In this document: positions 1 through 64,000 of the stretch, one piece after another
Numbering within the stretch: position 1 is the stretch's first letter
Layout of the letters: every line of letters begins with the position of its first letter
Assembly: GCA_017474515.1 (NCBI GenBank)
Contig: JAFVHN010000067.1
Location: 16,353-80,352, forward strand
Direction: 5' to 3'
Source: Prevotella sp.
GTDB taxonomy: Bacteria > Bacteroidota > Bacteroidia > Bacteroidales > Bacteroidaceae
Length of the DNA: 64,000 nt
Notes under the pieces: model-generated
Told to the model about the DNA's origin: nothing
What the model saw: the letters and a program-made list of their open reading frames with translations, nothing else
Database searches by the model: none
Translations under genes and position numbers: made by a program

Positions 1-366
1 GCGCAGGTGGAGTCCGCCCTTTGCCGGGTTGGAGTTGAGGAAGAGCACCAGATGGTCCTGTCCGCTCATCGAGGTGCGTTTCTCCCCGTTGGGAATGGGG
101 CTCATCATAGCGATGCGCTCCGGTGCTTTCAAGGTCTTGTCGAGCACCTTGCGGTTGGTGGTCACGAACATGCCCCTTACGTTGTAGGTTGTGTAAGACG
201 TGTTGGCAAGTTCTATCCAAGGCAGATGCTGTCCAAATTCGTCCTGCAGGCTGGCGGCGTTGTTGGTCATCACTTCGTTTATCTTGATGTTCTTGGCACC
301 CTGGCCAAACATCACCGAAGTGGCTGAGAGCAACAGTCCGCTAAGCAGTAATCCAAATTTATTCAT
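1..366 (-). CDS. Lamin-tail-domain (LTD) secreted protein, 3' end beyond window
   Basis: The first 122 codons of a minus-strand gene are visible; the rest lies outside the window. The product opens with a signal peptide (MNKFGLLLSGLLLSATSVMFG) and continues with a segment typical of Bacteroidota lamin-tail-domain proteins: KINEVMTNN, then LPWIELANTSY, then YNVRGMFVT and HLVLFLNSNPAKGG. LTD domains are beta-sandwiches that in this phylum occur on exported proteins, sometimes beside TonB/ExbB energy-transduction genes. The start codon is the ATG at 364-366, just before the hydrophobic stretch. Exact function is unknown; the family call is by eye, from the motif pattern. Confidence 0.75.
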   Translation of the reverse strand, partial: MNKFGLLLSGLLLSATSVMFGQGAKNIKINEVMTNNAASLQDEFGQHLPWIELANTSYTTYNVRGMFVTTNRKVLDKTLKAPERIAMMSPIPNGEKRTSMSGQDHLVLFLNSNPAKGGLHLR

Positions 367-421
367 TTCTGTACGTGTATGTTAGATATTTTTTGTTAAA
401 GGGTTTATCGCATCTTGGGCT

Positions 422-2107
422 TCAAGCTGCACAGAAGAAGAGCACGAGTATCTGTGCCGTGAAAATTCTAAGGAACATCGTCAAAGGATAGACGGTGGAA
501 TACCCCACGGCGGGAGCATCTTTCGAGCATGAGGCGTTGGCGTAGGCCAGGGCCGGCGGGTCGGTATATGCACCGGCAATCATGCCCATGATGGTGAAAT
601 AGTTGAAGTTGAAACGGCGGCGTGCCACGGCTCCCACGATAAGAATGGGAATAACGGTAATGAGAAATCCCGACAGCACATAGAGCAAGCCGTCGCCCTG
701 CACCAGGGTGTTCCAGAAACCGGCTCCGGCCTTGATGCCCACACTTGCCAGGAAGAGCACGAGGCCTATTTCGCGAAGCATCATGTTTGCCGACGTGGTG
801 GTGTAGGTGACCAGGTGGATTTTATAGCCATAGCGCCCCACGAGGATGGCCACGATGAGCGGTCCGCCGGCAATGCCGAGCCGCAGGGGAACGGGCATGC
901 CGGGAATGGCAAACGGCAGGGAGCCAAAAATGACACCCAGGATGATGCCGATGAAAATGGTGGCAATGTTGGGATTGTTGAGCCGGCGCACCGAGTTTCC
1001 CATCAGGCTGGTGACGCGGTTGACGGCATCTTCGGGGCCCACCACCATGATGCGGTCGCCCACCTGCAGGGGCAGGCTGGGGCTGGCAAAGAGGTCGATG
1101 CCGTGGCGCGTCACCCTGGTGACGTTCACCCCGTGAACATTCGAGAAGTGCATATTGCCCAGCGTCTTGCCGTTCACCGACGGGTTGGTCACCACGATGC
1201 GCTTGCTCACCATGGGCATGTCCTGCTCCTCCCAGTCGATGTCTGTCTCGGGGCCCATGAAAGCGACGATGGCCTCCTGGTCGGTCTCGGCACACACAAT
1301 GTTGAGGATGTCGCCAAGATGGAAAACAGTGTCGCGGTTGGGAATGACGACATGGCCGTTTTGCAACATGCGCGAGCATACAAAGTCGCGGTTCAGGAAA
1401 TTGTGCACCTGGAGCATGGTCTTCCCCTCCAGGGCGGCGTTGGTGACCTTCAGTCGCAGACGGTAGGGCTTGGTGGCGGTGTTGGCGGCATCGTCCTGGC
1501 GTAGCCGCTCTTCCTCCTCCTGCAACTTGATGCGGCAGAAGTAGCGAATGGCAATGGTGGCCCCGATAATGCCCAGAACGCCAAGGGGATAGGCGCAGGC
1601 GTAACCCGAGGCAATCTGTGGAACATCATCGCCGAAAACATTCGACAGGGCTTCGTTGGCGGCACCCAGGCCCGGCGTGTTGGTCACGGCACCATAGAGC
1701 GTTCCCACAAGCATGGGGAGGCTGTGGCTGTTGCCGGTGTCGAAGAAAAGGAAATAGCAGCCGAACATGACAAGGATGTTGAGAAGGATGATGAGGGCGG
1801 CCAGGCCGTTCATCTTGATGCCCGAGGCGCCGAAACTCTCGAAGAAGCCGGGGCCTACCTGCATGCCTATCATGAAGACAAAAAGCACGAGCCCGAACTC
1901 CTGGAGGAAAGTAAGCACCTGTATGGGGCCGGTAAATCCTATATGCCCGGCCAAAATGCCGGCAAAGAGTACGAAAGTGACGCCCAGCGAAATGCCGCCC
2001 ACTTTCAATTTTCCAAGCAACACACCCACGGAAATCACCAACGAGTAGAGCAGCACCACATGTGCCACCGAGTTGGTGTCCGTGAAAATCTCAACTAACC
2101 AATTCAT
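422..2107 (-). CDS. AspT/YidE-YbjL family putative transporter with two RCK_C (TrkA_C) domains
   Basis: A 561-residue inner-membrane protein. Residues about 1-195 and 385-560 are two similar blocks of hydrophobic helices (the Asp-Al_Ex/YidE-YbjL duplication). The soluble linker (about 210-375) carries two RCK_C-like regulatory domains, with repeats such as [13 protein letters not shown] and [12 protein letters not shown]. This arrangement is characteristic of the aspartate:alanine exchanger family; the real substrate cannot be read from sequence. The start is the ATG at 2105-2107. It stands alone on the minus strand with its own promoter at 2268-2275 and an unusually long leader. A gap of 55 bp separates its stop from the LTD gene, so the two could be co-transcribed. 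Confidence 0.85.
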
Positions 2108-2262
2108 AACAATCTGTTCACCTTTCTCTTAACACGCCATTGGGCAGAATCCAAAAGCCGGCCTTGGCGGGCTTTTCCTATGGCTGCGTCGGTGGTCTTT
2201 CTGACAAGCAGAAAGGCCTGCGCCCCTTTTCACGGGAAGACGTTCTTGGCACAGCCAAATTT
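2108..2262 (-). other. Long structured 5' leader of the AspT/YidE-type transporter gene
   Basis: About 155 nt separate the predicted transcription start from the start codon. Read on the minus strand the leader can form at least three stem-loops: TTGG-CTGTG-CCAA near its 5' end, CTTTCTG-CTTGT-CAGAAAG in the middle, and an AAAAGCC...GGCTTTT stem nearer the gene. No known riboswitch class was recognised. Most other promoters in the window are much closer to their genes, so the length stands out. Confidence 0.4.
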
Positions 2263-2267
2263 GGGTG

Positions 2268-2275
2268 CAAAGGTA
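2268..2275 (-). promoter_or_regulatory. -7 box (TACCTTTG) of the AspT/YidE-type transporter gene
   Basis: The minus strand reads TACCTTTG, matching the Bacteroidota vegetative sigma -7 consensus TAnnTTTG. A weak GTTG lies at the -33 spacing (about 2296-2299). It is the only such match directly upstream of the gene. Confidence 0.6.
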
Positions 2276-2540
2276 CGGAATATATTGCTCATTCAGCAAC
2301 TTTTGTGCAAGTTTTTTGTGTCATTTTTTAACTTTTAGCATTTTTAACTCTGTCGGCAAGGGGTGTTTTGCGCAAGTTACGCGTTTGCTTATCTTTTCGG
2401 GAACATTGGAGTTCGGGAGTGCTTGAGTTCGGACGTCGGTTTAGAGCGTGATGGTTTTCCCGTTTTTTTGCTTTCTTTCCGCCAAGCCGACAATCGGTTG
2501 AGGGAGCCGAAAAGAGGGGTAGCGATGTAGGCAAAAATTG

Positions 2541-2756
2541 GTAAAAATATTTGACAAAATTACCAAAAACAAGACCGTTTTGTAACTAATTGATAATCAG
2601 TATGTTTAAAAGTTGCCGAAGTCTGACCGCAAATTTCGGATGGAAATCTTCAAGATTTCTCCCCTCAATCTTCAAAATCTCTCCCTGAAATTTGCGGTCA
2701 AACTCCTTGGGAGAAGCAAATTCTTTTGAAAAATCTTGACAAAATTCATTTCGCGT
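2541..2756 (+). repeat. Dispersed palindromic intergenic element, copy A
   Basis: First of six related copies in the window. It contains a box TTGTAACTAATTGATAATCAG, a perfect 14-bp inverted repeat TGACCGCAAATTTC (2624-2637) / GAAATTTGCGGTCA (2687-2700), a loop rich in the smaller motif AATCTTCAAGATTTCTCC, and flanks containing TTGACAAAAT on both sides. No open frame is conserved between copies. Confidence 0.75.
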
Positions 2757-2787
2757 TCGAGTGATTATGGGGAGTTCGGGGGCCAGT

Positions 2788-3460
2788 ACCTATAAGAGCC
2801 GATGCTTTCTAGAAACCGATGCTTTTTAGGAACTGACATATAGGAGCCAACGCTTTTATATGAACCGATACTTTTATAGGAGCTGACGCCTCTTTAAAAA
2901 CCGACATATAGGAGCCGACGCTTCTTTAAAAACCGACATATAAGAGCCGACGCTTCTTTAAAAACCGACATGTAAGAGCCGACGCTTCTTTAAAAACCGA
3001 CATATAAGAGCCGACGCTTCTTAGGAGCCGACGCCTCCGAGCGTCGGAGTAAATAAATCTCTCCGAATAAGAATTCAAAGTTAGTCCGACGCTTGGAAGC
3101 GTCGGCTCCTATCGAGGTGGAGTAAATTTTTCTCTCCGAACAAGAATTCAAAGTTAGTCCGACGCTTGGAAGCGTCGGCTCCTAATGAGCGGCGAAGTAA
3201 CTAAACATCCTCCGAGCAACGGAAATAAAGTTAGTCCGACGCTTGGAAGCGTCGGCTCCTACGAGGTGTTGGCTCCGATATTGGCGTATCCTACGAGGCG
3301 TCGGCTCCGAAATTGGCGTATCCTACGAGGCGTCGGCTCAGAAATTGGCGTATCCTACGAGGCGTCGGCTCCGATATTGGCGTATCCTAAAAGGTGTCGG
3401 CTCCGATATTGGCGTATCCTACGAGGTGTCGGCTCCAAAATTAGAGTATCCTAAAGAAGC
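2788..3460. repeat. Mirrored minisatellite: two oppositely oriented arrays of 32-bp repeats around hairpin units
   Basis: The left part (about 2880-3030) repeats GAGCCGACGCTTC followed by TTTAAAAACCGACATATAA with an exact 32-bp period (units at 2912, 2944, 2976, 3008). The right part (about 3261-3440) repeats GGCGTCGGCTCCGAAATTGG with the same 32-bp period (units at 3261, 3293, 3325, 3357) on the opposite strand. Between them lie three copies of a self-complementary unit CCGACGCTTGGAAGCGTCGG within longer direct repeats starting GAATTCAAAGTTAG. The whole region can fold as a very large cruciform. Short frames that stay open through the array look like repeat artefacts. Confidence 0.9.
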
Positions 3461-3504
3461 GTATCCCAAAATCTTTTCTCTATTTGCAATAAACGCCCGC
3501 TATT

Positions 3505-3536
3505 TTTGGATATTCGGGAAAAAATACGTATTTTTG
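3505..3536 (+). promoter_or_regulatory. Bacteroidota-type promoter upstream of the 3664 lipoprotein gene
   Basis: TTTG at 3505-3508 and TATTTTTG at 3529-3536, 20 bp apart, match the -33/-7 consensus. The leader to the start codon would be about 120 nt. Confidence 0.6.
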
Positions 3537-3663
3537 CAAGCGAAGAAGCGATAAAAACGTCTTTTGAAAGCTAAAGGAGCCGTGATGTTCAGACCCAGCG
3601 TCAAAACTTCTCCTCTCCTACTTTTCTAAACTTCAAGAAAGTATGACTTAAAATAAAATAGGT

Positions 3664-4179
3664 ATGCGCATTTTTCTTACTTTGGCAATGGCCATTCTAT
3701 GTATTGGCTGTACCAGCAAATCATTGCCGGAAGGCGGCATCAGTGATTCCGACTGGAACGAAACGACGAAAATCATTTATCGTTTTGGCGATTCTTCCTT
3801 GCCGCCCGATTATCATCGGAGCTACACCATCACGGTCACCGAAGACCTGATTACGGTCAGCATCGACAGCTACGGCGACGAACTGCTGGCCCGCGAATTT
3901 CCGTTCTCTGCCGAGAAATTTCAAGCCCTCAAAGAGAAATTGGCAAAGAGCGGAATGAAGAAACACCTGATGAAAGGCGAAGACGGATGTACCGGCGGCA
4001 CCACGGAAAGCGTCAGCCTCTACAAGCCGCAGGAGAAGTTTTTCGACGCTTACGTTTACCATTGCTCGGGCGACAGCGGCGATTTATACATGCCGGCAGG
4101 CACTACGGAACTTTTCACCGGCCTCATTCCCGGAGGTATTGAAGAGCTGATAAAAAGCACCCGAAAGCACCGTGAATAA
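3664..4179 (+). CDS. Hypothetical lipoprotein
   Basis: A 171-residue protein with a lipoprotein signal: MRIFLTLAMAILCIGC ends in the lipobox CIGC, so Cys16 should be lipidated. The mature part is polar, with a Cys pair (DGCTGG and YHCSG) and no family I recognise. The beta-rich, secretory look suggests a periplasm-facing or surface lipoprotein. It is a single gene with its own promoter, placed directly after the mirrored repeat array. Its Bacteroidota lipoprotein character is clear; its function is unknown. Confidence 0.7.
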   Translation: MRIFLTLAMAILCIGCTSKSLPEGGISDSDWNETTKIIYRFGDSSLPPDYHRSYTITVTEDLITVSIDSYGDELLAREFPFSAEKFQALKEKLAKSGMKKHLMKGEDGCTGGTTESVSLYKPQEKFFDAYVYHCSGDSGDLYMPAGTTELFTGLIPGGIEELIKSTRKHRE

Positions 4180-4252
4180 CGCGCCACTCCCTTTGTTTTT
4201 TGATTAAAACACCACGAACGCAAACGTTTTAGCATTATTTTGCAAACTCGGC

Positions 4253-4283
4253 TTTGCAATACCGTATTTTATTCGTATCTTTG
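4253..4283 (+). promoter_or_regulatory. Promoter of the 4325 small membrane protein gene
   Basis: TTTG (4253-4256), 19 bp, then TATCTTTG (4276-4283): an excellent match to the Bacteroidota -33/-7 consensus. Confidence 0.7.
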
Positions 4284-4324
4284 CATCGATTTAAAACAAA
4301 TCATCATTTTTAGGTATTGCCGAG

Positions 4325-4579
4325 ATGAATTATTCGAAGACAGAAATGCTATTGCTTGCCATCGCCTGGGCGACACTTACGGGCGGCATCGTGTTCGGTG
4401 CACTGGTGAGCAAAGGCATTCTTGAGTCGCACAAAGACATGTGCGAGCCCGAGGCAATAGTGACATTTGCGGCAAGCGTCTTTCTTTCCCTGGCAGCATG
4501 GGGCTTGCTGATGCTGGCCGTAAGCTATTCCCGAAGGTTGCGGAAGATAGAAAGAATGCTGGAAGAAATGAAGAACTGA
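4325..4579 (+). CDS. Small two-helix membrane protein
   Basis: An 84-residue protein with two predicted transmembrane helices (about residues 8-30 and 46-66) and a basic, coiled C-terminal tail (SRRLRKIERMLEEMKN). It is preceded by a well-matched promoter 42 bp upstream, which argues that it is a real gene despite its size. It ends 41 bp before nifJ on the same strand, and no separate -7 box is visible before nifJ, so the two may be co-transcribed. I do not recognise the family. Confidence 0.6.
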   Translation: MNYSKTEMLLLAIAWATLTGGIVFGALVSKGILESHKDMCEPEAIVTFAASVFLSLAAWGLLMLAVSYSRRLRKIERMLEEMKN

Positions 4580-4620
4580 CGTAATATAAACAAATTAAAT
4601 ACATTTATCTTTTAATCAAA

Positions 4621-7600
4621 ATGGCTAAAGAAAAGAAATTTATCACCTGTGATGGCAACGAGGCAGCGGCTCATGTTAGCTATATGTTCTCGGAGGTAGC
4701 AGCTATCTACCCCATCACCCCGTCTTCGCCCATGGCGGAGCATGTTGACGAATGGGCTGCCCGTGGTCGCAAGAACCTGTGGGGCCAGACCGTCTTGGTT
4801 CAGGAAATGCAGTCGGAGGCCGGTGCCGCCGGAGCCGTTCACGGTTCGCTGCAGGCCGGTGCCCTCACCACCACATTCACCGCCTCTCAGGGTCTGCTCC
4901 TGATGATTCCCAACATGTACAAGATTGCCGGCGAGCTGATTCCCACCGTGTTCGACGTCAGCGCCCGCACACTTGCTTCACATTCACTCTGCATCTTCGG
5001 CGACCACCAGGATGTGATGTCGTGCCGCCAGACCGGTTTTGCCATGCTCTGCGAGGGTGGCGTGCAGGAGGTCATGGACCTCACCGCCGTGGCTCACCTG
5101 GCAACACTGGAGACCTGCGTGCCCTTCGTGAACTTCTTCGACGGCTTCCGCACCTCCCACGAGTATCACAAGATTGAACTCATGGACCAGGAGGACATCC
5201 GCCCGCTCGTCAAGGAAGAGTACATCAAGCGTTTCCGCGACCGTGCCATGTCGCCCGAGCGTCCCATCACGCGCGGTACTGCCGAGAACCCCGAGACCTT
5301 CTTCACTCACCGCGAGGCTTGCAACCCCTACTACGACAGCGTGCCCGAAGTGGTTGAGAAGTACCTGGGCGAAATATCCAAGATTACGGGCCGCGAGTAT
5401 CACCTCTTCTCATATTATGGAGCTGAGGATGCCGACCGCATGATCATCCTGATGGGCTCGGCCACCGATGCCGCACGCGAAGCCATCGACTACCTGAACG
5501 CCAACGGCCAGAAGGTGGGCATGATCAGCGTTCACCTCTATCGCCCGTTCAGCGTGAAACATCTGCTGGCCAGCGTTCCCAAGAGCGTGAAGCGCATTGC
5601 CGTGCTCGACCGCACAAAGGAGCCCGGAGCCAACGGCGAACCGCTGTACCTCGACGTGAAGGACGCCTACTACGACGTAGAGGACCGTCCGCTCATCGTG
5701 GGAGGACGCTACGGACTGGGTTCACACGACACCACTCCGGCACAAATCATCAGCGTGTTCAACAACCTTGCCATGCCCGAGCCCAAGAACCATTTCACCA
5801 TCGGCATCGTGGACGACGTGACCTTCACATCGCTGCCCGCCGTTGAGGAAATTGCACTCGGCGGAAAGGGAATGTTCCAGGCCAAGTTCTTCGGACTGGG
5901 TGCCGACGGTACCGTGGGAGCCAACAAGAACAGCGTGAAAATCATCGGCGACAACACCGACAAGTACTGCCAGGCTTACTTCTCCTACGACTCGAAGAAG
6001 TCGGGAGGCTTCACCTGCTCGCACCTGCGCTTCGGCGACACGCCCATCCGCTCCACTTACCTGGTGACCACGCCCAACTTCGTGGCTTGCCACGTGCAGG
6101 CTTACCTCCACATGTATGACGTGACCCGCGGCCTGCAGAAGAACGGCACGTTCCTGCTGAACACCATCTTCGAGGGCGACGAGCTGGCCAACTTCATGCC
6201 GAACAAGGTGAAGCGCTACTTCGCACAGAACAACATCACCGTCTATACCATCAATGCCACCAAGATTGCACAGGAGATTGGACTTGGCAACCGCACGAAC
6301 ACCATCCTGCAGAGCGCTTTCTTCCGCATCACGGGCGTCATTCCCGAGGAACTGGCCATCGAGCAGATGAAGAAGTTCATCGTGAAGTCATACGGTTCGA
6401 AGGGTGAAGACGTGGTGAACAAGAACTATGCTGCCGTGGACCGCGGAGGCGAATACAAGCAGTTTGAGGTGAAGCCCGAATGGGCCAACCTGCCCGACGA
6501 CGCCGAGAAGGCCGACGACGCTCCCGCATTCGTCAAGGAGCTGGTGCGCCCCATCAACGCACAGGCCGGCGACCTGCTGCCCGTCAGCGCATTCACGAAG
6601 TTCGGCACCGCCGACGGCTCATGGGAAGTGGGCACCGCCGCCTACGAGAAGCGCGGCGTGGAGGCTTTCGTGCCGGCATGGAACTCCGAGAACTGCATCC
6701 AGTGTAACCAGTGCGCATATATCTGTCCTCACGCTGCCATCCGTCCCTTCGTCCTCACCGACGACGAACTGGCCGGCTTCGAGGGCCTCGACACCCTTGA
6801 GATGAAGGCTCCCGCCGCCATGAAGGGCATGCACTTCGTCATCGAGCCCAGCGTGCTCGACTGCCTGGGATGCGGCAACTGCGCCGACATCTGCCCGGGA
6901 CATCCGAAGAAGGGCAAGGCACTCACCATGGTGCCCTTCAATCCCGACAAGGCCGAAATGAAGAAGATGGCCGCCGACTGGGACAAGCTGGTGAAGGTTC
7001 CCAGCAAGCAACACCTCGTGGACATCCGCAGCAATGTGAAGAACTCTCAGTTCGCACAGCCGCTCTTCGAGTTCTCGGGAGCTTGCTCCGGTTGCGGTGA
7101 GACTCCGTATGTGAAACTCATCAGCCAGTTGTTCGGCGACCGTCAGATGATTGCCAACGCCACGGGCTGCTCGAGCATCTATTCGGCTTCCATTCCCTCA
7201 ACTCCTTACACCAAGAACGAGAAGGGACAGGGACCGTGCTTCAACAACTCTTTGTTTGAGGACTTCTGCGAGTTTGGTCTCGGCATGGCCCTCGGTAACA
7301 AGAAGATGAAGGAGCGCGTGGCCAAGCTGCTCGCCGACGCTTCTGAAGGTGCTCCCGAGGAATTCAAGGCTCTCGCCAACGAATGGATTGCCAACATGGA
7401 CGATGCCGACAAGACCAAGGAGATTGCCCCGAAACTGCGCGAGGCCATCAAGGGCGGTGCCGAGGCCGGTTGCCCCTTCTGCAAGGAACTGCAGACCCTC
7501 GACCACTACCTGGTGAAGCGCTCACAATGGATTATCGGCGGCGACGGTGCCTCCTACGACATCGGTTACGGCGGCCTCGACCATGTCATCGCTTCGGGTG

Positions 7601-8187
7601 AGGATGTCAACATCCTCGTGCTCGACACCGAGGTCTATTCCAACACCGGCGGACAGGCATCGAAGGCCACACCGCTCGGAGCCATCGCACAATTCGCCGC
7701 TCAAGGCAAGCGCATCCGCAAGAAGGACCTCGGCATGATTGCCACCACCTACGGTTACGTCTATGTGGCACAGATTGCCATGGGCGCCGACCACGCTCAG
7801 TGCCTGAAGGCCATCCGCGAGGCAGAGGCTTGGCACGGGCCCAGCATCATCATTGCCTACGCTCCGTGTATCAACCATGGCCTGAAGGCCAAGGGAGGCA
7901 TGGGAAAGAGCCAGGCAGAGGAGAAGAAGGCTGTGGAATGCGGTTACTGGCACCTCTGGCGCTTCAACCCCGCTCTCATTGAGGAAGGCAAGAACCCGTT
8001 CTCACTCGACAGCAAGGAGCCCAACTGGGACAACTTCCACGACTTCCTCATGGGCGAGGTGCGCTACCTCTCCGTCAAGAAGGCCTACCCCAACGAGGCC
8101 GAGGAACTCTTCGCCGAGGCACAGCGCATGGCACAGCTCCGCTACAAGAGCTATGTGCGCAAGACGCAGGAGAACTGGGAAGAATAA
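4621..8187 (+). CDS. nifJ: Pyruvate:ferredoxin (flavodoxin) oxidoreductase
   Basis: A 1188-residue homodimeric-type PFOR, the usual full length. It oxidises pyruvate with CoA to acetyl-CoA and CO2 and passes electrons to ferredoxin, the central pyruvate-using step of anaerobic fermentation, in the cytoplasm. The N-terminal half carries the pyrimidine-binding and transketolase-like domains (PITPSSPMAEHVDEW). Two [4Fe-4S] ferredoxin motifs follow, CIQCNQCAYICP (about residue 691) and CLGCGNCADICPG (about 747). The C-terminal TPP-binding domain has CSGCGE (about 822), GDGASYDIGYGG (about 974) and NTGGQ. All expected cofactor residues are present. A strong terminator follows. Confidence 0.97.
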   Translation: MAKEKKFITCDGNEAAAHVSYMFSEVAAIYPITPSSPMAEHVDEWAARGRKNLWGQTVLVQEMQSEAGAAGAVHGSLQAGALTTTFTASQGLLLMIPNMYKIAGELIPTVFDVSARTLASHSLCIFGDHQDVMSCRQTGFAMLCEGGVQEVMDLTAVAHLATLETCVPFVNFFDGFRTSHEYHKIELMDQEDIRPLVKEEYIKRFRDRAMSPERPITRGTAENPETFFTHREACNPYYDSVPEVVEKYLGEISKITGREYHLFSYYGAEDADRMIILMGSATDAAREAIDYLNANGQKVGMISVHLYRPFSVKHLLASVPKSVKRIAVLDRTKEPGANGEPLYLDVKDAYYDVEDRPLIVGGRYGLGSHDTTPAQIISVFNNLAMPEPKNHFTIGIVDDVTFTSLPAVEEIALGGKGMFQAKFFGLGADGTVGANKNSVKIIGDNTDKYCQAYFSYDSKKSGGFTCSHLRFGDTPIRSTYLVTTPNFVACHVQAYLHMYDVTRGLQKNGTFLLNTIFEGDELANFMPNKVKRYFAQNNITVYTINATKIAQEIGLGNRTNTILQSAFFRITGVIPEELAIEQMKKFIVKSYGSKGEDVVNKNYAAVDRGGEYKQFEVKPEWANLPDDAEKADDAPAFVKELVRPINAQAGDLLPVSAFTKFGTADGSWEVGTAAYEKRGVEAFVPAWNSENCIQCNQCAYICPHAAIRPFVLTDDELAGFEGLDTLEMKAPAAMKGMHFVIEPSVLDCLGCGNCADICPGHPKKGKALTMVPFNPDKAEMKKMAADWDKLVKVPSKQHLVDIRSNVKNSQFAQPLFEFSGACSGCGETPYVKLISQLFGDRQMIANATGCSSIYSASIPSTPYTKNEKGQGPCFNNSLFEDFCEFGLGMALGNKKMKERVAKLLADASEGAPEEFKALANEWIANMDDADKTKEIAPKLREAIKGGAEAGCPFCKELQTLDHYLVKRSQWIIGGDGASYDIGYGGLDHVIASGEDVNILVLDTEVYSNTGGQASKATPLGAIAQFAAQGKRIRKKDLGMIATTYGYVYVAQIAMGADHAQCLKAIREAEAWHGPSIIIAYAPCINHGLKAKGGMGKSQAEEKKAVECGYWHLWRFNPALIEEGKNPFSLDSKEPNWDNFHDFLMGEVRYLSVKKAYPNEAEELFAEAQRMAQLRYKSYVRKTQENWEE

Positions 8188-8218
8188 GCCCAAGGCATTT
8201 CTTTAAACCATCACTAAC

Positions 8219-8262
8219 GGGAAAGGCATCCACCACAAGGATGCCTTTCCTGTTTTTTTTTG
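8219..8262 (+). terminator. Rho-independent terminator after nifJ
   Basis: GGAAAGGCATCC and GGATGCCTTTCC form a 12-bp stem around a short loop, followed by a run of about ten T. Confidence 0.9.
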
Positions 8263-8322
8263 TATGGCAATGGCCACTCTCTGATATGCCTCATCGTTAT
8301 ATATAATTTTAAAAAAAAAACA

Positions 8323-8354
8323 TTTGGTATTGTCAATTAATTGTAATACATTTG
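8323..8354 (+). promoter_or_regulatory. Promoter of the leucine-rich-repeat protein gene
   Basis: TTTG (8323-8326), 20 bp, TACATTTG (8347-8354). The predicted transcription start, about 8359, lies upstream of both candidate start codons. Confidence 0.7.
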
Positions 8355-8399
8355 CACATAATAATATAAATTATGTGTCAAACTAAAAACATTACAACA

Positions 8400-10988
8400 A
8401 TGAAAACAATTAGATTAACGGGAGGAACCATTAAATCCTTCATCCTTACAGCCCTTTTGTGCTTGACGACAGCCATGTATATGCAGGCCGGCATCAACGA
8501 GACCTTTTATATCCTCTATGATTACCATTTCTACATTGCCGGCAAAAAACTTGTTCTTTGCAGCGACGGAGAATCTGGCCATTACGATAATATTAACGAT
8601 TATTGTAACGACCTCGACCTTGGTGGGGGAACGATATCAATAACCTATAAAAATGGTGTTTGGCTTGTACAGCTGACCGACGTCACCATCTACAGCTCAA
8701 AAGCCATCTACCACGAAGACAACGATTTGGGGGACGACCTTATCATTGAATTCTATGGAAACAACAGGATTTATTATTCAACCAGCCAGCCTGTTACATG
8801 CAAGAAAAACACCACATTCAAAGTGATGAGCGGCGTGACCACCATTGAAGGAACAAATGGCGGTGCCGGCATCTACATTGACAAAAACACGATTTGCAAT
8901 TTAGAGACAGCCGCCAATGCCTCACTTACAATCGAGTCTTATAAAGCCCAGGCCATCAAGGGGAAAGCCAACAATAGCAGCCGCGTGCATTTCTATGGGG
9001 GCACCTTCTTCCTCCGTGGGGCGAAGGGCGACCTGGTTGACTTGGCCTTGGTTGACGACTACTGCATGGGGCATGCAGACCAGAACATCGACCTCTATAC
9101 CACCGGTAACGATCAATACCCCATTGTGAGCAACGTGCAGTCGATGGGTGACTTCAAGGACATTGACACCGCCGACTATTCCACGAGCGGCTCGAATGTT
9201 TACCGCGATGCCGCCATCATGGACCCCGACGCTTACTTTAGCGAAAGCTATAAGAGCATTATCGACGCCGACGGCCCCGTGTGCCGGGAAATAGTGATTT
9301 CAAACACCTACGCCGCCGCCGTGAACAGCAACTTCTTCCCAGACTCCAAGTTCCGAAGCAAAATGTATGACCTTTTGGGTGAGTTCATTTACAGACCACA
9401 GGCGGAGATCACCACCGACCTTGACGTGACGGGAGAAGGAATTTCCAGTCTCAGCGGAATACGCTTCCTGCCAAATCTGGAATACCTTCACTGCGCCATG
9501 AACAATCTCAAGACCCTCGACCTCAATTATAACACAAAGCTGAAATATGTTGACTGCACTTACAACAGTCTGAAAAGCATTGACACGTCCTCACTAAACA
9601 GCCTGACCACCCTTCTCTGCGAATATAATGAACTGACCTCCCTGAAAATAGGAAACAACCTACAGTATCTGACATGCCCACACAACAAACTGTCGAATAT
9701 CCAAAACCTAACCAACCTCAGCAAACTAAAATCGCTAAGATGTAACAACAATGAATTCACGTCGCTAAGCCTCTCCAGTTTATCCCAGCTCGAGGAACTC
9801 ATCTGCAGGGACAACCCCAAGCTCTACAAACTAACCATCTGGGACTGCCCCAAGCTCACGGACTTTTCATTCAATGGACTGTCGGCACTGAAAGAGCTTG
9901 ATATCAAAAACATGCCCCTGCTGACCGAACTGAGCTTCCCCTGCACCTCCTATACCGATTACTACACCGGCGAAACCGTCATCTCCTCCGAAACCCCCAA
10001 CCTCCAGAAAATCACCGTCCGCAACTCCGGGCTGACCACCCTCTCCGCTTCAGGATACCCCACCCTCACCCAAATAACATGCCAGAACAACAATTCCCTG
10101 GCCAACATCTATTGCAGCAGTGATGGCCTCACGAACCTGTCTATACAAAACTGCCCCGCCAACAACGTGGTTTGCACCTATAACAGCCAACTCAATCAGA
10201 TCGACCTGAGCGCATGCACTAACGTAAAAGAGGTGGACTGCTCTAACAACGCAAGCATGGCACAAATCTACTTGCCCCCCACGGCAAAAACGACGCTGGA
10301 AAAACTAACGTGCGACAATACCAAGATAACTTCATTGGCACTGTCGGGCTTCACAAAACTCAAGCAGCTGAACTGCGCCAACAACTTTAACCTCTCCACG
10401 ATCAGCCTTTACGGCTGCAGCGGCCTGCAAATCCTGTCGCTCATTCTCGCTTCCAACCTTCATTCGCTTAACCTCAGCACCTGCACTTCGCTGACCTCGA
10501 TGAATTGCCAATATACAGGCATCTCCTCGCTTGACCTCAGTAAATGCCGACTACTGGAAAGTGTCTGGGCCACCAGCCACCAGATGACATCGCTCCTGCT
10601 GCCGCAGAACTCTTCCACCCTTCACTATGTGGCCTGCTGGGAGAACAACATCAAAGGAGAAGACATGAACGCACTCTTCAACAGCCTGCCCAACAGAACT
10701 GGCAAAGACGCAGGAACCATCGTCGTAGTCAACACCAGCTCTTCATCTGAAAACAACGAATGCTATTCCCGTCACGTCAACGCCGCAAGGCAGAAGAACT
10801 GGAACACATGCCAGTACCTCAACTGGAGCGAAGCGCCCTACGAGGGACTTTCCAACCCCACCGGCATCAACTCCGCACCCACCAACCCCGACGACGAAGA
10901 CGCACCGCGCTACAACTCAAGCGGCCAACGGGTGGGAAAAGACTACAAGGGCATCGTAATCATCAACGGAAGGAAAGTGCTGAAGTAA
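8400..10988 (+). CDS. Secreted leucine-rich-repeat protein with a C-terminal sorting-like tail
   Basis: An 862-residue exported protein. I place the start at the ATG at 8400, because it leads straight into a signal peptide (IKSFILTALLCLTTAMYMQAG); an in-frame ATG nine codons upstream is the alternative. Residues about 20-310 are a beta-rich region with helix-like repeats. From about residue 330 to 770 there are more than fifteen repeats of about 21 residues with the pattern L-x-x-L-x-C-x-x-N-x-L, the Cys/Asn-ladder LRR type of Bacteroidota surface proteins. The last 25 residues (YNSSGQRVGKDYKG, then IVIINGRKVLK) resemble the C-terminal tails of proteins exported by the type IX route in this phylum. 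Likely surface or host-contact role; ligand unknown. Confidence 0.8.
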   Translation: MKTIRLTGGTIKSFILTALLCLTTAMYMQAGINETFYILYDYHFYIAGKKLVLCSDGESGHYDNINDYCNDLDLGGGTISITYKNGVWLVQLTDVTIYSSKAIYHEDNDLGDDLIIEFYGNNRIYYSTSQPVTCKKNTTFKVMSGVTTIEGTNGGAGIYIDKNTICNLETAANASLTIESYKAQAIKGKANNSSRVHFYGGTFFLRGAKGDLVDLALVDDYCMGHADQNIDLYTTGNDQYPIVSNVQSMGDFKDIDTADYSTSGSNVYRDAAIMDPDAYFSESYKSIIDADGPVCREIVISNTYAAAVNSNFFPDSKFRSKMYDLLGEFIYRPQAEITTDLDVTGEGISSLSGIRFLPNLEYLHCAMNNLKTLDLNYNTKLKYVDCTYNSLKSIDTSSLNSLTTLLCEYNELTSLKIGNNLQYLTCPHNKLSNIQNLTNLSKLKSLRCNNNEFTSLSLSSLSQLEELICRDNPKLYKLTIWDCPKLTDFSFNGLSALKELDIKNMPLLTELSFPCTSYTDYYTGETVISSETPNLQKITVRNSGLTTLSASGYPTLTQITCQNNNSLANIYCSSDGLTNLSIQNCPANNVVCTYNSQLNQIDLSACTNVKEVDCSNNASMAQIYLPPTAKTTLEKLTCDNTKITSLALSGFTKLKQLNCANNFNLSTISLYGCSGLQILSLILASNLHSLNLSTCTSLTSMNCQYTGISSLDLSKCRLLESVWATSHQMTSLLLPQNSSTLHYVACWENNIKGEDMNALFNSLPNRTGKDAGTIVVVNTSSSSENNECYSRHVNAARQKNWNTCQYLNWSEAPYEGLSNPTGINSAPTNPDDEDAPRYNSSGQRVGKDYKGIVIINGRKVLK

Positions 10989-11061
10989 CAATCACCGGCA
11001 AGCAACCGCTCAACCGGTTTCACTACTCCCGACATCATTCCGTGTCGAGATTATTCAACAG

Positions 11062-11095
11062 AAAAAGGAGCGCCTCTCTCGGGCGCTCCTTTTTC
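11062..11095 (+). terminator. Rho-independent terminator after the LRR gene
   Basis: AAAAAGGAGCGCC and GGGCGCTCCTTTTT form a GC-rich stem with a 6-nt loop and flanking A/T runs, so it could work on both strands. Confidence 0.85.
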
Positions 11096-11211
11096 TATTA
11101 AATCAAAAAGTGAAACAACAAAGTCACTTCATTTCATCATTGTTTATCAAGGTAATTATGCTTTTAGTTTTTCATTATTCTTTACATTCCGACGGGTAGC
11201 GACATGGGTGA

Positions 11212-11430
11212 AAATTGGTAAAAATACTTGACAAAATCAACCTATTTTGCACGCTTACTATAAATAGCTGAGTTTCAATGATTTGAAAAACACCCTTGGT
11301 TTGACCACAATTTTCGGGGAGAAATCTTGAAGTTTTCTCCTCTCAATCTTCAAGATTTCTCCCCGAAAATTGCCGCCAAGCCTCTTGGGGCGACCAAAAA
11401 TCCATGAAAAATTTTGACAAAATTATTTCG
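11212..11430 (+). repeat. Dispersed palindromic intergenic element, copy B
   Basis: It carries the flanking TTGACAAAAT on both sides and an imperfect inverted repeat TTGACCACAATTTTCGGGG (from 11301) / CCCCGAAAATTGCCGCCAA (to about 11379). The loop contains AATCTTCAAGATTTCTCC. The GATAATCA box seen in copies A, C, E and F is degenerate here. Confidence 0.7.
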
Positions 11431-11463
11431 CTTGCGCAAAATGACAAATGCCATTTTCCGTTT

Positions 11464-11541
11464 GTAGGGACATACTTTATGTATGTCCGAAATTTCCCAT
11501 GTGTGCACGGGTGAGCGGACATACATAAAGTATGTCCCTAC
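11464..11541. repeat. Perfect 26-bp inverted repeat, each arm itself palindromic
   Basis: Arms 11464-11489 and 11516-11541 are exact reverse complements, separated by a 26-nt loop. Each arm contains GGACATAC-TTTAT-GTATGTCC, so either arm alone can also fold. It lies 40 bp beyond the stop of the minus-strand gene at 11582-12439 and may end its transcription, though no clear T run follows. Confidence 0.85.
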
Positions 11542-11581
11542 ACGGGGCAGAATTCTGGGTAACTTTCTATTTGAACTATTC

Positions 11582-12439
11582 CTAAAAAAGCTCTTTCAAT
11601 TTTGTTACAACATCCTCAGGGAGCAAGGCTCCGGAATGCCCTTTCGACCAGGCAATTGAAGGGATTGCTTCCTGTAGCTTCTCAAGCGGAATGCAAGGTA
11701 AAGACCTTGGCTCTGAAGGATTTGAACAAACCATATCAACATACATCCTACGCCTGGTTGTGCCGGCCCAGTCGTCGGCAGGATATGGGTCGGAAATAAA
11801 CTGCCCGTTGAAGACGATACCGGCCTTGTCATCGCCGACGCGCATCATATAAAATAAGTCACCCTTTCGGGCCTCTTCCCACTCATAAATGCTCCAATTC
11901 AAACGGAACATGCCATTTTTCATGTTTGCCACGCACTCTTCATAATCCTTTTCTGTATAAGAACTGATTGCTGGATTCCACCGCATCAAATATGTTTTTG
12001 GTTCTTTTGGCACAGGGATTACCTCAAAATACAAATGCCATACACAGCTGTCACCCTGGGGATTTTCAACAACAGGTTTTCCTAACCCTTGGTAATTGAA
12101 CCGGATACCCGGTTCTTTCGTTACGCCGATAATGCGCGTCAGACAGCTTTCCTCGCCGTCTGAAAGCACCAAAAAACTAAGAGATTTCTTGATGGCATAA
12201 GGAAAAACGCCTCCATTATAATAATAACAGCTGTGGTAGGTGGTTGGCATTTCGTCTGTAATCAATATCAGATGTCCATCGATATTCTCTAAAACCAACC
12301 TCTGGTTGTCTTCATTGATTTGTAAGCCAATGTGCGTAATGTCGCCGGTTCGAACCTTTTCTATAACTTCACCGTCCACATCGACGGAAAAGGCCAATTC
12401 GTCAATATTTACTTCTTTGTCATTGTCTTTCATACTCAA
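11582..12439 (-). CDS. Hypothetical protein with a PUA/EVE-like C-terminal region
   Basis: A 285-residue soluble protein with no signal peptide. The N-terminal half (about 1-140) is beta-rich and unrecognised. The C-terminal half starts TYLMRWNPAISSYTEKDYEEC and contains WEEARKGDLFYMMRVG, then GIVFNGQFISDPYPADDW and RRRMYVDM. That spacing of a WN/W motif, a GD-x-[FY]-[YF]-x-[MLI] strand and G-I-V-x-x-G-x-F resembles EVE/PUA-like modified-base-binding folds. The resemblance is by eye and needs a profile search. It stands alone, with the dispersed repeat copy B and a perfect inverted repeat just downstream. Lower GC than its neighbours is possible. Confidence 0.5.
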   Translation of the reverse strand: MSMKDNDKEVNIDELAFSVDVDGEVIEKVRTGDITHIGLQINEDNQRLVLENIDGHLILITDEMPTTYHSCYYYNGGVFPYAIKKSLSFLVLSDGEESCLTRIIGVTKEPGIRFNYQGLGKPVVENPQGDSCVWHLYFEVIPVPKEPKTYLMRWNPAISSYTEKDYEECVANMKNGMFRLNWSIYEWEEARKGDLFYMMRVGDDKAGIVFNGQFISDPYPADDWAGTTRRRMYVDMVCSNPSEPRSLPCIPLEKLQEAIPSIAWSKGHSGALLPEDVVTKLKELF

Positions 12440-12462
12440 TAAGTATAATAAATTCTATTCTT

Positions 12463-13482
12463 CTACAATTCGCTGATGGCCTGTCTGACAATACGTTCTG
12501 CCTCCGGCATGGAGCAGTAGAGACGGCCTCCGGACGCGTTGAGGTGGCCTCCGCCGTTGAAGTATTTCTCGGCAATCTTGGTGCACGAGAAGTCATCGAC
12601 GGAGCGCAGGCTCACCCAGATGAGGTTGTCGCGCTCGGTGTCTTCGCGCAACGAGATGCTCAACTGCATGCCCTTGATTTGCAGGGGCATGTTGACCAGA
12701 CCCTCGGCGTCGCCTTTCAGGTAGTGGAAGCGGCGGAGGTCGCTACGCGTAAGGCTGAAGAAGCAGGCATGCTTGTCGCTGAATATCTGCAATTTCTGAT
12801 AGAGCACATATCCAATGAGGCGTATGCGCCACTCGCTGTAGTTGTTATAGACGTTGCGATAGATTTTGTCCTTGTTGATGCCTTTTGTGAGCAACTGGCT
12901 GATAATGAAATAAATGTCGGGCGAGGTGCTGTTATAGGTAAAGCCGCCGGTGTCGGTCATCATGCCGCAATAGAGGGGCACGGCGGTTTTCTTCCCCATG
13001 GCGTCGAAGCCGCCAAGCTGCCAGATGATGCGGAAGACAACTTCACTGGTACTGGTGACCTCGGTATGGGAAACGCACAAGGTGCAGGGGACGTCGGGGT
13101 CAGGGTGATGGTCAAACAACACTTTGGTGGCTGTGGAGGCCTGTAGCAGTTCGCCTTGCTTGTCCATGCGCTCGGGGCGGTTGAAGTCGAGGCAGAAGAT
13201 AAGGTCGGCCTGCCTGAAGGCCTCCTCCACCCGCTCGGGGTGCTTGTCGTAGCGTACCACTTTCTCGGTGTTGGGCAGCCACTGAAGGAAGTCGGGATAT
13301 TTGTCGGGAATGGCCACAAGTGGTTCTTTGCCGCAACTGCGCAAATACTCGGCCCAGCCCAGCGACGAGCCGAGGGCGTCGCCGTCGGGGTTCTGGTGGC
13401 TGCACACCACGATATGTTGCGACTCGTTGATGAGCCGGCGCAACAGAGCCAGTTCTTCGTCGGTCAGAAGGTTGATGTCCAT
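12463..13482 (-). CDS. nrnA: DHH/DHHA1 phosphoesterase, NrnA-like (oligoribonuclease / pAp phosphatase)
   Basis: A 339-residue cytoplasmic phosphoesterase. The DHH domain has NPDGDALGSS (Asp33, Asp35), CLDFNRPERM and the signature DHH at residues 124-126 (VLFDHHPDP), all expected metal ligands. The C-terminal DHHA1 part carries FNGGGHLNASGG, the substrate-binding GGGH motif. NrnA-type enzymes degrade nano-RNA and often hydrolyse pAp as well. The ATG at 13480-13482 is the only plausible start, and a terminator-like hairpin with a T run ends only 3 nt before it, leaving almost no leader. A 23-bp gap separates it from the following hypothetical gene. Confidence 0.88.
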   Translation of the reverse strand: MDINLLTDEELALLRRLINESQHIVVCSHQNPDGDALGSSLGWAEYLRSCGKEPLVAIPDKYPDFLQWLPNTEKVVRYDKHPERVEEAFRQADLIFCLDFNRPERMDKQGELLQASTATKVLFDHHPDPDVPCTLCVSHTEVTSTSEVVFRIIWQLGGFDAMGKKTAVPLYCGMMTDTGGFTYNSTSPDIYFIISQLLTKGINKDKIYRNVYNNYSEWRIRLIGYVLYQKLQIFSDKHACFFSLTRSDLRRFHYLKGDAEGLVNMPLQIKGMQLSISLREDTERDNLIWVSLRSVDDFSCTKIAEKYFNGGGHLNASGGRLYCSMPEAERIVRQAISEL

Positions 13483-13485
13483 GAT

Positions 13486-13524
13486 AAAAAAAGAGGCCCA
13501 CCCACGGGAGACGCCGGGTGGGCC
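13486..13524 (-). terminator. Terminator-like hairpin between the nucleotidyltransferase gene and nrnA
   Basis: On the minus strand GGCCCACCC and GGGTGGGCC form a 9-bp GC stem, followed by TC and seven T. It ends about 15 nt after the upstream gene's stop and abuts the nrnA start codon. Confidence 0.8.
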
Positions 13525-13538
13525 ATGTTGTGTCTGTT

Positions 13539-14480
13539 TCAGAAAAGTTTTTCAGGATAAATGCCGTCGTCAACGAGTTTCTTGATGCGGGCCACAGTGT
13601 CTTCGCGGTCGGCGGCATAGGTAACGCCAAACCATTTCGACGTGGTGTCGAGCACCTTCACCGTAGCGGTGTTTTCCTGAATGAGTTTGTTGACCATCAA
13701 GGGGATGAAGAATTCAGCCTTGAGATTGGTCATGTTTGCCGGGTCTTGCAGGAACTCCTTGAAATAGGCTTCAGAGAAATCGAAATAATCGGGTGTGAAG
13801 CCCCACATGTTCATTGAAACGGGGGTGTTGTCTTCCACCACTACCCATCGGCCCTGCTCGTCCTTGAAGCGAATGGGCTGTGCGGCATCTCCGGCGCTTG
13901 TTCCGTCTTCGGCGCAACGCACAATTTCGGTGCGCTCTACCACGGTGGTCAGGTTGTCGGCATCGTCTTTTGAGCAGATGCCGCGTGCCACGGTGCCGTT
14001 CTCGCTCAGGGTGTTGCCCACGCGGAAGCCCACCATGGCATATTGTCCGTGGGCACCTTCGGGCAGTGCAGCCAGGAACTTGCCCATGACCATGAATGCG
14101 TCGCGGTTATAGAAGTCGTCGCAGTTGATGACGCAGAACGGCTCCTTGATAACATCCTTGCCCATCAGCACGGCGTGGTTGGTGCCCCAGGGTTTTACGC
14201 GGCCTTCGGGAACGGTAAAGCCTTCGGGCAGGGCGTCGAGGGCCTGGAAACAAAGTTCACAGGGGATTTTATCCTCATATTTTGAAAGAATCTGTGTACG
14301 GAACTGCTCTTCAAAGTCCTTCCGGATAACCCATACCACCTTGCCGAATCCGGCCTGAATGGCATCGTAGATGCTGTAGTCCATGATGGTTTCTCCGTTG
14401 GGTCCAAGGCCGTCGAGCTGCTTCAGCCCGCCATAGCGGCTACCCATACCTGCTGCCAGCAGGAATAACGTTGGTTTCAT
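13539..14480 (-). CDS. Sugar-phosphate nucleotidyltransferase family protein
   Basis: A 313-residue cytoplasmic protein. Its N-terminus, LLAAGMGSRYGGLKQLDGLG, matches the GxGxR...K pyrophosphorylase signature of the NTP_transferase fold, with the Mg/nucleotide-binding NCDDFYNRDAF further on (about residue 118). Members activate sugar-1-phosphates or other alcohols with an NTP. The precise sugar cannot be told; stand-alone homologues in this phylum are usually left as nucleotidyltransferase family. The ATG at 14478-14480 begins directly at the first beta strand. It is monocistronic by appearance, with a terminator after it. Confidence 0.82.
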   Translation of the reverse strand: MKPTLFLLAAGMGSRYGGLKQLDGLGPNGETIMDYSIYDAIQAGFGKVVWVIRKDFEEQFRTQILSKYEDKIPCELCFQALDALPEGFTVPEGRVKPWGTNHAVLMGKDVIKEPFCVINCDDFYNRDAFMVMGKFLAALPEGAHGQYAMVGFRVGNTLSENGTVARGICSKDDADNLTTVVERTEIVRCAEDGTSAGDAAQPIRFKDEQGRWVVVEDNTPVSMNMWGFTPDYFDFSEAYFKEFLQDPANMTNLKAEFFIPLMVNKLIQENTATVKVLDTTSKWFGVTYAADREDTVARIKKLVDDGIYPEKLF

Positions 14481-14557
14481 AATGATTTGTTTTATAAGGT
14501 TAAAATTATTATACTCATTCGCTCGTGTTTAAAATTCAGGAGCTCAGAGGAAAAAAA

Positions 14558-15985
14558 TCACTTCTTCTTTTTCTTCAGTTCAAGTTTCGGAATTTTCAGT
14601 TTCATTCCTTCCTGCACCTCAGCCACATTGTTGTGGCACTGTATGTAGCATGCCATTTCAGAGCCGAGGTATGTCCTTGCAATGCTTTGCATGGTCTGGC
14701 CTTTCCTCACGGTGATTGTCTGGTCGGTGCCCACGATACGGTAGGCGCCGTGGGTCATGATGAGCCGTGCACGGTCAAGGACCTGATTGCCCGAAGTCTT
14801 GGGTTGCGGAGCGGGTTTTGTCTCATTGGCCTTCTCTGCCTGCTTGTCTTTTTTCGCCTGCAGCTCTTCCTGCTGTTTTCTATTGGCCTCCTCCTGTTTC
14901 CTTTGTTCTTGTAGTTTTTTCAACGAGTCGGCAATCTGTTCGTTTCTTTTGGTTACAGAGTCAGCCTTAACCTTTATTGCCGCAATCTCGGCCAATCGCA
15001 AGGAGTCCTTGATGCGTGCGGAGTCCACACCTTCCTTTTCCGGAATGGAATCGGCCATCGCCACCGGCTCACTGGCGAGATGCTGTTTGGGTGCAAATTT
15101 AGAGCCCACGAAACATCCCAAGGCAAAGGCGAATGCTGCTACGAAGATTGAGGTAAGCACGCTGCCCCAAATGTTCTTTTTTCCTTTCATTTCAGTATCT
15201 TCATTATTTGTATCTTCATCAACGGTTTCTTCCGACTGGGTTTCTTCATCATTGTTATTTTCTGGAACGGAGTCCTCCGTCGTCGGTTCCGTACCGTTGT
15301 CAGGGGTGTCATCCATCAGCGGGGTGATGGCCTCCGCTTCGGGTATTGACACAACATCTTCAGGTGTTGGTTCAACTTCTTCAGGTGTTGGTTCAACTTC
15401 TACAGGTGTTGGTTCAACTTCTACGGGAATTTCGGCCACCTCTTCCCCACCGTGTTCAGTTTCCTCGGCAGTATCAACCGGCGGTTGTTCAACCTGAGTT
15501 TCTTCCCCTTCCGTCTTTGGTTCTTCATTGATGACCACCGGCTCGTCGTCGTCCCAATCTCCGGGGAACGGTGCTTCTTCGGCTTCCTCAAGTGGCTCTG
15601 CCAAAAGGTTTTCACCGCCGTCATTGGCATAGTCGGTGGTTTCCTTAAGGTCGGAAAAAACCACGCCGTCGTTCAGCACAACGGTGTCGAACTGTGAAAA
15701 CGGCTTGTTGACCAAGTCCTTCATCACGGCGTCGGGGGTGAACGAAATCTTCTCGCGCCCCTCAATGAGAATGCGTTCTCCGTTATTGACATTTACGCTT
15801 TCCCTACCCTTCACCTCGATGACTTTGAAGGTTCCCAATCCCTTCACCTTCACCATTTTGTCCTTCTTCAGCCCTTCGCTGATCAAGTCGGCAAAGTGTT
15901 TCACGAAAGCTTCGGCCTCGCTTTGTCCGATGCCGTGTTTTTCGGCAAATACGTCGATGATTTCTGCCTCTGCGCCTCTATTCAT
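14558..15985 (-). CDS. HU-type DNA-binding domain - transmembrane - coiled coil - LysM protein
   Basis: A 475-residue protein with an unusual domain order. Residues 1-95 are an HU/IHF-like DNA-binding domain (KVKGLGTFKVIEVKGRESVN). Residues about 120-270 are acidic and Pro/Glu-rich with a repeated PTPVEVE/PTPEEVE unit. One transmembrane helix follows at about 281-303 (WGSVLTSIFVAAFAFALGC), then a Lys/Glu/Gln coiled coil (about 325-400) and a C-terminal LysM domain (about 412-468: YRIVGTDQTITVRKGQTMQS). LysM binds peptidoglycan, so the protein could tie nucleoid DNA to the cell wall; that role is inference. Its start overlaps the end of the HU gene by 8 bp. It is last in the ftsY-rimO-hup operon. 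Confidence 0.85.
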   Translation of the reverse strand: MNRGAEAEIIDVFAEKHGIGQSEAEAFVKHFADLISEGLKKDKMVKVKGLGTFKVIEVKGRESVNVNNGERILIEGREKISFTPDAVMKDLVNKPFSQFDTVVLNDGVVFSDLKETTDYANDGGENLLAEPLEEAEEAPFPGDWDDDEPVVINEEPKTEGEETQVEQPPVDTAEETEHGGEEVAEIPVEVEPTPVEVEPTPEEVEPTPEDVVSIPEAEAITPLMDDTPDNGTEPTTEDSVPENNNDEETQSEETVDEDTNNEDTEMKGKKNIWGSVLTSIFVAAFAFALGCFVGSKFAPKQHLASEPVAMADSIPEKEGVDSARIKDSLRLAEIAAIKVKADSVTKRNEQIADSLKKLQEQRKQEEANRKQQEELQAKKDKQAEKANETKPAPQPKTSGNQVLDRARLIMTHGAYRIVGTDQTITVRKGQTMQSIARTYLGSEMACYIQCHNNVAEVQEGMKLKIPKLELKKKKK

Positions 15986-16271
15986 TTTCCTGTCCTCCCT
16001 GCTTCAACTCCTTCTTGATGGCGGCAATGGGTTTGAAATTCAGGACCAGTTTCGGCGGCACAAGCATTTTCTGCCGCGTCACGGGATTGACCACGATTCT
16101 TTCCATGCGCTTCTTCACGTCAAAGGTTCCGAAATTGGGAAAGGTGACGGCCTTTCCCTCCTGGAAATTCTCGTTCATGGCGTCAATCAAGCTGAACACC
16201 ATTTTCTGGGTTTCTTCCTGCGTCGCCCCTGTGCGCTTGGCCAACCCCTGAATGAAGGTTTTATTGTTCAT
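15978..16271 (-). CDS. HU family DNA-binding protein
   Basis: A 97-residue HU/IHF-like protein of near-standard length. The motif FPNFGTFDVKKRMERIVVNP matches the beta-arm region of HU, with the GTF turn and Arg/Pro arm residues, and ends with the helix LNFKPIAAIKKELKQ. It would bend and compact DNA in the nucleoid. The start overlaps rimO by 4 bp (ATGA), and its end overlaps the HU-LysM gene by 8 bp, so the three are translationally coupled. The pairing with the HU-LysM protein suggests possible heterodimers, which is inference. Confidence 0.92.
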   Translation of the reverse strand: MNNKTFIQGLAKRTGATQEETQKMVFSLIDAMNENFQEGKAVTFPNFGTFDVKKRMERIVVNPVTRQKMLVPPKLVLNFKPIAAIKKELKQGGQENE

Positions 16272-17569
16272 AACACTGTTCCGTATAAGTCAAACTCTGA
16301 CGAGTCGGTTATTTTAACGTTGTAAAAACGCCCCTGCCTCAACGGGCGGTCGGCATCATAACGTATCAGGACCTCGGGGTCCACCTCGGGTGACGAGAAC
16401 TCGGTGCGTCCCACGTAGTAGTTGTTTTCTTTCCGGTCGATGATGACTTTCATCACCTTCCCCACCTTTCCGGCCCCCACTTCGGTGCTTATTTCCTGTT
16501 GCAAGGCCATCAGCCTGTCAAGGCGTTGCTGTTTCACCTCCTCGGGCACATTGTCTTCAAGGTGCAAGGCACTGTAGGTGCCCTCCTCTTCCGAGTAGGC
16601 AAAGGCTCCCATGCGCTCAAATCGTGCCCATTTGGTGAAGTCCATGAGCTCCTCAAAGTCCTCGTCGGTTTCTCCGGGAAAGCCCACCATCAGCGTTGTA
16701 CGTAAGTGAATGCCAGGCACTTTCTCCCGGATGCGGTTGATGAGCCGGTAGGTTTCGTCTTTTGTTACATGCCGTTGCATGGCTGCCAGGATGGGGTCGG
16801 AAATGTGTTGCAGGGCAATGTCGAGATAGCGGCATACATTCTCTTTCTCGCGCATCACGTCGAGCAGGTCCTCGGGGAAATGGGTGGGATAGGCATAATG
16901 CAGCCTGATCCATTTCACCCCCGGAATGTCGGCCATGTCGGAAACCAGCCCGGCAATGCTCTGGCGCCCATAGAGGTCAACGCCGTAGTAGGTCAGTTCC
17001 TGTGCGATGACCTGCAACTCCTTCACTCCCTGCGCCACCAATTCGCGCACCTCGTTCAGAATGTCCTCGCGGGGTCGGCTTCGGTGTCGTCCCGTAATGA
17101 TGGGAATGGCGCAGTAGGCGCAATGGCGATCGCACCCCTCGCTGATTTTCAGGTAGGCATAATGCTTCGGAGTGGTCAGGTGGCGCATGGGCGAACAAGC
17201 CTCAAAGCGTGCCATGCCCAGGTCGTCGAGCAGCTGCAGGTAGTCGAACTTCCCGTAGAACTTGTCCACCTCGGGGATTTCGGCCTCCAGTTCCGCCTTG
17301 TACCTTTGCGACAGGCAACCCATCACGAAGAGCTGCTTCAGCCGCCCCTGCCTTTTGCGCTCAGCCATCTCCAGGATGGTGTTGATGCTTTCCTCCTTGG
17401 CATCACCGATAAATCCGCACGTGTTGACCACGGCGATGTCGCCCCGGGGGTTCTTGCTGTCGTGGGTGCAACGGTAGCCGTTCAATTCGAACCTCCGCAT
17501 GAGCAACTCACTGTCCACCAGGTTTTTCGAGCATCCCATGGTGATGATGTCAACCGTATTCCTCATCAC
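16268..17569 (-). CDS. rimO: Ribosomal protein S12 methylthiotransferase
   Basis: A 433-residue radical-SAM enzyme that methylthiolates Asp of ribosomal protein S12. The N-terminal UPF0004 domain has the three auxiliary-cluster cysteines Cys13 (ITMGCSKN), Cys51 (VVNTCGF) and Cys85 (VMGCLSQ). The radical-SAM triad is Cys146, Cys150 and Cys153 (EGCDRHCAYC). A C-terminal TRAM domain ends the protein. MGCSKNLVDSE at the N-terminus is typical of RimO rather than MiaB. The gene lies 3 bp after ftsY and overlaps the HU gene by 4 bp. The order ftsY-rimO is common in Bacteroidota. Confidence 0.95.
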   Translation of the reverse strand: MMRNTVDIITMGCSKNLVDSELLMRRFELNGYRCTHDSKNPRGDIAVVNTCGFIGDAKEESINTILEMAERKRQGRLKQLFVMGCLSQRYKAELEAEIPEVDKFYGKFDYLQLLDDLGMARFEACSPMRHLTTPKHYAYLKISEGCDRHCAYCAIPIITGRHRSRPREDILNEVRELVAQGVKELQVIAQELTYYGVDLYGRQSIAGLVSDMADIPGVKWIRLHYAYPTHFPEDLLDVMREKENVCRYLDIALQHISDPILAAMQRHVTKDETYRLINRIREKVPGIHLRTTLMVGFPGETDEDFEELMDFTKWARFERMGAFAYSEEEGTYSALHLEDNVPEEVKQQRLDRLMALQQEISTEVGAGKVGKVMKVIIDRKENNYYVGRTEFSSPEVDPEVLIRYDADRPLRQGRFYNVKITDSSEFDLYGTVL

Positions 17570-17572
17570 CGG

Positions 17573-18526
17573 TCAGTCTTTGAACAGCGAGTCCACAAAT
17601 TCTGTCCTGTTGAACAACTGCAGGTCTTCCATGCCCTCTCCCAGCCCGATGTACTTCACCGGCACTTTCAGCTGGTCGGAGATGCCGATTACCACGCCGC
17701 CCTTGGCCGTGCCGTCGAGCTTTGTGATGGCCAGGCTGGTAATCTGGGTGACGGCGGCAAACTGGCGTGCCTGCTCAAAGGCATTCTGTCCGGTTGACCC
17801 GTCAAGCACCAGGAGCACTTCGTCGGGTGCATCGGGCAGCACCTTTTTCATCACTTCCTTGATTTTCTTCAGCTCGTTCATCAGGCCCACCTTGTTGTGC
17901 AGACGTCCGGCGGTGTCGATGAGCACCACGTCGGCATTGTTGGCCTTGGCCGAGCTGAGGGTGTCGAAAGCCACGCTGGCGGGGTCGCTGCCCATTTTCT
18001 GTTTTACCACGGGCACGCCGACGCGCTCTCCCCAGATGCTCAGCTGCTCCACGGCAGCGGCACGGAAGGTGTCGGCAGCGCCGAGATAGACCTTCTTGCC
18101 GGCCTGTTTCAGTTGCCAGGCCAGCTTGCCGATGGTGGTGGTTTTTCCCACGCCGTTCACGCCTACCACCAAAATGACGTAGGGTTTGTGGTCGGTGGGG
18201 AGGTCCCAGTTGTCGCCGTCACCGGTGTTGTTTTCACTCAGCAGCGAGGCGATTTCCTCGCGCAACATGCCGTTCAGCTCTTTCACCGACACATACTTGT
18301 CGCGTGCCACGCGCTCCTCTATACGCCGTATGATTTTCAGCGTGGTGTCCACGCCTACATCACTGGTAATGAGCACCTCTTCGAGGTTGTCGAGCACTTC
18401 GTCATCGACGGTGGATTTGCCTGCTACGGCACGCGCCAGTTTCGAGAACACGCTCTGCTTGGTCTTTTCCAGTCCGTTGTCGAGCGTCTCCTTTTTTTTC
18501 TTGTTAAAGAATCCAAAAAGTCCCAT
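17573..18526 (-). CDS. ftsY: Signal recognition particle receptor FtsY
   Basis: A 317-residue SRP-receptor GTPase that docks ribosome-SRP complexes at the inner membrane. A short basic N-terminus (MGLFGFFNKKKKE) replaces the long acidic A domain of enterobacteria. The NG domain has the P-loop GVNGVGKT (122-129), DTFRAAA, DTAGRLHN and TKLDGTAKGG. An in-frame GTG at 18542-18544 would lengthen the protein by six residues, but it overlaps the predicted -7 box, so I prefer the ATG at 18524-18526. It heads the rimO-hup-HU/LysM operon. Confidence 0.95.
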   Translation of the reverse strand: MGLFGFFNKKKKETLDNGLEKTKQSVFSKLARAVAGKSTVDDEVLDNLEEVLITSDVGVDTTLKIIRRIEERVARDKYVSVKELNGMLREEIASLLSENNTGDGDNWDLPTDHKPYVILVVGVNGVGKTTTIGKLAWQLKQAGKKVYLGAADTFRAAAVEQLSIWGERVGVPVVKQKMGSDPASVAFDTLSSAKANNADVVLIDTAGRLHNKVGLMNELKKIKEVMKKVLPDAPDEVLLVLDGSTGQNAFEQARQFAAVTQITSLAITKLDGTAKGGVVIGISDQLKVPVKYIGLGEGMEDLQLFNRTEFVDSLFKD

Positions 18527-18543
18527 ATTGCAATATTTCGCCA

Positions 18544-18551
18544 CAAAGTTA
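18544..18551 (-). promoter_or_regulatory. -7 box (TAACTTTG) of ftsY
   Basis: The minus strand reads TAACTTTG 17 nt upstream of the chosen ATG. Its position rules out the upstream GTG as the usual start. Confidence 0.65.
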
Positions 18552-18654
18552 CGAAAAAACGAGCGCAGAACAAAAAGAACTCGTTATTTTTTTCTTTTAT
18601 TTTTTCCAAGGGGGCGGTGGAATTCCCAGAAAAACGAGAGAAACCAGAAGTTCT

Positions 18655-18726
18655 GGAGAAAATCTAGAGAATCTAGAGCTTCTAGAAAATCTAGAACTTC
18701 TAGAACTTCTAGAGAATCTAGAAAAG
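18655..18726. repeat. TCTAGA-rich short palindromic repeat block
   Basis: The motif TCTAGA appears about eight times in roughly 70 bp, with spacers such as GAA, GCT and AAC that keep a period near 9-10 bp. It lies between the DUF4295 gene and ftsY. No gene is seen in this 290-bp gap. Confidence 0.8.
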
Positions 18727-18819
18727 AGCAACGCGCCCCGCAGCCCGTTAACCGCGAGGCACGCACAAAAGGCCACGAGAACATCGCAGCCTTTCTATGG
18801 TATAAGGTGATGATAAAAA

Positions 18820-18978
18820 TCAGTTCTTGAAGAAGTCCTTCACGTCGTCGTTGGGAACCATGCGCTCGTCGAAGATATAAGCGCCGGTTTTCGGACTCTT
18901 CACCATCTTGATAACTTTTGTATATGCACGACCCTCTTTCGAACCATCGCGGAGGGTTGCCACTGTTTTCTTTGCCAT
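18820..18978 (-). CDS. DUF4295 family protein (ribosome-cluster small protein)
   Basis: A 52-residue basic protein, MAKKTVATLRDGSKEGRAY at the N-terminus and ending MVPNDDVKDFFKN. It matches the short DUF4295 family found almost only in Bacteroidota directly after rpmG. It begins 2 bp after the end of rpmG, so it is co-transcribed with the L28 and L33 genes. The context suggests a ribosome-associated role; the function is not established. It is easily missed because of its size, but start, stop and neighbour order all fit. Confidence 0.9.
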   Translation of the reverse strand: MAKKTVATLRDGSKEGRAYTKVIKMVKSPKTGAYIFDERMVPNDDVKDFFKN

Positions 18979-18980
18979 AA

Positions 18981-19172
18981 TTACTTAATTTCCTTGTGAA
19001 CGGTCATTTTCTTGAGGATGGGGTTGTACTTCTTCAACTCCATGCGCTCGGGGGTGTTCTTGCGGTTCTTAGTGGTAACGTAGCGGCTGGTTCCGGGAAG
19101 TCCACTGTTCTTCATCTCAGTGCACTCCAGGATGACCTGTACCCTGTTACCTTTAGCCTTCTTTGATGCCAT
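18981..19172 (-). CDS. rpmG: 50S ribosomal protein L33
   Basis: A 63-residue protein with the L33 pattern: [18 protein letters not shown], then [18 protein letters not shown] and [14 protein letters not shown]. It carries a single cysteine in the ECTE position instead of the two CxxC pairs of zinc-binding L33, so it is the zinc-free (C-minus) form. It lies 5 bp after rpmB and 2 bp before the DUF4295 gene. Confidence 0.95.
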
Positions 19173-19177
19173 GGTAA

Positions 19178-19441
19178 TTATTCTCCTATTACTTTTATGT
19201 CTTTCCAGTTTACATAGCCTTTCTCCACAGCGCGCTTGAGTGCTGCGTCGAGCCCCACCTTGTTGATGAGCCGCAATCCGGCTGCGCTGATCTTCAACTT
19301 AATCCAGCACTGCTCTTCCACATAGTAGAATTTCTTGCTGAACAGGTTCACGTCAAAGGTGCGCTTTGTGCGATGTTTCGAGTGCGAAACATAGTTGCCC
19401 GTCTGGGCTTTCTTTCCGGTGATTTGACAAATCTTTGACAT
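19178..19441 (-). CDS. rpmB: 50S ribosomal protein L28
   Basis: An 87-residue protein beginning [20 protein letters not shown], the standard L28 start, followed by [13 protein letters not shown] and the C-terminal helix [20 protein letters not shown]. It heads the rpmB-rpmG-DUF4295 operon and has a -7 box 52 nt upstream. It lacks the paired CxxC motifs of zinc-binding L28. Confidence 0.96.
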
Positions 19442-19492
19442 TTCTCTCTACGTTTTTCTATACGTTTTTTGATACTTATTCCAAACAGGGTG

Positions 19493-19500
19493 CAAAATTA
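19493..19500 (-). promoter_or_regulatory. -7 box (TAATTTTG) of rpmB operon
   Basis: The minus strand reads TAATTTTG 52 nt upstream of the rpmB start codon, matching TAnnTTTG. Confidence 0.6.
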
Positions 19501-19644
19501 CTAACTTTTTCCGAAACGACAAAAAAAAACTGTCAATAATCTTTTCAATTAAGTTTTTTTTCGTTTTTCCGGTCTGAAGTGGCTGTTTCATGGTGCCTAA
19601 AGCGCCTTTTCACAGCCCCACCCTTCCCTTTTCCACTAATCAAG

Positions 19645-19675
19645 AAGTGCTGCGGCTAATAGGGTCGCAGCACTT
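19645..19675 (-). terminator. Hairpin downstream of rpsP
   Basis: AAGTGCTGCG (19645-19654) and CGCAGCACTT (19666-19675) form a perfect 10-bp stem with an 11-nt loop, 26 bp beyond the rpsP stop. The T run after it is weak. Confidence 0.65.
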
Positions 19676-19700
19676 CCTATTGATTGGTTTCAGTCAGTGC

Positions 19701-20216
19701 TTAAGCCTCTGCGGGAGCCTCTTCAGCGGCAGCGGCCTCGGCCTTTGCCACAGCCTCGGCAGCTTTCTTCTCGGCCACCTTCTGTGCGATGGCCTCGTTC
19801 ACCTTCTTCTCGGCGGCGAGCTTCTTCTCGGCCAGGTCTTTCTTTGCCTTGGCCTCACTCTGGCGCACAGCCTCGAAGCCCTTTTCCTTGGCCTCTTTCC
19901 ATGCGTCGAACTTCTTCTGAGCGGCATCCTCGTCGAAAGCGCCCTTGCGAACGCCACCACGGAGGTGCTTCATCAGGTACACGCCCTCGTTCTTCAGCAG
20001 GTTGCGAACGGTGTCGGTGGGCTGGGCGCCTACTTCCACCCAGTACAGGGCGCGGTCGAAATTCAAATCTACGGTGGCGGGATTGGTGTTGGGGTTGTAA
20101 GTACCAATCTTTTCAGTGAAACGACCATCACGTGGTGCTCTTGCGTCAGCGATGACGATGCGGTAAACGGCATAGCCCTTACGGCCGCCACGCTGCAGTC
20201 TGATTTTTGTTGCCAT
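19701..20216 (-). CDS. rpsP: 30S ribosomal protein S16 with C-terminal extension
   Basis: A 171-residue S16. Residues 1-82 are the conserved fold ([20 protein letters not shown], then [15 protein letters not shown] and [20 protein letters not shown]). Residues about 110-171 are an Ala/Lys/Glu-rich helical tail ending [11 protein letters not shown], a feature of Bacteroidota S16 that roughly doubles the length seen in Proteobacteria. It is a single gene with its own promoter at 20288-20295 and a hairpin after it; the usual rimM-trmD-rplS partners are absent here. Confidence 0.96.
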
Positions 20217-20287
20217 TTTTTAATCTAAATGTTTTGGATTGTAAATAAATAATGTAATCTCATGCCCTCATCTCGTGAGAGCGGGTG

Positions 20288-20295
20288 CAAAGGTA
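20288..20295 (-). promoter_or_regulatory. -7 box (TACCTTTG) of rpsP
   Basis: The minus strand reads TACCTTTG about 72 nt upstream of the rpsP start codon. Confidence 0.65.
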
Positions 20296-20416
20296 CGGAG
20301 TTTTTGGCAAATAGCGCCTCTCCCCCACTCCCAAAAGCAAATTCTTATGATTTTTTAACCAATCGACGGAAAAAAAAGGCAAAACGCATATATATTCATT
20401 TGCCGGAACTTCCGTT

Positions 20417-20650
20417 TGTCAAGATTTTTCATGCTTGTTTCAGACATGAGGAAGGTTTGACCGCAAATTTCAAGGAGAGATTTTGAAGTTTGAGAGGAGA
20501 GATTTTGAAGTTTGAGGAGTGAAATTTGCGGTCAAACTCTTCGCGATTTTAAACCATCTGATTATCAATTAGTTAGAAAACGCCGTGTTTTTCGTGAAAA
20601 TTGTCAAGATTTTTCATAATTTCTATACACCTTGTTATCCACCTTTATTT
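20417..20650 (-). repeat. Dispersed palindromic intergenic element, copy C
   Basis: Inverse orientation to copy A. GTTTGACCGCAAATTTCA (20455-20472) pairs with TGAAATTTGCGGTCAAAC (20520-20537). The box CTGATTATCAATTAGTTAG follows, and TGTCAAGATTTTTCAT flanks both sides. The right end continues into TTATCCACC (20635-20643), shared with copy F. Confidence 0.8.
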
Positions 20651-20691
20651 ATGCATAAAAGGGCTGTTGTCGGTGTATAGATTCTAATATA

Positions 20692-20844
20692 ATAAGGTAC
20701 TCTCACTCGGAAATGAAAATAAAAGCAAGCTTTTCTTTTGCATTTCGCTCGTTTATCCGTACCTTTGGATAAGGTACTCTCACTCGGAAATGAAAATAAA
20801 AGCAAGCTTTTCTTTTGCATTTCGCTCGTTTATCCGTACCTTTG
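20692..20844 (+). promoter_or_regulatory. Tandemly duplicated 77-bp promoter region of glnS
   Basis: Two head-to-tail copies (20692-20767 and 20769-20844) are identical by eye at a 77-bp offset. Each starts ATAAGGTACTCTCACTCGG and ends in a -7 box TACCTTTG (20760-20767 and 20837-20844). glnS therefore has two potential transcription starts 77 bp apart; the downstream one lies about 17 nt from the start codon. Confidence 0.85.
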
Positions 20845-20866
20845 CACCAAAATGTAAAAGAAAACA

Positions 20867-22654
20867 ATGGAAGAAAACAAGAAATCAACGGCTGCAGCCC
20901 CCGTGGGCGGCGAAAAGAAAGAGGAGCGCAAGAGCTTCGTGGAGCAAATCATTGAAAAAGACCTGGCCGAGGGCAAGAACCACGGCCGTCTGCAAACGCG
21001 GTTCCCGCCAGAGCCCAACGGATATTTGCACATCGGTCACGCCAAGGCCATCGCCATGGACTTCGGCGCGGCGAAGAAATACGGCGGCATCTGCAACCTG
21101 CGCTTCGACGACACCAACCCCGTGAAGGAAGACACCGAATATTTTGAAAGCATAGAGTCCGACATCCGATGGCTGGGATATGAGTGGGCAAACATTTACT
21201 ACGCCAGCGACTATTTCCAGGAGCTGTGGGACTTTGCCGTATGGCTCATACGCCAAGGCCGCGCATACGTTGACGAACAGAGTGCAGAGGAAATAGCACG
21301 CCAGAAGGGCACCACCACCCAGCCGGGCACAAACAGCCCCTACCGCGACAGGCCCGTGGAGGAGAACCTGCGGCTCTTTGAGTTGATGAACAGCGGCAAG
21401 GCGCAACCCGGCACCTACGTGCTTCGCGCCAAAATCGACATGGCACATCCCAATATGCTTTTCCGCGACCCCCTGCTCTACCGCGTAATGAACATTCCGC
21501 ACATCAGGACAGGCAACAAGTGGAACGCTTACCCCATGTATGACTTCACCCACGGGCAGAGCGACTACCTGGAGGGCGTCACCCACTCGCTCTGCACGCT
21601 GGAGTTTGTGGAGCACAGGCCCCTCTACGACCTCTTTGTCACCTGGATGAAAGAATACAAGGGCGACACCGAGGACATTGAGGACAACCGCCCGAGGCAG
21701 ACGGAGTTCAACAAGCTCAACCTGTCGTACACACTGATGTCGAAGCGCAACCTGCTGGCACTGGTCAACGAGCACCTGGTGAGCGGATGGGACGACCCCC
21801 GCATGCCCACCATCTGCGGCTTCCGCCGGCGCGGATACAGCCCCGAGAGCATTGTGAAATTCATCGACAAGATAGGCTACACCACCTACGACGCCCTCAA
21901 CGAGATGGAACTGCTGGAAAGCGTGGTGCGCGACGACCTCAACAGCCGCGCCACCCGCGTGAGCGCCGTGCTCAACCCCGTGAAGGTGGTCATCACCAAC
22001 TATCCCGAGGGAAAGACCGAGCTGCTCACGGCCATCAACAACCCCGAGAACGAGGCTGAAGGCACCCACACCGTGGAGTTCGGCCGCGAACTGTGGATTG
22101 AACGCGACGACTTCATGAAGGAGGCCGAGAAGAAATTCATGCGCCTGGCTCCCGGCAAGGAGGTGAGGCTCAAAAACGCATACATCATCAAATGCGACGA
22201 GGAACATCCCTACGACGAAGATGCCGACGGAAACGTCACCGCCATCTATTGCACCTATGACCCCGAGTCGCGCAGCGGACTGCCCGGTTCTAACCGGAAA
22301 ATCAAGGGAAAGACGCTGCACTGGGTAGGCTGCCACGATGCCGTGAAGGCCGAGGTGAGGCTCTACGACCGCCTGTGGAAGGTGGAAAACCCGCGCGACG
22401 AATTGGCCGCCATCAGGGAGGCACAGCAGTGCGACGCCGTCACCGCCATGAAACAAATCATCAATCCCGATTGCCTGCAGGTGCTCAGCGAGTGCTATGT
22501 GGAGCCTTTCGCAGCAAAGATGAAGCCCGGGCAATACCTTCAGTTCCAGAGAATTGGCTATTTCATGGCCGACCCCGACACCACCGACCAGCACCCGGTG
22601 TTCAACAAAACCGTGGGATTGAAAGACACCTGGGCCAAGAAAGCCCGCAACTAA
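20867..22654 (+). CDS. glnS: Glutaminyl-tRNA synthetase
   Basis: A 595-residue class I aminoacyl-tRNA synthetase that charges tRNA-Gln. After a 20-residue Lys-rich N-terminal tail comes FPPEPNGYLHIGHAKA (HIGH motif, about residue 53-56) and the KMSKS-equivalent LMSKRNL (about 290). The LRFDDTNPVKEDTEYFES block is typical of the GlnRS/GluRS family, and PPEPNG distinguishes GlnRS from bacterial GluRS. C-terminal anticodon-binding beta-barrels complete the normal length. Expression is driven by the duplicated promoter just upstream. A TPR gene follows 38 bp later. Confidence 0.96.
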   Translation: MEENKKSTAAAPVGGEKKEERKSFVEQIIEKDLAEGKNHGRLQTRFPPEPNGYLHIGHAKAIAMDFGAAKKYGGICNLRFDDTNPVKEDTEYFESIESDIRWLGYEWANIYYASDYFQELWDFAVWLIRQGRAYVDEQSAEEIARQKGTTTQPGTNSPYRDRPVEENLRLFELMNSGKAQPGTYVLRAKIDMAHPNMLFRDPLLYRVMNIPHIRTGNKWNAYPMYDFTHGQSDYLEGVTHSLCTLEFVEHRPLYDLFVTWMKEYKGDTEDIEDNRPRQTEFNKLNLSYTLMSKRNLLALVNEHLVSGWDDPRMPTICGFRRRGYSPESIVKFIDKIGYTTYDALNEMELLESVVRDDLNSRATRVSAVLNPVKVVITNYPEGKTELLTAINNPENEAEGTHTVEFGRELWIERDDFMKEAEKKFMRLAPGKEVRLKNAYIIKCDEEHPYDEDADGNVTAIYCTYDPESRSGLPGSNRKIKGKTLHWVGCHDAVKAEVRLYDRLWKVENPRDELAAIREAQQCDAVTAMKQIINPDCLQVLSECYVEPFAAKMKPGQYLQFQRIGYFMADPDTTDQHPVFNKTVGLKDTWAKKARN

Positions 22655-22692
22655 GTTCCCCCGAAGACCAATAAGCCTCAAAGCCACGCCCA

Positions 22693-24117
22693 ATGCACTC
22701 AGACGACTATTTCACCGACAAGGAATTTCTGGCCGTCCTCAAGGATTATGAGGACTGCCGGAGGCGTGGCGTGCCCTGCATCATCAGTTCCGACGACTAC
22801 ACCGACATTGCCGAATATTACCACATCCACGACGGCGACATCCGGCACGCCGAGGAGGTCATCGACACCGCCATTGAGCTGTATCCCGGCGCCGCCGCGC
22901 CGCTGGCTTTCAAGGCCCGGCTGTGCCTGCTCAGGGAAGAGAGCACCGAGAAGGCCATGAATTGGCTGGAGCAGACCGAGGACAAAACGGACTGGGAGTA
23001 TTACTACACACGGGCAGAAATCATGCTCGTGGAAAACCAGCCCGAACAGGCCGACGAATACCTGCGCCAATGCTTCGAAAGCCTTGATGACGAGGACGAT
23101 GAGGAAGACTTTGTGTTCGACGTGGCCAACCTCTTCTGCGACTACAACTACATGGAGGAGGCGGCGAAATGGATTGAGAAAGCCAACGACAAGAGCGACC
23201 CCGACTACAAGGACGTGAAGGCCCGCATTCTCATCAGCCACGGGAAATATGAGGAGGGCGAGCGCATGCTCAACAAGCTCATCGACGGCAACCCCTTCGC
23301 CGCGCCCTACTGGAACTCGCTGGCCACCTCGCAGTTCCAGCGCAACGCCTTCAACGAAAGCATCAGCAGCAGTGAATATTCCCTGGCCCTCAACCCCAAC
23401 GACGACGAGGCCCTGCTCAACAAGGCCAACGCCCTTTATCAGCTGGGCAGCTATGAAGAAGCCGCAAAATACTATGAGCGATACATCAAAGTGAGGAGCG
23501 ATGACGAGGCCGGAGAACTGTTCCTGGCCATCTGCCTGCTATGTTGCAACCGCATCACCGAGGCCGAGACGCACCTCAGAAAAGCCGAGAAACTGGCCGA
23601 CAAGACCAAGAGAAACCAATTTGAGATTTACCAGGAACTGGCTTTCACCCTGAGCCGGCTGGGAAAGGTTGACGAAGCCCTCGACTACGTGGACAAGGCC
23701 GACAACCAGGAAGACCGCCATGACGAAATGACGGTGCTGAAGGGCCACATCATGCTGGAGCACGGGCACATGGAAGAGGCGCAGGCTTTTTTCGAGGAAG
23801 CAATGGCCGAAAGCCAGTCGTCACCACACATCCTGCTGAAAATCGCCGTCTCAATCTATGACAACGGTTTTCTCATCCTGGCACAGAAAATGTTCAAGGT
23901 GCTACTGGAAAATGTGGACACTAAGACATGGAACGAGGGCTACAGCTACATGGCGGCATGCGCCAAGGAAAGGGGCAACAACGAGGAATGGCTGAAATAC
24001 TTGAAAATGGCCGTCGAGAAAAACCCCATGGAGGCGCAGTCAGTGCTTTGCGATTACTTCCCCGAGGGCATGGAGGCCGCCGAATATTACGACTATGCTT
24101 GCGAGAATATGCTATAG
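22693..24117 (+). CDS. Tetratricopeptide-repeat protein
   Basis: A 474-residue, acidic, soluble protein without a signal peptide, made almost wholly of TPR-like helical pairs. Clear repeats include SSSEYSLALNPNDDEALLNKANALYQ (split here: SSSEYSLALNPND, then DEALLNKANALYQL), GSYEEAAKYYERYI and ITEAETHLRKAEKLA. TPR arrays mediate protein-protein contacts; partners are unknown. It lies 38 bp after glnS on the same strand with no clear promoter between, so co-transcription is likely, and dedA follows 48 bp later. Confidence 0.8.
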   Translation: MHSDDYFTDKEFLAVLKDYEDCRRRGVPCIISSDDYTDIAEYYHIHDGDIRHAEEVIDTAIELYPGAAAPLAFKARLCLLREESTEKAMNWLEQTEDKTDWEYYYTRAEIMLVENQPEQADEYLRQCFESLDDEDDEEDFVFDVANLFCDYNYMEEAAKWIEKANDKSDPDYKDVKARILISHGKYEEGERMLNKLIDGNPFAAPYWNSLATSQFQRNAFNESISSSEYSLALNPNDDEALLNKANALYQLGSYEEAAKYYERYIKVRSDDEAGELFLAICLLCCNRITEAETHLRKAEKLADKTKRNQFEIYQELAFTLSRLGKVDEALDYVDKADNQEDRHDEMTVLKGHIMLEHGHMEEAQAFFEEAMAESQSSPHILLKIAVSIYDNGFLILAQKMFKVLLENVDTKTWNEGYSYMAACAKERGNNEEWLKYLKMAVEKNPMEAQSVLCDYFPEGMEAAEYYDYACENML

Positions 24118-24165
24118 ATGCAAGAAACGCGGCTCAACTTTTTTAACTTTTCACCTTTTTAAATA

Positions 24166-24789
24166 ATGAATTGGATAACAACACTTTTAGGACATCTCAA
24201 CTACCCCACCATCTTTTTTCTCATGATGCTTGAGAGCACGGTCGTACCCGTTCCCTCAGAGCTTGTGGTAAGCCCCGCCGCATACCATGCCGCCAGCGGA
24301 AGCCTCAACATCTGGCTGGTCATCCTTTTTTCAACGTTGGGCGCCGACCTGGGTGCCACCATCAACTATGTGGTGGCCTATTTCGTGGGACGGCCATTGG
24401 TTTATCGTTTCGCCAACAGCCGGCTGGGGCATCTTTGCCTGCTCAACCAGGCCAAGGTGGAGAAGAGCGAAAAATACTTCTACGACCACGGCATGGTGGC
24501 CACCATCACGGGCCGACTTATTCCCGGCATCAGACACCTTATCAGCATTCCCGCCGGACTGTCAAAGATGCACTTCGGATGGTTCCTGCTCTACACCACA
24601 CTGGGAGCCGGCGTGTGGAACTGCATCCTGGCAGCACTGGGATGGTACCTGCACGCCATTGTGCCGGAAGATCAGCTGAACGACAAAATCATGGAATATG
24701 GCGACTACATCAAGTATGCCATCATCGGACTGGTGCTTATCGGCGTGGCCTACGCCGCCCTGCGCCATTATATGAAGAAAAAGAAGTAG
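24166..24789 (+). CDS. DedA family membrane protein
   Basis: A 207-residue inner-membrane protein of the DedA/SNARE-associated (VTT) family. It has the typical E-x-x-x-P-x-P (LESTVVPVPSELV) early in the protein, then GADLGATINYVVAYFVGRP, and the hallmark GRLIPGIRHLISIPAG. Family members act in undecaprenyl-phosphate or phospholipid translocation and membrane homeostasis. Four to five hydrophobic segments are visible. It is the last gene before a strong bidirectional terminator shared with glmS. Confidence 0.9.
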   Translation: MNWITTLLGHLNYPTIFFLMMLESTVVPVPSELVVSPAAYHAASGSLNIWLVILFSTLGADLGATINYVVAYFVGRPLVYRFANSRLGHLCLLNQAKVEKSEKYFYDHGMVATITGRLIPGIRHLISIPAGLSKMHFGWFLLYTTLGAGVWNCILAALGWYLHAIVPEDQLNDKIMEYGDYIKYAIIGLVLIGVAYAALRHYMKKKK

Positions 24790-24834
24790 TCCATCTTTTC
24801 TGAAAAGTGCAGTTTTTTTCTTCTGAATTCCTAA

Positions 24835-24886
24835 AAAACCAAGACGGGGCAAAGCCTTAAAATGGCTTTGCCCCGTCTTGGTTTTG
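24835..24886. terminator. Bidirectional terminator between convergent dedA and glmS
   Basis: AAAACCAAGACGGGGCAAAG and CTTTGCCCCGTCTTGGTTTT form a stem of more than 20 bp with a short loop, ending in A and T runs on the two sides. Confidence 0.9.
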
Positions 24887-24900
24887 TTTACCAATGATGA

Positions 24901-26745
24901 TTACTCCACGGTGACCGACTTGGCCAAGTTGCGCGGCTGGTCCACATTTTTGCCCTTGCACACGGCAATATGGTAGGCCAGCATCTGAAGGGGAATGGTT
25001 GCAATGAGCGGTTCGAGGCACTCCAGCGTGTCGGGCAGCTCAATCACCTCGTCGGCAATGCTGGCAATGGTTTCGTCGCCCTTGCTCACCAAGGCAATGA
25101 CTTTTCCCTGCCGTGCCTTGATTTCCTGGATGTTGCTCAACACCTTCTCGTACATGGCGTTATGTGTGGCCACCACCACCACCGGCATGTCGGAGTCGAT
25201 GAGGGCAATGGGGCCGTGTTTCATCTCTGCTGCGGGATAGCCCTCGGCGTGTATATAGCTGATTTCCTTCAGTTTAAGGGCACCTTCAAGCGCCACGGGA
25301 TAGCTGAAGCCACGGCCCAGATAGAGGAAATTGCGGGCGTAGGTGAAGATGCGGCTCAAGGCGGCAATCTGGTCGTTGAGCTTCAACACCTCCTCCATTT
25401 TCTGAGGTATGAGGCTCAGTTCCTTCACAATTTGCAAGTATTCTTCTTCCTTCACGGTGCCACGCTCTTTACCGAGGGCCAGGGCCAGCATGGTGAGCAC
25501 GGTGACCTGTCCGGTGAACGCCTTGGTGGAGGCCACGCCGATTTCGGGTCCCACGTGAATATACGAACCGGTGTGCGTCGTCCTTGGGATGCTGGAGCCC
25601 ACGGCGTTGCAGATGCCGTAGATAAACGCTCCATGCCGTTTGGCCAGCTCCACGGCGGCCAGCGTGTCGGCGGTTTCGCCGCTTTGCGAAATGGCAATGA
25701 CCACGTCGCCCTTGTTAATGACCGGATTGCGATAGCGGAACTCGGAAGCATATTCCACCTCAACGGGAATGCGGCAGAGGTTTTCTATCATCTGCTTGCC
25801 GATAAGTCCGGCGTGCCACGATGTGCCGCAAGCCACGATGATGAACCGCGGGGCATTGAGCAACTGCTCTTTGTAGTCGATGACGGCACTCAGGGTGACG
25901 TGGTCGGCCTCTGTGTTCACCCTGCCACGCATGCAGTTGGTAAGACAATCGGGCTGCTCGAAGATTTCCTTCAACATGAAGTGCGGATAGCCGCCTTTCT
26001 CTATCTGTCCCAGACTGATGTCAACCGTCTTTATCTCGGGCGAAAAGACTGTATTATAGATGTTTACGATTTTCAGTGCCTCGTCTTTTTTTATGACGGC
26101 GATGTTTCCGTCTTCAAGATATACCACCTTGTCGGTGTATTCAACGATGGGGCTGGCATCGGAACCGATGAAGAACTCCCCGTCGCCGATGCCCACCACC
26201 AGCGGGCTTTGCTTCTTGGCGGCTATGAGCATGTCGGGGTGGTTCTTGTCGAGCAACGCAATGGCATAGGCACCAATAACCTCGTGAAGGACCAGTTGCA
26301 CGGCGGTGAGCAAGTCGAGGTTCTTTTTCTTCTGCACATATTCCACAAATTGCACGATGACCTCGGTGTCGGTGTCGCTCCGGAACTGTATGCCCTTCTT
26401 TTGAAGTTTCTGCTTCAGGTCGGCATAATTCTCGATGATGCCGTTATGGATGATGGCCAGGTTCTGCGACTCGGAATAATGGGGATGGGCATTCCTCGAC
26501 GAGGGCTCGCCATGGGTGGCCCAGCGGGTGTGGGCAATGCCTACGCTACCTGATATGTCTTTGTCGTTGCAATAGTCGGTAAGGTTGCAGACCTTGCCTT
26601 TTGTCTTGAAAACGTCCAAGCGGCCGTTGTCGTGAATGAGCGCCACGCCGGCACTGTCGTATCCCCTGTACTCCAGCCTTTGTAAGCCCTTGATGAGGAT
26701 GGGATATGCGTCGCGCGTTCCTATGTATCCTACAATTCCGCACAT
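24901..26745 (-). CDS. glmS: Glutamine-fructose-6-phosphate aminotransferase (isomerizing)
   Basis: A 614-residue cytoplasmic enzyme making glucosamine-6-phosphate from fructose-6-phosphate and glutamine, the first step to UDP-GlcNAc and peptidoglycan. The start must be the ATG at 26743-26745, because the catalytic Cys directly follows it (MCGIVGYIG); an upstream in-frame extension of 32 codons is spurious. The N-terminal glutaminase shows TRWATHGEPSSRNAHPH and NGIIENY. Two SIS domains follow (CGTSWHAG and ISQSGETADT; LGRGFSYPVALEGALKLKE). The C-terminus PRNLAKSVTVE is standard. An export lipoprotein gene ends 32 bp upstream. Confidence 0.97.
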   Translation of the reverse strand: MCGIVGYIGTRDAYPILIKGLQRLEYRGYDSAGVALIHDNGRLDVFKTKGKVCNLTDYCNDKDISGSVGIAHTRWATHGEPSSRNAHPHYSESQNLAIIHNGIIENYADLKQKLQKKGIQFRSDTDTEVIVQFVEYVQKKKNLDLLTAVQLVLHEVIGAYAIALLDKNHPDMLIAAKKQSPLVVGIGDGEFFIGSDASPIVEYTDKVVYLEDGNIAVIKKDEALKIVNIYNTVFSPEIKTVDISLGQIEKGGYPHFMLKEIFEQPDCLTNCMRGRVNTEADHVTLSAVIDYKEQLLNAPRFIIVACGTSWHAGLIGKQMIENLCRIPVEVEYASEFRYRNPVINKGDVVIAISQSGETADTLAAVELAKRHGAFIYGICNAVGSSIPRTTHTGSYIHVGPEIGVASTKAFTGQVTVLTMLALALGKERGTVKEEEYLQIVKELSLIPQKMEEVLKLNDQIAALSRIFTYARNFLYLGRGFSYPVALEGALKLKEISYIHAEGYPAAEMKHGPIALIDSDMPVVVVATHNAMYEKVLSNIQEIKARQGKVIALVSKGDETIASIADEVIELPDTLECLEPLIATIPLQMLAYHIAVCKGKNVDQPRNLAKSVTVE

Positions 26746-26777
26746 AATGCTATCGTGTTGCCTGTGAGTTACTTTTG

Positions 26778-27554
26778 CTATTTGGTAATGGCCACCACCA
26801 GCGAGGTGATGGATGTGGCAATACCGATAAGGCCGTACCAAATGGTGTTGTTGGCAATGGCCTGGCGATTGATCTTTGTCCTGTTGGGCTCAATGTAGAG
26901 GATGTCGTTCTGCTGCAAATAATAATAGGGCGAATTGAGAATGTCGGCTTTGCTGATGTCGAGCCTGTGGATGGACTTCTGCCCCTGGGCATCTTCGCGG
27001 ATGAGCAAGATGTTGTCGCGGCGGCCGGTCATGGTAAGGTCGCCGGCACTGGCCAAGGCCTCGATGATGTTCATCTTCTCGGTGGTCACGGGCACGATGC
27101 TTGAACCCGTTTCGCCAATCAGCGTGACGTGGTAACTAGACATACGCACAGTGACGACGGGTTTTTCGGTCTTCGACATATAGGGCGAAATCTTGTCGAG
27201 AATGAGCGCCTCACATTCACGGCTGGTAAGGCCTTCCACGTGAAGCATGCCAATCATGGGCAGGTTGATCATTCCGTCGTTGTCAACCAGGTAGCCGTAA
27301 AGGCTGGCCGAGTTGCCCATGCCCTGTATGTTGGTGAAGTTCTTGTTGAAGGGCTTGGCGGCTTCGGGGTCTGAGGTGCTCACGTTGATGGTCAGCATGT
27401 CCTTGGGCATGATGCGGGCATCGTAGAGCCACTTGGAGGGAGCAAGGTTCAGCGTGTCAACGCCCTGGAAATAAACAATGTCTTTAGTGCTGCCACAGCT
27501 GCCCATTGCCAGGGCCATGACAACGACAATAATGGAAAAAAGTGCCTTTTTCAT
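26778..27554 (-). CDS. Outer-membrane polysaccharide export lipoprotein (Wza/OPX type)
   Basis: A 258-residue lipoprotein with a signal peptide ending in the lipobox MGSC (Cys20). Residues about 45-130 form the polysaccharide export (PES) domain, with MPKDMLTINVSTSDPEAAKPF. A SLBB-like domain follows (VTVRMSSYHVTLIGETG, then NIIEALASAGDL). The C-terminus ends in a hydrophobic helix (GLIGIATSITSLVVA). OPX proteins form the outer-membrane exit pore for capsule or exopolysaccharide, usually beside a Wzc-like co-polymerase; none is visible here, and the downstream neighbour is glmS, which supplies amino-sugar precursors. Confidence 0.88.
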   Translation of the reverse strand: MKKALFSIIVVVMALAMGSCGSTKDIVYFQGVDTLNLAPSKWLYDARIMPKDMLTINVSTSDPEAAKPFNKNFTNIQGMGNSASLYGYLVDNDGMINLPMIGMLHVEGLTSRECEALILDKISPYMSKTEKPVVTVRMSSYHVTLIGETGSSIVPVTTEKMNIIEALASAGDLTMTGRRDNILLIREDAQGQKSIHRLDISKADILNSPYYYLQQNDILYIEPNRTKINRQAIANNTIWYGLIGIATSITSLVVAITK

Positions 27555-27596
27555 TTATTCTCGGTTTTAATGTTAATGTTTTATTAAATACTTGTG

Positions 27597-27604
27597 CAAA
27601 AGTA
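27597..27604 (-). promoter_or_regulatory. -7 box (TACTTTTG) of the OPX lipoprotein gene
   Basis: The minus strand reads TACTTTTG 43 nt upstream of the start codon. Confidence 0.6.
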
Positions 27605-27742
27605 CTTTTTTTTTCCCAATCTGACAAATAAATCCTTTTTTATTCTTTTAGGGACAATAAAATCAGGCGTAAAGGGTCGGCATTTTGGCCAATGCCGGTG
27701 GTTTTGAAAAGAGTTTTATCGGCTTTACTTAGCATCTCACAT

Positions 27743-27870
27743 AGTTTGACGGCAAATTGAGGGCAGCAAATTGGCAATTTGACAGGTACAAATTGGCACT
27801 TTGATGCCCTCAATTTGCCGTCAAACTTTTCTACATCTTATGAACATCGATTACCAACAAGTTACACAAT
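27743..27870 (-). repeat. Dispersed palindromic intergenic element, copy D
   Basis: Perfect 23-bp arms: 27743-27765 and 27805-27827, starting AGTTTGACGGCAAATTGAGG. The loop contains AATTGGCAATTT variants. A degenerate ATCGATTACCAACAAGTTAC box follows on the right, as in copies C and F. The rest of the 27555-27996 gap holds only the OPX promoter and a hairpin. Confidence 0.75.
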
Positions 27871-27909
27871 CGCCCGGAAAGCCGCCATTGTCATAGGTAT
27901 ATTCATTCT

Positions 27910-27945
27910 ACAAACAGGCCGACGGGATTCCGCCGGCCTGTTTGT
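27910..27945 (-). terminator. Hairpin downstream of the broken surface-protein gene
   Basis: ACAAACAGGCCG (27910-27921) and CGGCCTGTTTGT (27934-27945) form a perfect 12-bp stem with a 12-nt loop, 52 bp past the gene's stop. The T run is weak. Confidence 0.5.
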
Positions 27946-27996
27946 ATCCAAGGTGCTATAGCAACATAACCCCTTATCGCAGGGTTCTAAACCATA

Positions 27997-30801
27997 TTAT
28001 TTGATAACGATCTTACGTCCCTTGTTGACATATATGCCGCGCAGGGTGGGCTTGCCGCTCAGACGGCGACCGTCCACAGTGTACCATGCGTCAGCCTTGT
28101 CTGTGTTTTCCGAGAAATCGGTGGTTGTCATCATCGTAGGCACTTCATAGGGGCCGAACATGACTCTGCGGGCACTTGCACTGCCATCGTCGTTGGGCTT
28201 CACCCAGAAGTAGGCACGACACGACTCCTGCTCGCGCGGAGTCTCCGAATAGCCAAGCTGGTTGTCGCTGTCAAGAATGACAATCTCGTTGATGTTGCCT
28301 TCATCGATGGTGAAGGGCGAGTAGTGGCCCACGAACTTCACGTTGCCGTCGGTGCCTTCCACCGCTGTCGGAGCAGCGTTGTCGATGGTCACGCCATAGA
28401 ACACGGGATTGACGATGTCGGTACCATCTTCTATCTTGGGAACCACCTTGCCATCGCGCACTTCCCAGCCGCTGCCCAGCATGCTTGCAAGTTGGCTGCC
28501 GGTGGCGGTGGTATAGGTGCCGCGCTCACCAATGTCCTGCGTCTTGTAGCAGTTGGTGATGGTGCGCGTGTCTCCACTCTTTATCATGTCCACGCCGTTG
28601 CTGCCTTCATAGTTACCATCCGCCAGACAGTTGATGATGGTATGACGGCCTGTGTCGCCCCAGCCGTAGATGATGCCCGTGTAGGTGGTGGCTCCGCTGA
28701 TACTGCCCGAGAAGAGGCAGTCCTTGATGGTGGTGGCCGTCTTGGTGCCGTGGCCGAGGATGCCGCCGCAATGGGTGTGGGTGGTGCCACCGCAGGTGAT
28801 GGTGGCTGCCACCTCGCAGTTGTTGATGTTGTTGACCATCAGGATGCCGCTGGTGGAGTAGTCGGTGGCCGTCTTGGCGAAGCCCACGAGTCCGGAACAG
28901 TGCATCGTACCATTGATGGTGCCCGTGGTCTTCACGTTCTTGATAGTGGCGCCGTAGATATAGCGGAAGGGGGCAGTGCCCTGATTCTGGGTGTCGGAAA
29001 TGTTGACGTTCAGCGTGTGGCCTTGCCCGTCGAAGATGCCCATGAAGGGATGGGAGTTGGTTCCCACCGGCAATGAAATATCGATGTCGGCAGTCAGTTG
29101 CACAATTTTGTCAGCATAGGTCTCGGTACCGTTGTTCACATTCGCGGCGAAAGTGTTCCACTCTGCCTCGGTGCCGATTTTGACATAGTTGCCGTCCCAC
29201 CTCACGATGTAAGGCTTGCCGGCCTCGATGCCGGTAAGGTCGTCGCCAAACGTCAGCGCCAGCATGCCGTTGATGAAGTCGGCCGAACAGAGTGTCTTCA
29301 CTGTAGCGCCTTCTAGCGGTGTTCCGCTGAGGCTGGGAAGGCTGAACGGCAGACAGAGGGTGTTCCAGTCGCCGTTTTTGCGGAGTGTGCGGCCGGAGAG
29401 GGTGGCGACGCACGTCCTGCCGTCGTTCGTGCTGAGCACCGCACTGTTGTCGGCATCGTTGGCCAAAACGACTTTCACTGGCACCAGCGTCTTGCCCGAG
29501 AGGATGCCATTGTCGGTCACCTTGCCACTTGGATAGTAATTGTTCTGGGTGTCGAGAAAGTCCTTCTGGAGTGTCACCGTGCCATGATAGTTGGTGGCGT
29601 AGATGCTCACATCATTGGTATAGTCAAGCGAGATGGTTGCTCCCTTGGAATCACCTATGCCTGCGGGTTGAGTACCTAAAGCGGAGGTCTCCCCACGCAT
29701 AGCCCTGATGTTGCCGCCGGTGATGTTGATGATGCTACCACTTGCACCATATCTGCCACAAATGCCATAGCCAACTACACCGCCTGTTGCAGTGACCGTG
29801 CCACCGGTGATGGTAAACGTCTTGCCATCGGCAAGTATGATATTCGCAGAACCAAGCACAGTGAGGCGGAAGTCCGAAATGTTCACGTCCTTTGATACCA
29901 CATACCATCCTGAGGGCAACACAGCATTGGTGTTGTTGATAATTTTGGCGGTCACGGTCTTCGTGGTGCCGTCGAGGTCGGTGTATCGAGCCGTTGTCGT
30001 CGCAAATTCACCCCCCCATGAGGTGGTTGAGTTTGTCTTCTGACATAAAGAGGTTATCTCCGTTAAGGTTGCCACTGATAACAGGATTACCGCTCATGTT
30101 GAGTGTACCACTCTCGTAGAAAAAGCCATTACCTACACAATTACGGTCGTTTTCTCCTAAAGATTTGTTTTGGGTGATGGTACCACCTGTGATGGTGGCT
30201 GTGCCGCTGCTACAAACACCACCACCGTAAGCGGCTTCATTTTCCTTGATGGTACCACCATTGATTGTGAGTGTCGCTTCGTTGCAAATGCCACCACCCC
30301 TCTTCGCATAATTTTGACAGATGACTCCACCATTGATAATAACAATGCCGCCGTTGTGGTTCCAAATGCCGGCGCCCTCGTTGGTACTGTGGTTATCGCG
30401 GATGGTGCCGCCATTTAAGATAAACGTACCAGCATTATATTAATTGCTCCACCATGATCTGTGTAGCCACCTTTTATAATACCGCCGCCATTTTTTATAA
30501 TACCGCCGCCATTGATAGTCAGTGAACTACCGCTGAGAATTTTAAAAACATGACCATACTGAGCCACACTGCTCAAACCTCGGTTAATCGTTTTACCGTT
30601 CAGTTCAATCACCACCGACTTGTTGTTTTCAACCACCACTTCACTGGTGATATTGATGTCATTAAGAAGCATGATTGGACTATTACCGCTTCGGATGTAA
30701 CGTTTTAGTCCTTCTTCATCGATGGCCGTAAAATACCCCGCCCATGCGCCTTGCATCGCGCCAATGAGCACGAGGAGGAAAATAAGGAAAGTTTTCTTCT
30801 T
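27997..30801 (-). pseudogene. Broken surface protein (parallel beta-helix repeats, C-terminal sorting-like tail)
   Basis: One reading can be followed across three disruptions. A signal peptide (KKTFLIFLLVLIGAMQGAWA) begins at 30801, but the expected ATG at 30799-30801 reads AAG. A frame change is needed near 30433 to pass from GGAINI to AGTFILNGG. A second lies at a run of seven G at 30011-30017; six G would join NHLMGG to EFATTTARY. The joined product is about 930 residues: many glycine-rich INGGTI-type beta-helix turns, a GLUG-like region (GIFDGQGHTLNVNI, then LVGFAKTATD), and a tail WYTVDGRRLSGKPTLRGIYV like that of the LRR protein at 8400. From an internal start about 690 residues could still be made. 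Confidence 0.75.
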
Positions 30802-31141
30802 GTCTTATCTGTTTTATATTGTTAATTATCAATTATCTCACCATGCCGATACTGGCAAAGGTGGTATTCTTTCCTACGCCGCACTTGAGATTGACAAAAG
30901 GATAATCTTGGATTTTTTCAAGGGGATTATTTTTGGTTGTAAAGGTCTTTTTTTTATTTATTTTCAAAATATTTGAAGGAAAAATTGTAAAAATTAAGAA
31001 AAAAATTTAGTTTGTTCATAGTAAAATGCAACTATAAATGGATTCCCCGAAAGCGTATCTTTCTCACGCATAAAAACTTGACACAAAAAGGAGCGACAGG
31101 CCTAATTAGTCGTCGTTCACTATTTATACCGGCTATTTACC
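30802..31141. other. AT-rich intergenic region, no gene seen
   Basis: Between the broken surface gene and the uxaC terminator. It is AT-rich with A and T runs and no convincing coding frame, tRNA or repeat. The upstream sequence of the broken gene has no good TAnnTTTG box. Confidence 0.5.
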
Positions 31142-31171
31142 AAAAATCCCGGTGAAGGGGATTCACCGGGA
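31142..31171 (-). terminator. Rho-independent terminator after uxaC
   Basis: TCCCGGTGAA (31147-31156) and TTCACCGGGA (31162-31171) form a 10-bp stem with a 5-nt loop; five T follow on the minus strand. Confidence 0.85.
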
Positions 31172-31200
31172 CTTACTTAGTATGTTCTTTTTTGTTGTAA

Positions 31201-32601
31201 TCAGAACTTAAAATAGTTCTTTGCGTTGTTGTAGCTGATGTCTTCCACCATGCGCGAAAGGCTCTCCATATCGTAGGGGATGAGACCCTTTTCCACGTCG
31301 TTGCCAAGCAGGTTGCAAAGCAAGCGGCGGAAATACTCATGTCGCGGATAGCTGAGGAACGAACGGCTGTCGGTGAGCATTCCGACGAAGCGGCTGAGCA
31401 GTCCGAGCACCGAGAGGGCGTTCATCTGCTTGGTCATGCCGTCAAGCTGGTCGTTGAACCACCATCCGCTTCCGAACTGGATTTTCCCGGGACACGAGCC
31501 GTCCTGGAAATTGCCGAGCATGGTGGCAATCACCTCGTTGGCGCAGGGATTGAGCGTATAGAGAATGGTGCGGGTCAGCTTGCCTTCCATGTTCAGCTCG
31601 TTGAGGAAATGGCTCATGGCCTTGGCGGTGGTAAACTCGCCGATGCTGTCGAAACCGGTGTCGGGACCGAGCTTGTTGTACATCAGCGTGTTGTTGTCGC
31701 GGATGGCACCATAGTGGTACTGCTGTGTCCAGCCGGCATCGTTGTCCATTTCGGCGCACAGTCTGAGGAAGCAGTGCTTGTACTGACGTACCTCATAGGC
31801 CGAGAGCACCTGCTTGCGCATGGCCTTCTCGAAGATGATTTCTATCTGGCTGTCGGTGTAGGGCTCATCATAGAATTCCTCTATGCCGTGGTCGGAGAGA
31901 CGCGAACCGTTCTCATGGAAGAAGTCGTGGCGCTTCTGAAGGGCGTCCATCATGTCCTTGAAAGAAGTGATGGTCACTCCGGCCACCTCGCCCAACTGGT
32001 TCACATAGTCAGCATATTCGGGCTTTTCAATGTTCATGGCCTTGTCGGGACGCCATGCCGGAATCATCTTGATTTCAAAGCCGCTCTCGCGTGTCTGCTT
32101 GTGGAAGCGAAGGTCGTCAACGGGGTCGTCGGTGGTACACACCGTCTCCACATTGTAACGGCGCATGAAACCGCGTGCCGTATAACCGGGCTGCTTCAGT
32201 TTCTCGTTGCACTCGTCGAAGATTTCCCTGGCCGTCTTGGGGCTCAACAGTTTGTCAATGCCGAAAGCGGTCTTCAGCTCCAAGTGCGTCCAGTGGTAGA
32301 GGGGGTTTCTGAAGGTATAGGGAACCGTCTCGGCCCATTTCTCGAACTTCTCCCAGTCGCTGGTGTCCTGGCCGGTGCAGAAGCGCTCGTCAACGCCGTT
32401 GGTCCTCATGGCACGCCACTTGTAGTGGTCGCCGCCCAGCCACAGCTCGGTAATGCTCTTGAACTGATGGTCGTTGGCCACCATTTCGGGAATAAGATGA
32501 CAGTGATAGTCAATAATGGGCATTTTTGCCGCATGATTGTGGAAAAGTTCCTGCGCGGTCTGTGTTTCCAGCAGGAAGTTTTCGTCCATAAATTTCTTCA
32601 T
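31201..32601 (-). CDS. uxaC: Glucuronate isomerase
   Basis: A 466-residue cytoplasmic isomerase converting glucuronate to fructuronate (and galacturonate to tagaturonate), the entry step for uronic acids from pectin or glycosaminoglycans. The start MKKFMDENFLLETQTAQELF and the metal-site motif IIDYHCHLIPE (about residue 27) are characteristic, with the C-terminal FRRLLCNLLGNDVEKG also typical. I chose the ATG at 32599-32601; the longer frame runs back through the predicted promoter. Other uronate genes (uxaA, uxaB, kdgK) are not adjacent. It is divergent from ansA. Confidence 0.95.
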   Translation of the reverse strand: MKKFMDENFLLETQTAQELFHNHAAKMPIIDYHCHLIPEMVANDHQFKSITELWLGGDHYKWRAMRTNGVDERFCTGQDTSDWEKFEKWAETVPYTFRNPLYHWTHLELKTAFGIDKLLSPKTAREIFDECNEKLKQPGYTARGFMRRYNVETVCTTDDPVDDLRFHKQTRESGFEIKMIPAWRPDKAMNIEKPEYADYVNQLGEVAGVTITSFKDMMDALQKRHDFFHENGSRLSDHGIEEFYDEPYTDSQIEIIFEKAMRKQVLSAYEVRQYKHCFLRLCAEMDNDAGWTQQYHYGAIRDNNTLMYNKLGPDTGFDSIGEFTTAKAMSHFLNELNMEGKLTRTILYTLNPCANEVIATMLGNFQDGSCPGKIQFGSGWWFNDQLDGMTKQMNALSVLGLLSRFVGMLTDSRSFLSYPRHEYFRRLLCNLLGNDVEKGLIPYDMESLSRMVEDISYNNAKNYFKF

Positions 32602-32639
32602 AGATTTGTTCTTTAAGTAATTAATTGGTATATCTGTTG

Positions 32640-32647
32640 CAAATATA
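32640..32647 (-). promoter_or_regulatory. -7 box (TATATTTG) of uxaC
   Basis: The minus strand reads TATATTTG 38 nt upstream of the chosen uxaC start; it also confirms that the start is not further upstream. Confidence 0.65.
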
Positions 32648-32658
32648 CACCATTTTTT

Positions 32659-32689
32659 TTTGATAAACGAAGAATTTAAGCTATATTTG
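32659..32689 (+). promoter_or_regulatory. Promoter of ansA
   Basis: TTTG (32659-32662), 19 bp, TATATTTG (32682-32689). It lies back to back with the uxaC promoter; the leader would be about 15 nt. Confidence 0.7.
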
Positions 32690-32708
32690 CAAAAAATATC
32701 CGTAAACG

Positions 32709-33782
32709 ATGTCGTATCAAGACACAAGGCAGTTGTTTGAGCGCACGGGCCGCGTTCTGCTCATCTACACCGGCGGCACCATCGGCATGGGGCGCAACCC
32801 CCTGACCGGTGCCCTCGAGCCGCTTGACTTCAAGCAACTTGCCGGCCAGATGCCCGAACTGGAGGCCATTCCCACGGGCATCGACGTTTACCAGTTCACC
32901 CCGCCCATCGACTCTTCCGACATGACGCCACGCCTGTGGGCGCACCTCGTAAGGATTATAGCCACGCGCTATCATCTTTACGACGGTTTTGTCATCCTCC
33001 ACGGCACCGACACGATGGCCTTCACTGCGTCGGCCCTCAGCTTCATGCTCGAAAACCTCACCAAGCCGGTCATCCTCACCGGTTCGCAACTTCCCATCGG
33101 CCAGCTGCGCACCGACGGCAAGGAGAACCTCATTACCAGCATTGAAATTGCTTCTGCCAGCCGCCCCGACGGTTTTCCCATGGTGCCCGAAGTGTGTATT
33201 TATTTCAGTGGCAAGCTGTTGCGCGGAAACCGCTCGACAAAGACAAATGCCGACGGCTTCAATGCTTTCGAGAGTTTCAACTATCCCCACCTGGCCGATG
33301 CCGGCATAGAAATCACCTATCACGAAGAGCACATCCTGAAGCCCGACTACCGCCTTCCGATGATTCCGCATTATGCCACCGACCCCAACGTGGTGGTGTT
33401 CACGCTTTTCCCCGGCCTTCAAGACAGCCTTGTCCGCCATTTCCTCGACTCGCGCGAACTGCGCTCCGTCGTCATGCGCACCTACGGGAGCGGCAACGCC
33501 CCGCAACGCCCGTGGCTGCTGAAGATGCTGAAAGAGGCGGCCTACCGCGGCATTACCGTGGTGAACATCAGCCAGTGCGCCTTGGGAACGGTGGAGATGG
33601 CGCGATACGACACGGGCTTCCAGCTGAAAAGCGCCGGCGTCATCAGCGGGCGCGACTGCACGGTGGAAAGTGCCGTCACCAAGCTCATGCACCTGCAAGG
33701 GCACTACACCGACAGCCAGATCATCCGCCAAATGATGAACCGCAACATGAGGGGCGAAATCACCATCCCCTCGGAAGAATAA
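32709..33782 (+). CDS. ansA: Type I (cytoplasmic) L-asparaginase
   Basis: A 357-residue enzyme hydrolysing L-asparagine to aspartate and ammonia. There is no signal peptide, so it is cytoplasmic. The two catalytic-Thr signatures are present: LLIYTGGTIGMG near residue 18 and FVILHGTDTMAFTASALSFM near 96. A QLPIGQLRTDGKEN block and the C-terminal allosteric-type domain fit type I AnsA. It is divergent from uxaC and followed by rubrerythrin after 39 bp, probably in one transcript, as no promoter box is seen between them. Confidence 0.94.
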   Translation: MSYQDTRQLFERTGRVLLIYTGGTIGMGRNPLTGALEPLDFKQLAGQMPELEAIPTGIDVYQFTPPIDSSDMTPRLWAHLVRIIATRYHLYDGFVILHGTDTMAFTASALSFMLENLTKPVILTGSQLPIGQLRTDGKENLITSIEIASASRPDGFPMVPEVCIYFSGKLLRGNRSTKTNADGFNAFESFNYPHLADAGIEITYHEEHILKPDYRLPMIPHYATDPNVVVFTLFPGLQDSLVRHFLDSRELRSVVMRTYGSGNAPQRPWLLKMLKEAAYRGITVVNISQCALGTVEMARYDTGFQLKSAGVISGRDCTVESAVTKLMHLQGHYTDSQIIRQMMNRNMRGEITIPSEE

Positions 33783-33821
33783 CAAGAAAGTATTTTCTAA
33801 CTCATTAACAATAAAAGCATT

Positions 33822-34364
33822 ATGAAAGAACTGAAAGGAACAAAAACGGAAAAGAACCTGCAGGAAGCTTTTGCCGGCGAGAGCATGGCCCGCAACAAGT
33901 ACACCTATTTTGCCAGCAAGGCCAAGAAAGACGGATTTGTGCAAATAGCAGCCATCTTCGAGGAAACGGCAGCCAACGAGAAGGAGCACGCCAAAATGTG
34001 GTACAAATACCTCAACGGCGGAAAGGTGAGCGACACCGCCACCAACCTGGAGGCTGCCGCTAACGGCGAGAACTTCGAGTGGACGGACATGTATGAGCGC
34101 ATGGCTCGCGAGGCCGAGGAAGAAGGTTTCGACGAGATTGCCGAGAAATTCCGTGGCGTGGCAGCCATCGAGAAACACCATGAGGAGCGCTACCGCCGCC
34201 TGCTCGACAATGTGAAGGGCGAAAAGGTGTTCTCGCGCGACGGCGACGTCATCTGGCAGTGCGCCAACTGCGGGCATATCGTCATCGGTCAGAAGGCTCC
34301 CGAGGTTTGTCCCGTTTGCGACCATCCCCAAGCCTATTTCCAGATTAAGGCCGAAAACTATTAA
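33822..34364 (+). CDS. rbr: Rubrerythrin
   Basis: A 180-residue non-haem iron peroxidase that detoxifies hydrogen peroxide in anaerobes, in the cytoplasm. The N-terminal ferritin-like diiron domain has [15 protein letters not shown] and [15 protein letters not shown] (E-x-x-H), then [14 protein letters not shown]. The C-terminal rubredoxin-like domain has the iron ligands in WQCANCG and CPVCDHP. Length and domain order are the usual ones. The gene ends 29 bp before a terminator hairpin. Confidence 0.96.
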
Positions 34365-34393
34365 CGTCAGCTTGTAGCAGATGAGTGACGTAG

Positions 34394-34431
34394 CCCGGTG
34401 TTCACCTCTTGGTGGCGCCGGGATTTTTTTT
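34394..34431 (+). terminator. Rho-independent terminator after rubrerythrin
   Basis: CCCGG (34394) pairs with CCGGG (to 34422) around an inner CACC-TCTT-GGTG stem, and is followed by eight T. Confidence 0.85.
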
Positions 34432-34433
34432 AA

Positions 34434-34991
34434 CCACGGATTTACACGGACTGACACGGAAATAAAATCCGTGAGAGTACGTGTTCGTCCGTGGAAAATA
34501 ATAACCACGGATGAACACGGACTGACACGGAAAAAAATAGTCCGTGAGAGTCCGTGTTCGTCCGTGGAAAAAAACAAACACAGATGGACACAGACTGACA
34601 CGGAAGAAAGTACGTGAGAGTCCGTGTTCGTCCGTGGGAAAAACAAACACGGATGGACACGGACTGACACGAAAGAAAGTCCGTGAGAGTCCGTGTTCAT
34701 TCGTGGAAAATAATAACCACGGATGAACACGGACTGACACGAAAGAAAGTCCGTGAGAGTCCGTGTTCGTCCGTGGAAAAAAAACAAACACGGATGGACA
34801 CGGACTGACACGAAAGAAAGTCCGTGAGAGTCCGTGTTCGTTCGTGGAAAATATTAACCACGGATGAACACGGACTGACACGGAAAAAAATAGTCCGTGA
34901 GAATCCGTGTTCGTCCGTGGGAAAAAACAAACACGGATGGACACGGGCTGACACGGAAAAATCCGTAAAAGTCCGTGAGCATCCGTGGTTG
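34434..34991. repeat. Array of eight ~71-bp palindromic units (CCACGGATGAACACGG family)
   Basis: Unit starts lie at about 34434, 34505, 34578, 34647, 34717, 34788, 34858 and 34931. Each unit reads CCACGGATGAACACGGACTG, ACACGGAAAGAAA-type centre, then a reverse-complement arm GTCCGTGTTCGTCCGTGG, so it can fold. Two spacer types alternate (AAAATAATA and AAAAACAAA). Minus-strand frames remain open through the array only because the units are near multiples of three. Diverged single relatives lie at 43291-43369 and 49119-49157. Confidence 0.9.
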
Positions 34992-35006
34992 GAAAATATA
35001 ATGCAC

Positions 35007-35034
35007 AAAAGAGCCGCTGCATGGGCAGCGGCTC
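35007..35034 (-). terminator. Terminator after the Ala/Pro/Glu-rich lipoprotein gene
   Basis: GAGCCGCTGC (35011-35020) and GCAGCGGCTC (35025-35034) form a 10-bp stem with a 4-nt loop; four T follow on the minus strand. Confidence 0.75.
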
Positions 35035-35070
35035 TCCTTTGTTAGTTACAACGAATTAGGTGTAGCTTAA

Positions 35071-35382
35071 TTACTCAGCCTTCTCTTCAGCGGGAGCAGC
35101 CTCCTCAGCGGGAGCAGCCTCTTCAGCAGGAGCAGCTTCCTCAGCAGGAGCAGCAGTCTTAGCCTTCACGATGGAGTCGAGAGCGACAGCGAACAGGGAA
35201 TCCTTCTCAGCGAGGGTGGTGTCAACCAGTGCCCAAGCAGCGGCAGAGTCCTCAGCGGTAACTTCCACAACGGGAGCCTCTTCAACTTCGGGAGCAGCGG
35301 GAGCCTCAGCGGGCTTGTTCTCTGTGCAGGCGGTGAACGAAATAGCTGCGAATGCTACAGCCATAAATGTGTACTTTTTCAT
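35071..35382 (-). CDS. Small Ala/Pro/Glu-rich lipoprotein
   Basis: A 103-residue protein starting at the ATG at 35380-35382 (MKKYTFMAVAFAAISFTAC), with a lipobox FTAC at Cys19. The middle part is acidic, and the C-terminus is four near-identical repeats of AAPAEE (21-bp or shorter DNA repeats), so length may vary between strains. Such small acidic lipoproteins are common in the Bacteroidota envelope and often have no known function. It has its own promoter (35435-35442) and terminator, so it is likely well expressed on its own. Confidence 0.75.
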   Translation of the reverse strand: MKKYTFMAVAFAAISFTACTENKPAEAPAAPEVEEAPVVEVTAEDSAAAWALVDTTLAEKDSLFAVALDSIVKAKTAAPAEEAAPAEEAAPAEEAAPAEEKAE

Positions 35383-35434
35383 TTTCTTTGCTTTTTTAAA
35401 TCTGTAAAACAATCATTTGTTTATTAAAACGCTG

Positions 35435-35442
35435 CAAAGGTA
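35435..35442 (-). promoter_or_regulatory. -7 box (TACCTTTG) of the Ala/Pro/Glu-rich lipoprotein gene
   Basis: The minus strand reads TACCTTTG 53 nt upstream of the start codon, with ATTG near the -33 spacing. Confidence 0.65.
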
Positions 35443-35939
35443 AGCATTTTTTTGATACGACAATCGTTTTTTATGATTTTTTTTTACCCTAAAATGTAAC
35501 TTTTTAGCAAAACGCTGATAATCAATGATATACAAAATGTTAATCTCTGTTAATCTTTTGATTATCTGGGGAAATTTCTAATTTTTTACTTTTTGTGCCC
35601 GTTCACAACAACAAGTCTCCCGTTTTTTTTCGAGTTCCGGTGGAGATATTTTTTCACTTTGTACGGCCCGTATGCGCTTAACGCCGGGCGGACAATACGG
35701 CATGGTTGGCAAACAATCATCCTACACCTTATTATATATATAAGAGGGCGCATTATTGCCGTTTCTGCACTTCCGATTGCTTTCGAACATCAATGATACA
35801 AGTTTCTACAAAGGAAATCGTGCGACATAAGGCTTATTATGAATTGGAAAATCCGATGGTCAAGGCAGCCGACTTGCAAATTCGGCTGAAGGGGGATAGA
35901 AAAATTCATCCGAATAGTTATTTATTCATCTTTTTTATG
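35443..35939. other. AT-rich intergenic region with a fragment of the dispersed element
   Basis: At 35514-35530 the text GCTGATAATCAATGATA matches the GATAATCA box of the six-copy element, but no inverted repeat is beside it. A short frame at 35793-35900 (MIQVSTKEIVRHKAYY) could be a remnant gene but has no recognisable family or promoter. Nothing else is seen. Confidence 0.4.
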
Positions 35940-35947
35940 TATATTTG
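35940..35947 (+). promoter_or_regulatory. -7 box (TATATTTG) of the toxin-antitoxin pair
   Basis: TATATTTG 19 nt upstream of the antitoxin ATG at 35966; it overlaps a possible in-frame TTG at 35945, which is therefore not the start. Confidence 0.65.
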
Positions 35948-35965
35948 CAACGACAAACAAACATT

Positions 35966-36202
35966 ATGATGACAACAGCTGTTTCTATCAACATCAAGCT
36001 TCCAAGTGCAGACATTTCTTTCGTAAAAGAACTTGCAAGCAGAATGGGCTGGTCGGTTTCCGACGTCACGCCAGCAGACAATCTTTTCGATCCCGAAAGT
36101 GGCCAATACCTCAACGACGAGACCATGCAGGCCATCCGTGATGTGGAGGCCGGGAAGGTAACACGTTGCAAGGACATGAGTGAATTGCTGGCTTTGATAT
36201 GA
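35966..36202 (+). CDS. Antitoxin of a YafQ-type toxin-antitoxin pair
   Basis: A 78-residue protein (MMTTAVSINIKLPSADISFV). Its N-terminal beta strand and following helices look like a ribbon-helix-helix or similar DNA-binding domain, with an acidic C-terminal part (LNDETMQAIRDVEAGKV) that commonly wraps the toxin. The start at 35966 is chosen because the -7 box ends at 35947. The stop overlaps the toxin start by 4 bp (ATGA), the typical coupling. It is expected to neutralise the toxin and repress its own promoter. Confidence 0.8.
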   Translation: MMTTAVSINIKLPSADISFVKELASRMGWSVSDVTPADNLFDPESGQYLNDETMQAIRDVEAGKVTRCKDMSELLALI

Positions 36203-36483
36203 AAATATACGACTTGGAATATGGTGGCCAGTTTCTAAAAGACCTGAAACTGGCTAAACGCAAAGGGCTTAACTTGAAAGACCTCAGCGACACCACTGAT
36301 TTGCTTCAAGAGGGTAAGACTCTGCCTAATAGTTATAGAGACCATGCCCTTACTGGTAACTATAAAGGTTTTCGCGAATGTCATATTAATCCCGACTGGC
36401 TCCTTATTTACAAGAAGAAAGAAGCCATAAAGGTGGTTTCATTGTACAGGACAGGCACACACTCAGACCTTTTTAAGAAATAA
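36199..36483 (+). CDS. YafQ family type II toxin (ribosome-dependent mRNA interferase)
   Basis: A 94-residue RelE-superfamily toxin. The motif LPNSYRDHALTGNYKGFREC followed by HINPDWLLIYKK is the YafQ signature. His49, His62, Asp66 and His88 sit close to the catalytic residues of E. coli YafQ, so it is probably active. These toxins cut mRNA in the ribosomal A site. It forms an operon with the antitoxin, 4-bp overlap, and is followed after 20 bp by copy E of the dispersed element. Confidence 0.9.
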   Translation: MKIYDLEYGGQFLKDLKLAKRKGLNLKDLSDTTDLLQEGKTLPNSYRDHALTGNYKGFRECHINPDWLLIYKKKEAIKVVSLYRTGTHSDLFKK

Positions 36484-36504
36484 TGGAAGATGGATAACCA
36501 GGGG

Positions 36505-36725
36505 TGTAAAAATTTTGAAAAATCTTGACAAAACAGGCAAATTTTCAAGACCTTTGTAACTTACTGATTATCAATAGCTTTTAAAAAGACACAAGTTTAA
36601 CCGCAATTTTCGGGGAGAAATCTTCAAGATTTCTCGTCTCAAACTTCAAGATCTCTCCCCGAAATTTGCGGTCAAACTATTGAAGGGGTTGAAAAATCCA
36701 TGAAAAATCTTGACAATTTTCACCA
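36505..36725 (+). repeat. Dispersed palindromic intergenic element, copy E
   Basis: Flanks TTGAAAAATCTTGACAAAA and GAAAAATCTTGACAATTT; box CTTTGTAACTTACTGATTAT; arms from AGTTTAACCGCAATTTTCGG (36594) to CCGAAATTTGCGGTCAAACT (36678), nearly perfect. Orientation as copy A. It fills most of the gap between the toxin gene and the DUF1015 gene. Confidence 0.8.
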
Positions 36726-36819
36726 AGCCTGCCCCACCCTTTCCGGTCCATTTTCATGTTCTGTGCCTCCGCATTTCTTTTTTTATTTCCCAAAGCGCGT
36801 TTGTGTCAGATTTTCTTCG

Positions 36820-36827
36820 TACATTTG
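36820..36827 (+). promoter_or_regulatory. -7 box (TACATTTG) of the DUF1015-yigZ operon
   Basis: TACATTTG 38 nt upstream of the DUF1015 start codon. Confidence 0.6.
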
Positions 36828-36865
36828 CATGCAAAATCAACGTATCACATTTTTAATTTTCAACC

Positions 36866-38113
36866 ATGGCAAGAATAAAACCATTCAAGGGCATCCGGCC
36901 GCCCCGAGAGCTGGTGGAGAAAGTGGAGTCGCGCCCCTACGACGTGCTCAACTCTGAGGAGGCGCGCGCCGAGGCCGGCGACAACGAGATGAGCCTCTAC
37001 CACATCATCAAGCCCGAAATCGACTTCCCCGTGGGCACCAGCGAGTACGACGAGCGCGTATATCGCCAGGCCGCACTCAACTTCCAGAAATTCCAGGACC
37101 GCGGCTGGCTGGTGCAGGATGCCGACGACCACTACTACATCTACGCCCAGACCATGAACGGAAAGACGCAATACGGACTGGTGGTGGCCGCCTGGGTGAA
37201 CGACTACATGGAGGGCCGCATCAAGAAGCACGAGCTGACACGCCGCGACAAGGAGGAAGACCGCATGAAGCACGTCCGCGTGAACGATGCCAACATAGAG
37301 CCGGTGTTCTTCGCCTATCCCGACAACGCCGTGCTCGATGCACTCATCATGCGCTATGCCGCCACCGCGCCCGAATATGACTTCGTGGCACCCATCGACG
37401 GCTTCCGCCACCAATTCTGGATTATCAGCGACACGGCAGACCTCAACACCGTCACCGAGGAGTTTGCCAAGATGCCCTCGCTCTATATTGCCGACGGCCA
37501 CCACCGCTCGGCAGCGGCTGCCCTCGTGGGTGCCGAGAAGCAACGGCAGAACCCCGGCCACCGGGGCGACGAGGAGTACAACTTCTTCATGGCCGTATGC
37601 TTCCAGGCATCGCAGCTCACCATCCTCGACTACAACCGCGTGGTGAAAGACCTCAACGGCCTTTCTTCCGAGGAATTCCTCAATGCCCTCGCCCGGAATT
37701 TCGTTGTTGAGAACAAAGGCGGCGACATCTACAAGCCGGCACGCCTCCATGAGTTTTCGCTCTATCTCGACGGCCAGTGGTACTCGCTCACGGCCAAGGA
37801 GGGCACCTACAACGCCGACGACCCCATCGGGGTGCTCGACGTGGACATCTCGAGCCGCCTCATCCTCAACGACATCCTCGGCATAGGCGACCTGCGCACC
37901 AGCCAGCGCATCGACTTCGTGGGCGGACTACGAGGTCTGGGCGAGCTGAAACGGCGCGTGGATAGCGGCGAAATGCGCATGGCACTCGCCCTCTATCCCG
38001 TATCGATGAAGCAAATCATGGACATTGCCGACAGCGGAAAAATCATGCCGCCAAAGGCTACATGGTTCGAGCCGAAACTACGCTCGGGGCTTGTCATCCA
38101 CAAGCTTTCGTAA
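36866..38113 (+). CDS. DUF1015 family protein
   Basis: A 415-residue cytoplasmic protein starting MARIKPFKGIRPPRELVEKV. It has the family's landmark blocks: SRPYDVLNSEEARA, MSLYHIIKPEIDFP, and IADGHHRSAAAALVG (about residue 208). DUF1015 proteins resemble HpnF/SpoU-free kinase-like folds and are often encoded near serine biosynthesis genes; no function is established. It is separated from yigZ by one base, so the two share a transcript from the promoter at 36820. Confidence 0.88.
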   Translation: MARIKPFKGIRPPRELVEKVESRPYDVLNSEEARAEAGDNEMSLYHIIKPEIDFPVGTSEYDERVYRQAALNFQKFQDRGWLVQDADDHYYIYAQTMNGKTQYGLVVAAWVNDYMEGRIKKHELTRRDKEEDRMKHVRVNDANIEPVFFAYPDNAVLDALIMRYAATAPEYDFVAPIDGFRHQFWIISDTADLNTVTEEFAKMPSLYIADGHHRSAAAALVGAEKQRQNPGHRGDEEYNFFMAVCFQASQLTILDYNRVVKDLNGLSSEEFLNALARNFVVENKGGDIYKPARLHEFSLYLDGQWYSLTAKEGTYNADDPIGVLDVDISSRLILNDILGIGDLRTSQRIDFVGGLRGLGELKRRVDSGEMRMALALYPVSMKQIMDIADSGKIMPPKATWFEPKLRSGLVIHKLS

Positions 38114-38114
38114 G

Positions 38115-38699
38115 ATGAACGACGAATTTAAGACCGTGGCAGGCAAAGGCGAGGGCTACTACACCGAAAAACGCAGCAAGTTCCTCGCTTTTGCCCATCA
38201 TGTGGAAACGGCCGGACAGGTGAAAGAGCTGGTGGACGCCTATAGGAAGAAATACTACGACGCCCGCCATGTCTGCTATGCCTATATGCTGGGGCCTGAA
38301 CGCACCGACTTCCGCGCCAACGACGACGGCGAGCCGAGCAGCACCGCCGGCAAGCCCATTCTCGGGCAAATCAACAGCCTGGAGCTCACCGACACACTCG
38401 TGGTCGTGGTGCGCTACTACGGCGGCGTGAACCTGGGAACGGGAGGGCTCATTGTGGCCTACCGCGAAGCCGCCGCACAGGCACTGGAAAAAGCCGGCAC
38501 GAAGACATGCCAGGTGGAGGAACTGGTGACCTACGACTTCCCCTACGTCATGATGAACCAGGTGATGAAAATCGTGAAAGACATGTCGCCGCGCATCGTC
38601 GAACAAAGTTTCGACAACACCTGCCGCATGGTGCTGGCCATCAGGAAGTCGGAAGCCCAGCAACTGAAAGACCGCCTCGCCAAGCTCAGCTTCGGATAG
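38115..38699 (+). CDS. yigZ: YigZ/IMPACT family protein
   Basis: A 194-residue protein of the UPF0029/IMPACT family. The N-terminal part has YYTEKRSKFLAFAHHV and the signature ARHVCYAYMLGPE, then NDDGEPSSTAGKPILGQI and VVRYYGGVNLGTGGLIVAYR. A C-terminal ferredoxin-like DUF1949 domain follows. The family binds RNA or ribosome-linked factors; the precise role is unclear. The ATG at 38115-38117 lies one base after the DUF1015 stop, preferred over an out-of-family upstream extension. Confidence 0.92.
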   Translation: MNDEFKTVAGKGEGYYTEKRSKFLAFAHHVETAGQVKELVDAYRKKYYDARHVCYAYMLGPERTDFRANDDGEPSSTAGKPILGQINSLELTDTLVVVVRYYGGVNLGTGGLIVAYREAAAQALEKAGTKTCQVEELVTYDFPYVMMNQVMKIVKDMSPRIVEQSFDNTCRMVLAIRKSEAQQLKDRLAKLSFG

Positions 38700-38768
38700 C
38701 GGCCGGAAGAAATGGCATCTTGAAGAAAAAAGAAAAGGAAATAATCACCCCACAAACAAACTACAGCC

Positions 38769-39245
38769 ATGAAAAAAATATTGTTTTTTGCACTGACACT
38801 CACCCTTTTAGGCTGTGCCACCACCGCCGAGCAGGCCGCCCAAAAAGCGGAAAAGGCAAAAAAAGTTGCCGCGGCACTCGCCGACAGGCACTTCACCGTG
38901 GAGGTGCAGCGCATGCACCCGCTCAGGGGAAGAGCCGTCAACGTGTCCTACGGCTACGAACTGACGGTGAAGGGCGACACGCTCGTCAGCTACCTGCCCT
39001 ATTTCGGAAGGGCCTACAATGTGCCGCTGGGCGGCGGAAAAGGGCTGAACTTCACCAACCGCATCGACACCTACCGCACCTGGCAACCCAAGGCCGGGCT
39101 GACGCATATTGAAATTTCCACCACCAACGAAGAGGACACCTACCAATACTCGCTCGACATCTTCGACAACGGCAGCACATCCATCAGCGTGCAAATGCGC
39201 CAGCGTGAATGGATTAGCTACGACGGCAACGTGGAGGTGGAATAA
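38769..39245 (+). CDS. DUF4251 family lipoprotein
   Basis: A 158-residue lipoprotein: MKKILFFALTLTLLGC ends in the lipobox LLGC (Cys16). A short Ala/Lys-rich helix follows, and then a beta domain with FTVEVQRMHPLRGRAVN, GDTLVSYLPYFGRAYNVPLG and the C-terminal VQMRQREWISYDG. This is the DUF4251 pattern, a Bacteroidota-specific family of unknown role. It lies 69 bp after yigZ on the same strand. Confidence 0.82.
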   Translation: MKKILFFALTLTLLGCATTAEQAAQKAEKAKKVAAALADRHFTVEVQRMHPLRGRAVNVSYGYELTVKGDTLVSYLPYFGRAYNVPLGGGKGLNFTNRIDTYRTWQPKAGLTHIEISTTNEEDTYQYSLDIFDNGSTSISVQMRQREWISYDGNVEVE

Positions 39246-39257
39246 GCGGGGCCGCGG

Positions 39258-39932
39258 TCAATAGACGCGCGGCCCGAAGATTGTGGTGCCCACGCGAATC
39301 ATCGTGGACCGGCACTCAAGGGCAATTTTGTAGTCGTGGCTCATGCCCCACGACCTCTCGCAGAAGGCATCGTCGTGGGCGAAGTGGCGCGCCTTCACTT
39401 CATCGAAGAAGTCGGCGGCCATGGTCATTTCGCGCCGTATCTGGTTTTCGTCATCCACAAACGAGGCCATCATCATCAGCCCGCATATTTGCACATGGTC
39501 CAGTTGGCGCCATTCGCCCGCGTCGAGCAGTTGGCGGCAGGCATCGAGCGTAAGGCCGTACTTGGTTTCTTCCTCGGCGATGTGCAACTCCAACAAGACT
39601 TTGATGGTGCGTCCGCAGTTCTTTGCCTGCTTGTTGATTTCGCGCAGCAGCTTCATGGAGTCAACCGCCTCTACCATTGATATATAGGGCGCAATGTATT
39701 TCACCTTGTTCGTTTGCAGGTGGCCTATGAAATGCCACTCTATATCTTGCGGAAGCGAGCCGTGCTTTTGGCGCAGCTCCTGCTCATGGCTTTCGCCGAA
39801 GATGCGCTGGCCCAGCTCGTAGGCCGCCTCGATATACTCATTGGGGTGGTATTTGCTGATGGCCACCAGCCTGACGCCCGGCGGAAGGTCGGCCAACACA
39901 CGGCTCAGGTTTCCCTTAACGTCATACATCAT
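39258..39932 (-). CDS. YggS family pyridoxal-phosphate-binding protein
   Basis: A 224-residue cytoplasmic protein with an alanine-racemase-like TIM barrel. RLVAISKYHP carries the PLP lysine (about residue 27), IFGESHEQEL and EWHFIGHLQTNKVKYI follow, and the phosphate-binding ERSWGMSHDYKIAL and STMIRVGTTIFGPR close the protein. YggS/PLPBP members keep vitamin B6 and amino-acid pools balanced. MM at the N-terminus makes the exact start uncertain by one residue. It is convergent with the DUF4251 lipoprotein gene (12-bp gap). Confidence 0.94.
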   Translation of the reverse strand: MMYDVKGNLSRVLADLPPGVRLVAISKYHPNEYIEAAYELGQRIFGESHEQELRQKHGSLPQDIEWHFIGHLQTNKVKYIAPYISMVEAVDSMKLLREINKQAKNCGRTIKVLLELHIAEEETKYGLTLDACRQLLDAGEWRQLDHVQICGLMMMASFVDDENQIRREMTMAADFFDEVKARHFAHDDAFCERSWGMSHDYKIALECRSTMIRVGTTIFGPRVY

Positions 39933-39952
39933 CGTGCTGTCTTACAAGGTTT

Positions 39953-40447
39953 TCACTCCTCCACGGGCACCTCGCCGGCGCCTTGTTCCCCGTCGGTTTT
40001 CACCGACCGGTATTCGTAAACGTCCATCAGCATGGTTTCTGCCACCGAGGCAATCTCAAAGTCGATCATCGTGCCGCTCATCACGGCCTCGATGTTCTTC
40101 ACGGCCTCCAGGAGCGATCCGGCCTGCACCAGGTAGTAAACGTTGGAGCGCTTCTCCTTGCCGCTTTTCTCGTCGATGGTGATGAACTGAAGTTTCGACT
40201 TGTACCATTTGTCGGCACTTTCGGAATCGCTGAAGAAAATCTCCTTATAGGTGGCTTTCTTGATGTCGGAAACATCAAATTCGCCGCTGATATACGACGA
40301 CATTTCCTCGGTGATGCGCCGCTCGGCCTCGGTAAAGCTGAGGGCGTCAACCACATAGGCCTCGGTCACTTTCTTCTGCATGCCGTCGTCCATGGTTTTC
40401 TCATACTTGATTTTGGTTTCAAACCATTCTGCTGTTCTTGTTCTCAT
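39953..40447 (-). CDS. DUF4494 family protein
   Basis: A 164-residue soluble, acidic protein. TAEWFETKIKYEKTMDDGMQ at the N-terminus, then VTEAYVVDALSFTEAERRI and ISGEFDVSDIKKATYKEIFF, form the DUF4494 pattern of Bacteroidota. The function is unknown. It lies 20 bp upstream of yggS in the same orientation, a neighbour pair that recurs in this order by my recollection, so a common operon is likely. Confidence 0.85.
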   Translation of the reverse strand: MRTRTAEWFETKIKYEKTMDDGMQKKVTEAYVVDALSFTEAERRITEEMSSYISGEFDVSDIKKATYKEIFFSDSESADKWYKSKLQFITIDEKSGKEKRSNVYYLVQAGSLLEAVKNIEAVMSGTMIDFEIASVAETMLMDVYEYRSVKTDGEQGAGEVPVEE

Positions 40448-40479
40448 TGTTTATATTATATTTAAATGTATTGTTCGAT

Positions 40480-40535
40480 TTTCACTCTGACCTCTTCATT
40501 TTTCACTTTTCACTCTTCACTTTTCACTTTAAGAG
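40480..40535. repeat. Short run of CACTTTTCACTCTTCACTTTT repeat (half of the paired element)
   Basis: Reads TTTTTCACTTTTCACTCTTC repeatedly. It matches one arm of the two complete elements at 44497-44596 and 50129-50356, without the opposite arm. It overlaps the last codons of menA. Confidence 0.6.
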
Positions 40536-41456
40536 TATTCCGATGCTGCACAACAGGCCGTAGATGAACATGTTGCGGGCTGTTTCGCCCAAGATGGCGT
40601 TCAGCCCCTTTCCGTGGTCGATGCGCACCATGCGGCGATAAGTGCCGACATGAAAAACCAGGTAGATGAGTGTCAACACGCAGGCCCACACATGTCCACC
40701 GGAGAGGTAGGCCAGGCCGACCACCCACGCCGCGGGAGCCAGCAGGAGATAGGCTTTCCGGCTCTGCGCCTTGCCCAGCCTGACGGCCAGCGTGCGCTTT
40801 CCCGCCCGCGTGTCGTTGTCGATGTCGCGGTAGTTGTTGATCATCAGCAGGGTGTCGATGACCAGCCCGCAGGCCACGGAACCGGCAAACACCTCCCAGG
40901 TGAGCTGCCGTGTAAGGAGGTAATAGATGGCGCAGACGGGCACTATGCCGAAAAACACCAGCACGAGCACGTCGCCAAGGCCGAGATAGCTGAGGTGGGT
41001 GGTGTAAAGAAAGCAAAAAATCACGCACGCCAGCCCAACCACAATCATGGCCGGCCCGCCGAAAAATGCCAACGGAAGGCCCACGAGACAGCCCACGGCG
41101 GTGGTGACGGCAATGGCGCGGCGCATCGCCCGCGCCGACACCCACCCCATGGCACAGGCGCGGCGCGGTCCCAGGCGCGTTTCGTCGTCGTTGCCTTTCA
41201 TAAAGTCGAAATAGTCGTTCACGAAGTTGGCGTCCACCTGCATGACAAACGCGAAGAGCAGGCAGAGCAACGAAATAACCAATTTCTGCCCGAGCAATCC
41301 CGGACAGACATCAACGGTGGTGCCCGTGGCCAGCAGTGCCTGCCAGCCCAGCGACAACCCTATCAATACCGGCACGGCAGCACCGGCAAGCGTCTTTGGC
41401 CTTGACGCCAGCACCCAGGCACGCCACGAACCGGGCTTTACAAATGCTTCTTCCAT
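40524..41456 (-). CDS. menA: 1,4-dihydroxy-2-naphthoate polyprenyltransferase
   Basis: A 310-residue inner-membrane UbiA-family prenyltransferase that attaches the polyprenyl chain to dihydroxynaphthoate in menaquinone synthesis. The first Asp-rich motif is NFVNDYFDFMKGNDDE (about residue 77) and the second is INNYRDIDNDTRAGKRTLAV (about 204), both prenyl-diphosphate/Mg sites. RPKTLAGAAVPVLIG near the N-terminus is typical of MenA. Seven to nine hydrophobic helices are visible. It is divergent from an HD hydrolase gene with overlapping promoters. Confidence 0.94.
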   Translation of the reverse strand: MEEAFVKPGSWRAWVLASRPKTLAGAAVPVLIGLSLGWQALLATGTTVDVCPGLLGQKLVISLLCLLFAFVMQVDANFVNDYFDFMKGNDDETRLGPRRACAMGWVSARAMRRAIAVTTAVGCLVGLPLAFFGGPAMIVVGLACVIFCFLYTTHLSYLGLGDVLVLVFFGIVPVCAIYYLLTRQLTWEVFAGSVACGLVIDTLLMINNYRDIDNDTRAGKRTLAVRLGKAQSRKAYLLLAPAAWVVGLAYLSGGHVWACVLTLIYLVFHVGTYRRMVRIDHGKGLNAILGETARNMFIYGLLCSIGILLK

Positions 41457-41474
41457 AAGAATCAGTCGAAAATG

Positions 41475-41510
41475 TTTGCAAAAGTAACAAATTACCCGTA
41501 TATTTGCAAA
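41475..41510. promoter_or_regulatory. Overlapping divergent promoters of menA (-) and the HD gene (+)
   Basis: Plus strand: TTTG (41475-41478), 20 bp, TATATTTG (41499-41506). Minus strand: TTTG (41507-41510), 20 bp, TACTTTTG (41479-41486). The two -33/-7 sets interlock so that each -33 abuts the other's -7, and both polymerases cannot bind at once. Confidence 0.75.
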
Positions 41511-41539
41511 TAATTTCCCGATTAAACATCAATTCTGCC

Positions 41540-42184
41540 ATGAACGACAACACCGTCAGCCTCGACTTAATGGAGTTTATTGAGCGCGACATCCTGCCTC
41601 AATACAACGCTTTCGACCGTGCCCACAACCTTTCGCACGCCACGCAGGTCATCCGCCGCTCGCTGGAAATAGGGCGCAGGATGGGTGCCAACATGAACAT
41701 GGTGTACGCCATTGCCGCCTACCACGACCTGGGACTCTCGGGGCCGCGTGCCGTCCACCACATCACGAGCGGCAAGATTCTGACCAGCGACGCACGGCTG
41801 AAACGGTGGTTCACCGACGAACAGCGGCGCATCATGCGCGAGGCCGTGGAAGACCACCGCGCATCGGCCAGCCGCGCACCACGCTCCATCTACGGGCGCA
41901 TCGTAGCCGAGGCCGACCGCGACCTGTCGGCCGACCACGTCTTCCGACGCACCATTCAGTTCGGGCTCTCCAACTATCCGCAACTCGGAAAGGAGCAACA
42001 GTGGCAAAGGTTTTGCCAACACCTGAAAGAGAAATATTCCGAAAGCGGGTACATCAAGCTGTGGATTCCACAATCGCCCAACGCCGAGAACCTTCAGAAA
42101 ATCAGGAACATCATCAAGCAGCCCAAGGAACTGCGCGAAATCTTCGACAAAATCTACGATGAAGAGAGCCAACCGGCGAAGTAA
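41540..42184 (+). CDS. HD domain phosphohydrolase
   Basis: A 214-residue cytoplasmic protein. HD metal ligands are visible as the His in AHNLSHATQVI (about residue 26), HD in AAYHDLGLSG (about 66), and the later EDHRASASR and AEADRDLSADHV. HD proteins hydrolyse nucleotides, cyclic nucleotides or other phosphoesters; the substrate is not evident. The ATG at 41540 is chosen because the longer frame begins inside the -7 box. It has the interlocked promoter shared with menA. Confidence 0.82.
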   Translation: MNDNTVSLDLMEFIERDILPQYNAFDRAHNLSHATQVIRRSLEIGRRMGANMNMVYAIAAYHDLGLSGPRAVHHITSGKILTSDARLKRWFTDEQRRIMREAVEDHRASASRAPRSIYGRIVAEADRDLSADHVFRRTIQFGLSNYPQLGKEQQWQRFCQHLKEKYSESGYIKLWIPQSPNAENLQKIRNIIKQPKELREIFDKIYDEESQPAK

Positions 42185-42204
42185 CCCCCTCATCAGCCAA
42201 CCAT

Positions 42205-42440
42205 GAAAAATGTCAAAATTTTTCATGGTTTTTTTTATTCCCCATCAGGCTTGACGGCAAATTTCGAAGAGAGATTTGGCAAATTGAGGGGAGAAAATTG
42301 GCAAATCTCACCCCTCAATTTGCGGTCAAACCCGAAGCGATTTTCAATCCATTGATTATCAATACGTTACAAAGCCCCTGTAAAAATGTCGATTTTGTCA
42401 AGATTTTTCATAATTTCTACACCCTTGGTTATCCACCTTT
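42205..42440 (-). repeat. Dispersed palindromic intergenic element, copy F
   Basis: TTGACGGCAAATTT (from 42251) pairs with AATTTGCGGTCAA (to about 42329). The box CATTGATTATCAATACGTTAC follows, with TGTCAAGATTTTTCATAATT and then TTATCCACC (42429-42437), as in copy C. The left flank AATGTCAAAATTTTTCAT can also fold back on the HD gene's end (ATGAAAAAT...ATTTTTCAT), perhaps acting as its terminator. Confidence 0.8.
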
Positions 42441-42600
42441 TTCAGGCATTTTCAGGTCTGCAAACGGTGGGCTCTGCCAACACCGGCCAAGCCCGGAAGA
42501 TGCCGCCCCCACGGATGGTGAACATCAACGAAAAGGATGATTTAAGGTGGGCGTAAAGTAAAAAATCCATACTTTTCTTTTCACTTTTACCTAAAATTCG

Positions 42601-42608
42601 TACCTTTG
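42601..42608 (+). promoter_or_regulatory. -7 box (TACCTTTG) of the DUF4923 gene
   Basis: TACCTTTG 34 nt upstream of the start codon at 42643. Confidence 0.65.
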
Positions 42609-42642
42609 CCGTCGTTAATGACAAACCCCTAATTTACATAGA

Positions 42643-43284
42643 ATGAAAAAGAAATCTATCATTGCAGCTGCGCTGGCATTTGCTCTTGCCAGCTGCGGCA
42701 CCATGGGCACCACGAGTAACGGACAAGGCGGGCTGGGCGACATCCTGGGAGCCGTCTTGGGAGCTGCCACCAACGGCGGAACCATCACCAACGTATTGCT
42801 CGACGTCATCGGACTGAACAAGATGTCCGAGGCCGACATCCTCGGCACCTGGCGCTATGCTGAGCCGGGCATCGCCTTTACCTCGCAGAATGCCCTGCAA
42901 AAGGCTGGCGGACAGGTCATTTCAGGAACGCTGAAGCAGAAACTGTTGCCCACGTACCAATCGGTGGGCGTATCGTCGTCGAACACCACGTTCACGTTTG
43001 CCCAAGACGGCACATTCTCGGGCAAGCTGCTCGGAAAAGCGCTCTCGGGCACCTATACTTTCAACCCCGAGTCGGGAGCCATTCAGCTGAAGACACTGCT
43101 CTTCTCAACCCCCGCCTACCTGACGCGCACCAGCTGCGGCATGAGCCTTACCTTTGAGTCGAAAAAACTGCTGCAGGCCATACAGATAGTGGGTGCCATG
43201 AGCGGCAACCAGACGCTGGGCGCCATCTCTGAGGTGGCTGGCAGCTACGACGGCATCAGGCTGGGATTCGACATGTCGCGGTAA
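42643..43284 (+). CDS. DUF4923 family lipoprotein
   Basis: A 213-residue lipoprotein: MKKKSIIAAALAFALASC ends in a lipobox ASC (Cys18). After a Gly-rich stretch (GQGGLGDILGAVLGAATNGG), the lipocalin-like beta domain opens with LGTWRYAEPGIAFTSQNAL, continues with TFTFAQDGTFSGKLLGKALS, and ends DGIRLGFDMSR. This matches DUF4923, a family in Prevotella and Bacteroides, with no known function. It has its own promoter and is probably monocistronic. Confidence 0.85.
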   Translation: MKKKSIIAAALAFALASCGTMGTTSNGQGGLGDILGAVLGAATNGGTITNVLLDVIGLNKMSEADILGTWRYAEPGIAFTSQNALQKAGGQVISGTLKQKLLPTYQSVGVSSSNTTFTFAQDGTFSGKLLGKALSGTYTFNPESGAIQLKTLLFSTPAYLTRTSCGMSLTFESKKLLQAIQIVGAMSGNQTLGAISEVAGSYDGIRLGFDMSR

Positions 43285-43290
43285 CTTTTA

Positions 43291-43369
43291 TTAGCCACGG
43301 AAATTCACTGGCTGACACGGATTTATCTGAATTGTTTAAATAATGCCGGCCAGTGGATTTCCGTGGTTT
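43291..43369. repeat. Single palindromic relative of the CCACGG array
   Basis: GCCACGGAAATTCACTGGC and GCCAGTGGATTTCCGTGG (minus-strand partner) form arms of about 17 bp. The left arm also contains GGCTGACACGG, as in the array at 34434-34991. It lies between the DUF4923 gene and the SGNH esterase gene. Confidence 0.7.
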
Positions 43370-43389
43370 TTACGATTGAGATTTTGAAT

Positions 43390-44493
43390 ATGAAAAAGAG
43401 GTTATTACTGGCGGTCTGCTTTGTCTTCGCGGCATCGTTTCTGACTGTCAATGCCATTACGCGGCCGGTTTGGGGAACGTTCGTCAAGCCCAGCGACCCC
43501 GCCATCCAGTATGTGGGGCGCATCAATTTCACCAACCCCGACCGCCCACTTTTTGTATATCCCGGCATTCAGATAACGGCCAACTTCAGCGGCACCAGCC
43601 TCCGCATGATGGCAAAGCCTGAAAGCGGATATTTCATGGCGCAGGTTGATGACGGCATGCCCTTCAAGGTGGCGTTTCGCGGAAAGCAGGACAGCATCGT
43701 CACACTGGCCACGGCATTGCCCAAGGGTGAGCACCGGATATGCCTGAACTACTGCATAGAAGGCTATGAGCTGAGGCCCGAGTTCTGGGGCTTCTGGCTC
43801 GACGAGGGCTGCTCGCTGCTGCCCCCCACCCCGCTGCCTCAAAGGCGCATCGAGTTCATTGGCAATAGCATCACCTGCGGCTATGGCAACGAGAGCCTTT
43901 CGCGCGAAGAACACTATAGCTATGAAACGCAAAACCACTACTACAGCTATGCCGCACGCACGGCGCGGGCCCTGAATGCGCAATACATAGCGGTGGCTCG
44001 AAGCGGAATAGGCATCTATCGCAACTATGGAGGACCCAAGACGGGCAACGCCGACAACATGCCGGCCGAATATCCTTTCACCTGCTATCACGACAAGTCG
44101 CAACGCTGGGACTTCAGCCGATTCACCCCACAGGTGGTGTGCCTTAACCTGGGCACCAACGACACGTCAACGGGCATCTGCGACAAGAAAAAGCTTATTG
44201 AGGCCTACGGCGACTTCTACAACACGCTGAGGGGCCATTATCCCGGGGCTAAGATTGTGTTGCTCACCGGCTCCATGCTGAACGGCAAGGAACTGGAAAC
44301 CGTGAAGGAAGCCCTCGACACGGTGGCCGCCGAGGCAAAGAAAAAGGGCGACAACGAAGTCTATCGCTTCGACATGTCGCCCCAAGACGGAAGTCTGATG
44401 ATGGGTGCCGACTGGCACCCCAGCTACTGGCAGCATGAGAAGATGGCCAACGAACTGACCGCCTTCCTGCGTAGCCTTATGAAATGGTTTTAA
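43390..44493 (+). CDS. Secreted SGNH/GDSL esterase, carbohydrate esterase family 2-like
   Basis: A 367-residue exported enzyme with a signal peptide (MKKRLLLAVCFVFAASFLTV, cleaved near NA). An N-terminal beta-jelly-roll (about 25-145) precedes the SGNH domain. Block I is IEFIGNSITCGYGNES with the catalytic Ser; GTNDTS follows, and the His/Asp pair is in ADWHPSYW. This two-domain order fits CE2 acetyl-xylan or acetyl-glycan esterases, which remove O-acetyl groups from polysaccharides in the periplasm or outside. I chose the ATG at 43390 because the signal peptide starts there. A convergent AlaX-like gene follows. Confidence 0.85.
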   Translation: MKKRLLLAVCFVFAASFLTVNAITRPVWGTFVKPSDPAIQYVGRINFTNPDRPLFVYPGIQITANFSGTSLRMMAKPESGYFMAQVDDGMPFKVAFRGKQDSIVTLATALPKGEHRICLNYCIEGYELRPEFWGFWLDEGCSLLPPTPLPQRRIEFIGNSITCGYGNESLSREEHYSYETQNHYYSYAARTARALNAQYIAVARSGIGIYRNYGGPKTGNADNMPAEYPFTCYHDKSQRWDFSRFTPQVVCLNLGTNDTSTGICDKKKLIEAYGDFYNTLRGHYPGAKIVLLTGSMLNGKELETVKEALDTVAAEAKKKGDNEVYRFDMSPQDGSLMMGADWHPSYWQHEKMANELTAFLRSLMKWF

Positions 44494-44496
44494 GTG

Positions 44497-44596
44497 AAAA
44501 GTGAAGAGTGAAAAGTGAAGAGTGAAGAATTTGCTGCCGCCATCGTTTTAGGTCCGGTAGGAAATTCTTCACTCTTCACTTTTCACTCTTCACTTT
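44497..44596. repeat. Paired palindromic element, locus 1 (GTGAAGAGTGAAAAGTGAAG)
   Basis: Arms of about 35 bp, made of repeated AGTGAAGAGTGAAA and its reverse complement, enclose TTTGCTGCCGCCATCGTTTT and AGGTCCGGTAGGAAA. The same arms and the same loop recur at 50129-50356. It sits between the convergent SGNH esterase and AlaX-like genes and may act as a two-way terminator. Confidence 0.85.
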
Positions 44597-44597
44597 A

Positions 44598-45104
44598 TTA
44601 AACAATCAGTTTAAATCTTATTCTGAACGAGCGTTTTGCCTCATCCCAGTTGGTGCCGAGCATTTCAAAGCGGCCTATCTGAGCGGTGGAGCGAACGTGT
44701 TTGCCTATGCACGGGCACACATCGTAGTCGCCGATGCGCACCAGCCGGATGGTTTCTCCCGCACCATCGGGCAGGCGGTCAAGGCTGATGCGACTGTCGG
44801 GCGAACCCTCCTCGGCATCGAAAACCATTCCCTCAAGCTCTGCGCGGGTTACAAACTCGTAAGTCACGGGCAGGTCTTCGGCAATGAGTTCATTCATTTG
44901 CCGCTCTATGTCGCGCTCGGCCTTGCGGTCGGGCTTCTGGTCAAGCAAAAAACTAATCTTGCTTTTCTTCCTCTCAATGTGGGCATTTGCCGAGCGCTCA
45001 CAACCGAACATGCGCCCCATCAGCTGGTTAAGCAAGTGTTCGGCAGTATGTGCGGGCGGAAATTCGTCCTTGTTGTGCTCGTTGAGTAACAATTCTTCTG
45101 ACAT
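44598..45104 (-). CDS. AlaX-like trans-editing protein (tRNA synthetase SAD domain)
   Basis: A 168-residue cytoplasmic protein with the second additional domain (SAD) of threonyl/alanyl-tRNA synthetases. The metal-site motifs are HTAEHLLNQ (His19, His23) and CPCIGKHVRSTAQIG (about residue 132-146). Freestanding SAD proteins hydrolyse misacylated tRNA, most often Ser-tRNA-Ala. The catalytic synthetase domain is absent. The ATG at 45102-45104 is about 20 residues upstream of the first motif. Family assignment is fairly secure; the exact tRNA is inferred. Confidence 0.85.
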   Translation of the reverse strand: MSEELLLNEHNKDEFPPAHTAEHLLNQLMGRMFGCERSANAHIERKKSKISFLLDQKPDRKAERDIERQMNELIAEDLPVTYEFVTRAELEGMVFDAEEGSPDSRISLDRLPDGAGETIRLVRIGDYDVCPCIGKHVRSTAQIGRFEMLGTNWDEAKRSFRIRFKLIV

Positions 45105-45160
45105 GGCTTATTGATGAATAACAGATTATTTCGTGGGATGGCGCAGATGTTTGCCTATAT

Positions 45161-45793
45161 TCATTGGGATGGCCCCAGATGGCGCGGCTGCTTGTCGGTG
45201 AAAAAGTCGATGAACAACTTCACGCGTGCCAGCCGTTCACGCAAAAAGCCGTGCACATGCTTGTGAGGCGGCACGTTGCGGGCATTGAGCCCTATGGCGT
45301 CTATACCGAAATGGGAGGCTATGCACAGTGCCCGTTCGTTGTGAAACTGCTGGCTGACAATGGTAAACGTGTCAACTCCGAACACCTTCTTCGCCCTCAC
45401 CATGGAGTCGAGGGTGCGCAGTCCCAGCGAGTCGAGCACCATCACACTGTCGGGCACGCCCCGGCAGAGAAGCGAATCGTGCATGGCCTGCGTTTCGTTA
45501 TATTTTCCGTTGTGGCTATCGCCGCTAAGGAGCAGGCGCTCCACCTTGCCGGCCTTGTACAGCTGCGCGGCGGCATCCATGCGCCCTCGGAAATAGAGGC
45601 TGATGTCGCCATTGTGCAGCCTTGGCGCAGCCCCGAGCACCAGTCCCACCCTACGGAAGGGCAAACTTTCTACATCGTCAAAATGTTTTCCCTCAGCGGC
45701 TTTCAAAGTGAAGAACTCGCAGAAAGCCATCACTACCATCAGCGAAAAGACGGTTGCCACGACCCATTTACGCAACTGCTTTTTCTTCTTCAT
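45161..45793 (-). CDS. SanA/YdcF family (DUF218) membrane protein
   Basis: A 210-residue protein with one N-terminal membrane helix (KWVVATVFSLMVVMAFCEFF) and a large periplasmic domain. The DUF218 motifs are VGLVLGAAPRL (residue ~49), RGRMDAAAQLYKAGKVERLL, LSGDSHNGKYNETQAMH, and TIVSQQFHNERALCIA. SanA-like proteins affect envelope permeability; the enzymatic reaction is unknown. It begins 25 bp after the amylase stop (minus strand), so the two may be co-transcribed. Confidence 0.88.
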   Translation of the reverse strand: MKKKKQLRKWVVATVFSLMVVMAFCEFFTLKAAEGKHFDDVESLPFRRVGLVLGAAPRLHNGDISLYFRGRMDAAAQLYKAGKVERLLLSGDSHNGKYNETQAMHDSLLCRGVPDSVMVLDSLGLRTLDSMVRAKKVFGVDTFTIVSQQFHNERALCIASHFGIDAIGLNARNVPPHKHVHGFLRERLARVKLFIDFFTDKQPRHLGPSQ

Positions 45794-45817
45794 ATAATAA
45801 CCACGGAGGTTGTTATG

Positions 45818-47482
45818 TCATCCCAGCGGGAAATGAATGACGCATCCTCCCCACGCCTCCATTTCTACATGCACGGACTGTTCGGGCTTCAACAAAGCCT
45901 TGACGGACTGCCCGCCGAGCAAGTCGGTGCCCATGGCCTCCACCTGCGGAATGTCGAGGAAGTCGAAAGCATGTTGCGGCAAGATGATGTCAGCACAGCA
46001 CTTTTCGTTCGAGAAGTTTGCCACCACGAGCAACATGTCGCCGCCGTGCTTGCGCAAGAAGGCATACTGCCTGTCGGCGAGCGCCGGGTTCACATACATC
46101 AGGTCGAAGGTCTTGCCCAGCGCCGCGGCAGGATGGTCGCGGGCCACGGTCAGTATTTTCTTGTAGCAGGCCTCCAGTTCCTTTTCCTCCTTCGTCATTT
46201 TCCTGCGGTCGAAATAACCGTTCAAGGTCGATTTCACCGACCAGTAGTCGAAGATGGTGGTGCGCCCGTCGGTGCCGCTGAAGCCCTCGGCGTCCATGCC
46301 CTTTTCGCCAAACTCCTGTCCGGCATAGACCATTACGGGATTATTTTGCAACAATGCGCACACCAGCATTGCCGGGATGCCCTTGCGTGCCTCACCGGCG
46401 AAAAAGGTTGACGCCACGCGCTGCTCGTCGTGGTTTTCCAGGAAGTATAGCGTATGGTCGCGAATATCGTCGGTGGCCTGCCACTGCCTGGTGATGTCTG
46501 CCGCGGGGCGGTAACCGCACACCACGTCGCGCAGACAATCGTACATGCCCACCTTGTCGTAGAGGTAGTCGAAGCCGGCCCAGATGTAGTTTCGGTACTG
46601 TCCGGGGTCGTAAACCTCGCCCACGAAGAAGCAATCGGGGTGGCAGAATTTCACCTTATCGATGGCCCATGCCCAGAAGGCGGCGGGCACCATTTCCGCC
46701 ATGTCGCATCGGAAGCCGTCGATGCCCTTTGCGGCCCAGAAGAGCAGGATGTCCGTCATCTTCCCCCAGGTGTCGGGCAGCGGGTCGAAGTGCTCCGAGC
46801 GGCCCCCGGCGTCGCAGTAGTCGATGCCGTAGTTGAGTTTCACCGTCTCATACCAGTCGTTGGCGCACGGGCGGTGCGAAAACTGGTCGTTGCCCGTGGC
46901 CTTCGCCGGCACTTCGCTATAGGGCGTTCCTTGCCCCGAGGGGCCGATGGCCGACAGGTCGAGGGCATGGCCCCAACAATAATAGAAATTGTTGCGCGGC
47001 GAGAAGTGCATGGAGGTGTCGTCGCACTGCCCCAGGTCTTTCACACCCTCGGGGCGGCACACGCTATGGTACTGACGGGCCACATGGTTGGGCACGAAAT
47101 CTATAATCACCTTGAGTCCGGCCTGATGGATGCGCTCCACGAGGGCCTCAAATTCAGCCATTCGCCCCTCCACGTTTTCGGCCAGGTCGGGGTCCACGTC
47201 GTAATAGTCGGCAACGGCGTATGGCGACCCTGCCACGCCCTTCACCACATCGGGGTGCTGGCGCGGAATGCCAAAGGCGCTGTAGTCGGTGACGGTGGCA
47301 TGCCTGAGGATGCCTGTCAGCCACACATGGGTGGCCCCCAGGTCCCGAATACGTCGGAGCACGCGCCCGTCAAGGTGGTTCAGCTTCGTGCAACCGTTCT
47401 CGGATAAAGTTCCGCCGGGCTTGTTGGCAGTGTTTTTATTGCCAAAAACCCGCGTGAACATCTGATAGACAACGAGTTTCAA
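45818..47482 (-). CDS. Cytoplasmic GH13 alpha-amylase family glycoside hydrolase
   Basis: A 554-residue GH13 enzyme without a signal peptide, so probably intracellular. The (beta/alpha)8 motifs are region I VIIDFVPNHVA (about residue 133), region II GIDGFRCDMAEMVP (nucleophile Asp, about 254), region III FFVGEVYDPGQY (acid/base Glu, about 285), and region IV LYFLENHDEQRV (about 350). VVYQMFTRVFG at the start fits enzymes that act on maltodextrins or glycogen. It likely degrades stored or imported alpha-glucans; exact specificity is unresolved. Confidence 0.9.
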   Translation of the reverse strand: MKLVVYQMFTRVFGNKNTANKPGGTLSENGCTKLNHLDGRVLRRIRDLGATHVWLTGILRHATVTDYSAFGIPRQHPDVVKGVAGSPYAVADYYDVDPDLAENVEGRMAEFEALVERIHQAGLKVIIDFVPNHVARQYHSVCRPEGVKDLGQCDDTSMHFSPRNNFYYCWGHALDLSAIGPSGQGTPYSEVPAKATGNDQFSHRPCANDWYETVKLNYGIDYCDAGGRSEHFDPLPDTWGKMTDILLFWAAKGIDGFRCDMAEMVPAAFWAWAIDKVKFCHPDCFFVGEVYDPGQYRNYIWAGFDYLYDKVGMYDCLRDVVCGYRPAADITRQWQATDDIRDHTLYFLENHDEQRVASTFFAGEARKGIPAMLVCALLQNNPVMVYAGQEFGEKGMDAEGFSGTDGRTTIFDYWSVKSTLNGYFDRRKMTKEEKELEACYKKILTVARDHPAAALGKTFDLMYVNPALADRQYAFLRKHGGDMLLVVANFSNEKCCADIILPQHAFDFLDIPQVEAMGTDLLGGQSVKALLKPEQSVHVEMEAWGGCVIHFPLG

Positions 47483-47803
47483 TATTTTACTTTTTAATGT
47501 AGTTCAGAAGATAGTGATGACAACAACAAATATTTATCATTCAAGTTTCGCATTTGCTCAACTTCTTGGAGTTACAGGAGTTCAGGAGTTACAGAAGTTC
47601 AGACAATAGTTCTGAAAGCTCCCTTTTCGTCAGTTTACAGAGGTTGTAAGTATTGTCTGAACTCCTGAACTTCTGAACTCCTGAACTACAACAACTTGCG
47701 CAAGTTGAACTATTTATCATTTGTAACGTGTCATTTATCATTTCGCGCAAACGCTTTTCCCTTTTCTTCCCCCAAGAGAGGGGAATAGAAGGGGCCTTAT
47801 ATT
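47483..47803. other. Intergenic region with a large imperfect inverted repeat
   Basis: Between fabD and the amylase gene. GGAGTTACAGGAGTTCAGGAG runs through AAGTTCAGACAATA (47569-47608) and pairs with TATTGTCTGAACTCCTGAAC and following (47651-47690). The arms themselves are built from short repeats of GGAGTTCA. A small ACTTGCGCAAGT palindrome lies at about 47694-47705. No coding frame is convincing. Confidence 0.7.
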
Positions 47804-48691
47804 TTATTCAACCCCGTGAGCCGACACTTCGCGACTGATTTTCGCTATCATGCCCCGCAAGGCCTTTCCCGGCCCGCACTCGGTGAAGTCGTCGGCACCG
47901 TCGGCAATCATGTTCCGCACGGACTGTGTCCAACGCACGCTGCTGGTGAGCTGGGCAATGAGGTTCTGCTTGATTTCCGCAGGGTCGGTGTGCGGCATGC
48001 CGTCAACGTTCTGATAGACAGCGCACTTCGGCGTGCTTATCTCCGTGGCCTCGATGGCGGCCTGCAGCTCATCCTTGGCGGGCTGCATGAGCGGAGAGTG
48101 GAAAGCGCCGCCCACGCTCAGCACCAATGCGCGCTTGGCACCGGCCTGCTTCAGCCTTTCACAAGCCAGCTCAATGGCCTCGATATTTCCCGAAATGACA
48201 AGTTGTCCCGGGCAGTTATAGTTGGCGGGCACCACCACGTTGCCCTCGGTGCTTATCTCGCCGCAAACTTCCTCCACCGTTTCGTCGGGCAGCCCGATGA
48301 TGGCAGCCATTGTCGAGGGTGCAGCCTCGCACGCCTTTTGCATGGCCATGGCACGGGCATACACCAGTCGCAGGCCATCCTCGAAACTCAGTGCGCCGGC
48401 AGCCGTCAGCGCCGAGAACTCGCCGAGCGAATGGCCGGCAACCATGTCGGGCTGGAAATCCTCGCCCATGCAAAGGGCCGTAATGACGCTGTGAAGAAAC
48501 ACGGCGGGCTGGGTGACGCGCGTCTGACGAAGGTCTTCATCGCTACCCTCAAACATAATGTCGGTTATCCTGAAACCCAGAATGTCGTTGGCCTTCTCGA
48601 AAAGTTCCTTGGCCAATGCGTTGTTGTCATAGAGATCCTTGCCCATTCCGGAGAACTGCGCTCCCTGTCCGGGAAAAACAAATGCTTTCAT
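47804..48691 (-). CDS. fabD: [Acyl-carrier-protein] S-malonyltransferase
   Basis: A 295-residue cytoplasmic enzyme transferring malonyl from CoA to ACP for fatty-acid synthesis. It has FPGQGAQFSGMG at residues 4-15, the nucleophilic Ser in GHSLGEFSALTAAGAL (about residue 88), Arg in VYARAMAMQKA, and the His of SVGGAFHSPLM. Usual length. The gene stands alone with its own -7 box at 48733-48740; other fab genes are not nearby. Confidence 0.95.
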   Translation of the reverse strand: MKAFVFPGQGAQFSGMGKDLYDNNALAKELFEKANDILGFRITDIMFEGSDEDLRQTRVTQPAVFLHSVITALCMGEDFQPDMVAGHSLGEFSALTAAGALSFEDGLRLVYARAMAMQKACEAAPSTMAAIIGLPDETVEEVCGEISTEGNVVVPANYNCPGQLVISGNIEAIELACERLKQAGAKRALVLSVGGAFHSPLMQPAKDELQAAIEATEISTPKCAVYQNVDGMPHTDPAEIKQNLIAQLTSSVRWTQSVRNMIADGADDFTECGPGKALRGMIAKISREVSAHGVE

Positions 48692-48732
48692 CTTTTTACT
48701 TTTTATAATACCTTAATATATTAAAACGGGTG

Positions 48733-48740
48733 CAAAGGTA
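48733..48740 (-). promoter_or_regulatory. -7 box (TACCTTTG) of fabD
   Basis: The minus strand reads TACCTTTG 42 nt upstream of the fabD start codon. Confidence 0.65.
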
Positions 48741-48839
48741 CGGAGAAATAAGTGAAAAGTGAAAAGTGAAAAATTGTTTTTCTTTGCATTTCCATGCGAA
48801 TGCACCCTTCAAACTCTTTACAAAAAGTGCCAGTCCTGA

Positions 48840-48903
48840 CCGCATCCGACTCCAGTCCAACCCGCATCCGACTCCAGTCCAACCCGCATCCGACTGCAGT
48901 CCT
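48840..48903. repeat. Short tandem repeat CCGCATCCGACTCCAGTCCAA
   Basis: Three copies with a period of 22 bp, the last slightly diverged (CTGCAG). It lies in the 470-bp gap between the divergent fabD and fmt genes, which otherwise holds the two promoters, an AAGTGAAAAGTGAAAAGTG run near 48752, and a CCACGG-family fragment near 49119-49157. Confidence 0.75.
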
Positions 48904-49045
48904 TCTCAAAGACGAACTAAAGTAGGACTGGAGTACTCTTGCTCTAAAACACTAAGAACTAAACTGTTATATTTAATAAAAAATGAAAAGAATCGGAAAC
49001 ATTGAAAAAAACTAAGAGAACGGCAATGATTACGCTATTTTTTTG

Positions 49046-49053
49046 TACCTTTG
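49046..49053 (+). promoter_or_regulatory. -7 box (TACCTTTG) upstream of fmt
   Basis: TACCTTTG 111 nt upstream of the fmt start codon. A diverged CCACGG-family palindrome (49119-49157) lies within the leader. Confidence 0.55.
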
Positions 49054-49164
49054 CAACAGTTTACGAATAAAAATTTAGTTTTTGTCACCTCGGCTATTTG
49101 ATGTTACGAATCAAGTGTTTCAAAAGTCCGTGACAATCAGTGTTCGTCCGAGGTTAATACGATT

Positions 49165-50130
49165 ATGAATTATAAAGACCTTAGAATTGTGTTTATGGGA
49201 ACGCCGGAGTTTGCCGTTGGCACGCTGCAGGCGCTCATCGAAGGCGGCTACAACGTGGTGGCGGTGGTGACGCAGCCCGACAAGGCGGTGGCCCGCCACC
49301 ACAGCGAGTTGCAGCCCCCGGAAGTGAAGAAATATGCCCTTGCCCACGGCATCAGCGCCGACGACATCCTGCAACCTGAGAAGATGAAAGACCCGGACTT
49401 CGTGGAGCGCTTACGCAGCTACCATGCTGACCTGCAGGTGGTGGTGGCCTTCCGCATGCTGCCCGAGGTGGTATGGGCTATGCCGCGCTTCGGCACGTTC
49501 AACGTGCATGCCGCCCTATTGCCGCAATACCGCGGCGCGGCACCCATCAACTGGGCCGTCATCAACGGCGAGAAGGTGACGGGCGTCACCACGTTCTTCC
49601 TCGACAAGGACATCGACACGGGGCGCATCATCATGCAAGAGCCGTTTGAAATCAAGGACGACTACAACGTGGAGGATGTTTACAACGGACTGATGACCTT
49701 AGGGGCAGAGGTGGCGCTGAAGACAATCGACAAAATCGCGGAGGGCAACGGGCAGGTGGAGTCGCTGCCGCAAAGTGAGTTGACGGCACCCGGCACGCAA
49801 CTTTTTGCCGCACCGAAAATTTTCAAGGAGACTAGCGAAATCAACTGGCAACAGCCGGCCAAGCGCGTCTATGATTTCGTGCGCGGACTAAGCCCCTACC
49901 CCGGCGCATGGACCACGCTGGCAATGACCGATGGCAAGAAAACGGTGATGAAAGTCTATAAGACGGCAAAGACGAACAGGCCCGCCACGGCTCCAGCAGG
50001 GACGGTTGTGACGGAAAAAGGACAGCTGTTTATGATGGCCGAAGACTTTCAGGTGGAACTTCTCGAAATACAGCTGACGGGAAAAAAGCGCATGACAGCC
50101 AGGGATTTCCTTAACGGCCACCGATTGTAA
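49165..50130 (+). CDS. fmt: Methionyl-tRNA formyltransferase
   Basis: A 321-residue cytoplasmic enzyme that formylates initiator Met-tRNA using 10-formyl-THF. The N-terminal hydrolase fold has LRIVFMGTPEFAVGTLQALI, VVAVVTQPDKAV and the signature LPQYRGAAPINWAVINGE with the catalytic Asn/His/Asp set (FNVHAALLP, then GVTTFFLDKDIDTG). The C-terminal OB-like domain starts near RPATAPAGTVV. Length is normal. It is convergent with the CLC channel gene. Confidence 0.96.
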   Translation: MNYKDLRIVFMGTPEFAVGTLQALIEGGYNVVAVVTQPDKAVARHHSELQPPEVKKYALAHGISADDILQPEKMKDPDFVERLRSYHADLQVVVAFRMLPEVVWAMPRFGTFNVHAALLPQYRGAAPINWAVINGEKVTGVTTFFLDKDIDTGRIIMQEPFEIKDDYNVEDVYNGLMTLGAEVALKTIDKIAEGNGQVESLPQSELTAPGTQLFAAPKIFKETSEINWQQPAKRVYDFVRGLSPYPGAWTTLAMTDGKKTVMKVYKTAKTNRPATAPAGTVVTEKGQLFMMAEDFQVELLEIQLTGKKRMTARDFLNGHRL

Positions 50131-50356
50131 AGTGAAGAGTGAAAAGTGAAGAGTGAAGAATTTGCTGCCGCCATCTTCTAAGTGAAAAGTGAAGAGTGAA
50201 GAATTTGCTGCCGCCATCTTCTAAGTGAAAAGTGAAGAGTGAAAAGTGAAGAATTTGCTGCCGCCATCTTCTAAGTGAAAAGTGAAGAGTGAAGAATTTG
50301 CTGCCGCCATCGTTTTAGGTCCGGTAGGAAATTCTTCACTTTTCACTCTTCACTTA
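50129..50356. repeat. Paired palindromic element, locus 2, internally multiplied
   Basis: The half-unit (AAGTGAAGAGTGAAGAATTT followed by GCTGCCGCCATCTTCTAAGT) occurs four times in tandem. It ends in the same CGTTTTAGGTCCGGTAGGAAA loop and CTTCACTTTTCACTCTTCAC arm seen at 44497-44596. It lies between the convergent fmt and CLC genes, as locus 1 lies between another convergent pair. Confidence 0.88.
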
Positions 50357-50361
50357 TACTC

Positions 50362-52167
50362 TTACTCTGCCGAGAAATCGGCGACCATCTGGCGATATTG
50401 GGCGTACATGTGGGTGCGAGAGATATAGCCAATCAGGCGGCCGTCGGTGTCCAATACCGGCAGACGGCGGGCATCGGTCTTGTCGAATTTGCTCATCACC
50501 TCCTCCATAGGGTCGTTGATGCCAAGGATTTCCGGGGGCCGCGACATCAGTTGCGACACGGTGAAATGGCTGTACAATTCGGTGCGGAAAACAATATGGC
50601 GGAGGTTGGCCAGGTTGATTTCCCCCAACAGCGTGCCGGCATCGTCGAGCACCGGCAAAAGGTCCGACTTGCTTCGGCTCAGCGCATGCACCAGGGCACT
50701 GAGTTTCATGTCGGGGCTCACGGCCATATACTGGCGGTCGATGATGCTCTCGAGCGACATCAGCGTGAGCACCGAATGGTCGGTGTGGTGCGTGATGAGC
50801 TTGCCCTCGCGCGCCAGCCGCATGCCGTAGATGCTGTGGGGCTCAAACACGATGATGGTGAGATAAGAGCAGGTGCTGACAATCATCAACGGAATGAGCA
50901 ATGAATAGCCGCCCGTCAACTCGGCAATAAGGAAGATGCCCGTCAGCGGAGCATGCATCACCCCGGCCATCACGGCGGCCATGCCCAGCATGGCGAAATT
51001 GCTTTCGGGAATATACACGCCCACGCCTTCAGCATTCCACACCCTTGAGAAAAGGAAACCACCAAAAGCGCCAAGGAACAGCGAGGGAGCGAAGGTACCG
51101 CCACAACCGCCGCCGCCGTTGGTGGCCGACGTGGCAAAGACTTTTGTCAACAACACCAGCCCGACGTATGGCACGAGCAGGTTGCCGTGGCCATAGAACA
51201 GCGAGCCGTTGAGAATGGTGTTCCAGTCGGCCTCGGTCTTACCGTTCAGCAACACATTGATGCTGTTGTAGCCCTCACCATAGAGCGAGGGGAAAAGGAA
51301 AATGAGCAGACTCAGCATGATGCCGCCCAGGGCCAGCTTGGCGTAGCGCTTGTTGCCCAGACGCGAGAAAACGCCCTCGCAGGCCGTCATCATGCGAATA
51401 AAATATAAGCTGATGAGCCCTCCGAAAACGCCGAGAAGGATATATGCCGGCACGCGCTCAATGGTCCACGGGTCCATCTGCGTGAAATGGAAGAGCGAGT
51501 CGCTGCCGTTGAACACATAGCTGAACAACACGGCCGTCACACTGGCCACGAGAAGAGGGAGCAGCGCGGCCATGGTGAGGTCGATCATCAGCACCTCGAG
51601 CGTGAACACCAGCCCGGCAATGGGCGCCTTGAAGATGCCGGCAATGGCGGCGGCGGCCCCACACCCCACCAGCACCATAAGGCGGTGGCTGTCGAGCTTG
51701 AAGAGCTTTCCAAGGTTGCTGCCTATGGCCGAGCCCGTGAGCACAATGGGTGCCTCGGCTCCCACCGAACCGCCGAAACCGATGGTGATGGCCGACGCAA
51801 TGACCGAGCTCCAGCAGTTGTGGCGCTTCAGGCGGCTCTGCTTGCGCGCTATGGCATAAAGGATGCGGGTGATGCCGTGCGAGATATTGTCTTTCACAAT
51901 ATAGCGCACGAAAAGTGACGTCAGGTAGATGCCGATGATGGGGTAAACGAGGAAAAGCCAGTTGATGCTGGTATGGTCGAAACCCTCGGTGAGCAGGAAC
52001 TGTATCTGCCGGATGAGGGCATGAAGCAACCATGCGGCCACGGCAGCAAGGAAACCCACCACGAAGCTCAGCAACAGGGTGAATTGCTTGTCGCTGATGT
52101 GCTGTTGCCGCCAGGCAAGGAAGCGTTGCATGGGCGTTACACGCCCTGAAATCATGTCTTCAGCCAC
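50362..52167 (-). CDS. CLC-type chloride channel/transporter with C-terminal CBS pair
   Basis: A 601-residue inner-membrane CLC protein. The conserved segments are FGGSVGAEAPIVLTGSAIG, where GxEGP is altered to GAEAP but the gating Glu is kept, then GIFKAPIAGLVFTLEVLM with the internal Glu, and GGGCGGTFAPSLFLGAFGG. About ten hydrophobic helices span residues 25-440. Two CBS domains follow (about 450-595: AVSPDMKLSALVHALSRS, then MSRPPEILGINDPMEEVMS), which usually sense nucleotides. Exchanger or channel mode cannot be told. It is convergent with fmt and 29 bp from the TsaC-like gene upstream. Confidence 0.92.
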   Translation of the reverse strand: MAEDMISGRVTPMQRFLAWRQQHISDKQFTLLLSFVVGFLAAVAAWLLHALIRQIQFLLTEGFDHTSINWLFLVYPIIGIYLTSLFVRYIVKDNISHGITRILYAIARKQSRLKRHNCWSSVIASAITIGFGGSVGAEAPIVLTGSAIGSNLGKLFKLDSHRLMVLVGCGAAAAIAGIFKAPIAGLVFTLEVLMIDLTMAALLPLLVASVTAVLFSYVFNGSDSLFHFTQMDPWTIERVPAYILLGVFGGLISLYFIRMMTACEGVFSRLGNKRYAKLALGGIMLSLLIFLFPSLYGEGYNSINVLLNGKTEADWNTILNGSLFYGHGNLLVPYVGLVLLTKVFATSATNGGGGCGGTFAPSLFLGAFGGFLFSRVWNAEGVGVYIPESNFAMLGMAAVMAGVMHAPLTGIFLIAELTGGYSLLIPLMIVSTCSYLTIIVFEPHSIYGMRLAREGKLITHHTDHSVLTLMSLESIIDRQYMAVSPDMKLSALVHALSRSKSDLLPVLDDAGTLLGEINLANLRHIVFRTELYSHFTVSQLMSRPPEILGINDPMEEVMSKFDKTDARRLPVLDTDGRLIGYISRTHMYAQYRQMVADFSAE

Positions 52168-52196
52168 TCTGCTCAGATAACACGTTCGGGGGAAGC

Positions 52197-52766
52197 TTAC
52201 TTCCGTATAATCGTCACGATGCCGTCGGCGGTGAGTTTCACGATGCTCGACGGCGTGTGCGGCTTATGCTCCTGCCGCCTTGCAAAACACACATAGTCAA
52301 CAGCCTCCAGCAGCTTCGGGTCAATGTCCCTGAAGTTCTGCGCGGCGGGCTGTCCGCTGATGTTGGCACTGGTTGACACCAGAGGTTTCTGGAAACGGTA
52401 GCACAGTTCCTTCGAGAACGGCTCGCGGGTGATGCGCATGGCAATGCTGCCATCGGGGGCCACAAGGTTGGGTGCCAGCCCGGTGGCATTGTCAAGAATG
52501 ACCGTTGTGGGCTTGGTGGCCAGCTCCATGATGTTCCATGCCACCTCGGGCACGTTTCTCACATAACGTTGCATCCTCACGTCGCTATCGACGAGGCAAA
52601 TCATGGCCTTCGAGTCGTCGCGTTGCTTGATGGCATAAACTTTTTCCACGGCTTCGGCATTGGTGGCATCGCACCCTATGCCCCACACGGTGTCGGTGGG
52701 ATAGAGGATGACCCCGCCACGGCGGAGCACCTCAACCGCTTTTTTTATATCGTCTGTTCTGTTCAT
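52197..52766 (-). CDS. L-threonylcarbamoyladenylate synthase (TsaC/Sua5/YrdC)
   Basis: A 189-residue protein of YrdC type, without the C-terminal Sua5 domain. It makes threonylcarbamoyl-AMP for the t6A modification of ANN-decoding tRNAs. Matching motifs are GGVILYPTDTVWGIGCDA, YAIKQRDDSKAMICLV (KRxxSKP site, with variations), GSIAMRITR and PLVSTSANISGQPA. It lies 29 bp upstream of the CLC gene in the same orientation, so the two probably share a transcript. Confidence 0.92.
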   Translation of the reverse strand: MNRTDDIKKAVEVLRRGGVILYPTDTVWGIGCDATNAEAVEKVYAIKQRDDSKAMICLVDSDVRMQRYVRNVPEVAWNIMELATKPTTVILDNATGLAPNLVAPDGSIAMRITREPFSKELCYRFQKPLVSTSANISGQPAAQNFRDIDPKLLEAVDYVCFARRQEHKPHTPSSIVKLTADGIVTIIRK

Positions 52767-52900
52767 TGGCGCAAAGATAAGCCAAAAAAACGTAACTGCA
52801 AAGAAACGGGGAAGTTTTTTACTCGGGGCGGCGGTTTTGCTTGATTTATCCTAAAGGAGAGGGGCGCAACGGTGTTGCGGCATAGGGGGACGACAAAAAA

Positions 52901-52945
52901 ACAAAAGGCCGCCCCGGGGAAAGGTGTGCGGCCTTTTGTTATTGT
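52901..52945 (-). terminator. Rho-independent terminator after the ROK glucokinase gene
   Basis: ACAAAAGGCCGC (52901-52912) and GCGGCCTTTTGT (52928-52939) form a perfect 12-bp stem; seven T follow on the minus strand. Confidence 0.85.
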
Positions 52946-52970
52946 TTATTGTTTGTCCAAAAAGAGGGGC

Positions 52971-53951
52971 TCAGAGTTCCCAGCCGATGGCCGATGCACC
53001 GAGCACGGCGGCGCTGGCTCCGTCGAGTCCGCTGACAAGGAATTTTGCCTTTCCGCGGAAAATCTTCATCACATGCTCGTCGTAGCTTTTCTTGATGGGC
53101 TCCATGATGAGGTCGCCGGCCTTGGTCATTCCGCCGAAGAAGATGAAAGCCTCGGGACTGGCAAAGGCGGCCATGTCGGCGCAGGCCTCTCCCAGCATGT
53201 GACCGGTGAACTCATAGATTTCCTTGGCCAGCTTGTCGCCTTTTCCGGCAGCTATCGAAACATCGAGCGAAGTGATTTTCTCGGGGTCCATCTCCCTGAG
53301 CAACGACGGCTCCTGGGTGGTGGCCAGCAGTTCGCGGGCAGTGCGTGCCACGCCCGTTGCCGAGCAGTAAGCCTCCAGGCATCCTTTCCTTCCGCATCCG
53401 CAGGGACGGCCGTTCTCGCGGCGCATGATGACATGTCCCAGCTCACCGGCAAAACCGTCGCAACCATATACCAGCTGCCCGTTGATGACGATGCCCGAGC
53501 CGACGCCGGTGCCCAAAGTAAGCACGATGAAGTTCTTCATGCCGCGTGCCACGCCGTAAATCATCTCTCCCACGGCGGCGGCATTGGCGTCGTTGGTCAG
53601 TCCCACGGGAATGTTGCCCAGGCGCTCGCTGAACATCTTTGCCAAGGGCACCACGCCGTTGTGAGCCCACGACAGGTTCGGGGCAAACTCAATGGTGCCG
53701 GTATAGAAATTGCCGTTGGGCGCACCGATGCCCATGGCCTTGATGGTGTCGATGCCGCCCACCTGGTCGATGATGACCTGCAGGGCATCCACGCAAGCGT
53801 CAACATAGTCTTCCACGCGGTCGTAGCCTTGCGTCTTGATGGCCGTGGTGGCCTTGATGTCGCCACGCGCATCGACGATGCCAAACACCGAATTGGTTCC
53901 GCCCAAGTCCAAACCGATGACGTAGGGCTTCATTTCAGATTGATCTTTCAT
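52971..53951 (-). CDS. ROK family glucokinase
   Basis: A 326-residue cytoplasmic sugar kinase. The ATP-phosphate loop is IGLDLGGTNSVFGI near the start. Catalytic and sugar-binding residues lie in VGLTNDANAAAVGEM and FAGELGHVIM. The ROK zinc motif is GRPCGCGRKGCLEAYCS, and the adenosine site lies in IFFGGMTKAGDL. It phosphorylates glucose or a related hexose. I chose the ATG at 53949-53951; the -7 box at 53990-53997 excludes the longer frame. Confidence 0.92.
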   Translation of the reverse strand: MKDQSEMKPYVIGLDLGGTNSVFGIVDARGDIKATTAIKTQGYDRVEDYVDACVDALQVIIDQVGGIDTIKAMGIGAPNGNFYTGTIEFAPNLSWAHNGVVPLAKMFSERLGNIPVGLTNDANAAAVGEMIYGVARGMKNFIVLTLGTGVGSGIVINGQLVYGCDGFAGELGHVIMRRENGRPCGCGRKGCLEAYCSATGVARTARELLATTQEPSLLREMDPEKITSLDVSIAAGKGDKLAKEIYEFTGHMLGEACADMAAFASPEAFIFFGGMTKAGDLIMEPIKKSYDEHVMKIFRGKAKFLVSGLDGASAAVLGASAIGWEL

Positions 53952-53989
53952 AAATGTTATGGTTTTTAGTATTAACAAATTCTGCAGGG

Positions 53990-53997
53990 CAAAGGTA
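53990..53997 (-). promoter_or_regulatory. -7 box (TACCTTTG) of the ROK glucokinase gene
   Basis: The minus strand reads TACCTTTG 39 nt upstream of the chosen start codon. Confidence 0.65.
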
Positions 53998-54210
53998 TAT
54001 ATTTTATCCAAGAACGGCAAATAAATCAACATAAAAAAATGAAACGGGTGGAAAATGGTTCAGGGGGAAAGGTGAAAAACAAAGCCTCAAATCAGGCGGT
54101 GAAGCATTTTTATCACTTTTTCCTTTCACCCCTTTGGCTTTTTTCGCGACTTTCCTCTATAGAATGGTGAATTTCTTTATCCGACTGGCTTATAATTCAG
54201 AAATTTTATC

Positions 54211-54218
54211 TAAATTTG
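54211..54218 (+). promoter_or_regulatory. -7 box (TAAATTTG) of the LysE-type gene, very close to its start codon
   Basis: TAAATTTG ends only 8 nt before the ATG at 54227, so the mRNA would be leaderless or have a few-nt leader. Confidence 0.55.
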
Positions 54219-54226
54219 CACCCGTT

Positions 54227-54898
54227 ATGCCATTTGCATTTCACATCGACATAGTAGATCTTGTGCTGAAAGGCATCTTGATAGGCATCATTGCGAGCGC
54301 GCCAATGGGGCCCGTAGGCATTTTGTGCATTCAGCGCACGTTGAACAAAGGGCGCTGGTATGGTTTCGTGACGGGCGTCGGCGCCGCGGTGAGCGACTTC
54401 ATCTACGCGCTCATCACCGGCCTGGGCATGTCGTTCGTGATGGACATGGTGAACAATGCGCACAACCAGTTCCTGCTACAAATCACGGGCAGCGTGCTGC
54501 TCTTGCTTTTCGGCATTTTCTGTTTCCGCTCCGACCCCACCAAAAACATGCACGTCAGCGGCAAGCAGAAAGGCTCCTACCTGCACAACGGGCTGACGGC
54601 TTTTGTCGTAACCCTTTCCAACCCCCTCATTATTTTTCTTTTCATGGCCTTGTTTGCACAATTCTCTTTCGTGGTGCCCCATCACCCGCTGGAAATGTGC
54701 CTGGGCTTCCTGAGCATACCCCTGGGCGCACTGCTCTGGTGGTACGGCCTGTCGTGGCTGGTTGACAAGGTGCGGGCATTCTTCGACATTCAGGGCATAC
54801 AGATTATCAACCGTGTCATCGGGTCGGTGGTCATCCTGTTCTCGATTGTCGTGCTCTTCGGCACCGTCTTCAACCTCTACACGTTGCCACATTATTAA
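54227..54898 (+). CDS. LysE family amino-acid exporter
   Basis: A 223-residue inner-membrane protein with six predicted helices. DLVLKGILIGIIASAPMGPV, then GILCIQRTLNKGRWYGFVTG and GAAVSDFIYALITG, are the LysE/RhtB hallmarks. It probably exports an amino acid; the substrate is unknown. The ATG at 54227 directly precedes the first helix. An in-frame upstream extension would begin before the -7 box. It is followed after 37 bp by the DUF4924 gene, likely in one operon. Confidence 0.85.
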   Translation: MPFAFHIDIVDLVLKGILIGIIASAPMGPVGILCIQRTLNKGRWYGFVTGVGAAVSDFIYALITGLGMSFVMDMVNNAHNQFLLQITGSVLLLLFGIFCFRSDPTKNMHVSGKQKGSYLHNGLTAFVVTLSNPLIIFLFMALFAQFSFVVPHHPLEMCLGFLSIPLGALLWWYGLSWLVDKVRAFFDIQGIQIINRVIGSVVILFSIVVLFGTVFNLYTLPHY

Positions 54899-54935
54899 AA
54901 TAATTGCGTTGCTAAAAAAATATACGAAATAAGAA

Positions 54936-55490
54936 ATGTTCATATCCCGCGAACTCCGAAAGAAAAACATTGCCGAATACCTGCTCTACATGTGGCAGGT
55001 GGAAGACATCGTGAGGGCCTACGGATGCTCCCTGAGCCGCATCCGCCGCGAATACATCAGCCAGTTCGACTACACCGACGAGCAGAAGGAGGAAATGACC
55101 GACTGGTACGGCGACCTGGTGCGAATGATGAACCAGGAGGGATGCCGCGAGGGCGGGCACCTGCAAATCAACCGCGTGGTGATGATGCAGCTCGAAGAAC
55201 TCAACGCGCAACTGCTGGCCAGCGCCAAATTCCCTTTCTACAATAGCGAGTACTACCGCGTGCTGCCATACATAGTGGAATTGCGCAGCCGGGGAAAAGA
55301 CAAGAGCGAGAGCGAGGTGCAGACTTGTTTCGACGCCCTCTACGGCACCATGGTGCTGCGTCTTCAAAAGAAAGACATCAGCCCCGGCACGCAGAACGCC
55401 ATCAAGGAAATCACCACCTTCATCGGAATGCTCAACGACTATTGGTTCAAGGAGAAAGCCGGCGAACTGACCTTCGACGAAGACCCTTGA
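54936..55490 (+). CDS. DUF4924 family protein
   Basis: A 184-residue soluble, mainly helical protein: MFISRELRKKNIAEYLLYMW, then VEDIVRAYGCSLSRIRREYI, then DWYGDLVRMMNQEGCREGGH. This is the DUF4924 pattern of Bacteroidota. Function unknown. It sits between the LysE-type gene and rfbD; an order of this kind recurs in the phylum by my recollection. Confidence 0.85.
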   Translation: MFISRELRKKNIAEYLLYMWQVEDIVRAYGCSLSRIRREYISQFDYTDEQKEEMTDWYGDLVRMMNQEGCREGGHLQINRVVMMQLEELNAQLLASAKFPFYNSEYYRVLPYIVELRSRGKDKSESEVQTCFDALYGTMVLRLQKKDISPGTQNAIKEITTFIGMLNDYWFKEKAGELTFDEDP

Positions 55491-55539
55491 CAATTTCCTT
55501 TTTTCCCAATTCACGATTTTAGTAAAAACAATCCCCTTT

Positions 55540-55733
55540 ACTCCAAAACTCCTTAGAAATAAAAAATCTCTAAGAAAGAAAAACTCCTTTGCTCCCCCCT
55601 CCTCCTTAGAAATAAAAAAATCTCTAAGAAAGAAAAACTCCTTTACTCCCCCTCCTCCTTAGAAATAAAAAAAACTCCATAGAAATAAAAAACCTCCATA
55701 GAAAAAAATAAACCTCCATAGAAAAGAAAAAGC
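55540..55733. repeat. AT-rich short tandem repeats in the leader of rfbD
   Basis: CTCCTTAGAAATAAAAAATC-type units of about 60 bp occur three times, then three copies of a shorter CCTCCATAGAAA unit of about 18-20 bp. CTTAGAAAT and TCTCTAAG can pair. No gene is seen. Confidence 0.75.
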
Positions 55734-55734
55734 A

Positions 55735-56595
55735 ATGAACATACTGATAACAGGTTGCAACGGCCAGCTCGGCAACGAGATGCTGTTGCTTGAAAAAGAC
55801 TACAGCCAGCACACCTGGCACAACACCGACGTGGCCGAGCTCGACATCACCAACCAGCTGGCCGTGGAACAATTCGTGGCCGAGAAGAAAATCGACGGCA
55901 TCGTGAACTGCGCCGCCTACACCGCCGTGGACAAGGCCGAGAGCGACAACGAGCGTTGCACCACCCTCAACACCGTGGCCCCGGCATACCTGGCCGCCGC
56001 CGCAGAGAAGCGCGGAGGATGGATGATACAAATCTCCACCGACTACGTGTTCAACGGCACCAAGCACACACCATACGTGGAAACCGACACCCCGTGCCCC
56101 GACAGCGTTTACGGCTCCACGAAACTCGCCGGGGAACTGGGCGTGCAAAAGTTCTGCCGGAAGGCCATGATCATCCGCACGGCATGGCTCTACTCCACCT
56201 TCGGCAACAACTTCGTTAAAACCATGATCAGGCTCGGCAAGGAGAAAGAGCAGCTCGGCGTTATCTTCGACCAGGTGGGAACGCCCACCTACGCCCGCGA
56301 CCTGGCCCGCGCCATCATGACGGCCATAGAGAAAGGCATCGTGCCCGGCGTGTATCATTTCAGCAACGAGGGCGTCATCTCGTGGTACGACTTCACCAAG
56401 GCCATTCACCGGCTGGCGGGCATCAACACCTGCCGCGTGAAACCCATTCACACGGCCGAATACCCCACCCCAGCCCACCGGCCCCACTTCAGCGTGCTCG
56501 ACAAGACGAAAATCAAGCAGACCTACGGCATTGAGATACCCTGGTGGGAGGAAAGCCTGAAGGAATGTGTGGACATGCTCTTAAACGCAGAATGA
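55735..56595 (+). CDS. rfbD: dTDP-4-dehydrorhamnose reductase
   Basis: A 286-residue short-chain dehydrogenase that reduces dTDP-4-dehydrorhamnose to dTDP-L-rhamnose for surface polysaccharides. The Rossmann glycine motif is ITGCNGQLGNE, the active-site set is STDYVFNGTK and YGSTKLAGE (Tyr, Lys), and the C-terminal PAHRPHFSVLDKTKI is typical of RmlD. The other rml genes are not in this window. The stop overlaps the DUF6078 start (ATGA). Confidence 0.95.
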   Translation: MNILITGCNGQLGNEMLLLEKDYSQHTWHNTDVAELDITNQLAVEQFVAEKKIDGIVNCAAYTAVDKAESDNERCTTLNTVAPAYLAAAAEKRGGWMIQISTDYVFNGTKHTPYVETDTPCPDSVYGSTKLAGELGVQKFCRKAMIIRTAWLYSTFGNNFVKTMIRLGKEKEQLGVIFDQVGTPTYARDLARAIMTAIEKGIVPGVYHFSNEGVISWYDFTKAIHRLAGINTCRVKPIHTAEYPTPAHRPHFSVLDKTKIKQTYGIEIPWWEESLKECVDMLLNAE

Positions 56596-57044
56596 TGGGA
56601 CAGGAACAGAAAGAGCCTGGCTATGTGAAAGTGCCCGACAGCTGGCCGCTGTGCTTCCGCAACAAATGCCCCAAGAAAGACGAGTGCCTGCACTACCTCG
56701 TGGCCACCAACATGGCCGACATGCCCGACACCGGGCCGGCGGTCTATCCCACAGTGCCCATAAGCGAGCAGGGGTGCCGACTCTTCACCTCCCAAGAACC
56801 CCGCCAGATGGCCTGGGGCTTCCGCACACTCTTCAAGGACGTGAAAAGCAAGGACGAGAAAACGCTGCGCCTGAAAATAAAGGCTTTCCTGGGCAGCCAC
56901 GCTTCCTATTACCGCTATAATGACGGGCGAAAACTGCTCACACCCGAACAGCAGGATTGGATTATCAACCTTTTCCAAGAGAGCGGATATAGCGAAAGCC
57001 TTGCCTTCGACCATTACGTCTATGCCCTCGACTTTGAACATTGA
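56592..57044 (+). CDS. DUF6078 family protein
   Basis: A 150-residue protein starting MMGQEQKEPGYVKVPDSWPL. It has a four-Cys region typical of this family (CFRNKCPKKDECLHYL, then GCRLFTS), possibly metal-binding. It continues into a helical part with RTLFKDVKSKDEKTLRLKI and a C-terminal YNDGRKLLTPEQQDWI. The family is found in Bacteroidota with unknown function. Its start overlaps rfbD's stop, so it is translationally coupled. A second in-frame ATG three bases later is an equal candidate. It is the last native-looking gene before the AT-rich insert. Confidence 0.75.
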   Translation: MMGQEQKEPGYVKVPDSWPLCFRNKCPKKDECLHYLVATNMADMPDTGPAVYPTVPISEQGCRLFTSQEPRQMAWGFRTLFKDVKSKDEKTLRLKIKAFLGSHASYYRYNDGRKLLTPEQQDWIINLFQESGYSESLAFDHYVYALDFEH

Positions 57045-57082
57045 CCCTGCAAATGCCCAAATTCCAAAAGTATCAGCTTCCC

Positions 57083-57187
57083 TGATACTGACAGTATCAC
57101 GGCGTGATACTGTCAGTATCATTGCATGATACGAGGAGTATCACCGCATGATATAAGGAGTATCAAGATATGATACTTATCACAGAA
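57083..57187. promoter_or_regulatory. Five palindromes in exact 22-bp register (TGATAC-N5-GTATCA)
   Basis: Sites start at 57083, 57105, 57127 and 57149. Each is 17 bp: TGATACTGACAGTATCA, TGATACTGTCAGTATCA, TGATACGAGGAGTATCA and TGATATAAGGAGTATCA. A half-site TGATAC lies at 57171, still in register. Spacers are 5 bp each and differ. An extra GTATCA lies at 57070-57075. The last half-site ends 25-35 bp before the start of the gene at 57212. The geometry (two helical turns between identical dyads) is that of a cooperative operator or iteron array. Confidence 0.85.
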
Positions 57188-57211
57188 CGCTGAAATCAAA
57201 GGAACAATAAT

Positions 57212-57721
57212 ATGTGTACATACAAGGACATCGACGGAATAAAGCTTCCCAATGGCCATACGGCCAACCAAGCAGCAAGCCGTGAGATAGAGCGCATCTA
57301 CACCGAGTCATGGAGACGCGGGGTTTCTGTACCTTTCTTCGACAATGCGGGAAACACCTTCCTGGCCAATCCTGATGGCAGCGAGGACAGCGTAAAACTT
57401 GACCCACTCAGCCGCACCTACCACATTCTCAAGACAACAAATAATCTACCAGAAATCAAGGCTTCATTTAATTTTGGAATGTCTACGTTGCGACACAGTC
57501 CCAAACCTATTAGGGAACAAATCTACGACAGTGAAATAGATGGGTTATTGGAGTTTCGTTATTATTTGATTGAAGACACATATCTGATGAAAGGAGAAAA
57601 AGAAAGAGTTTCTTGTTATGTTCAATTGACTAATGCAGAAATGGTATGCTTAACAATACATGATACGGTGGGGATTGACATACTAAATAGCAAGAATAAT
57701 TCAAAAAGAATATGGATTTAA
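57212..57721 (+). CDS. Hypothetical protein with mid-gene change in base composition
   Basis: A 169-residue soluble protein, MCTYKDIDGIKLPNGHTANQ. I do not recognise it. The first 75 codons (57212-57436) have the high-GC codon usage of the surrounding genes, e.g. RIYTESWRRGVSVPFFDN. From about 57440 the DNA becomes clearly AT-rich, as in the next gene. The C-terminal half is predicted beta-rich (DGLLEFRYYLIEDTYLM, then RVSCYVQLTNAEMVCLTI). It overlaps the next gene by 10 bp (57712-57721), so the two are translationally coupled. The composition switch suggests a recombination junction inside the gene. Confidence 0.65.
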   Translation: MCTYKDIDGIKLPNGHTANQAASREIERIYTESWRRGVSVPFFDNAGNTFLANPDGSEDSVKLDPLSRTYHILKTTNNLPEIKASFNFGMSTLRHSPKPIREQIYDSEIDGLLEFRYYLIEDTYLMKGEKERVSCYVQLTNAEMVCLTIHDTVGIDILNSKNNSKRIWI

Positions 57722-59799
57722 GTCAATGCATTTTTCCAATATATAATGGGGGTACAATAATCGGTCAAGGGTTTATAGCTGACGGATTCTTCATTACAGC
57801 AGCACATGTGGTAAAAAACTATCCTTCATGCTTTTTCAACTTGAATGGACAAAGAATTGAATTAGACAAAAAGGCACCGATCAACTTTATAGATGATGTT
57901 GATTACCATCATGATTCCCAAATGGAGGATGTGGTAATGTTTCAGTTTAAAGGGACAAACAGCCCATTACACCTTTCAGAATACATTCCTCAGAAGGTCG
58001 ATAAACTTGCAAGCCATTGTATGCGTGAAGTTATAGACTTAAATTCCATAAATCCTTCATCTTCATACGAATTATCAATAATACCCGCTTACCCTCTTGA
58101 GAAAGAGGAAGGTAATTATTTTTATTGTGAATGCAACAGATTTGCCGCCAGTAGTGGAAGTCCATTGCTTAAAGGAAATGAGGTAGTTGGTATTATGCAC
58201 GGTGGAGATGACAAAGGAATATGTGCATTTTTAAAAATGGGCTCAGTTCTATATAATATAGGTGATTTCTATTTTCATTATGTATACGACCCCCTTGATC
58301 ATTTGAATGTTTTTCATGCTATTCCAACTCCAGATTATAAAGAAGCTTTTAGATGGTATATGAAAGCTGCTGCAAATAATTATCCTCAAGCAGTATATCA
58401 AATTGCTTATTGTTATGAAAGAGGGAAAGGAGTAGATAAAAATTGGGAAGAAGCTATTGTTTGGTACACGAAATCTGCATCTCAAGGACATGTAGAATCT
58501 CAATTTGCTCTAGGAAATCATTTTTTTAATGGAGAAATCGTATCACAAAATTATGCAAAAGCCACATATTGGTTTCGACTCGCAGCAGAGCAACAACACA
58601 CAATGTCACTCTACAAATTAGGACTATGTTCTTATTTGGGATTAGGATTTGTTAAAAGTTACCATTATGCAGAAAAATGGTTTCACTTAGCAGTTGAAGG
58701 ATGGGAAGCTTACAAAGAATATGCTCCTCCAGAACTGCGATTAGCATACTATTATCTTGGACTATGTTGTCTTAATGATAAAACCTCTGCGCTACCACCC
58801 TATTTTGCAGTCTATTATTTTCAAAAAGCAGGTAATTTAAATGAAGCTTTATATTATTTGGGCATTTGTCATAAAAATGGTTGGGGTGTTCCGAATGATT
58901 ACAAACAAGCTTTTCTATTTTTTAAAAAAGCTTCAAATATTTATGGAGAATTTACACATAAAGCGGATTATGAAGTAGGTATGTGTTATTATAAAGGAAA
59001 AGGTGTTAATCAAGATTATAAAGAAGCTGTAAGATGGTTCAAAAAGGCTTATGATTGTGATGACGCTATATTTCAATTAGGGGTGTGTTATTATAGAGGA
59101 CAAGGAGTTGAAGGATGTTATGAAGAAGCACTTAGTCATTTTTATAAATTAGCTATTAAGGGCAATATCAGAGCACAAAGATTCGTTGGTGAACTTCAAA
59201 GAAGACTTGGTGAGTTCCAGAAAAAAAAGTACAGAATAGAAAGAGCAATTGAATGGTACAAGAAATTATTGAGTCAAGGCTACACAGACTCTCTTTGGTC
59301 AATAGGGTATTGCTTTGAAACTATGGGTAATATAGGATACCATGACAAATTCGACGAGGCTATTCATTGGTACAAAATGGCTTGGACCCAAGGAGATTTA
59401 GAAGCAATTGGGGATATAAATAATTGTTTTGAAGCGATATTCAACTTAGGTTATATAGACAAATGCAAAGAGGCTATTATTTTTTTTAAACAAGCATGGG
59501 AACATGGCATTATTGAAGCAAATAGATATATCGGTAATTGTTATAAGGCTATGTTTAATATGGGTGACAAAGAAAAAATAAAAGATGCTATCATTTGGTA
59601 TAAAAAAGCTGCTGCATTTAATGATGATAGAGCATGTAGATCTCTTAGCATCATTTATAAGAATGGAATAGGTGTTCCTGTTAACGAGCAAGAAGCAAAA
59701 AAATGGATTGAATTGGCAGATAAATACAATCCTATATCTAAAATTTTATCAGATCAGAGAAAAAAAGAAGATGGTGAATCTAATTTACATACAAAGTAA
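57712..59799 (+). CDS. Trypsin-like serine protease fused to Sel1 repeats
   Basis: A 695-residue AT-rich gene. Residues 1-190 look like a trypsin-fold protease: His32 in FFITAAHVV, Asp73 in QMEDVVMFQF and Ser148 in AASSGSPLL form a plausible triad, and GIMHGGDDKG follows. From about residue 205 to 680 there are about a dozen Sel1-like (SLR) repeats of 36 residues, e.g. AFRWYMKAAANNYPQAVYQI and AYCYERGKGVDKNWEEAIVW. There is no signal peptide, so it acts inside the cell. Protease plus Sel1/TPR arrays occur among sensor-effector proteins, but no described system is recognised here. Base composition is far below its neighbours, indicating recent transfer. Confidence 0.8.
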   Translation: MDLSQCIFPIYNGGTIIGQGFIADGFFITAAHVVKNYPSCFFNLNGQRIELDKKAPINFIDDVDYHHDSQMEDVVMFQFKGTNSPLHLSEYIPQKVDKLASHCMREVIDLNSINPSSSYELSIIPAYPLEKEEGNYFYCECNRFAASSGSPLLKGNEVVGIMHGGDDKGICAFLKMGSVLYNIGDFYFHYVYDPLDHLNVFHAIPTPDYKEAFRWYMKAAANNYPQAVYQIAYCYERGKGVDKNWEEAIVWYTKSASQGHVESQFALGNHFFNGEIVSQNYAKATYWFRLAAEQQHTMSLYKLGLCSYLGLGFVKSYHYAEKWFHLAVEGWEAYKEYAPPELRLAYYYLGLCCLNDKTSALPPYFAVYYFQKAGNLNEALYYLGICHKNGWGVPNDYKQAFLFFKKASNIYGEFTHKADYEVGMCYYKGKGVNQDYKEAVRWFKKAYDCDDAIFQLGVCYYRGQGVEGCYEEALSHFYKLAIKGNIRAQRFVGELQRRLGEFQKKKYRIERAIEWYKKLLSQGYTDSLWSIGYCFETMGNIGYHDKFDEAIHWYKMAWTQGDLEAIGDINNCFEAIFNLGYIDKCKEAIIFFKQAWEHGIIEANRYIGNCYKAMFNMGDKEKIKDAIIWYKKAAAFNDDRACRSLSIIYKNGIGVPVNEQEAKKWIELADKYNPISKILSDQRKKEDGESNLHTK

Positions 59800-59913
59800 T
59801 GTCAATGTTGAACAAAGCTAATACAGAGATAAAGTGATGGGGTATAGCATTGACACAATGGCTTAATCCTGATTTTTCAAACAGGCTGTAATGAAGGGAT
59901 GGGCTGAAACGGA

Positions 59914-59944
59914 AACTTCCAAAAAAAGGAGGTTTTTTCCTTTT
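59914..59944 (+). terminator. Possible terminator after the protease-Sel1 gene
   Basis: AACTTCC (59914-59920) can pair with GGAGGTT (59928-59934) with one wobble, followed by a T run. The 59800-60106 gap otherwise holds only AT-rich DNA and the prfC promoter. Confidence 0.5.
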
Positions 59945-60070
59945 GGGGCAAAAAATTATCACCATATATCATCTGGCACTTCCCCGAAATTCACAATTTG
60001 CGGATGCTGAATAATTTATAATTTTTCGTAAACCCAACGGTTTTCACATTCATAATTCATAATTATTGCG

Positions 60071-60078
60071 TACCTTTG
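60071..60078 (+). promoter_or_regulatory. -7 box (TACCTTTG) of prfC
   Basis: TACCTTTG 28 nt upstream of the prfC GTG start codon. Confidence 0.65.
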
Positions 60079-60106
60079 CACCCCAAACTATAACATATAT
60101 AATAAG

Positions 60107-61693
60107 GTGAACCAGGAAATAGAACGCAGGCGCACATTTGCCATCATCTCGCACCCCGACGCCGGAAAGACCACGCTGACGGAGAAATTCCTACTCTTCG
60201 GAGGACAGATTCAGGTGGCCGGCGCAGTGAAAAGCAACAAGATAAAGAAAACGGCCACCAGCGACTGGATGGACATTGAGAAGCAAAGGGGCATCTCGGT
60301 GTCAACGTCGGTGATGGAATTTGACTACACGCCCGAGGAAACGGGCGTGGAATACAAGGTGAACATCCTCGACACCCCCGGACACCAGGACTTTGCCGAA
60401 GACACCTTCCGCACGCTCACCGCCGTGGACTCGGCCATCATCGTGGTGGACGGGGCAAAGGGCGTGGAGGCCCAGACGCGAAAACTCATGAACGTGTGCC
60501 GCATGAGAAGCACACCCGTCATCATCTTCATCAACAAGATGGACCGCGAGGGCCGCGACCCCTTCGACCTGCTCGACGAGCTGGAACAGGAACTGGAAAT
60601 CAAGGTGAGGCCCCTCAGCTGGCCCATCAACCAGGGCGCAAAGTTCAAGGGCGTGTACAACATCTACGAACAGAAACTCGACCTCTTCACGCCCGACAAG
60701 CAGCGCGTGACCGAAAAAGTGGAGGTGGACATCGATAGCGACGAACTGGACAACCGCGTGGGAGAACGCGACGCCGAGAAACTGCGCGAGGACCTGGAAC
60801 TCATCGACGGCGTGTATCCCGAATTCCAGGTTGACACCTACCGGAGTGCCGAGGTGGCACCCGTGTTCTTCGGCTCGGCGCTCAACAACTTCGGCGTGCA
60901 GGAACTGCTCAACTGCTTTGTGCAGATAGCCCCCAGCCCCCGCCCCACCAAGGCCGAGGAGCGAATGGTAAGTCCCGAGGAGCCCAAGTTCACCGGCTTC
61001 ATTTTCAAGATTACGGCCAACATCGACCCCAACCACCGCTCGTGCATCGCCTTCTGCAAGGTGTGCAGCGGACGGTTCCAGCGAAACCAGCCCTACCTGC
61101 TCGTCAGGCAGGGAAAGCTGCTGCGCTTCTCGTCGCCCACCCAGTTCATGGCGCAACGAAAGAGCACCATCGAGGAGGCATGGCCGGGCGACATCGTGGG
61201 ATTGCCCGACAACAACACCTTCAAAATCGGCGACACCATCACCGAGGGCGAGCAGCTGCACTTCCGCGGACTGCCCTCCTTCTCGCCCGAACTGTTCAAA
61301 TACATCGAAAACGACGACCCCATGAAGGCCAAGCAGCTCAACAAGGGCATCGACCAGCTCATGGACGAGGGAGTGGCGCAGATGTTTGTCAACCAGTTCA
61401 ACAACCGCAAAATCATCGGTACCGTGGGCCAGCTGCAATTCGAGGTCATACAATACAGGCTCGAAAACGAATACGGCGCCAAGTGCCGGTGGGAACCCGT
61501 ACACCTCTACAAGGCTTGCTGGATTGAGGCCGACGACGAGAAGGAGCTGGAAGCATTCAAAAAGCGGAAATACCAATACATGGCGAAGGACAAGGACGGG
61601 CGCGACGTTTTCCTGGCCGATAGCAGCTATGTATTGCAAATGGCACAGCAGGACTTTGAACACATACGCTTCCACTTTACGTCGGAGTTCTGA
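60107..61693 (+). CDS. prfC: Peptide chain release factor 3
   Basis: A 528-residue translational GTPase that recycles RF1/RF2 from the ribosome. The GTP-binding motifs are [14 protein letters not shown] (P-loop), DTPGHQDF (G3) and [12 protein letters not shown] (G4). [20 protein letters not shown] is the typical RF3 start; here the codon at 60107-60109 is GTG. C-terminal domains 2 and 3 follow at normal length. It has a high-GC composition, unlike the insert just upstream. It is followed after 20 bp by a NusG-like gene. Confidence 0.96.
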
Positions 61694-61713
61694 AAACCAA
61701 CATTTTCGGAGAA

Positions 61714-62304
61714 ATGAACAAACAGGAACTGAACGATGAGCACAGCATCATCGACGACGCCCAGCCGCTGAAAGACAACCTGCCGTGGTTCGGACTACAA
61801 CTGTTCGGACTAAGGCAGAACGACCTGGGCGACTTTCTCAAGCAACAGGGCATGGAGTTTTTCGTGCCCATGCGCGACGTGGTGTTCATCGACCGGCAGG
61901 GCAGGCGGAAACATGAACTGAGGCCCGTGGTGAGCAACCTGATGTTCATAAAAATGACCATCGACGGCCGACAGCTGCAAAAAACACTCGACGAACGCTA
62001 CAAAGGGCATTTCTACATCATCAGGAAAGTGAGGGGCTCTACAGACTATTACCAGATTCCGGCCCGGCAGATGCACGAATTCATCATCATGTGCAACCCC
62101 GAAATACTGATGAAGAAATACCTGAGCGAGGAAGAGGCAAAATTGAAAAAGGGCGACCGCGTGCTCGTAACCCACGGGCCGCTGAAAGGCATCACCGGAA
62201 GACTCGTCAGGGCCAGCGGGAAATATTACCTGCTCAAGGAAATTCCAGGAATGGCCGTCATGATGAAGGTGACAAGATGGTGCTGCCAAAAAGTCGAAGA
62301 ATAA
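61714..62304 (+). CDS. NusG/UpxY-like transcription antitermination protein
   Basis: A 196-residue NusG paralogue. The N-terminal NGN domain is WFGLQLFGLRQNDLGDFLKQ, then GMEFFVPMRDVVFID and PVVSNLMFIKMTIDG. A KOW motif in the C-terminal domain is LKKGDRVLVTHGPLKGITGR. UpxY-type factors drive capsule operons in Bacteroidota by antitermination and lie at their start. Here the next genes are groES and groL, with a sigma-54-type promoter between, so any target lies elsewhere. It starts 20 bp after prfC and is probably co-transcribed with it. The alternative is that it is a stand-alone regulator. Confidence 0.8.
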   Translation: MNKQELNDEHSIIDDAQPLKDNLPWFGLQLFGLRQNDLGDFLKQQGMEFFVPMRDVVFIDRQGRRKHELRPVVSNLMFIKMTIDGRQLQKTLDERYKGHFYIIRKVRGSTDYYQIPARQMHEFIIMCNPEILMKKYLSEEEAKLKKGDRVLVTHGPLKGITGRLVRASGKYYLLKEIPGMAVMMKVTRWCCQKVEE

Positions 62305-62346
62305 AAAGCCTCCCCCTGCAACACCATCACTCCCCAAGTATGAAAA

Positions 62347-62376
62347 TTTGTCAGCCTAAGTATGACAAAGTTGTCA
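62347..62376. promoter_or_regulatory. Inverted and direct TTTGTCA half-sites upstream of groES
   Basis: TTTGTCA (62347-62353) and TGACAAA (62363-62369) form a dyad with a 9-bp spacer, and TTGTCA (62371-62376) adds a third half-site. The set ends 11 bp upstream of the sigma-54 -24 box. No CIRCE element (TTAGCACTC-N9-GAGTGCTAA) is seen. Confidence 0.55.
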
Positions 62377-62386
62377 AACGACACTT

Positions 62387-62402
62387 TGGCACACTCTTTG
62401 CA
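62387..62402 (+). promoter_or_regulatory. Sigma-54-type -24/-12 promoter of groES-groL
   Basis: TGGCACACTCTTTGCA matches the RpoN consensus TGGCACR-N4-TTGCW exactly, with GG (62388-62389) and GC (62400-62401) 10 bp apart. The expected start of transcription, about 62413, lies 33 nt upstream of the groES ATG. Confidence 0.75.
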
Positions 62403-62445
62403 ATAACATAAAGTGAAATTTTTAACAACTAAAAAATATAGCATT

Positions 62446-62715
62446 ATGAACATCAAACCATTAGCAGACAGAGTTCTGATTCTTCCTGCTCCGGCAGAAG
62501 AGAAAGTGGGAGGCATCATCATCCCCGACACAGCCAAGGAGAAACCGCTCAGAGGAAAAGTGGTGGCTGCTGGCAAAGGCACCAAAGACGAAGAAATGAT
62601 TCTGAAAGAGGGCGACACCGTGCTCTATGGAAAATACGCGGGCACCGAACTGGAACTTGAAGGTGAGAAATATCTCATCATGCGCCAGTCGGACGTGCTC
62701 GCCATTATTGCATAA
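62446..62715 (+). CDS. groES: Co-chaperonin GroES
   Basis: An 89-residue co-chaperonin, the lid of Gro[22 protein letters not shown] begins the fold, the mobile-loop [16 protein letters not shown] follows, and the C-terminus is [15 protein letters not shown]. The ATG at 62446 is chosen because the predicted sigma-54 start site (about 62413) is downstream of a longer in-frame start. The protein is slightly shorter than E. coli GroES. groL follows after 62 bp. Confidence 0.96.
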
Positions 62716-62744
62716 AGGCACGCCGAACCAAAGGAACAAGATAA

Positions 62745-64000
<1,256 letters not shown>

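What the first reader, a model, noticed from the sequence alone, without database searches (positions are those of the whole stretch)
57045..59944. AT-rich two-gene insert encoding a protease-Sel1 protein between DUF6078 and prfC
Seen: genes at 57212 and 57712 are coupled (10-bp overlap), and the DNA from about 57440 to 59900 is clearly more AT-rich than both neighbours. The second gene joins a trypsin-like domain (His32, Asp73, Ser148) to about a dozen Sel1 repeats without a signal peptide. Known: the lysE/DUF4924/rfbD/prfC order is, by recollection, common in Bacteroidales, so this looks like an insertion into conserved order. Inference: a cytoplasmic protease with a repeat sensor plus a small partner, under a dedicated operator array, could be a defence, stress or regulated-proteolysis unit. 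I recognise no described system with this layout.
Basis: partly seen in the sequence, partly recalled or inferred. Interest (0 to 1): 0.75.

Follow-up and report, generated by a model that had tools for sequence, protein, structure and literature searches.

The report
Broken remnant of two-protease immune cassette
The AT-rich stretch appears to be foreign DNA, cut at both ends, that still carries one intact protease gene from what looks like a bacterial defence cassette; its likely caspase-like partner gene is broken, and the small gene in front of it is an accidental fusion of two unrelated genes.

Summary
The AT-rich block, the coupled genes and the protease-Sel1 protein are real; the reading as a two-gene unit with its own operator is not supported. 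Gene 1 is a chimera. Its first ~72 codons match a 93-aa protein that elsewhere precedes a Zeta-toxin-like gene; the rest matches an unrelated 136-aa family, and the switch (~57425-57430) coincides with the GC break. Gene 2 is an intact trypsin-like protease (His32, Asp73, Ser148) with Sel1 repeats. The protease domain is rare (3 other genomes of 299 sampled in the genus, none of them with a gene 1 match). Its one full-length relative found (G189) is followed by a gene with an invariant His-Gly...Cys pattern typical of caspase-like (clan CD) proteases. The window keeps two scraps of that gene, with an in-frame stop and a deletion. Relatives of the lost gene sit in two Hachiman operons, once directly behind a trypsin-like gene, and in a third locus behind a WG-repeat gene. 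Best reading: a relic of a mobile defence cassette in which a repeat-fused trypsin-like protease works with a caspase-like protease, lodged in the variable rfbD-prfC slot. Defence and cascade are inferred; the structure server was busy at all 12 tries, so folds are untested.

The parts
57083..57176 (.). 22-bp-period array of GTATCA/TGATAC palindromes; dispersed intergenic repeat, not specific to this locus
   Evidence: TRF; a second, longer array in the same genome on another contig
57212..57427 (+). Gene 1, N-terminal piece: first ~72 codons of a 93-aa protein that elsewhere lies upstream of a Zeta-toxin-like gene; GC 0.53
   Evidence: Matches in 11 other genus genomes; protein identity 51-77%; DNA homology stops at 57429 in the 5 longest matches, earlier in the weaker ones; Zeta-like gene or fragment beside the small gene in 11 of 11 loci; Pfam Zeta_toxin 8.1e-6 for the L049 copy, the only one of these scanned
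57428..57721 (+). Gene 1, C-terminal piece: middle of an unrelated 136-aa family (start missing, C-terminus diverged); AT-rich; joined in frame to the piece before it
   Evidence: 45% identity over 47 aa to the 136-aa protein; alignment; GC 0.33
57712..58317 (+). Gene 2, trypsin-like protease domain (His32, Asp73, Ser148)
58318..59799 (+). Gene 2, Sel1-repeat solenoid
   Evidence: Pfam Sel1 6.8e-57; 57% identity over 472 aa to L055
59796..59873 (+). First 26 codons of the lost third gene (counted from the GTG used in L055); an ATG at 59799 overlaps the stop of gene 2 (TAATG); in-frame TGA at 59835-59837
   Evidence: tblastn 69% identity, E=1.4e-6; whole-genome search E=3.8e-6 with one TGA inside; positions read
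59887..59903 (+). Second scrap of the third gene after a ~170-bp internal deletion (17 identical bases); no detectable homology beyond
   Evidence: 0 of 200 shuffles reach the score; the stretch after 59915 is matched or beaten by 107 of 200 shuffles
56595..57044 (+). DUF6078 gene, left neighbour, normal composition
   Evidence: Pfam 4.5e-38; GC3 0.72
60107..61693 (+). prfC, right neighbour
   Evidence: 81-93% protein identity where aligned nearly in full in the 29 loci

Best explanation
The block is a relic of a mobile, AT-rich defence-type cassette that landed in the variable rfbD-prfC slot and has been cut at both ends. In the intact relative (G189) the order is HTH regulator, WG-repeat protein, trypsin-like protease fused to Sel1 repeats, caspase-like protease. 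Proposed ancestral mechanism: the repeat-bearing protein responds to an infection signal or assembles; the trypsin-like protease then activates, or acts with, the caspase-like protease, which executes the response. In this genome the caspase-like gene is destroyed, so gene 2 is an orphan protease that may keep some activity but lacks that partner. Gene 1 is a by-product: the left end of the insert joined in frame to the first part of a small gene of the kind that precedes Zeta-toxin-like genes; the last ~17 of its 93 residues and any toxin gene are missing here. SHOWN: chimera, deviant composition, intact gene 2 frame, broken third gene, the Hachiman and trypsin neighbours of third-gene relatives. 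INFERRED: foreign and mobile origin, clan CD identity (motif only), proteolytic activity, order of the cascade, antiphage function, and that a Zeta-type gene once stood here.
For: Two-part origin of gene 1 with the switch at the GC break. G189 locus L055: protease-Sel1 57% identical, third gene 12 bp behind it. Remnants of that gene in the window. His86-Gly87 and Cys127 invariant in 11 of 11 aligned third-gene relatives, one of them from a Cupriavidus plasmid (two weaker Rhizobium plasmid hits, the truncated L129 copy and the weak L140 hit were not in that alignment). L123: HamA (1.2e-124), HamB (3.1e-242), trypsin-like, third gene, all co-directional; L125: GHKL ATPase, third gene, HamA (1.6e-85), HamB (E=0). 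L124: third gene 11 bp behind a WG-repeat gene. dN/dS 0.26 between gene 2 and its G189 relative, 0.17 in the protease part, with synonymous sites close to saturation. Distant protease relatives in L131 and L105 lie on DNA that looks ICE-like by eye and shares a flanking ORF.
Against: No experiment and no predicted structure; Peptidase_C13 matches only 2 of 11 third-gene members, below cut-off. PADLOC gives nothing for the three third-gene proteins scanned and only weak PtuA matches to the Sel1 part of gene 2 and its G189 relative. Only one intact protease-Sel1 plus third-gene locus was seen; the trypsin-like protein in L123 is not detectably related by BLAST to gene 2. Other relatives of the protease domain have no third gene in the stretches held (L053, L054, L111, L130-L132), and seven third-gene relatives (L126-L128, L137-L139, L141) have no recognised partner beside them. 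The Cys at the nucleophile position in G189 complicates a simple serine-protease story. dN/dS covers the whole divergence, so it does not show that the window copy is now under selection.
Confidence: 0.62

Rival explanations
1. Gene 1 and gene 2 form a working two-gene system as they stand, gene 1 being a new regulator or adaptor made by fusion and selected for.
For: Gene 1 is an open frame across the junction; the genes overlap; a related 136-aa gene overlaps a PLD-LRR_5 gene, another effector-plus-repeat protein, in L057.
Against: No genome of 299 other than the source has matches to both; the Zeta-linked part lost its conserved C-terminus and the 136-aa part its N-terminus; an in-frame join has about a one-in-three chance.
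Confidence: 0.13
2. The left junction is an assembly error: two unrelated stretches wrongly joined in this draft genome (118 contigs, 88% complete).
For: Draft genome; no second genome of this species was available and no reads could be checked.
Against: The open frame crosses the junction; the right side shows decay of the third gene and a return to prfC; the interval is variable in relatives too.
Confidence: 0.08
3. Gene 2 is a stand-alone stress or housekeeping protease with no link to defence; the neighbours are coincidence.
For: Relatives of the protease domain without the third gene nearby exist (L053, L054, L111); Sel1-repeat proteins are common in the genus sample and mostly not known for defence (recalled).
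Against: Very sparse spread: 3 other genomes of 299 in the genus, 2 others of 349 in the family sample; AT-rich in the three relatives measured; neighbours include RhuM and Zeta-toxin genes.
Confidence: 0.15

Closest known systems
Nuclease-protease pairs in Hachiman, AVAST, Lamassu and DRT systems (PMC12799240, Science 2025; passages seen)
   Same: A trypsin-like protease module acquired repeatedly by unrelated immune systems, Hachiman among them; proteolysis as the activating step
   Different: There the protease is fused to HamA, Avs1a or LmuA and its substrate is an MBL-fold pro-nuclease; here it is fused to Sel1 repeats (or is a separate protein in L123) and the neighbour is a caspase-like protein; no MBL nuclease matched among the neighbours that were scanned
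Canu caspase-nuclease loci (PMC12799240; passages seen)
   Same: Caspase-family protease in operons of variable make-up, with repeat proteins
   Different: Canu has a caspase with an Ig-like domain and a pro-nuclease; neither matched among the proteins scanned here
VMAP/iSTAND/NucA-trypsin and EACC1 conflict systems (PMC7159879, PMC8195603; passages seen)
   Same: Trypsin- and caspase-type peptidases as effectors; proposed proteolytic cascades
   Different: Those have MoxR-vWA or STAND NTPases, NucA or EAD adaptor domains; none matched among the proteins scanned here. PMC7159879 describes trypsin and caspase as mutually exclusive among the vWA-fused effectors
Trypsin-(Sel1)6 protein of Pelodictyon luteolum (PMC2605481, 2008; passages seen)
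   Same: Same domain pair, trypsin plus Sel1
   Different: Listed as a single protein with repeats of indeterminate function; no neighbour context in the passages seen

Membership tests
Hachiman | HamA (DUF1837) and HamB helicase genes in the locus | tested here: not met
   The flanking genes are rfbD, DUF6078, prfC and a NusG-like gene; HamA and HamB are present in L123 and L125, which hold relatives of the lost third gene only
Nuclease-protease pair (PMC12799240) | MBL-fold nuclease gene directly upstream of a trypsin fusion | tested here: not met
   Upstream are the chimera and DUF6078; in G189 a WG-repeat gene
Trypsin-like serine protease (S1 fold) | His-Asp-Ser triad in order | tested here: met
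   Window His32/Asp73/Ser148; Ser in 4 of 5 aligned sequences, Cys in one
Trypsin-like serine protease (S1 fold) | Double beta-barrel fold | not tested
   Structure server busy at all 12 attempts
Clan CD caspase-like protease (lost third gene) | His-Gly after one hydrophobic strand, Cys after the next | tested here: met
   Invariant in 11 of 11 aligned; the motif definition is recalled
Clan CD caspase-like protease (lost third gene) | Significant profile match or fold match | tested here: inconclusive
   Peptidase_C13 E=0.0023 at best, below cut-off; no credible PDB sequence match; hhalign against one C11 protein negative; fold not tested
Zeta toxin-antitoxin pair | Intact small gene plus Zeta-type kinase gene | tested here: not met
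   Last ~17 of 93 residues of the small protein missing and no Zeta match in the window

The most novel reading that the evidence does not exclude
[quoted passage not shown] The trypsin-then-caspase order in two loci whose trypsins are not detectably related would be a two-step proteolytic immune cascade. The window holds a decaying copy in which the first protease has outlived the second.
Probability: 0.42. Interest if true: 0.68.

Novelty: new variant of a known kind. Interest (0 to 1): 0.47.

Why it matters
If right, it adds a protease-protease pair to the nuclease-protease pairs described in 2025 and gives a short list of operons (G120, G117, G109, G189) where a bacterial trypsin-to-caspase relay can be tested. 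It also shows how a defence insert can decay: one partner goes first, and a chance fusion at the edge looks like a new gene.

Tried and rejected
Rejected: a dedicated operator array (second array elsewhere in the genome); gene 1 as a known family (nothing above cut-off in Pfam, PADLOC, NCBIfam or PHROGs); an RNA element (no Rfam match at gathering score in 56900-60200); the G189 upstream region as source of the gene 1 C-terminus (no better than shuffles); Zeta-locus sequence to the right of the insert (only ~20-bp chance-like matches). Viral-contig scans found no relatives of gene 2, of the third gene (two queries) or of the small Zeta-linked gene. The third gene had no phage-record match and plasmid matches only in one Cupriavidus and two Rhizobium records. 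The protease domain had one phage-collection match (MT836254.1, 32% identity) and no plasmid match. The first genome-contig scan found nothing with the single protein; the alignment found 4 loci, three of which are, by equal contig length, the records behind G189, G032 and G023 (titles: Prevotellaceae, Prevotella). Hhalign of the third gene against a clostripain-type protein was negative. Literature: six full-text searches listed no paper that, from its listing or the passages seen, describes a trypsin/caspase protease pair in Hachiman or beside WG-repeat genes; the library lacks most subscription journals and all bioRxiv preprints. Of the papers listed, five were seen as passages (PMC12799240, PMC7159879, PMC8195603, PMC10907252, PMC2605481), the rest as listing lines only.

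Full report
WHAT WAS CLAIMED AND WHAT IS THERE. The two ORFs, their 10-bp overlap and the AT-rich block are as described. GC3 is 0.71-0.83 in lysE, DUF4924, rfbD, DUF6078 and prfC, 0.61 in the first part of gene 1, and 0.20-0.31 in the rest of gene 1 and all of gene 2.

GENE 1 IS A CHIMERA. Searching 299 genus genomes with the whole protein gave 15 genomes besides the source, in two classes: matches ending at residue 75-88 (11 genomes) and matches covering only residues 69-125 (G006, G028, G059, G259 and, as a second match, G097). DNA homology to the first class ends at 57429 in the five longest matches and earlier in the weaker ones. In the first class the gene is a ~93-aa ORF beside a Zeta-toxin-like gene: tblastn finds at least a fragment of it in 11 of 11 loci, nearly full length in 7; in the others it is partial, at least once because the contig ends. 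The second class is a 136-aa ORF beside a PLD-LRR_5 gene in L057 (Pfam), similar-looking genes in L056 and L059 (by eye) and a HipA-like kinase gene in L058. The window protein lacks the last ~17 residues of the first and the N-terminus of the second.

GENE 2. Pfam reports Sel1 repeats; the protease assignment rests on relatives. Only 3 other genomes of 299 in the genus carry the protease domain and 2 others of 349 in a family sample. The domain is fused to Sel1 in G189 and to LRR_5 in L054, and stands nearly alone in L053 and L111. His32 and Asp73 are invariant in 5 of 5 aligned sequences; the nucleophile is Ser in 4 and Cys in G189. Gene 2 and the G189 copy differ with dN/dS 0.26, synonymous sites being near saturation.

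THE LOST THIRD GENE. In L055 the protease-Sel1 gene is preceded by HTH and WG-repeat genes and followed after 12 bp by a 264-aa ORF. The window keeps codons 1-26 of that ORF with one TGA, and a 17-base scrap beyond a ~170-bp deletion. In the window an ATG of this remnant overlaps the stop of gene 2 (TAATG). The ORF has matches in 8 other genomes of 299 in the genus. Its 4-row alignment has matches in 4 of 374 genomes of an order sample, in which the source genome itself gave none. Alignment of 11 relatives shows His86-Gly87 and Cys127 invariant. Pfam gives only sub-threshold Peptidase_C13 matches, in 2 of 11. I read this as clan CD from the motif; the fold was not tested.

NEIGHBOURS OF ITS RELATIVES. 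Take the G189 copy and its three nearest relatives in the genus (37-40% identity). L055 lies behind protease-Sel1; L123 behind a separate trypsin-like gene (Trypsin_2 2.6e-4, below cut-off) that follows HamA and HamB; L125 between a GHKL ATPase gene and HamA-HamB; L124 behind a WG-repeat gene whose C-terminus resembles that of the WG gene in L055 (by eye). More distant relatives (L126-L128, L137-L139, L141) show no recognised partner in the stretches read; L129 is a truncated copy next to lysE, behind an ORF that looks like a DNA methylase (by eye).

THE SLOT. In the 29 loci with the nearest prfC (best non-self matches among 292 other matching genomes) rfbD ends 0-186 bp before prfC in 11, 0.9 kb in 2, and 4.4, 8.4 and 8.1 kb in 3. 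In the other 13 no rfbD was found in the stretch held; 10 of these 13 were extended, some up to a contig end. One long gap holds PIN and PD-(D/E)XK genes and a DUF6078 relative, another a Type I restriction system with a YhcG-type nuclease gene, the third a clostripain-family gene among others.

THE ARRAY. The 22-bp repeat recurs as a longer array on contig 42 beside unrelated genes, so it is not evidence of a dedicated operator.

CONCLUSION. The finding is a real insertion but a relic. The interest lies in the intact relatives: a caspase-like family attached to Hachiman, WG-repeat and trypsin genes, possibly a two-step protease relay. Published systems with trypsin or caspase proteases are close in spirit, but none in the passages seen has this pair.

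Noticed in passing
57083-57176; L148:4806-4993: 22-bp palindromic GTATCA/TGATAC arrays at two intergenic places in this genome; role unknown.
   Followed up: partly
L125:3130-10373: Hachiman-type operon with a GHKL ATPase gene and a caspase-like gene in front of HamA and HamB.
   Followed up: partly
L123:74-6316: AbiL-like gene (PADLOC AbiLi 4.2e-47) upstream of HamA-HamB-trypsin-caspase: a small defence island.
   Followed up: partly
L105:6929-8542 and L131:6374-8038: Distant relatives of the protease domain on DNA that looks ICE-like (by eye), each followed by an ORF that looks like DUF1848 (by eye); the L105 record is labelled phage.
   Followed up: partly
L054:7463-9946 and L132:6450-7793: Trypsin-like genes each followed by a gene that looks like an ADP-ribosylglycohydrolase (by eye); the two are 55% identical to each other.
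   Followed up: partly
L111:6845-8579: A stand-alone relative of the protease lies 39 bp behind a Zeta-toxin gene (Pfam 2.3e-32).
   Followed up: no
L057:6868-9548: 136-aa small gene overlapping a PLD-nuclease-LRR_5 gene, a possible separate effector-plus-repeat cassette.
   Followed up: no
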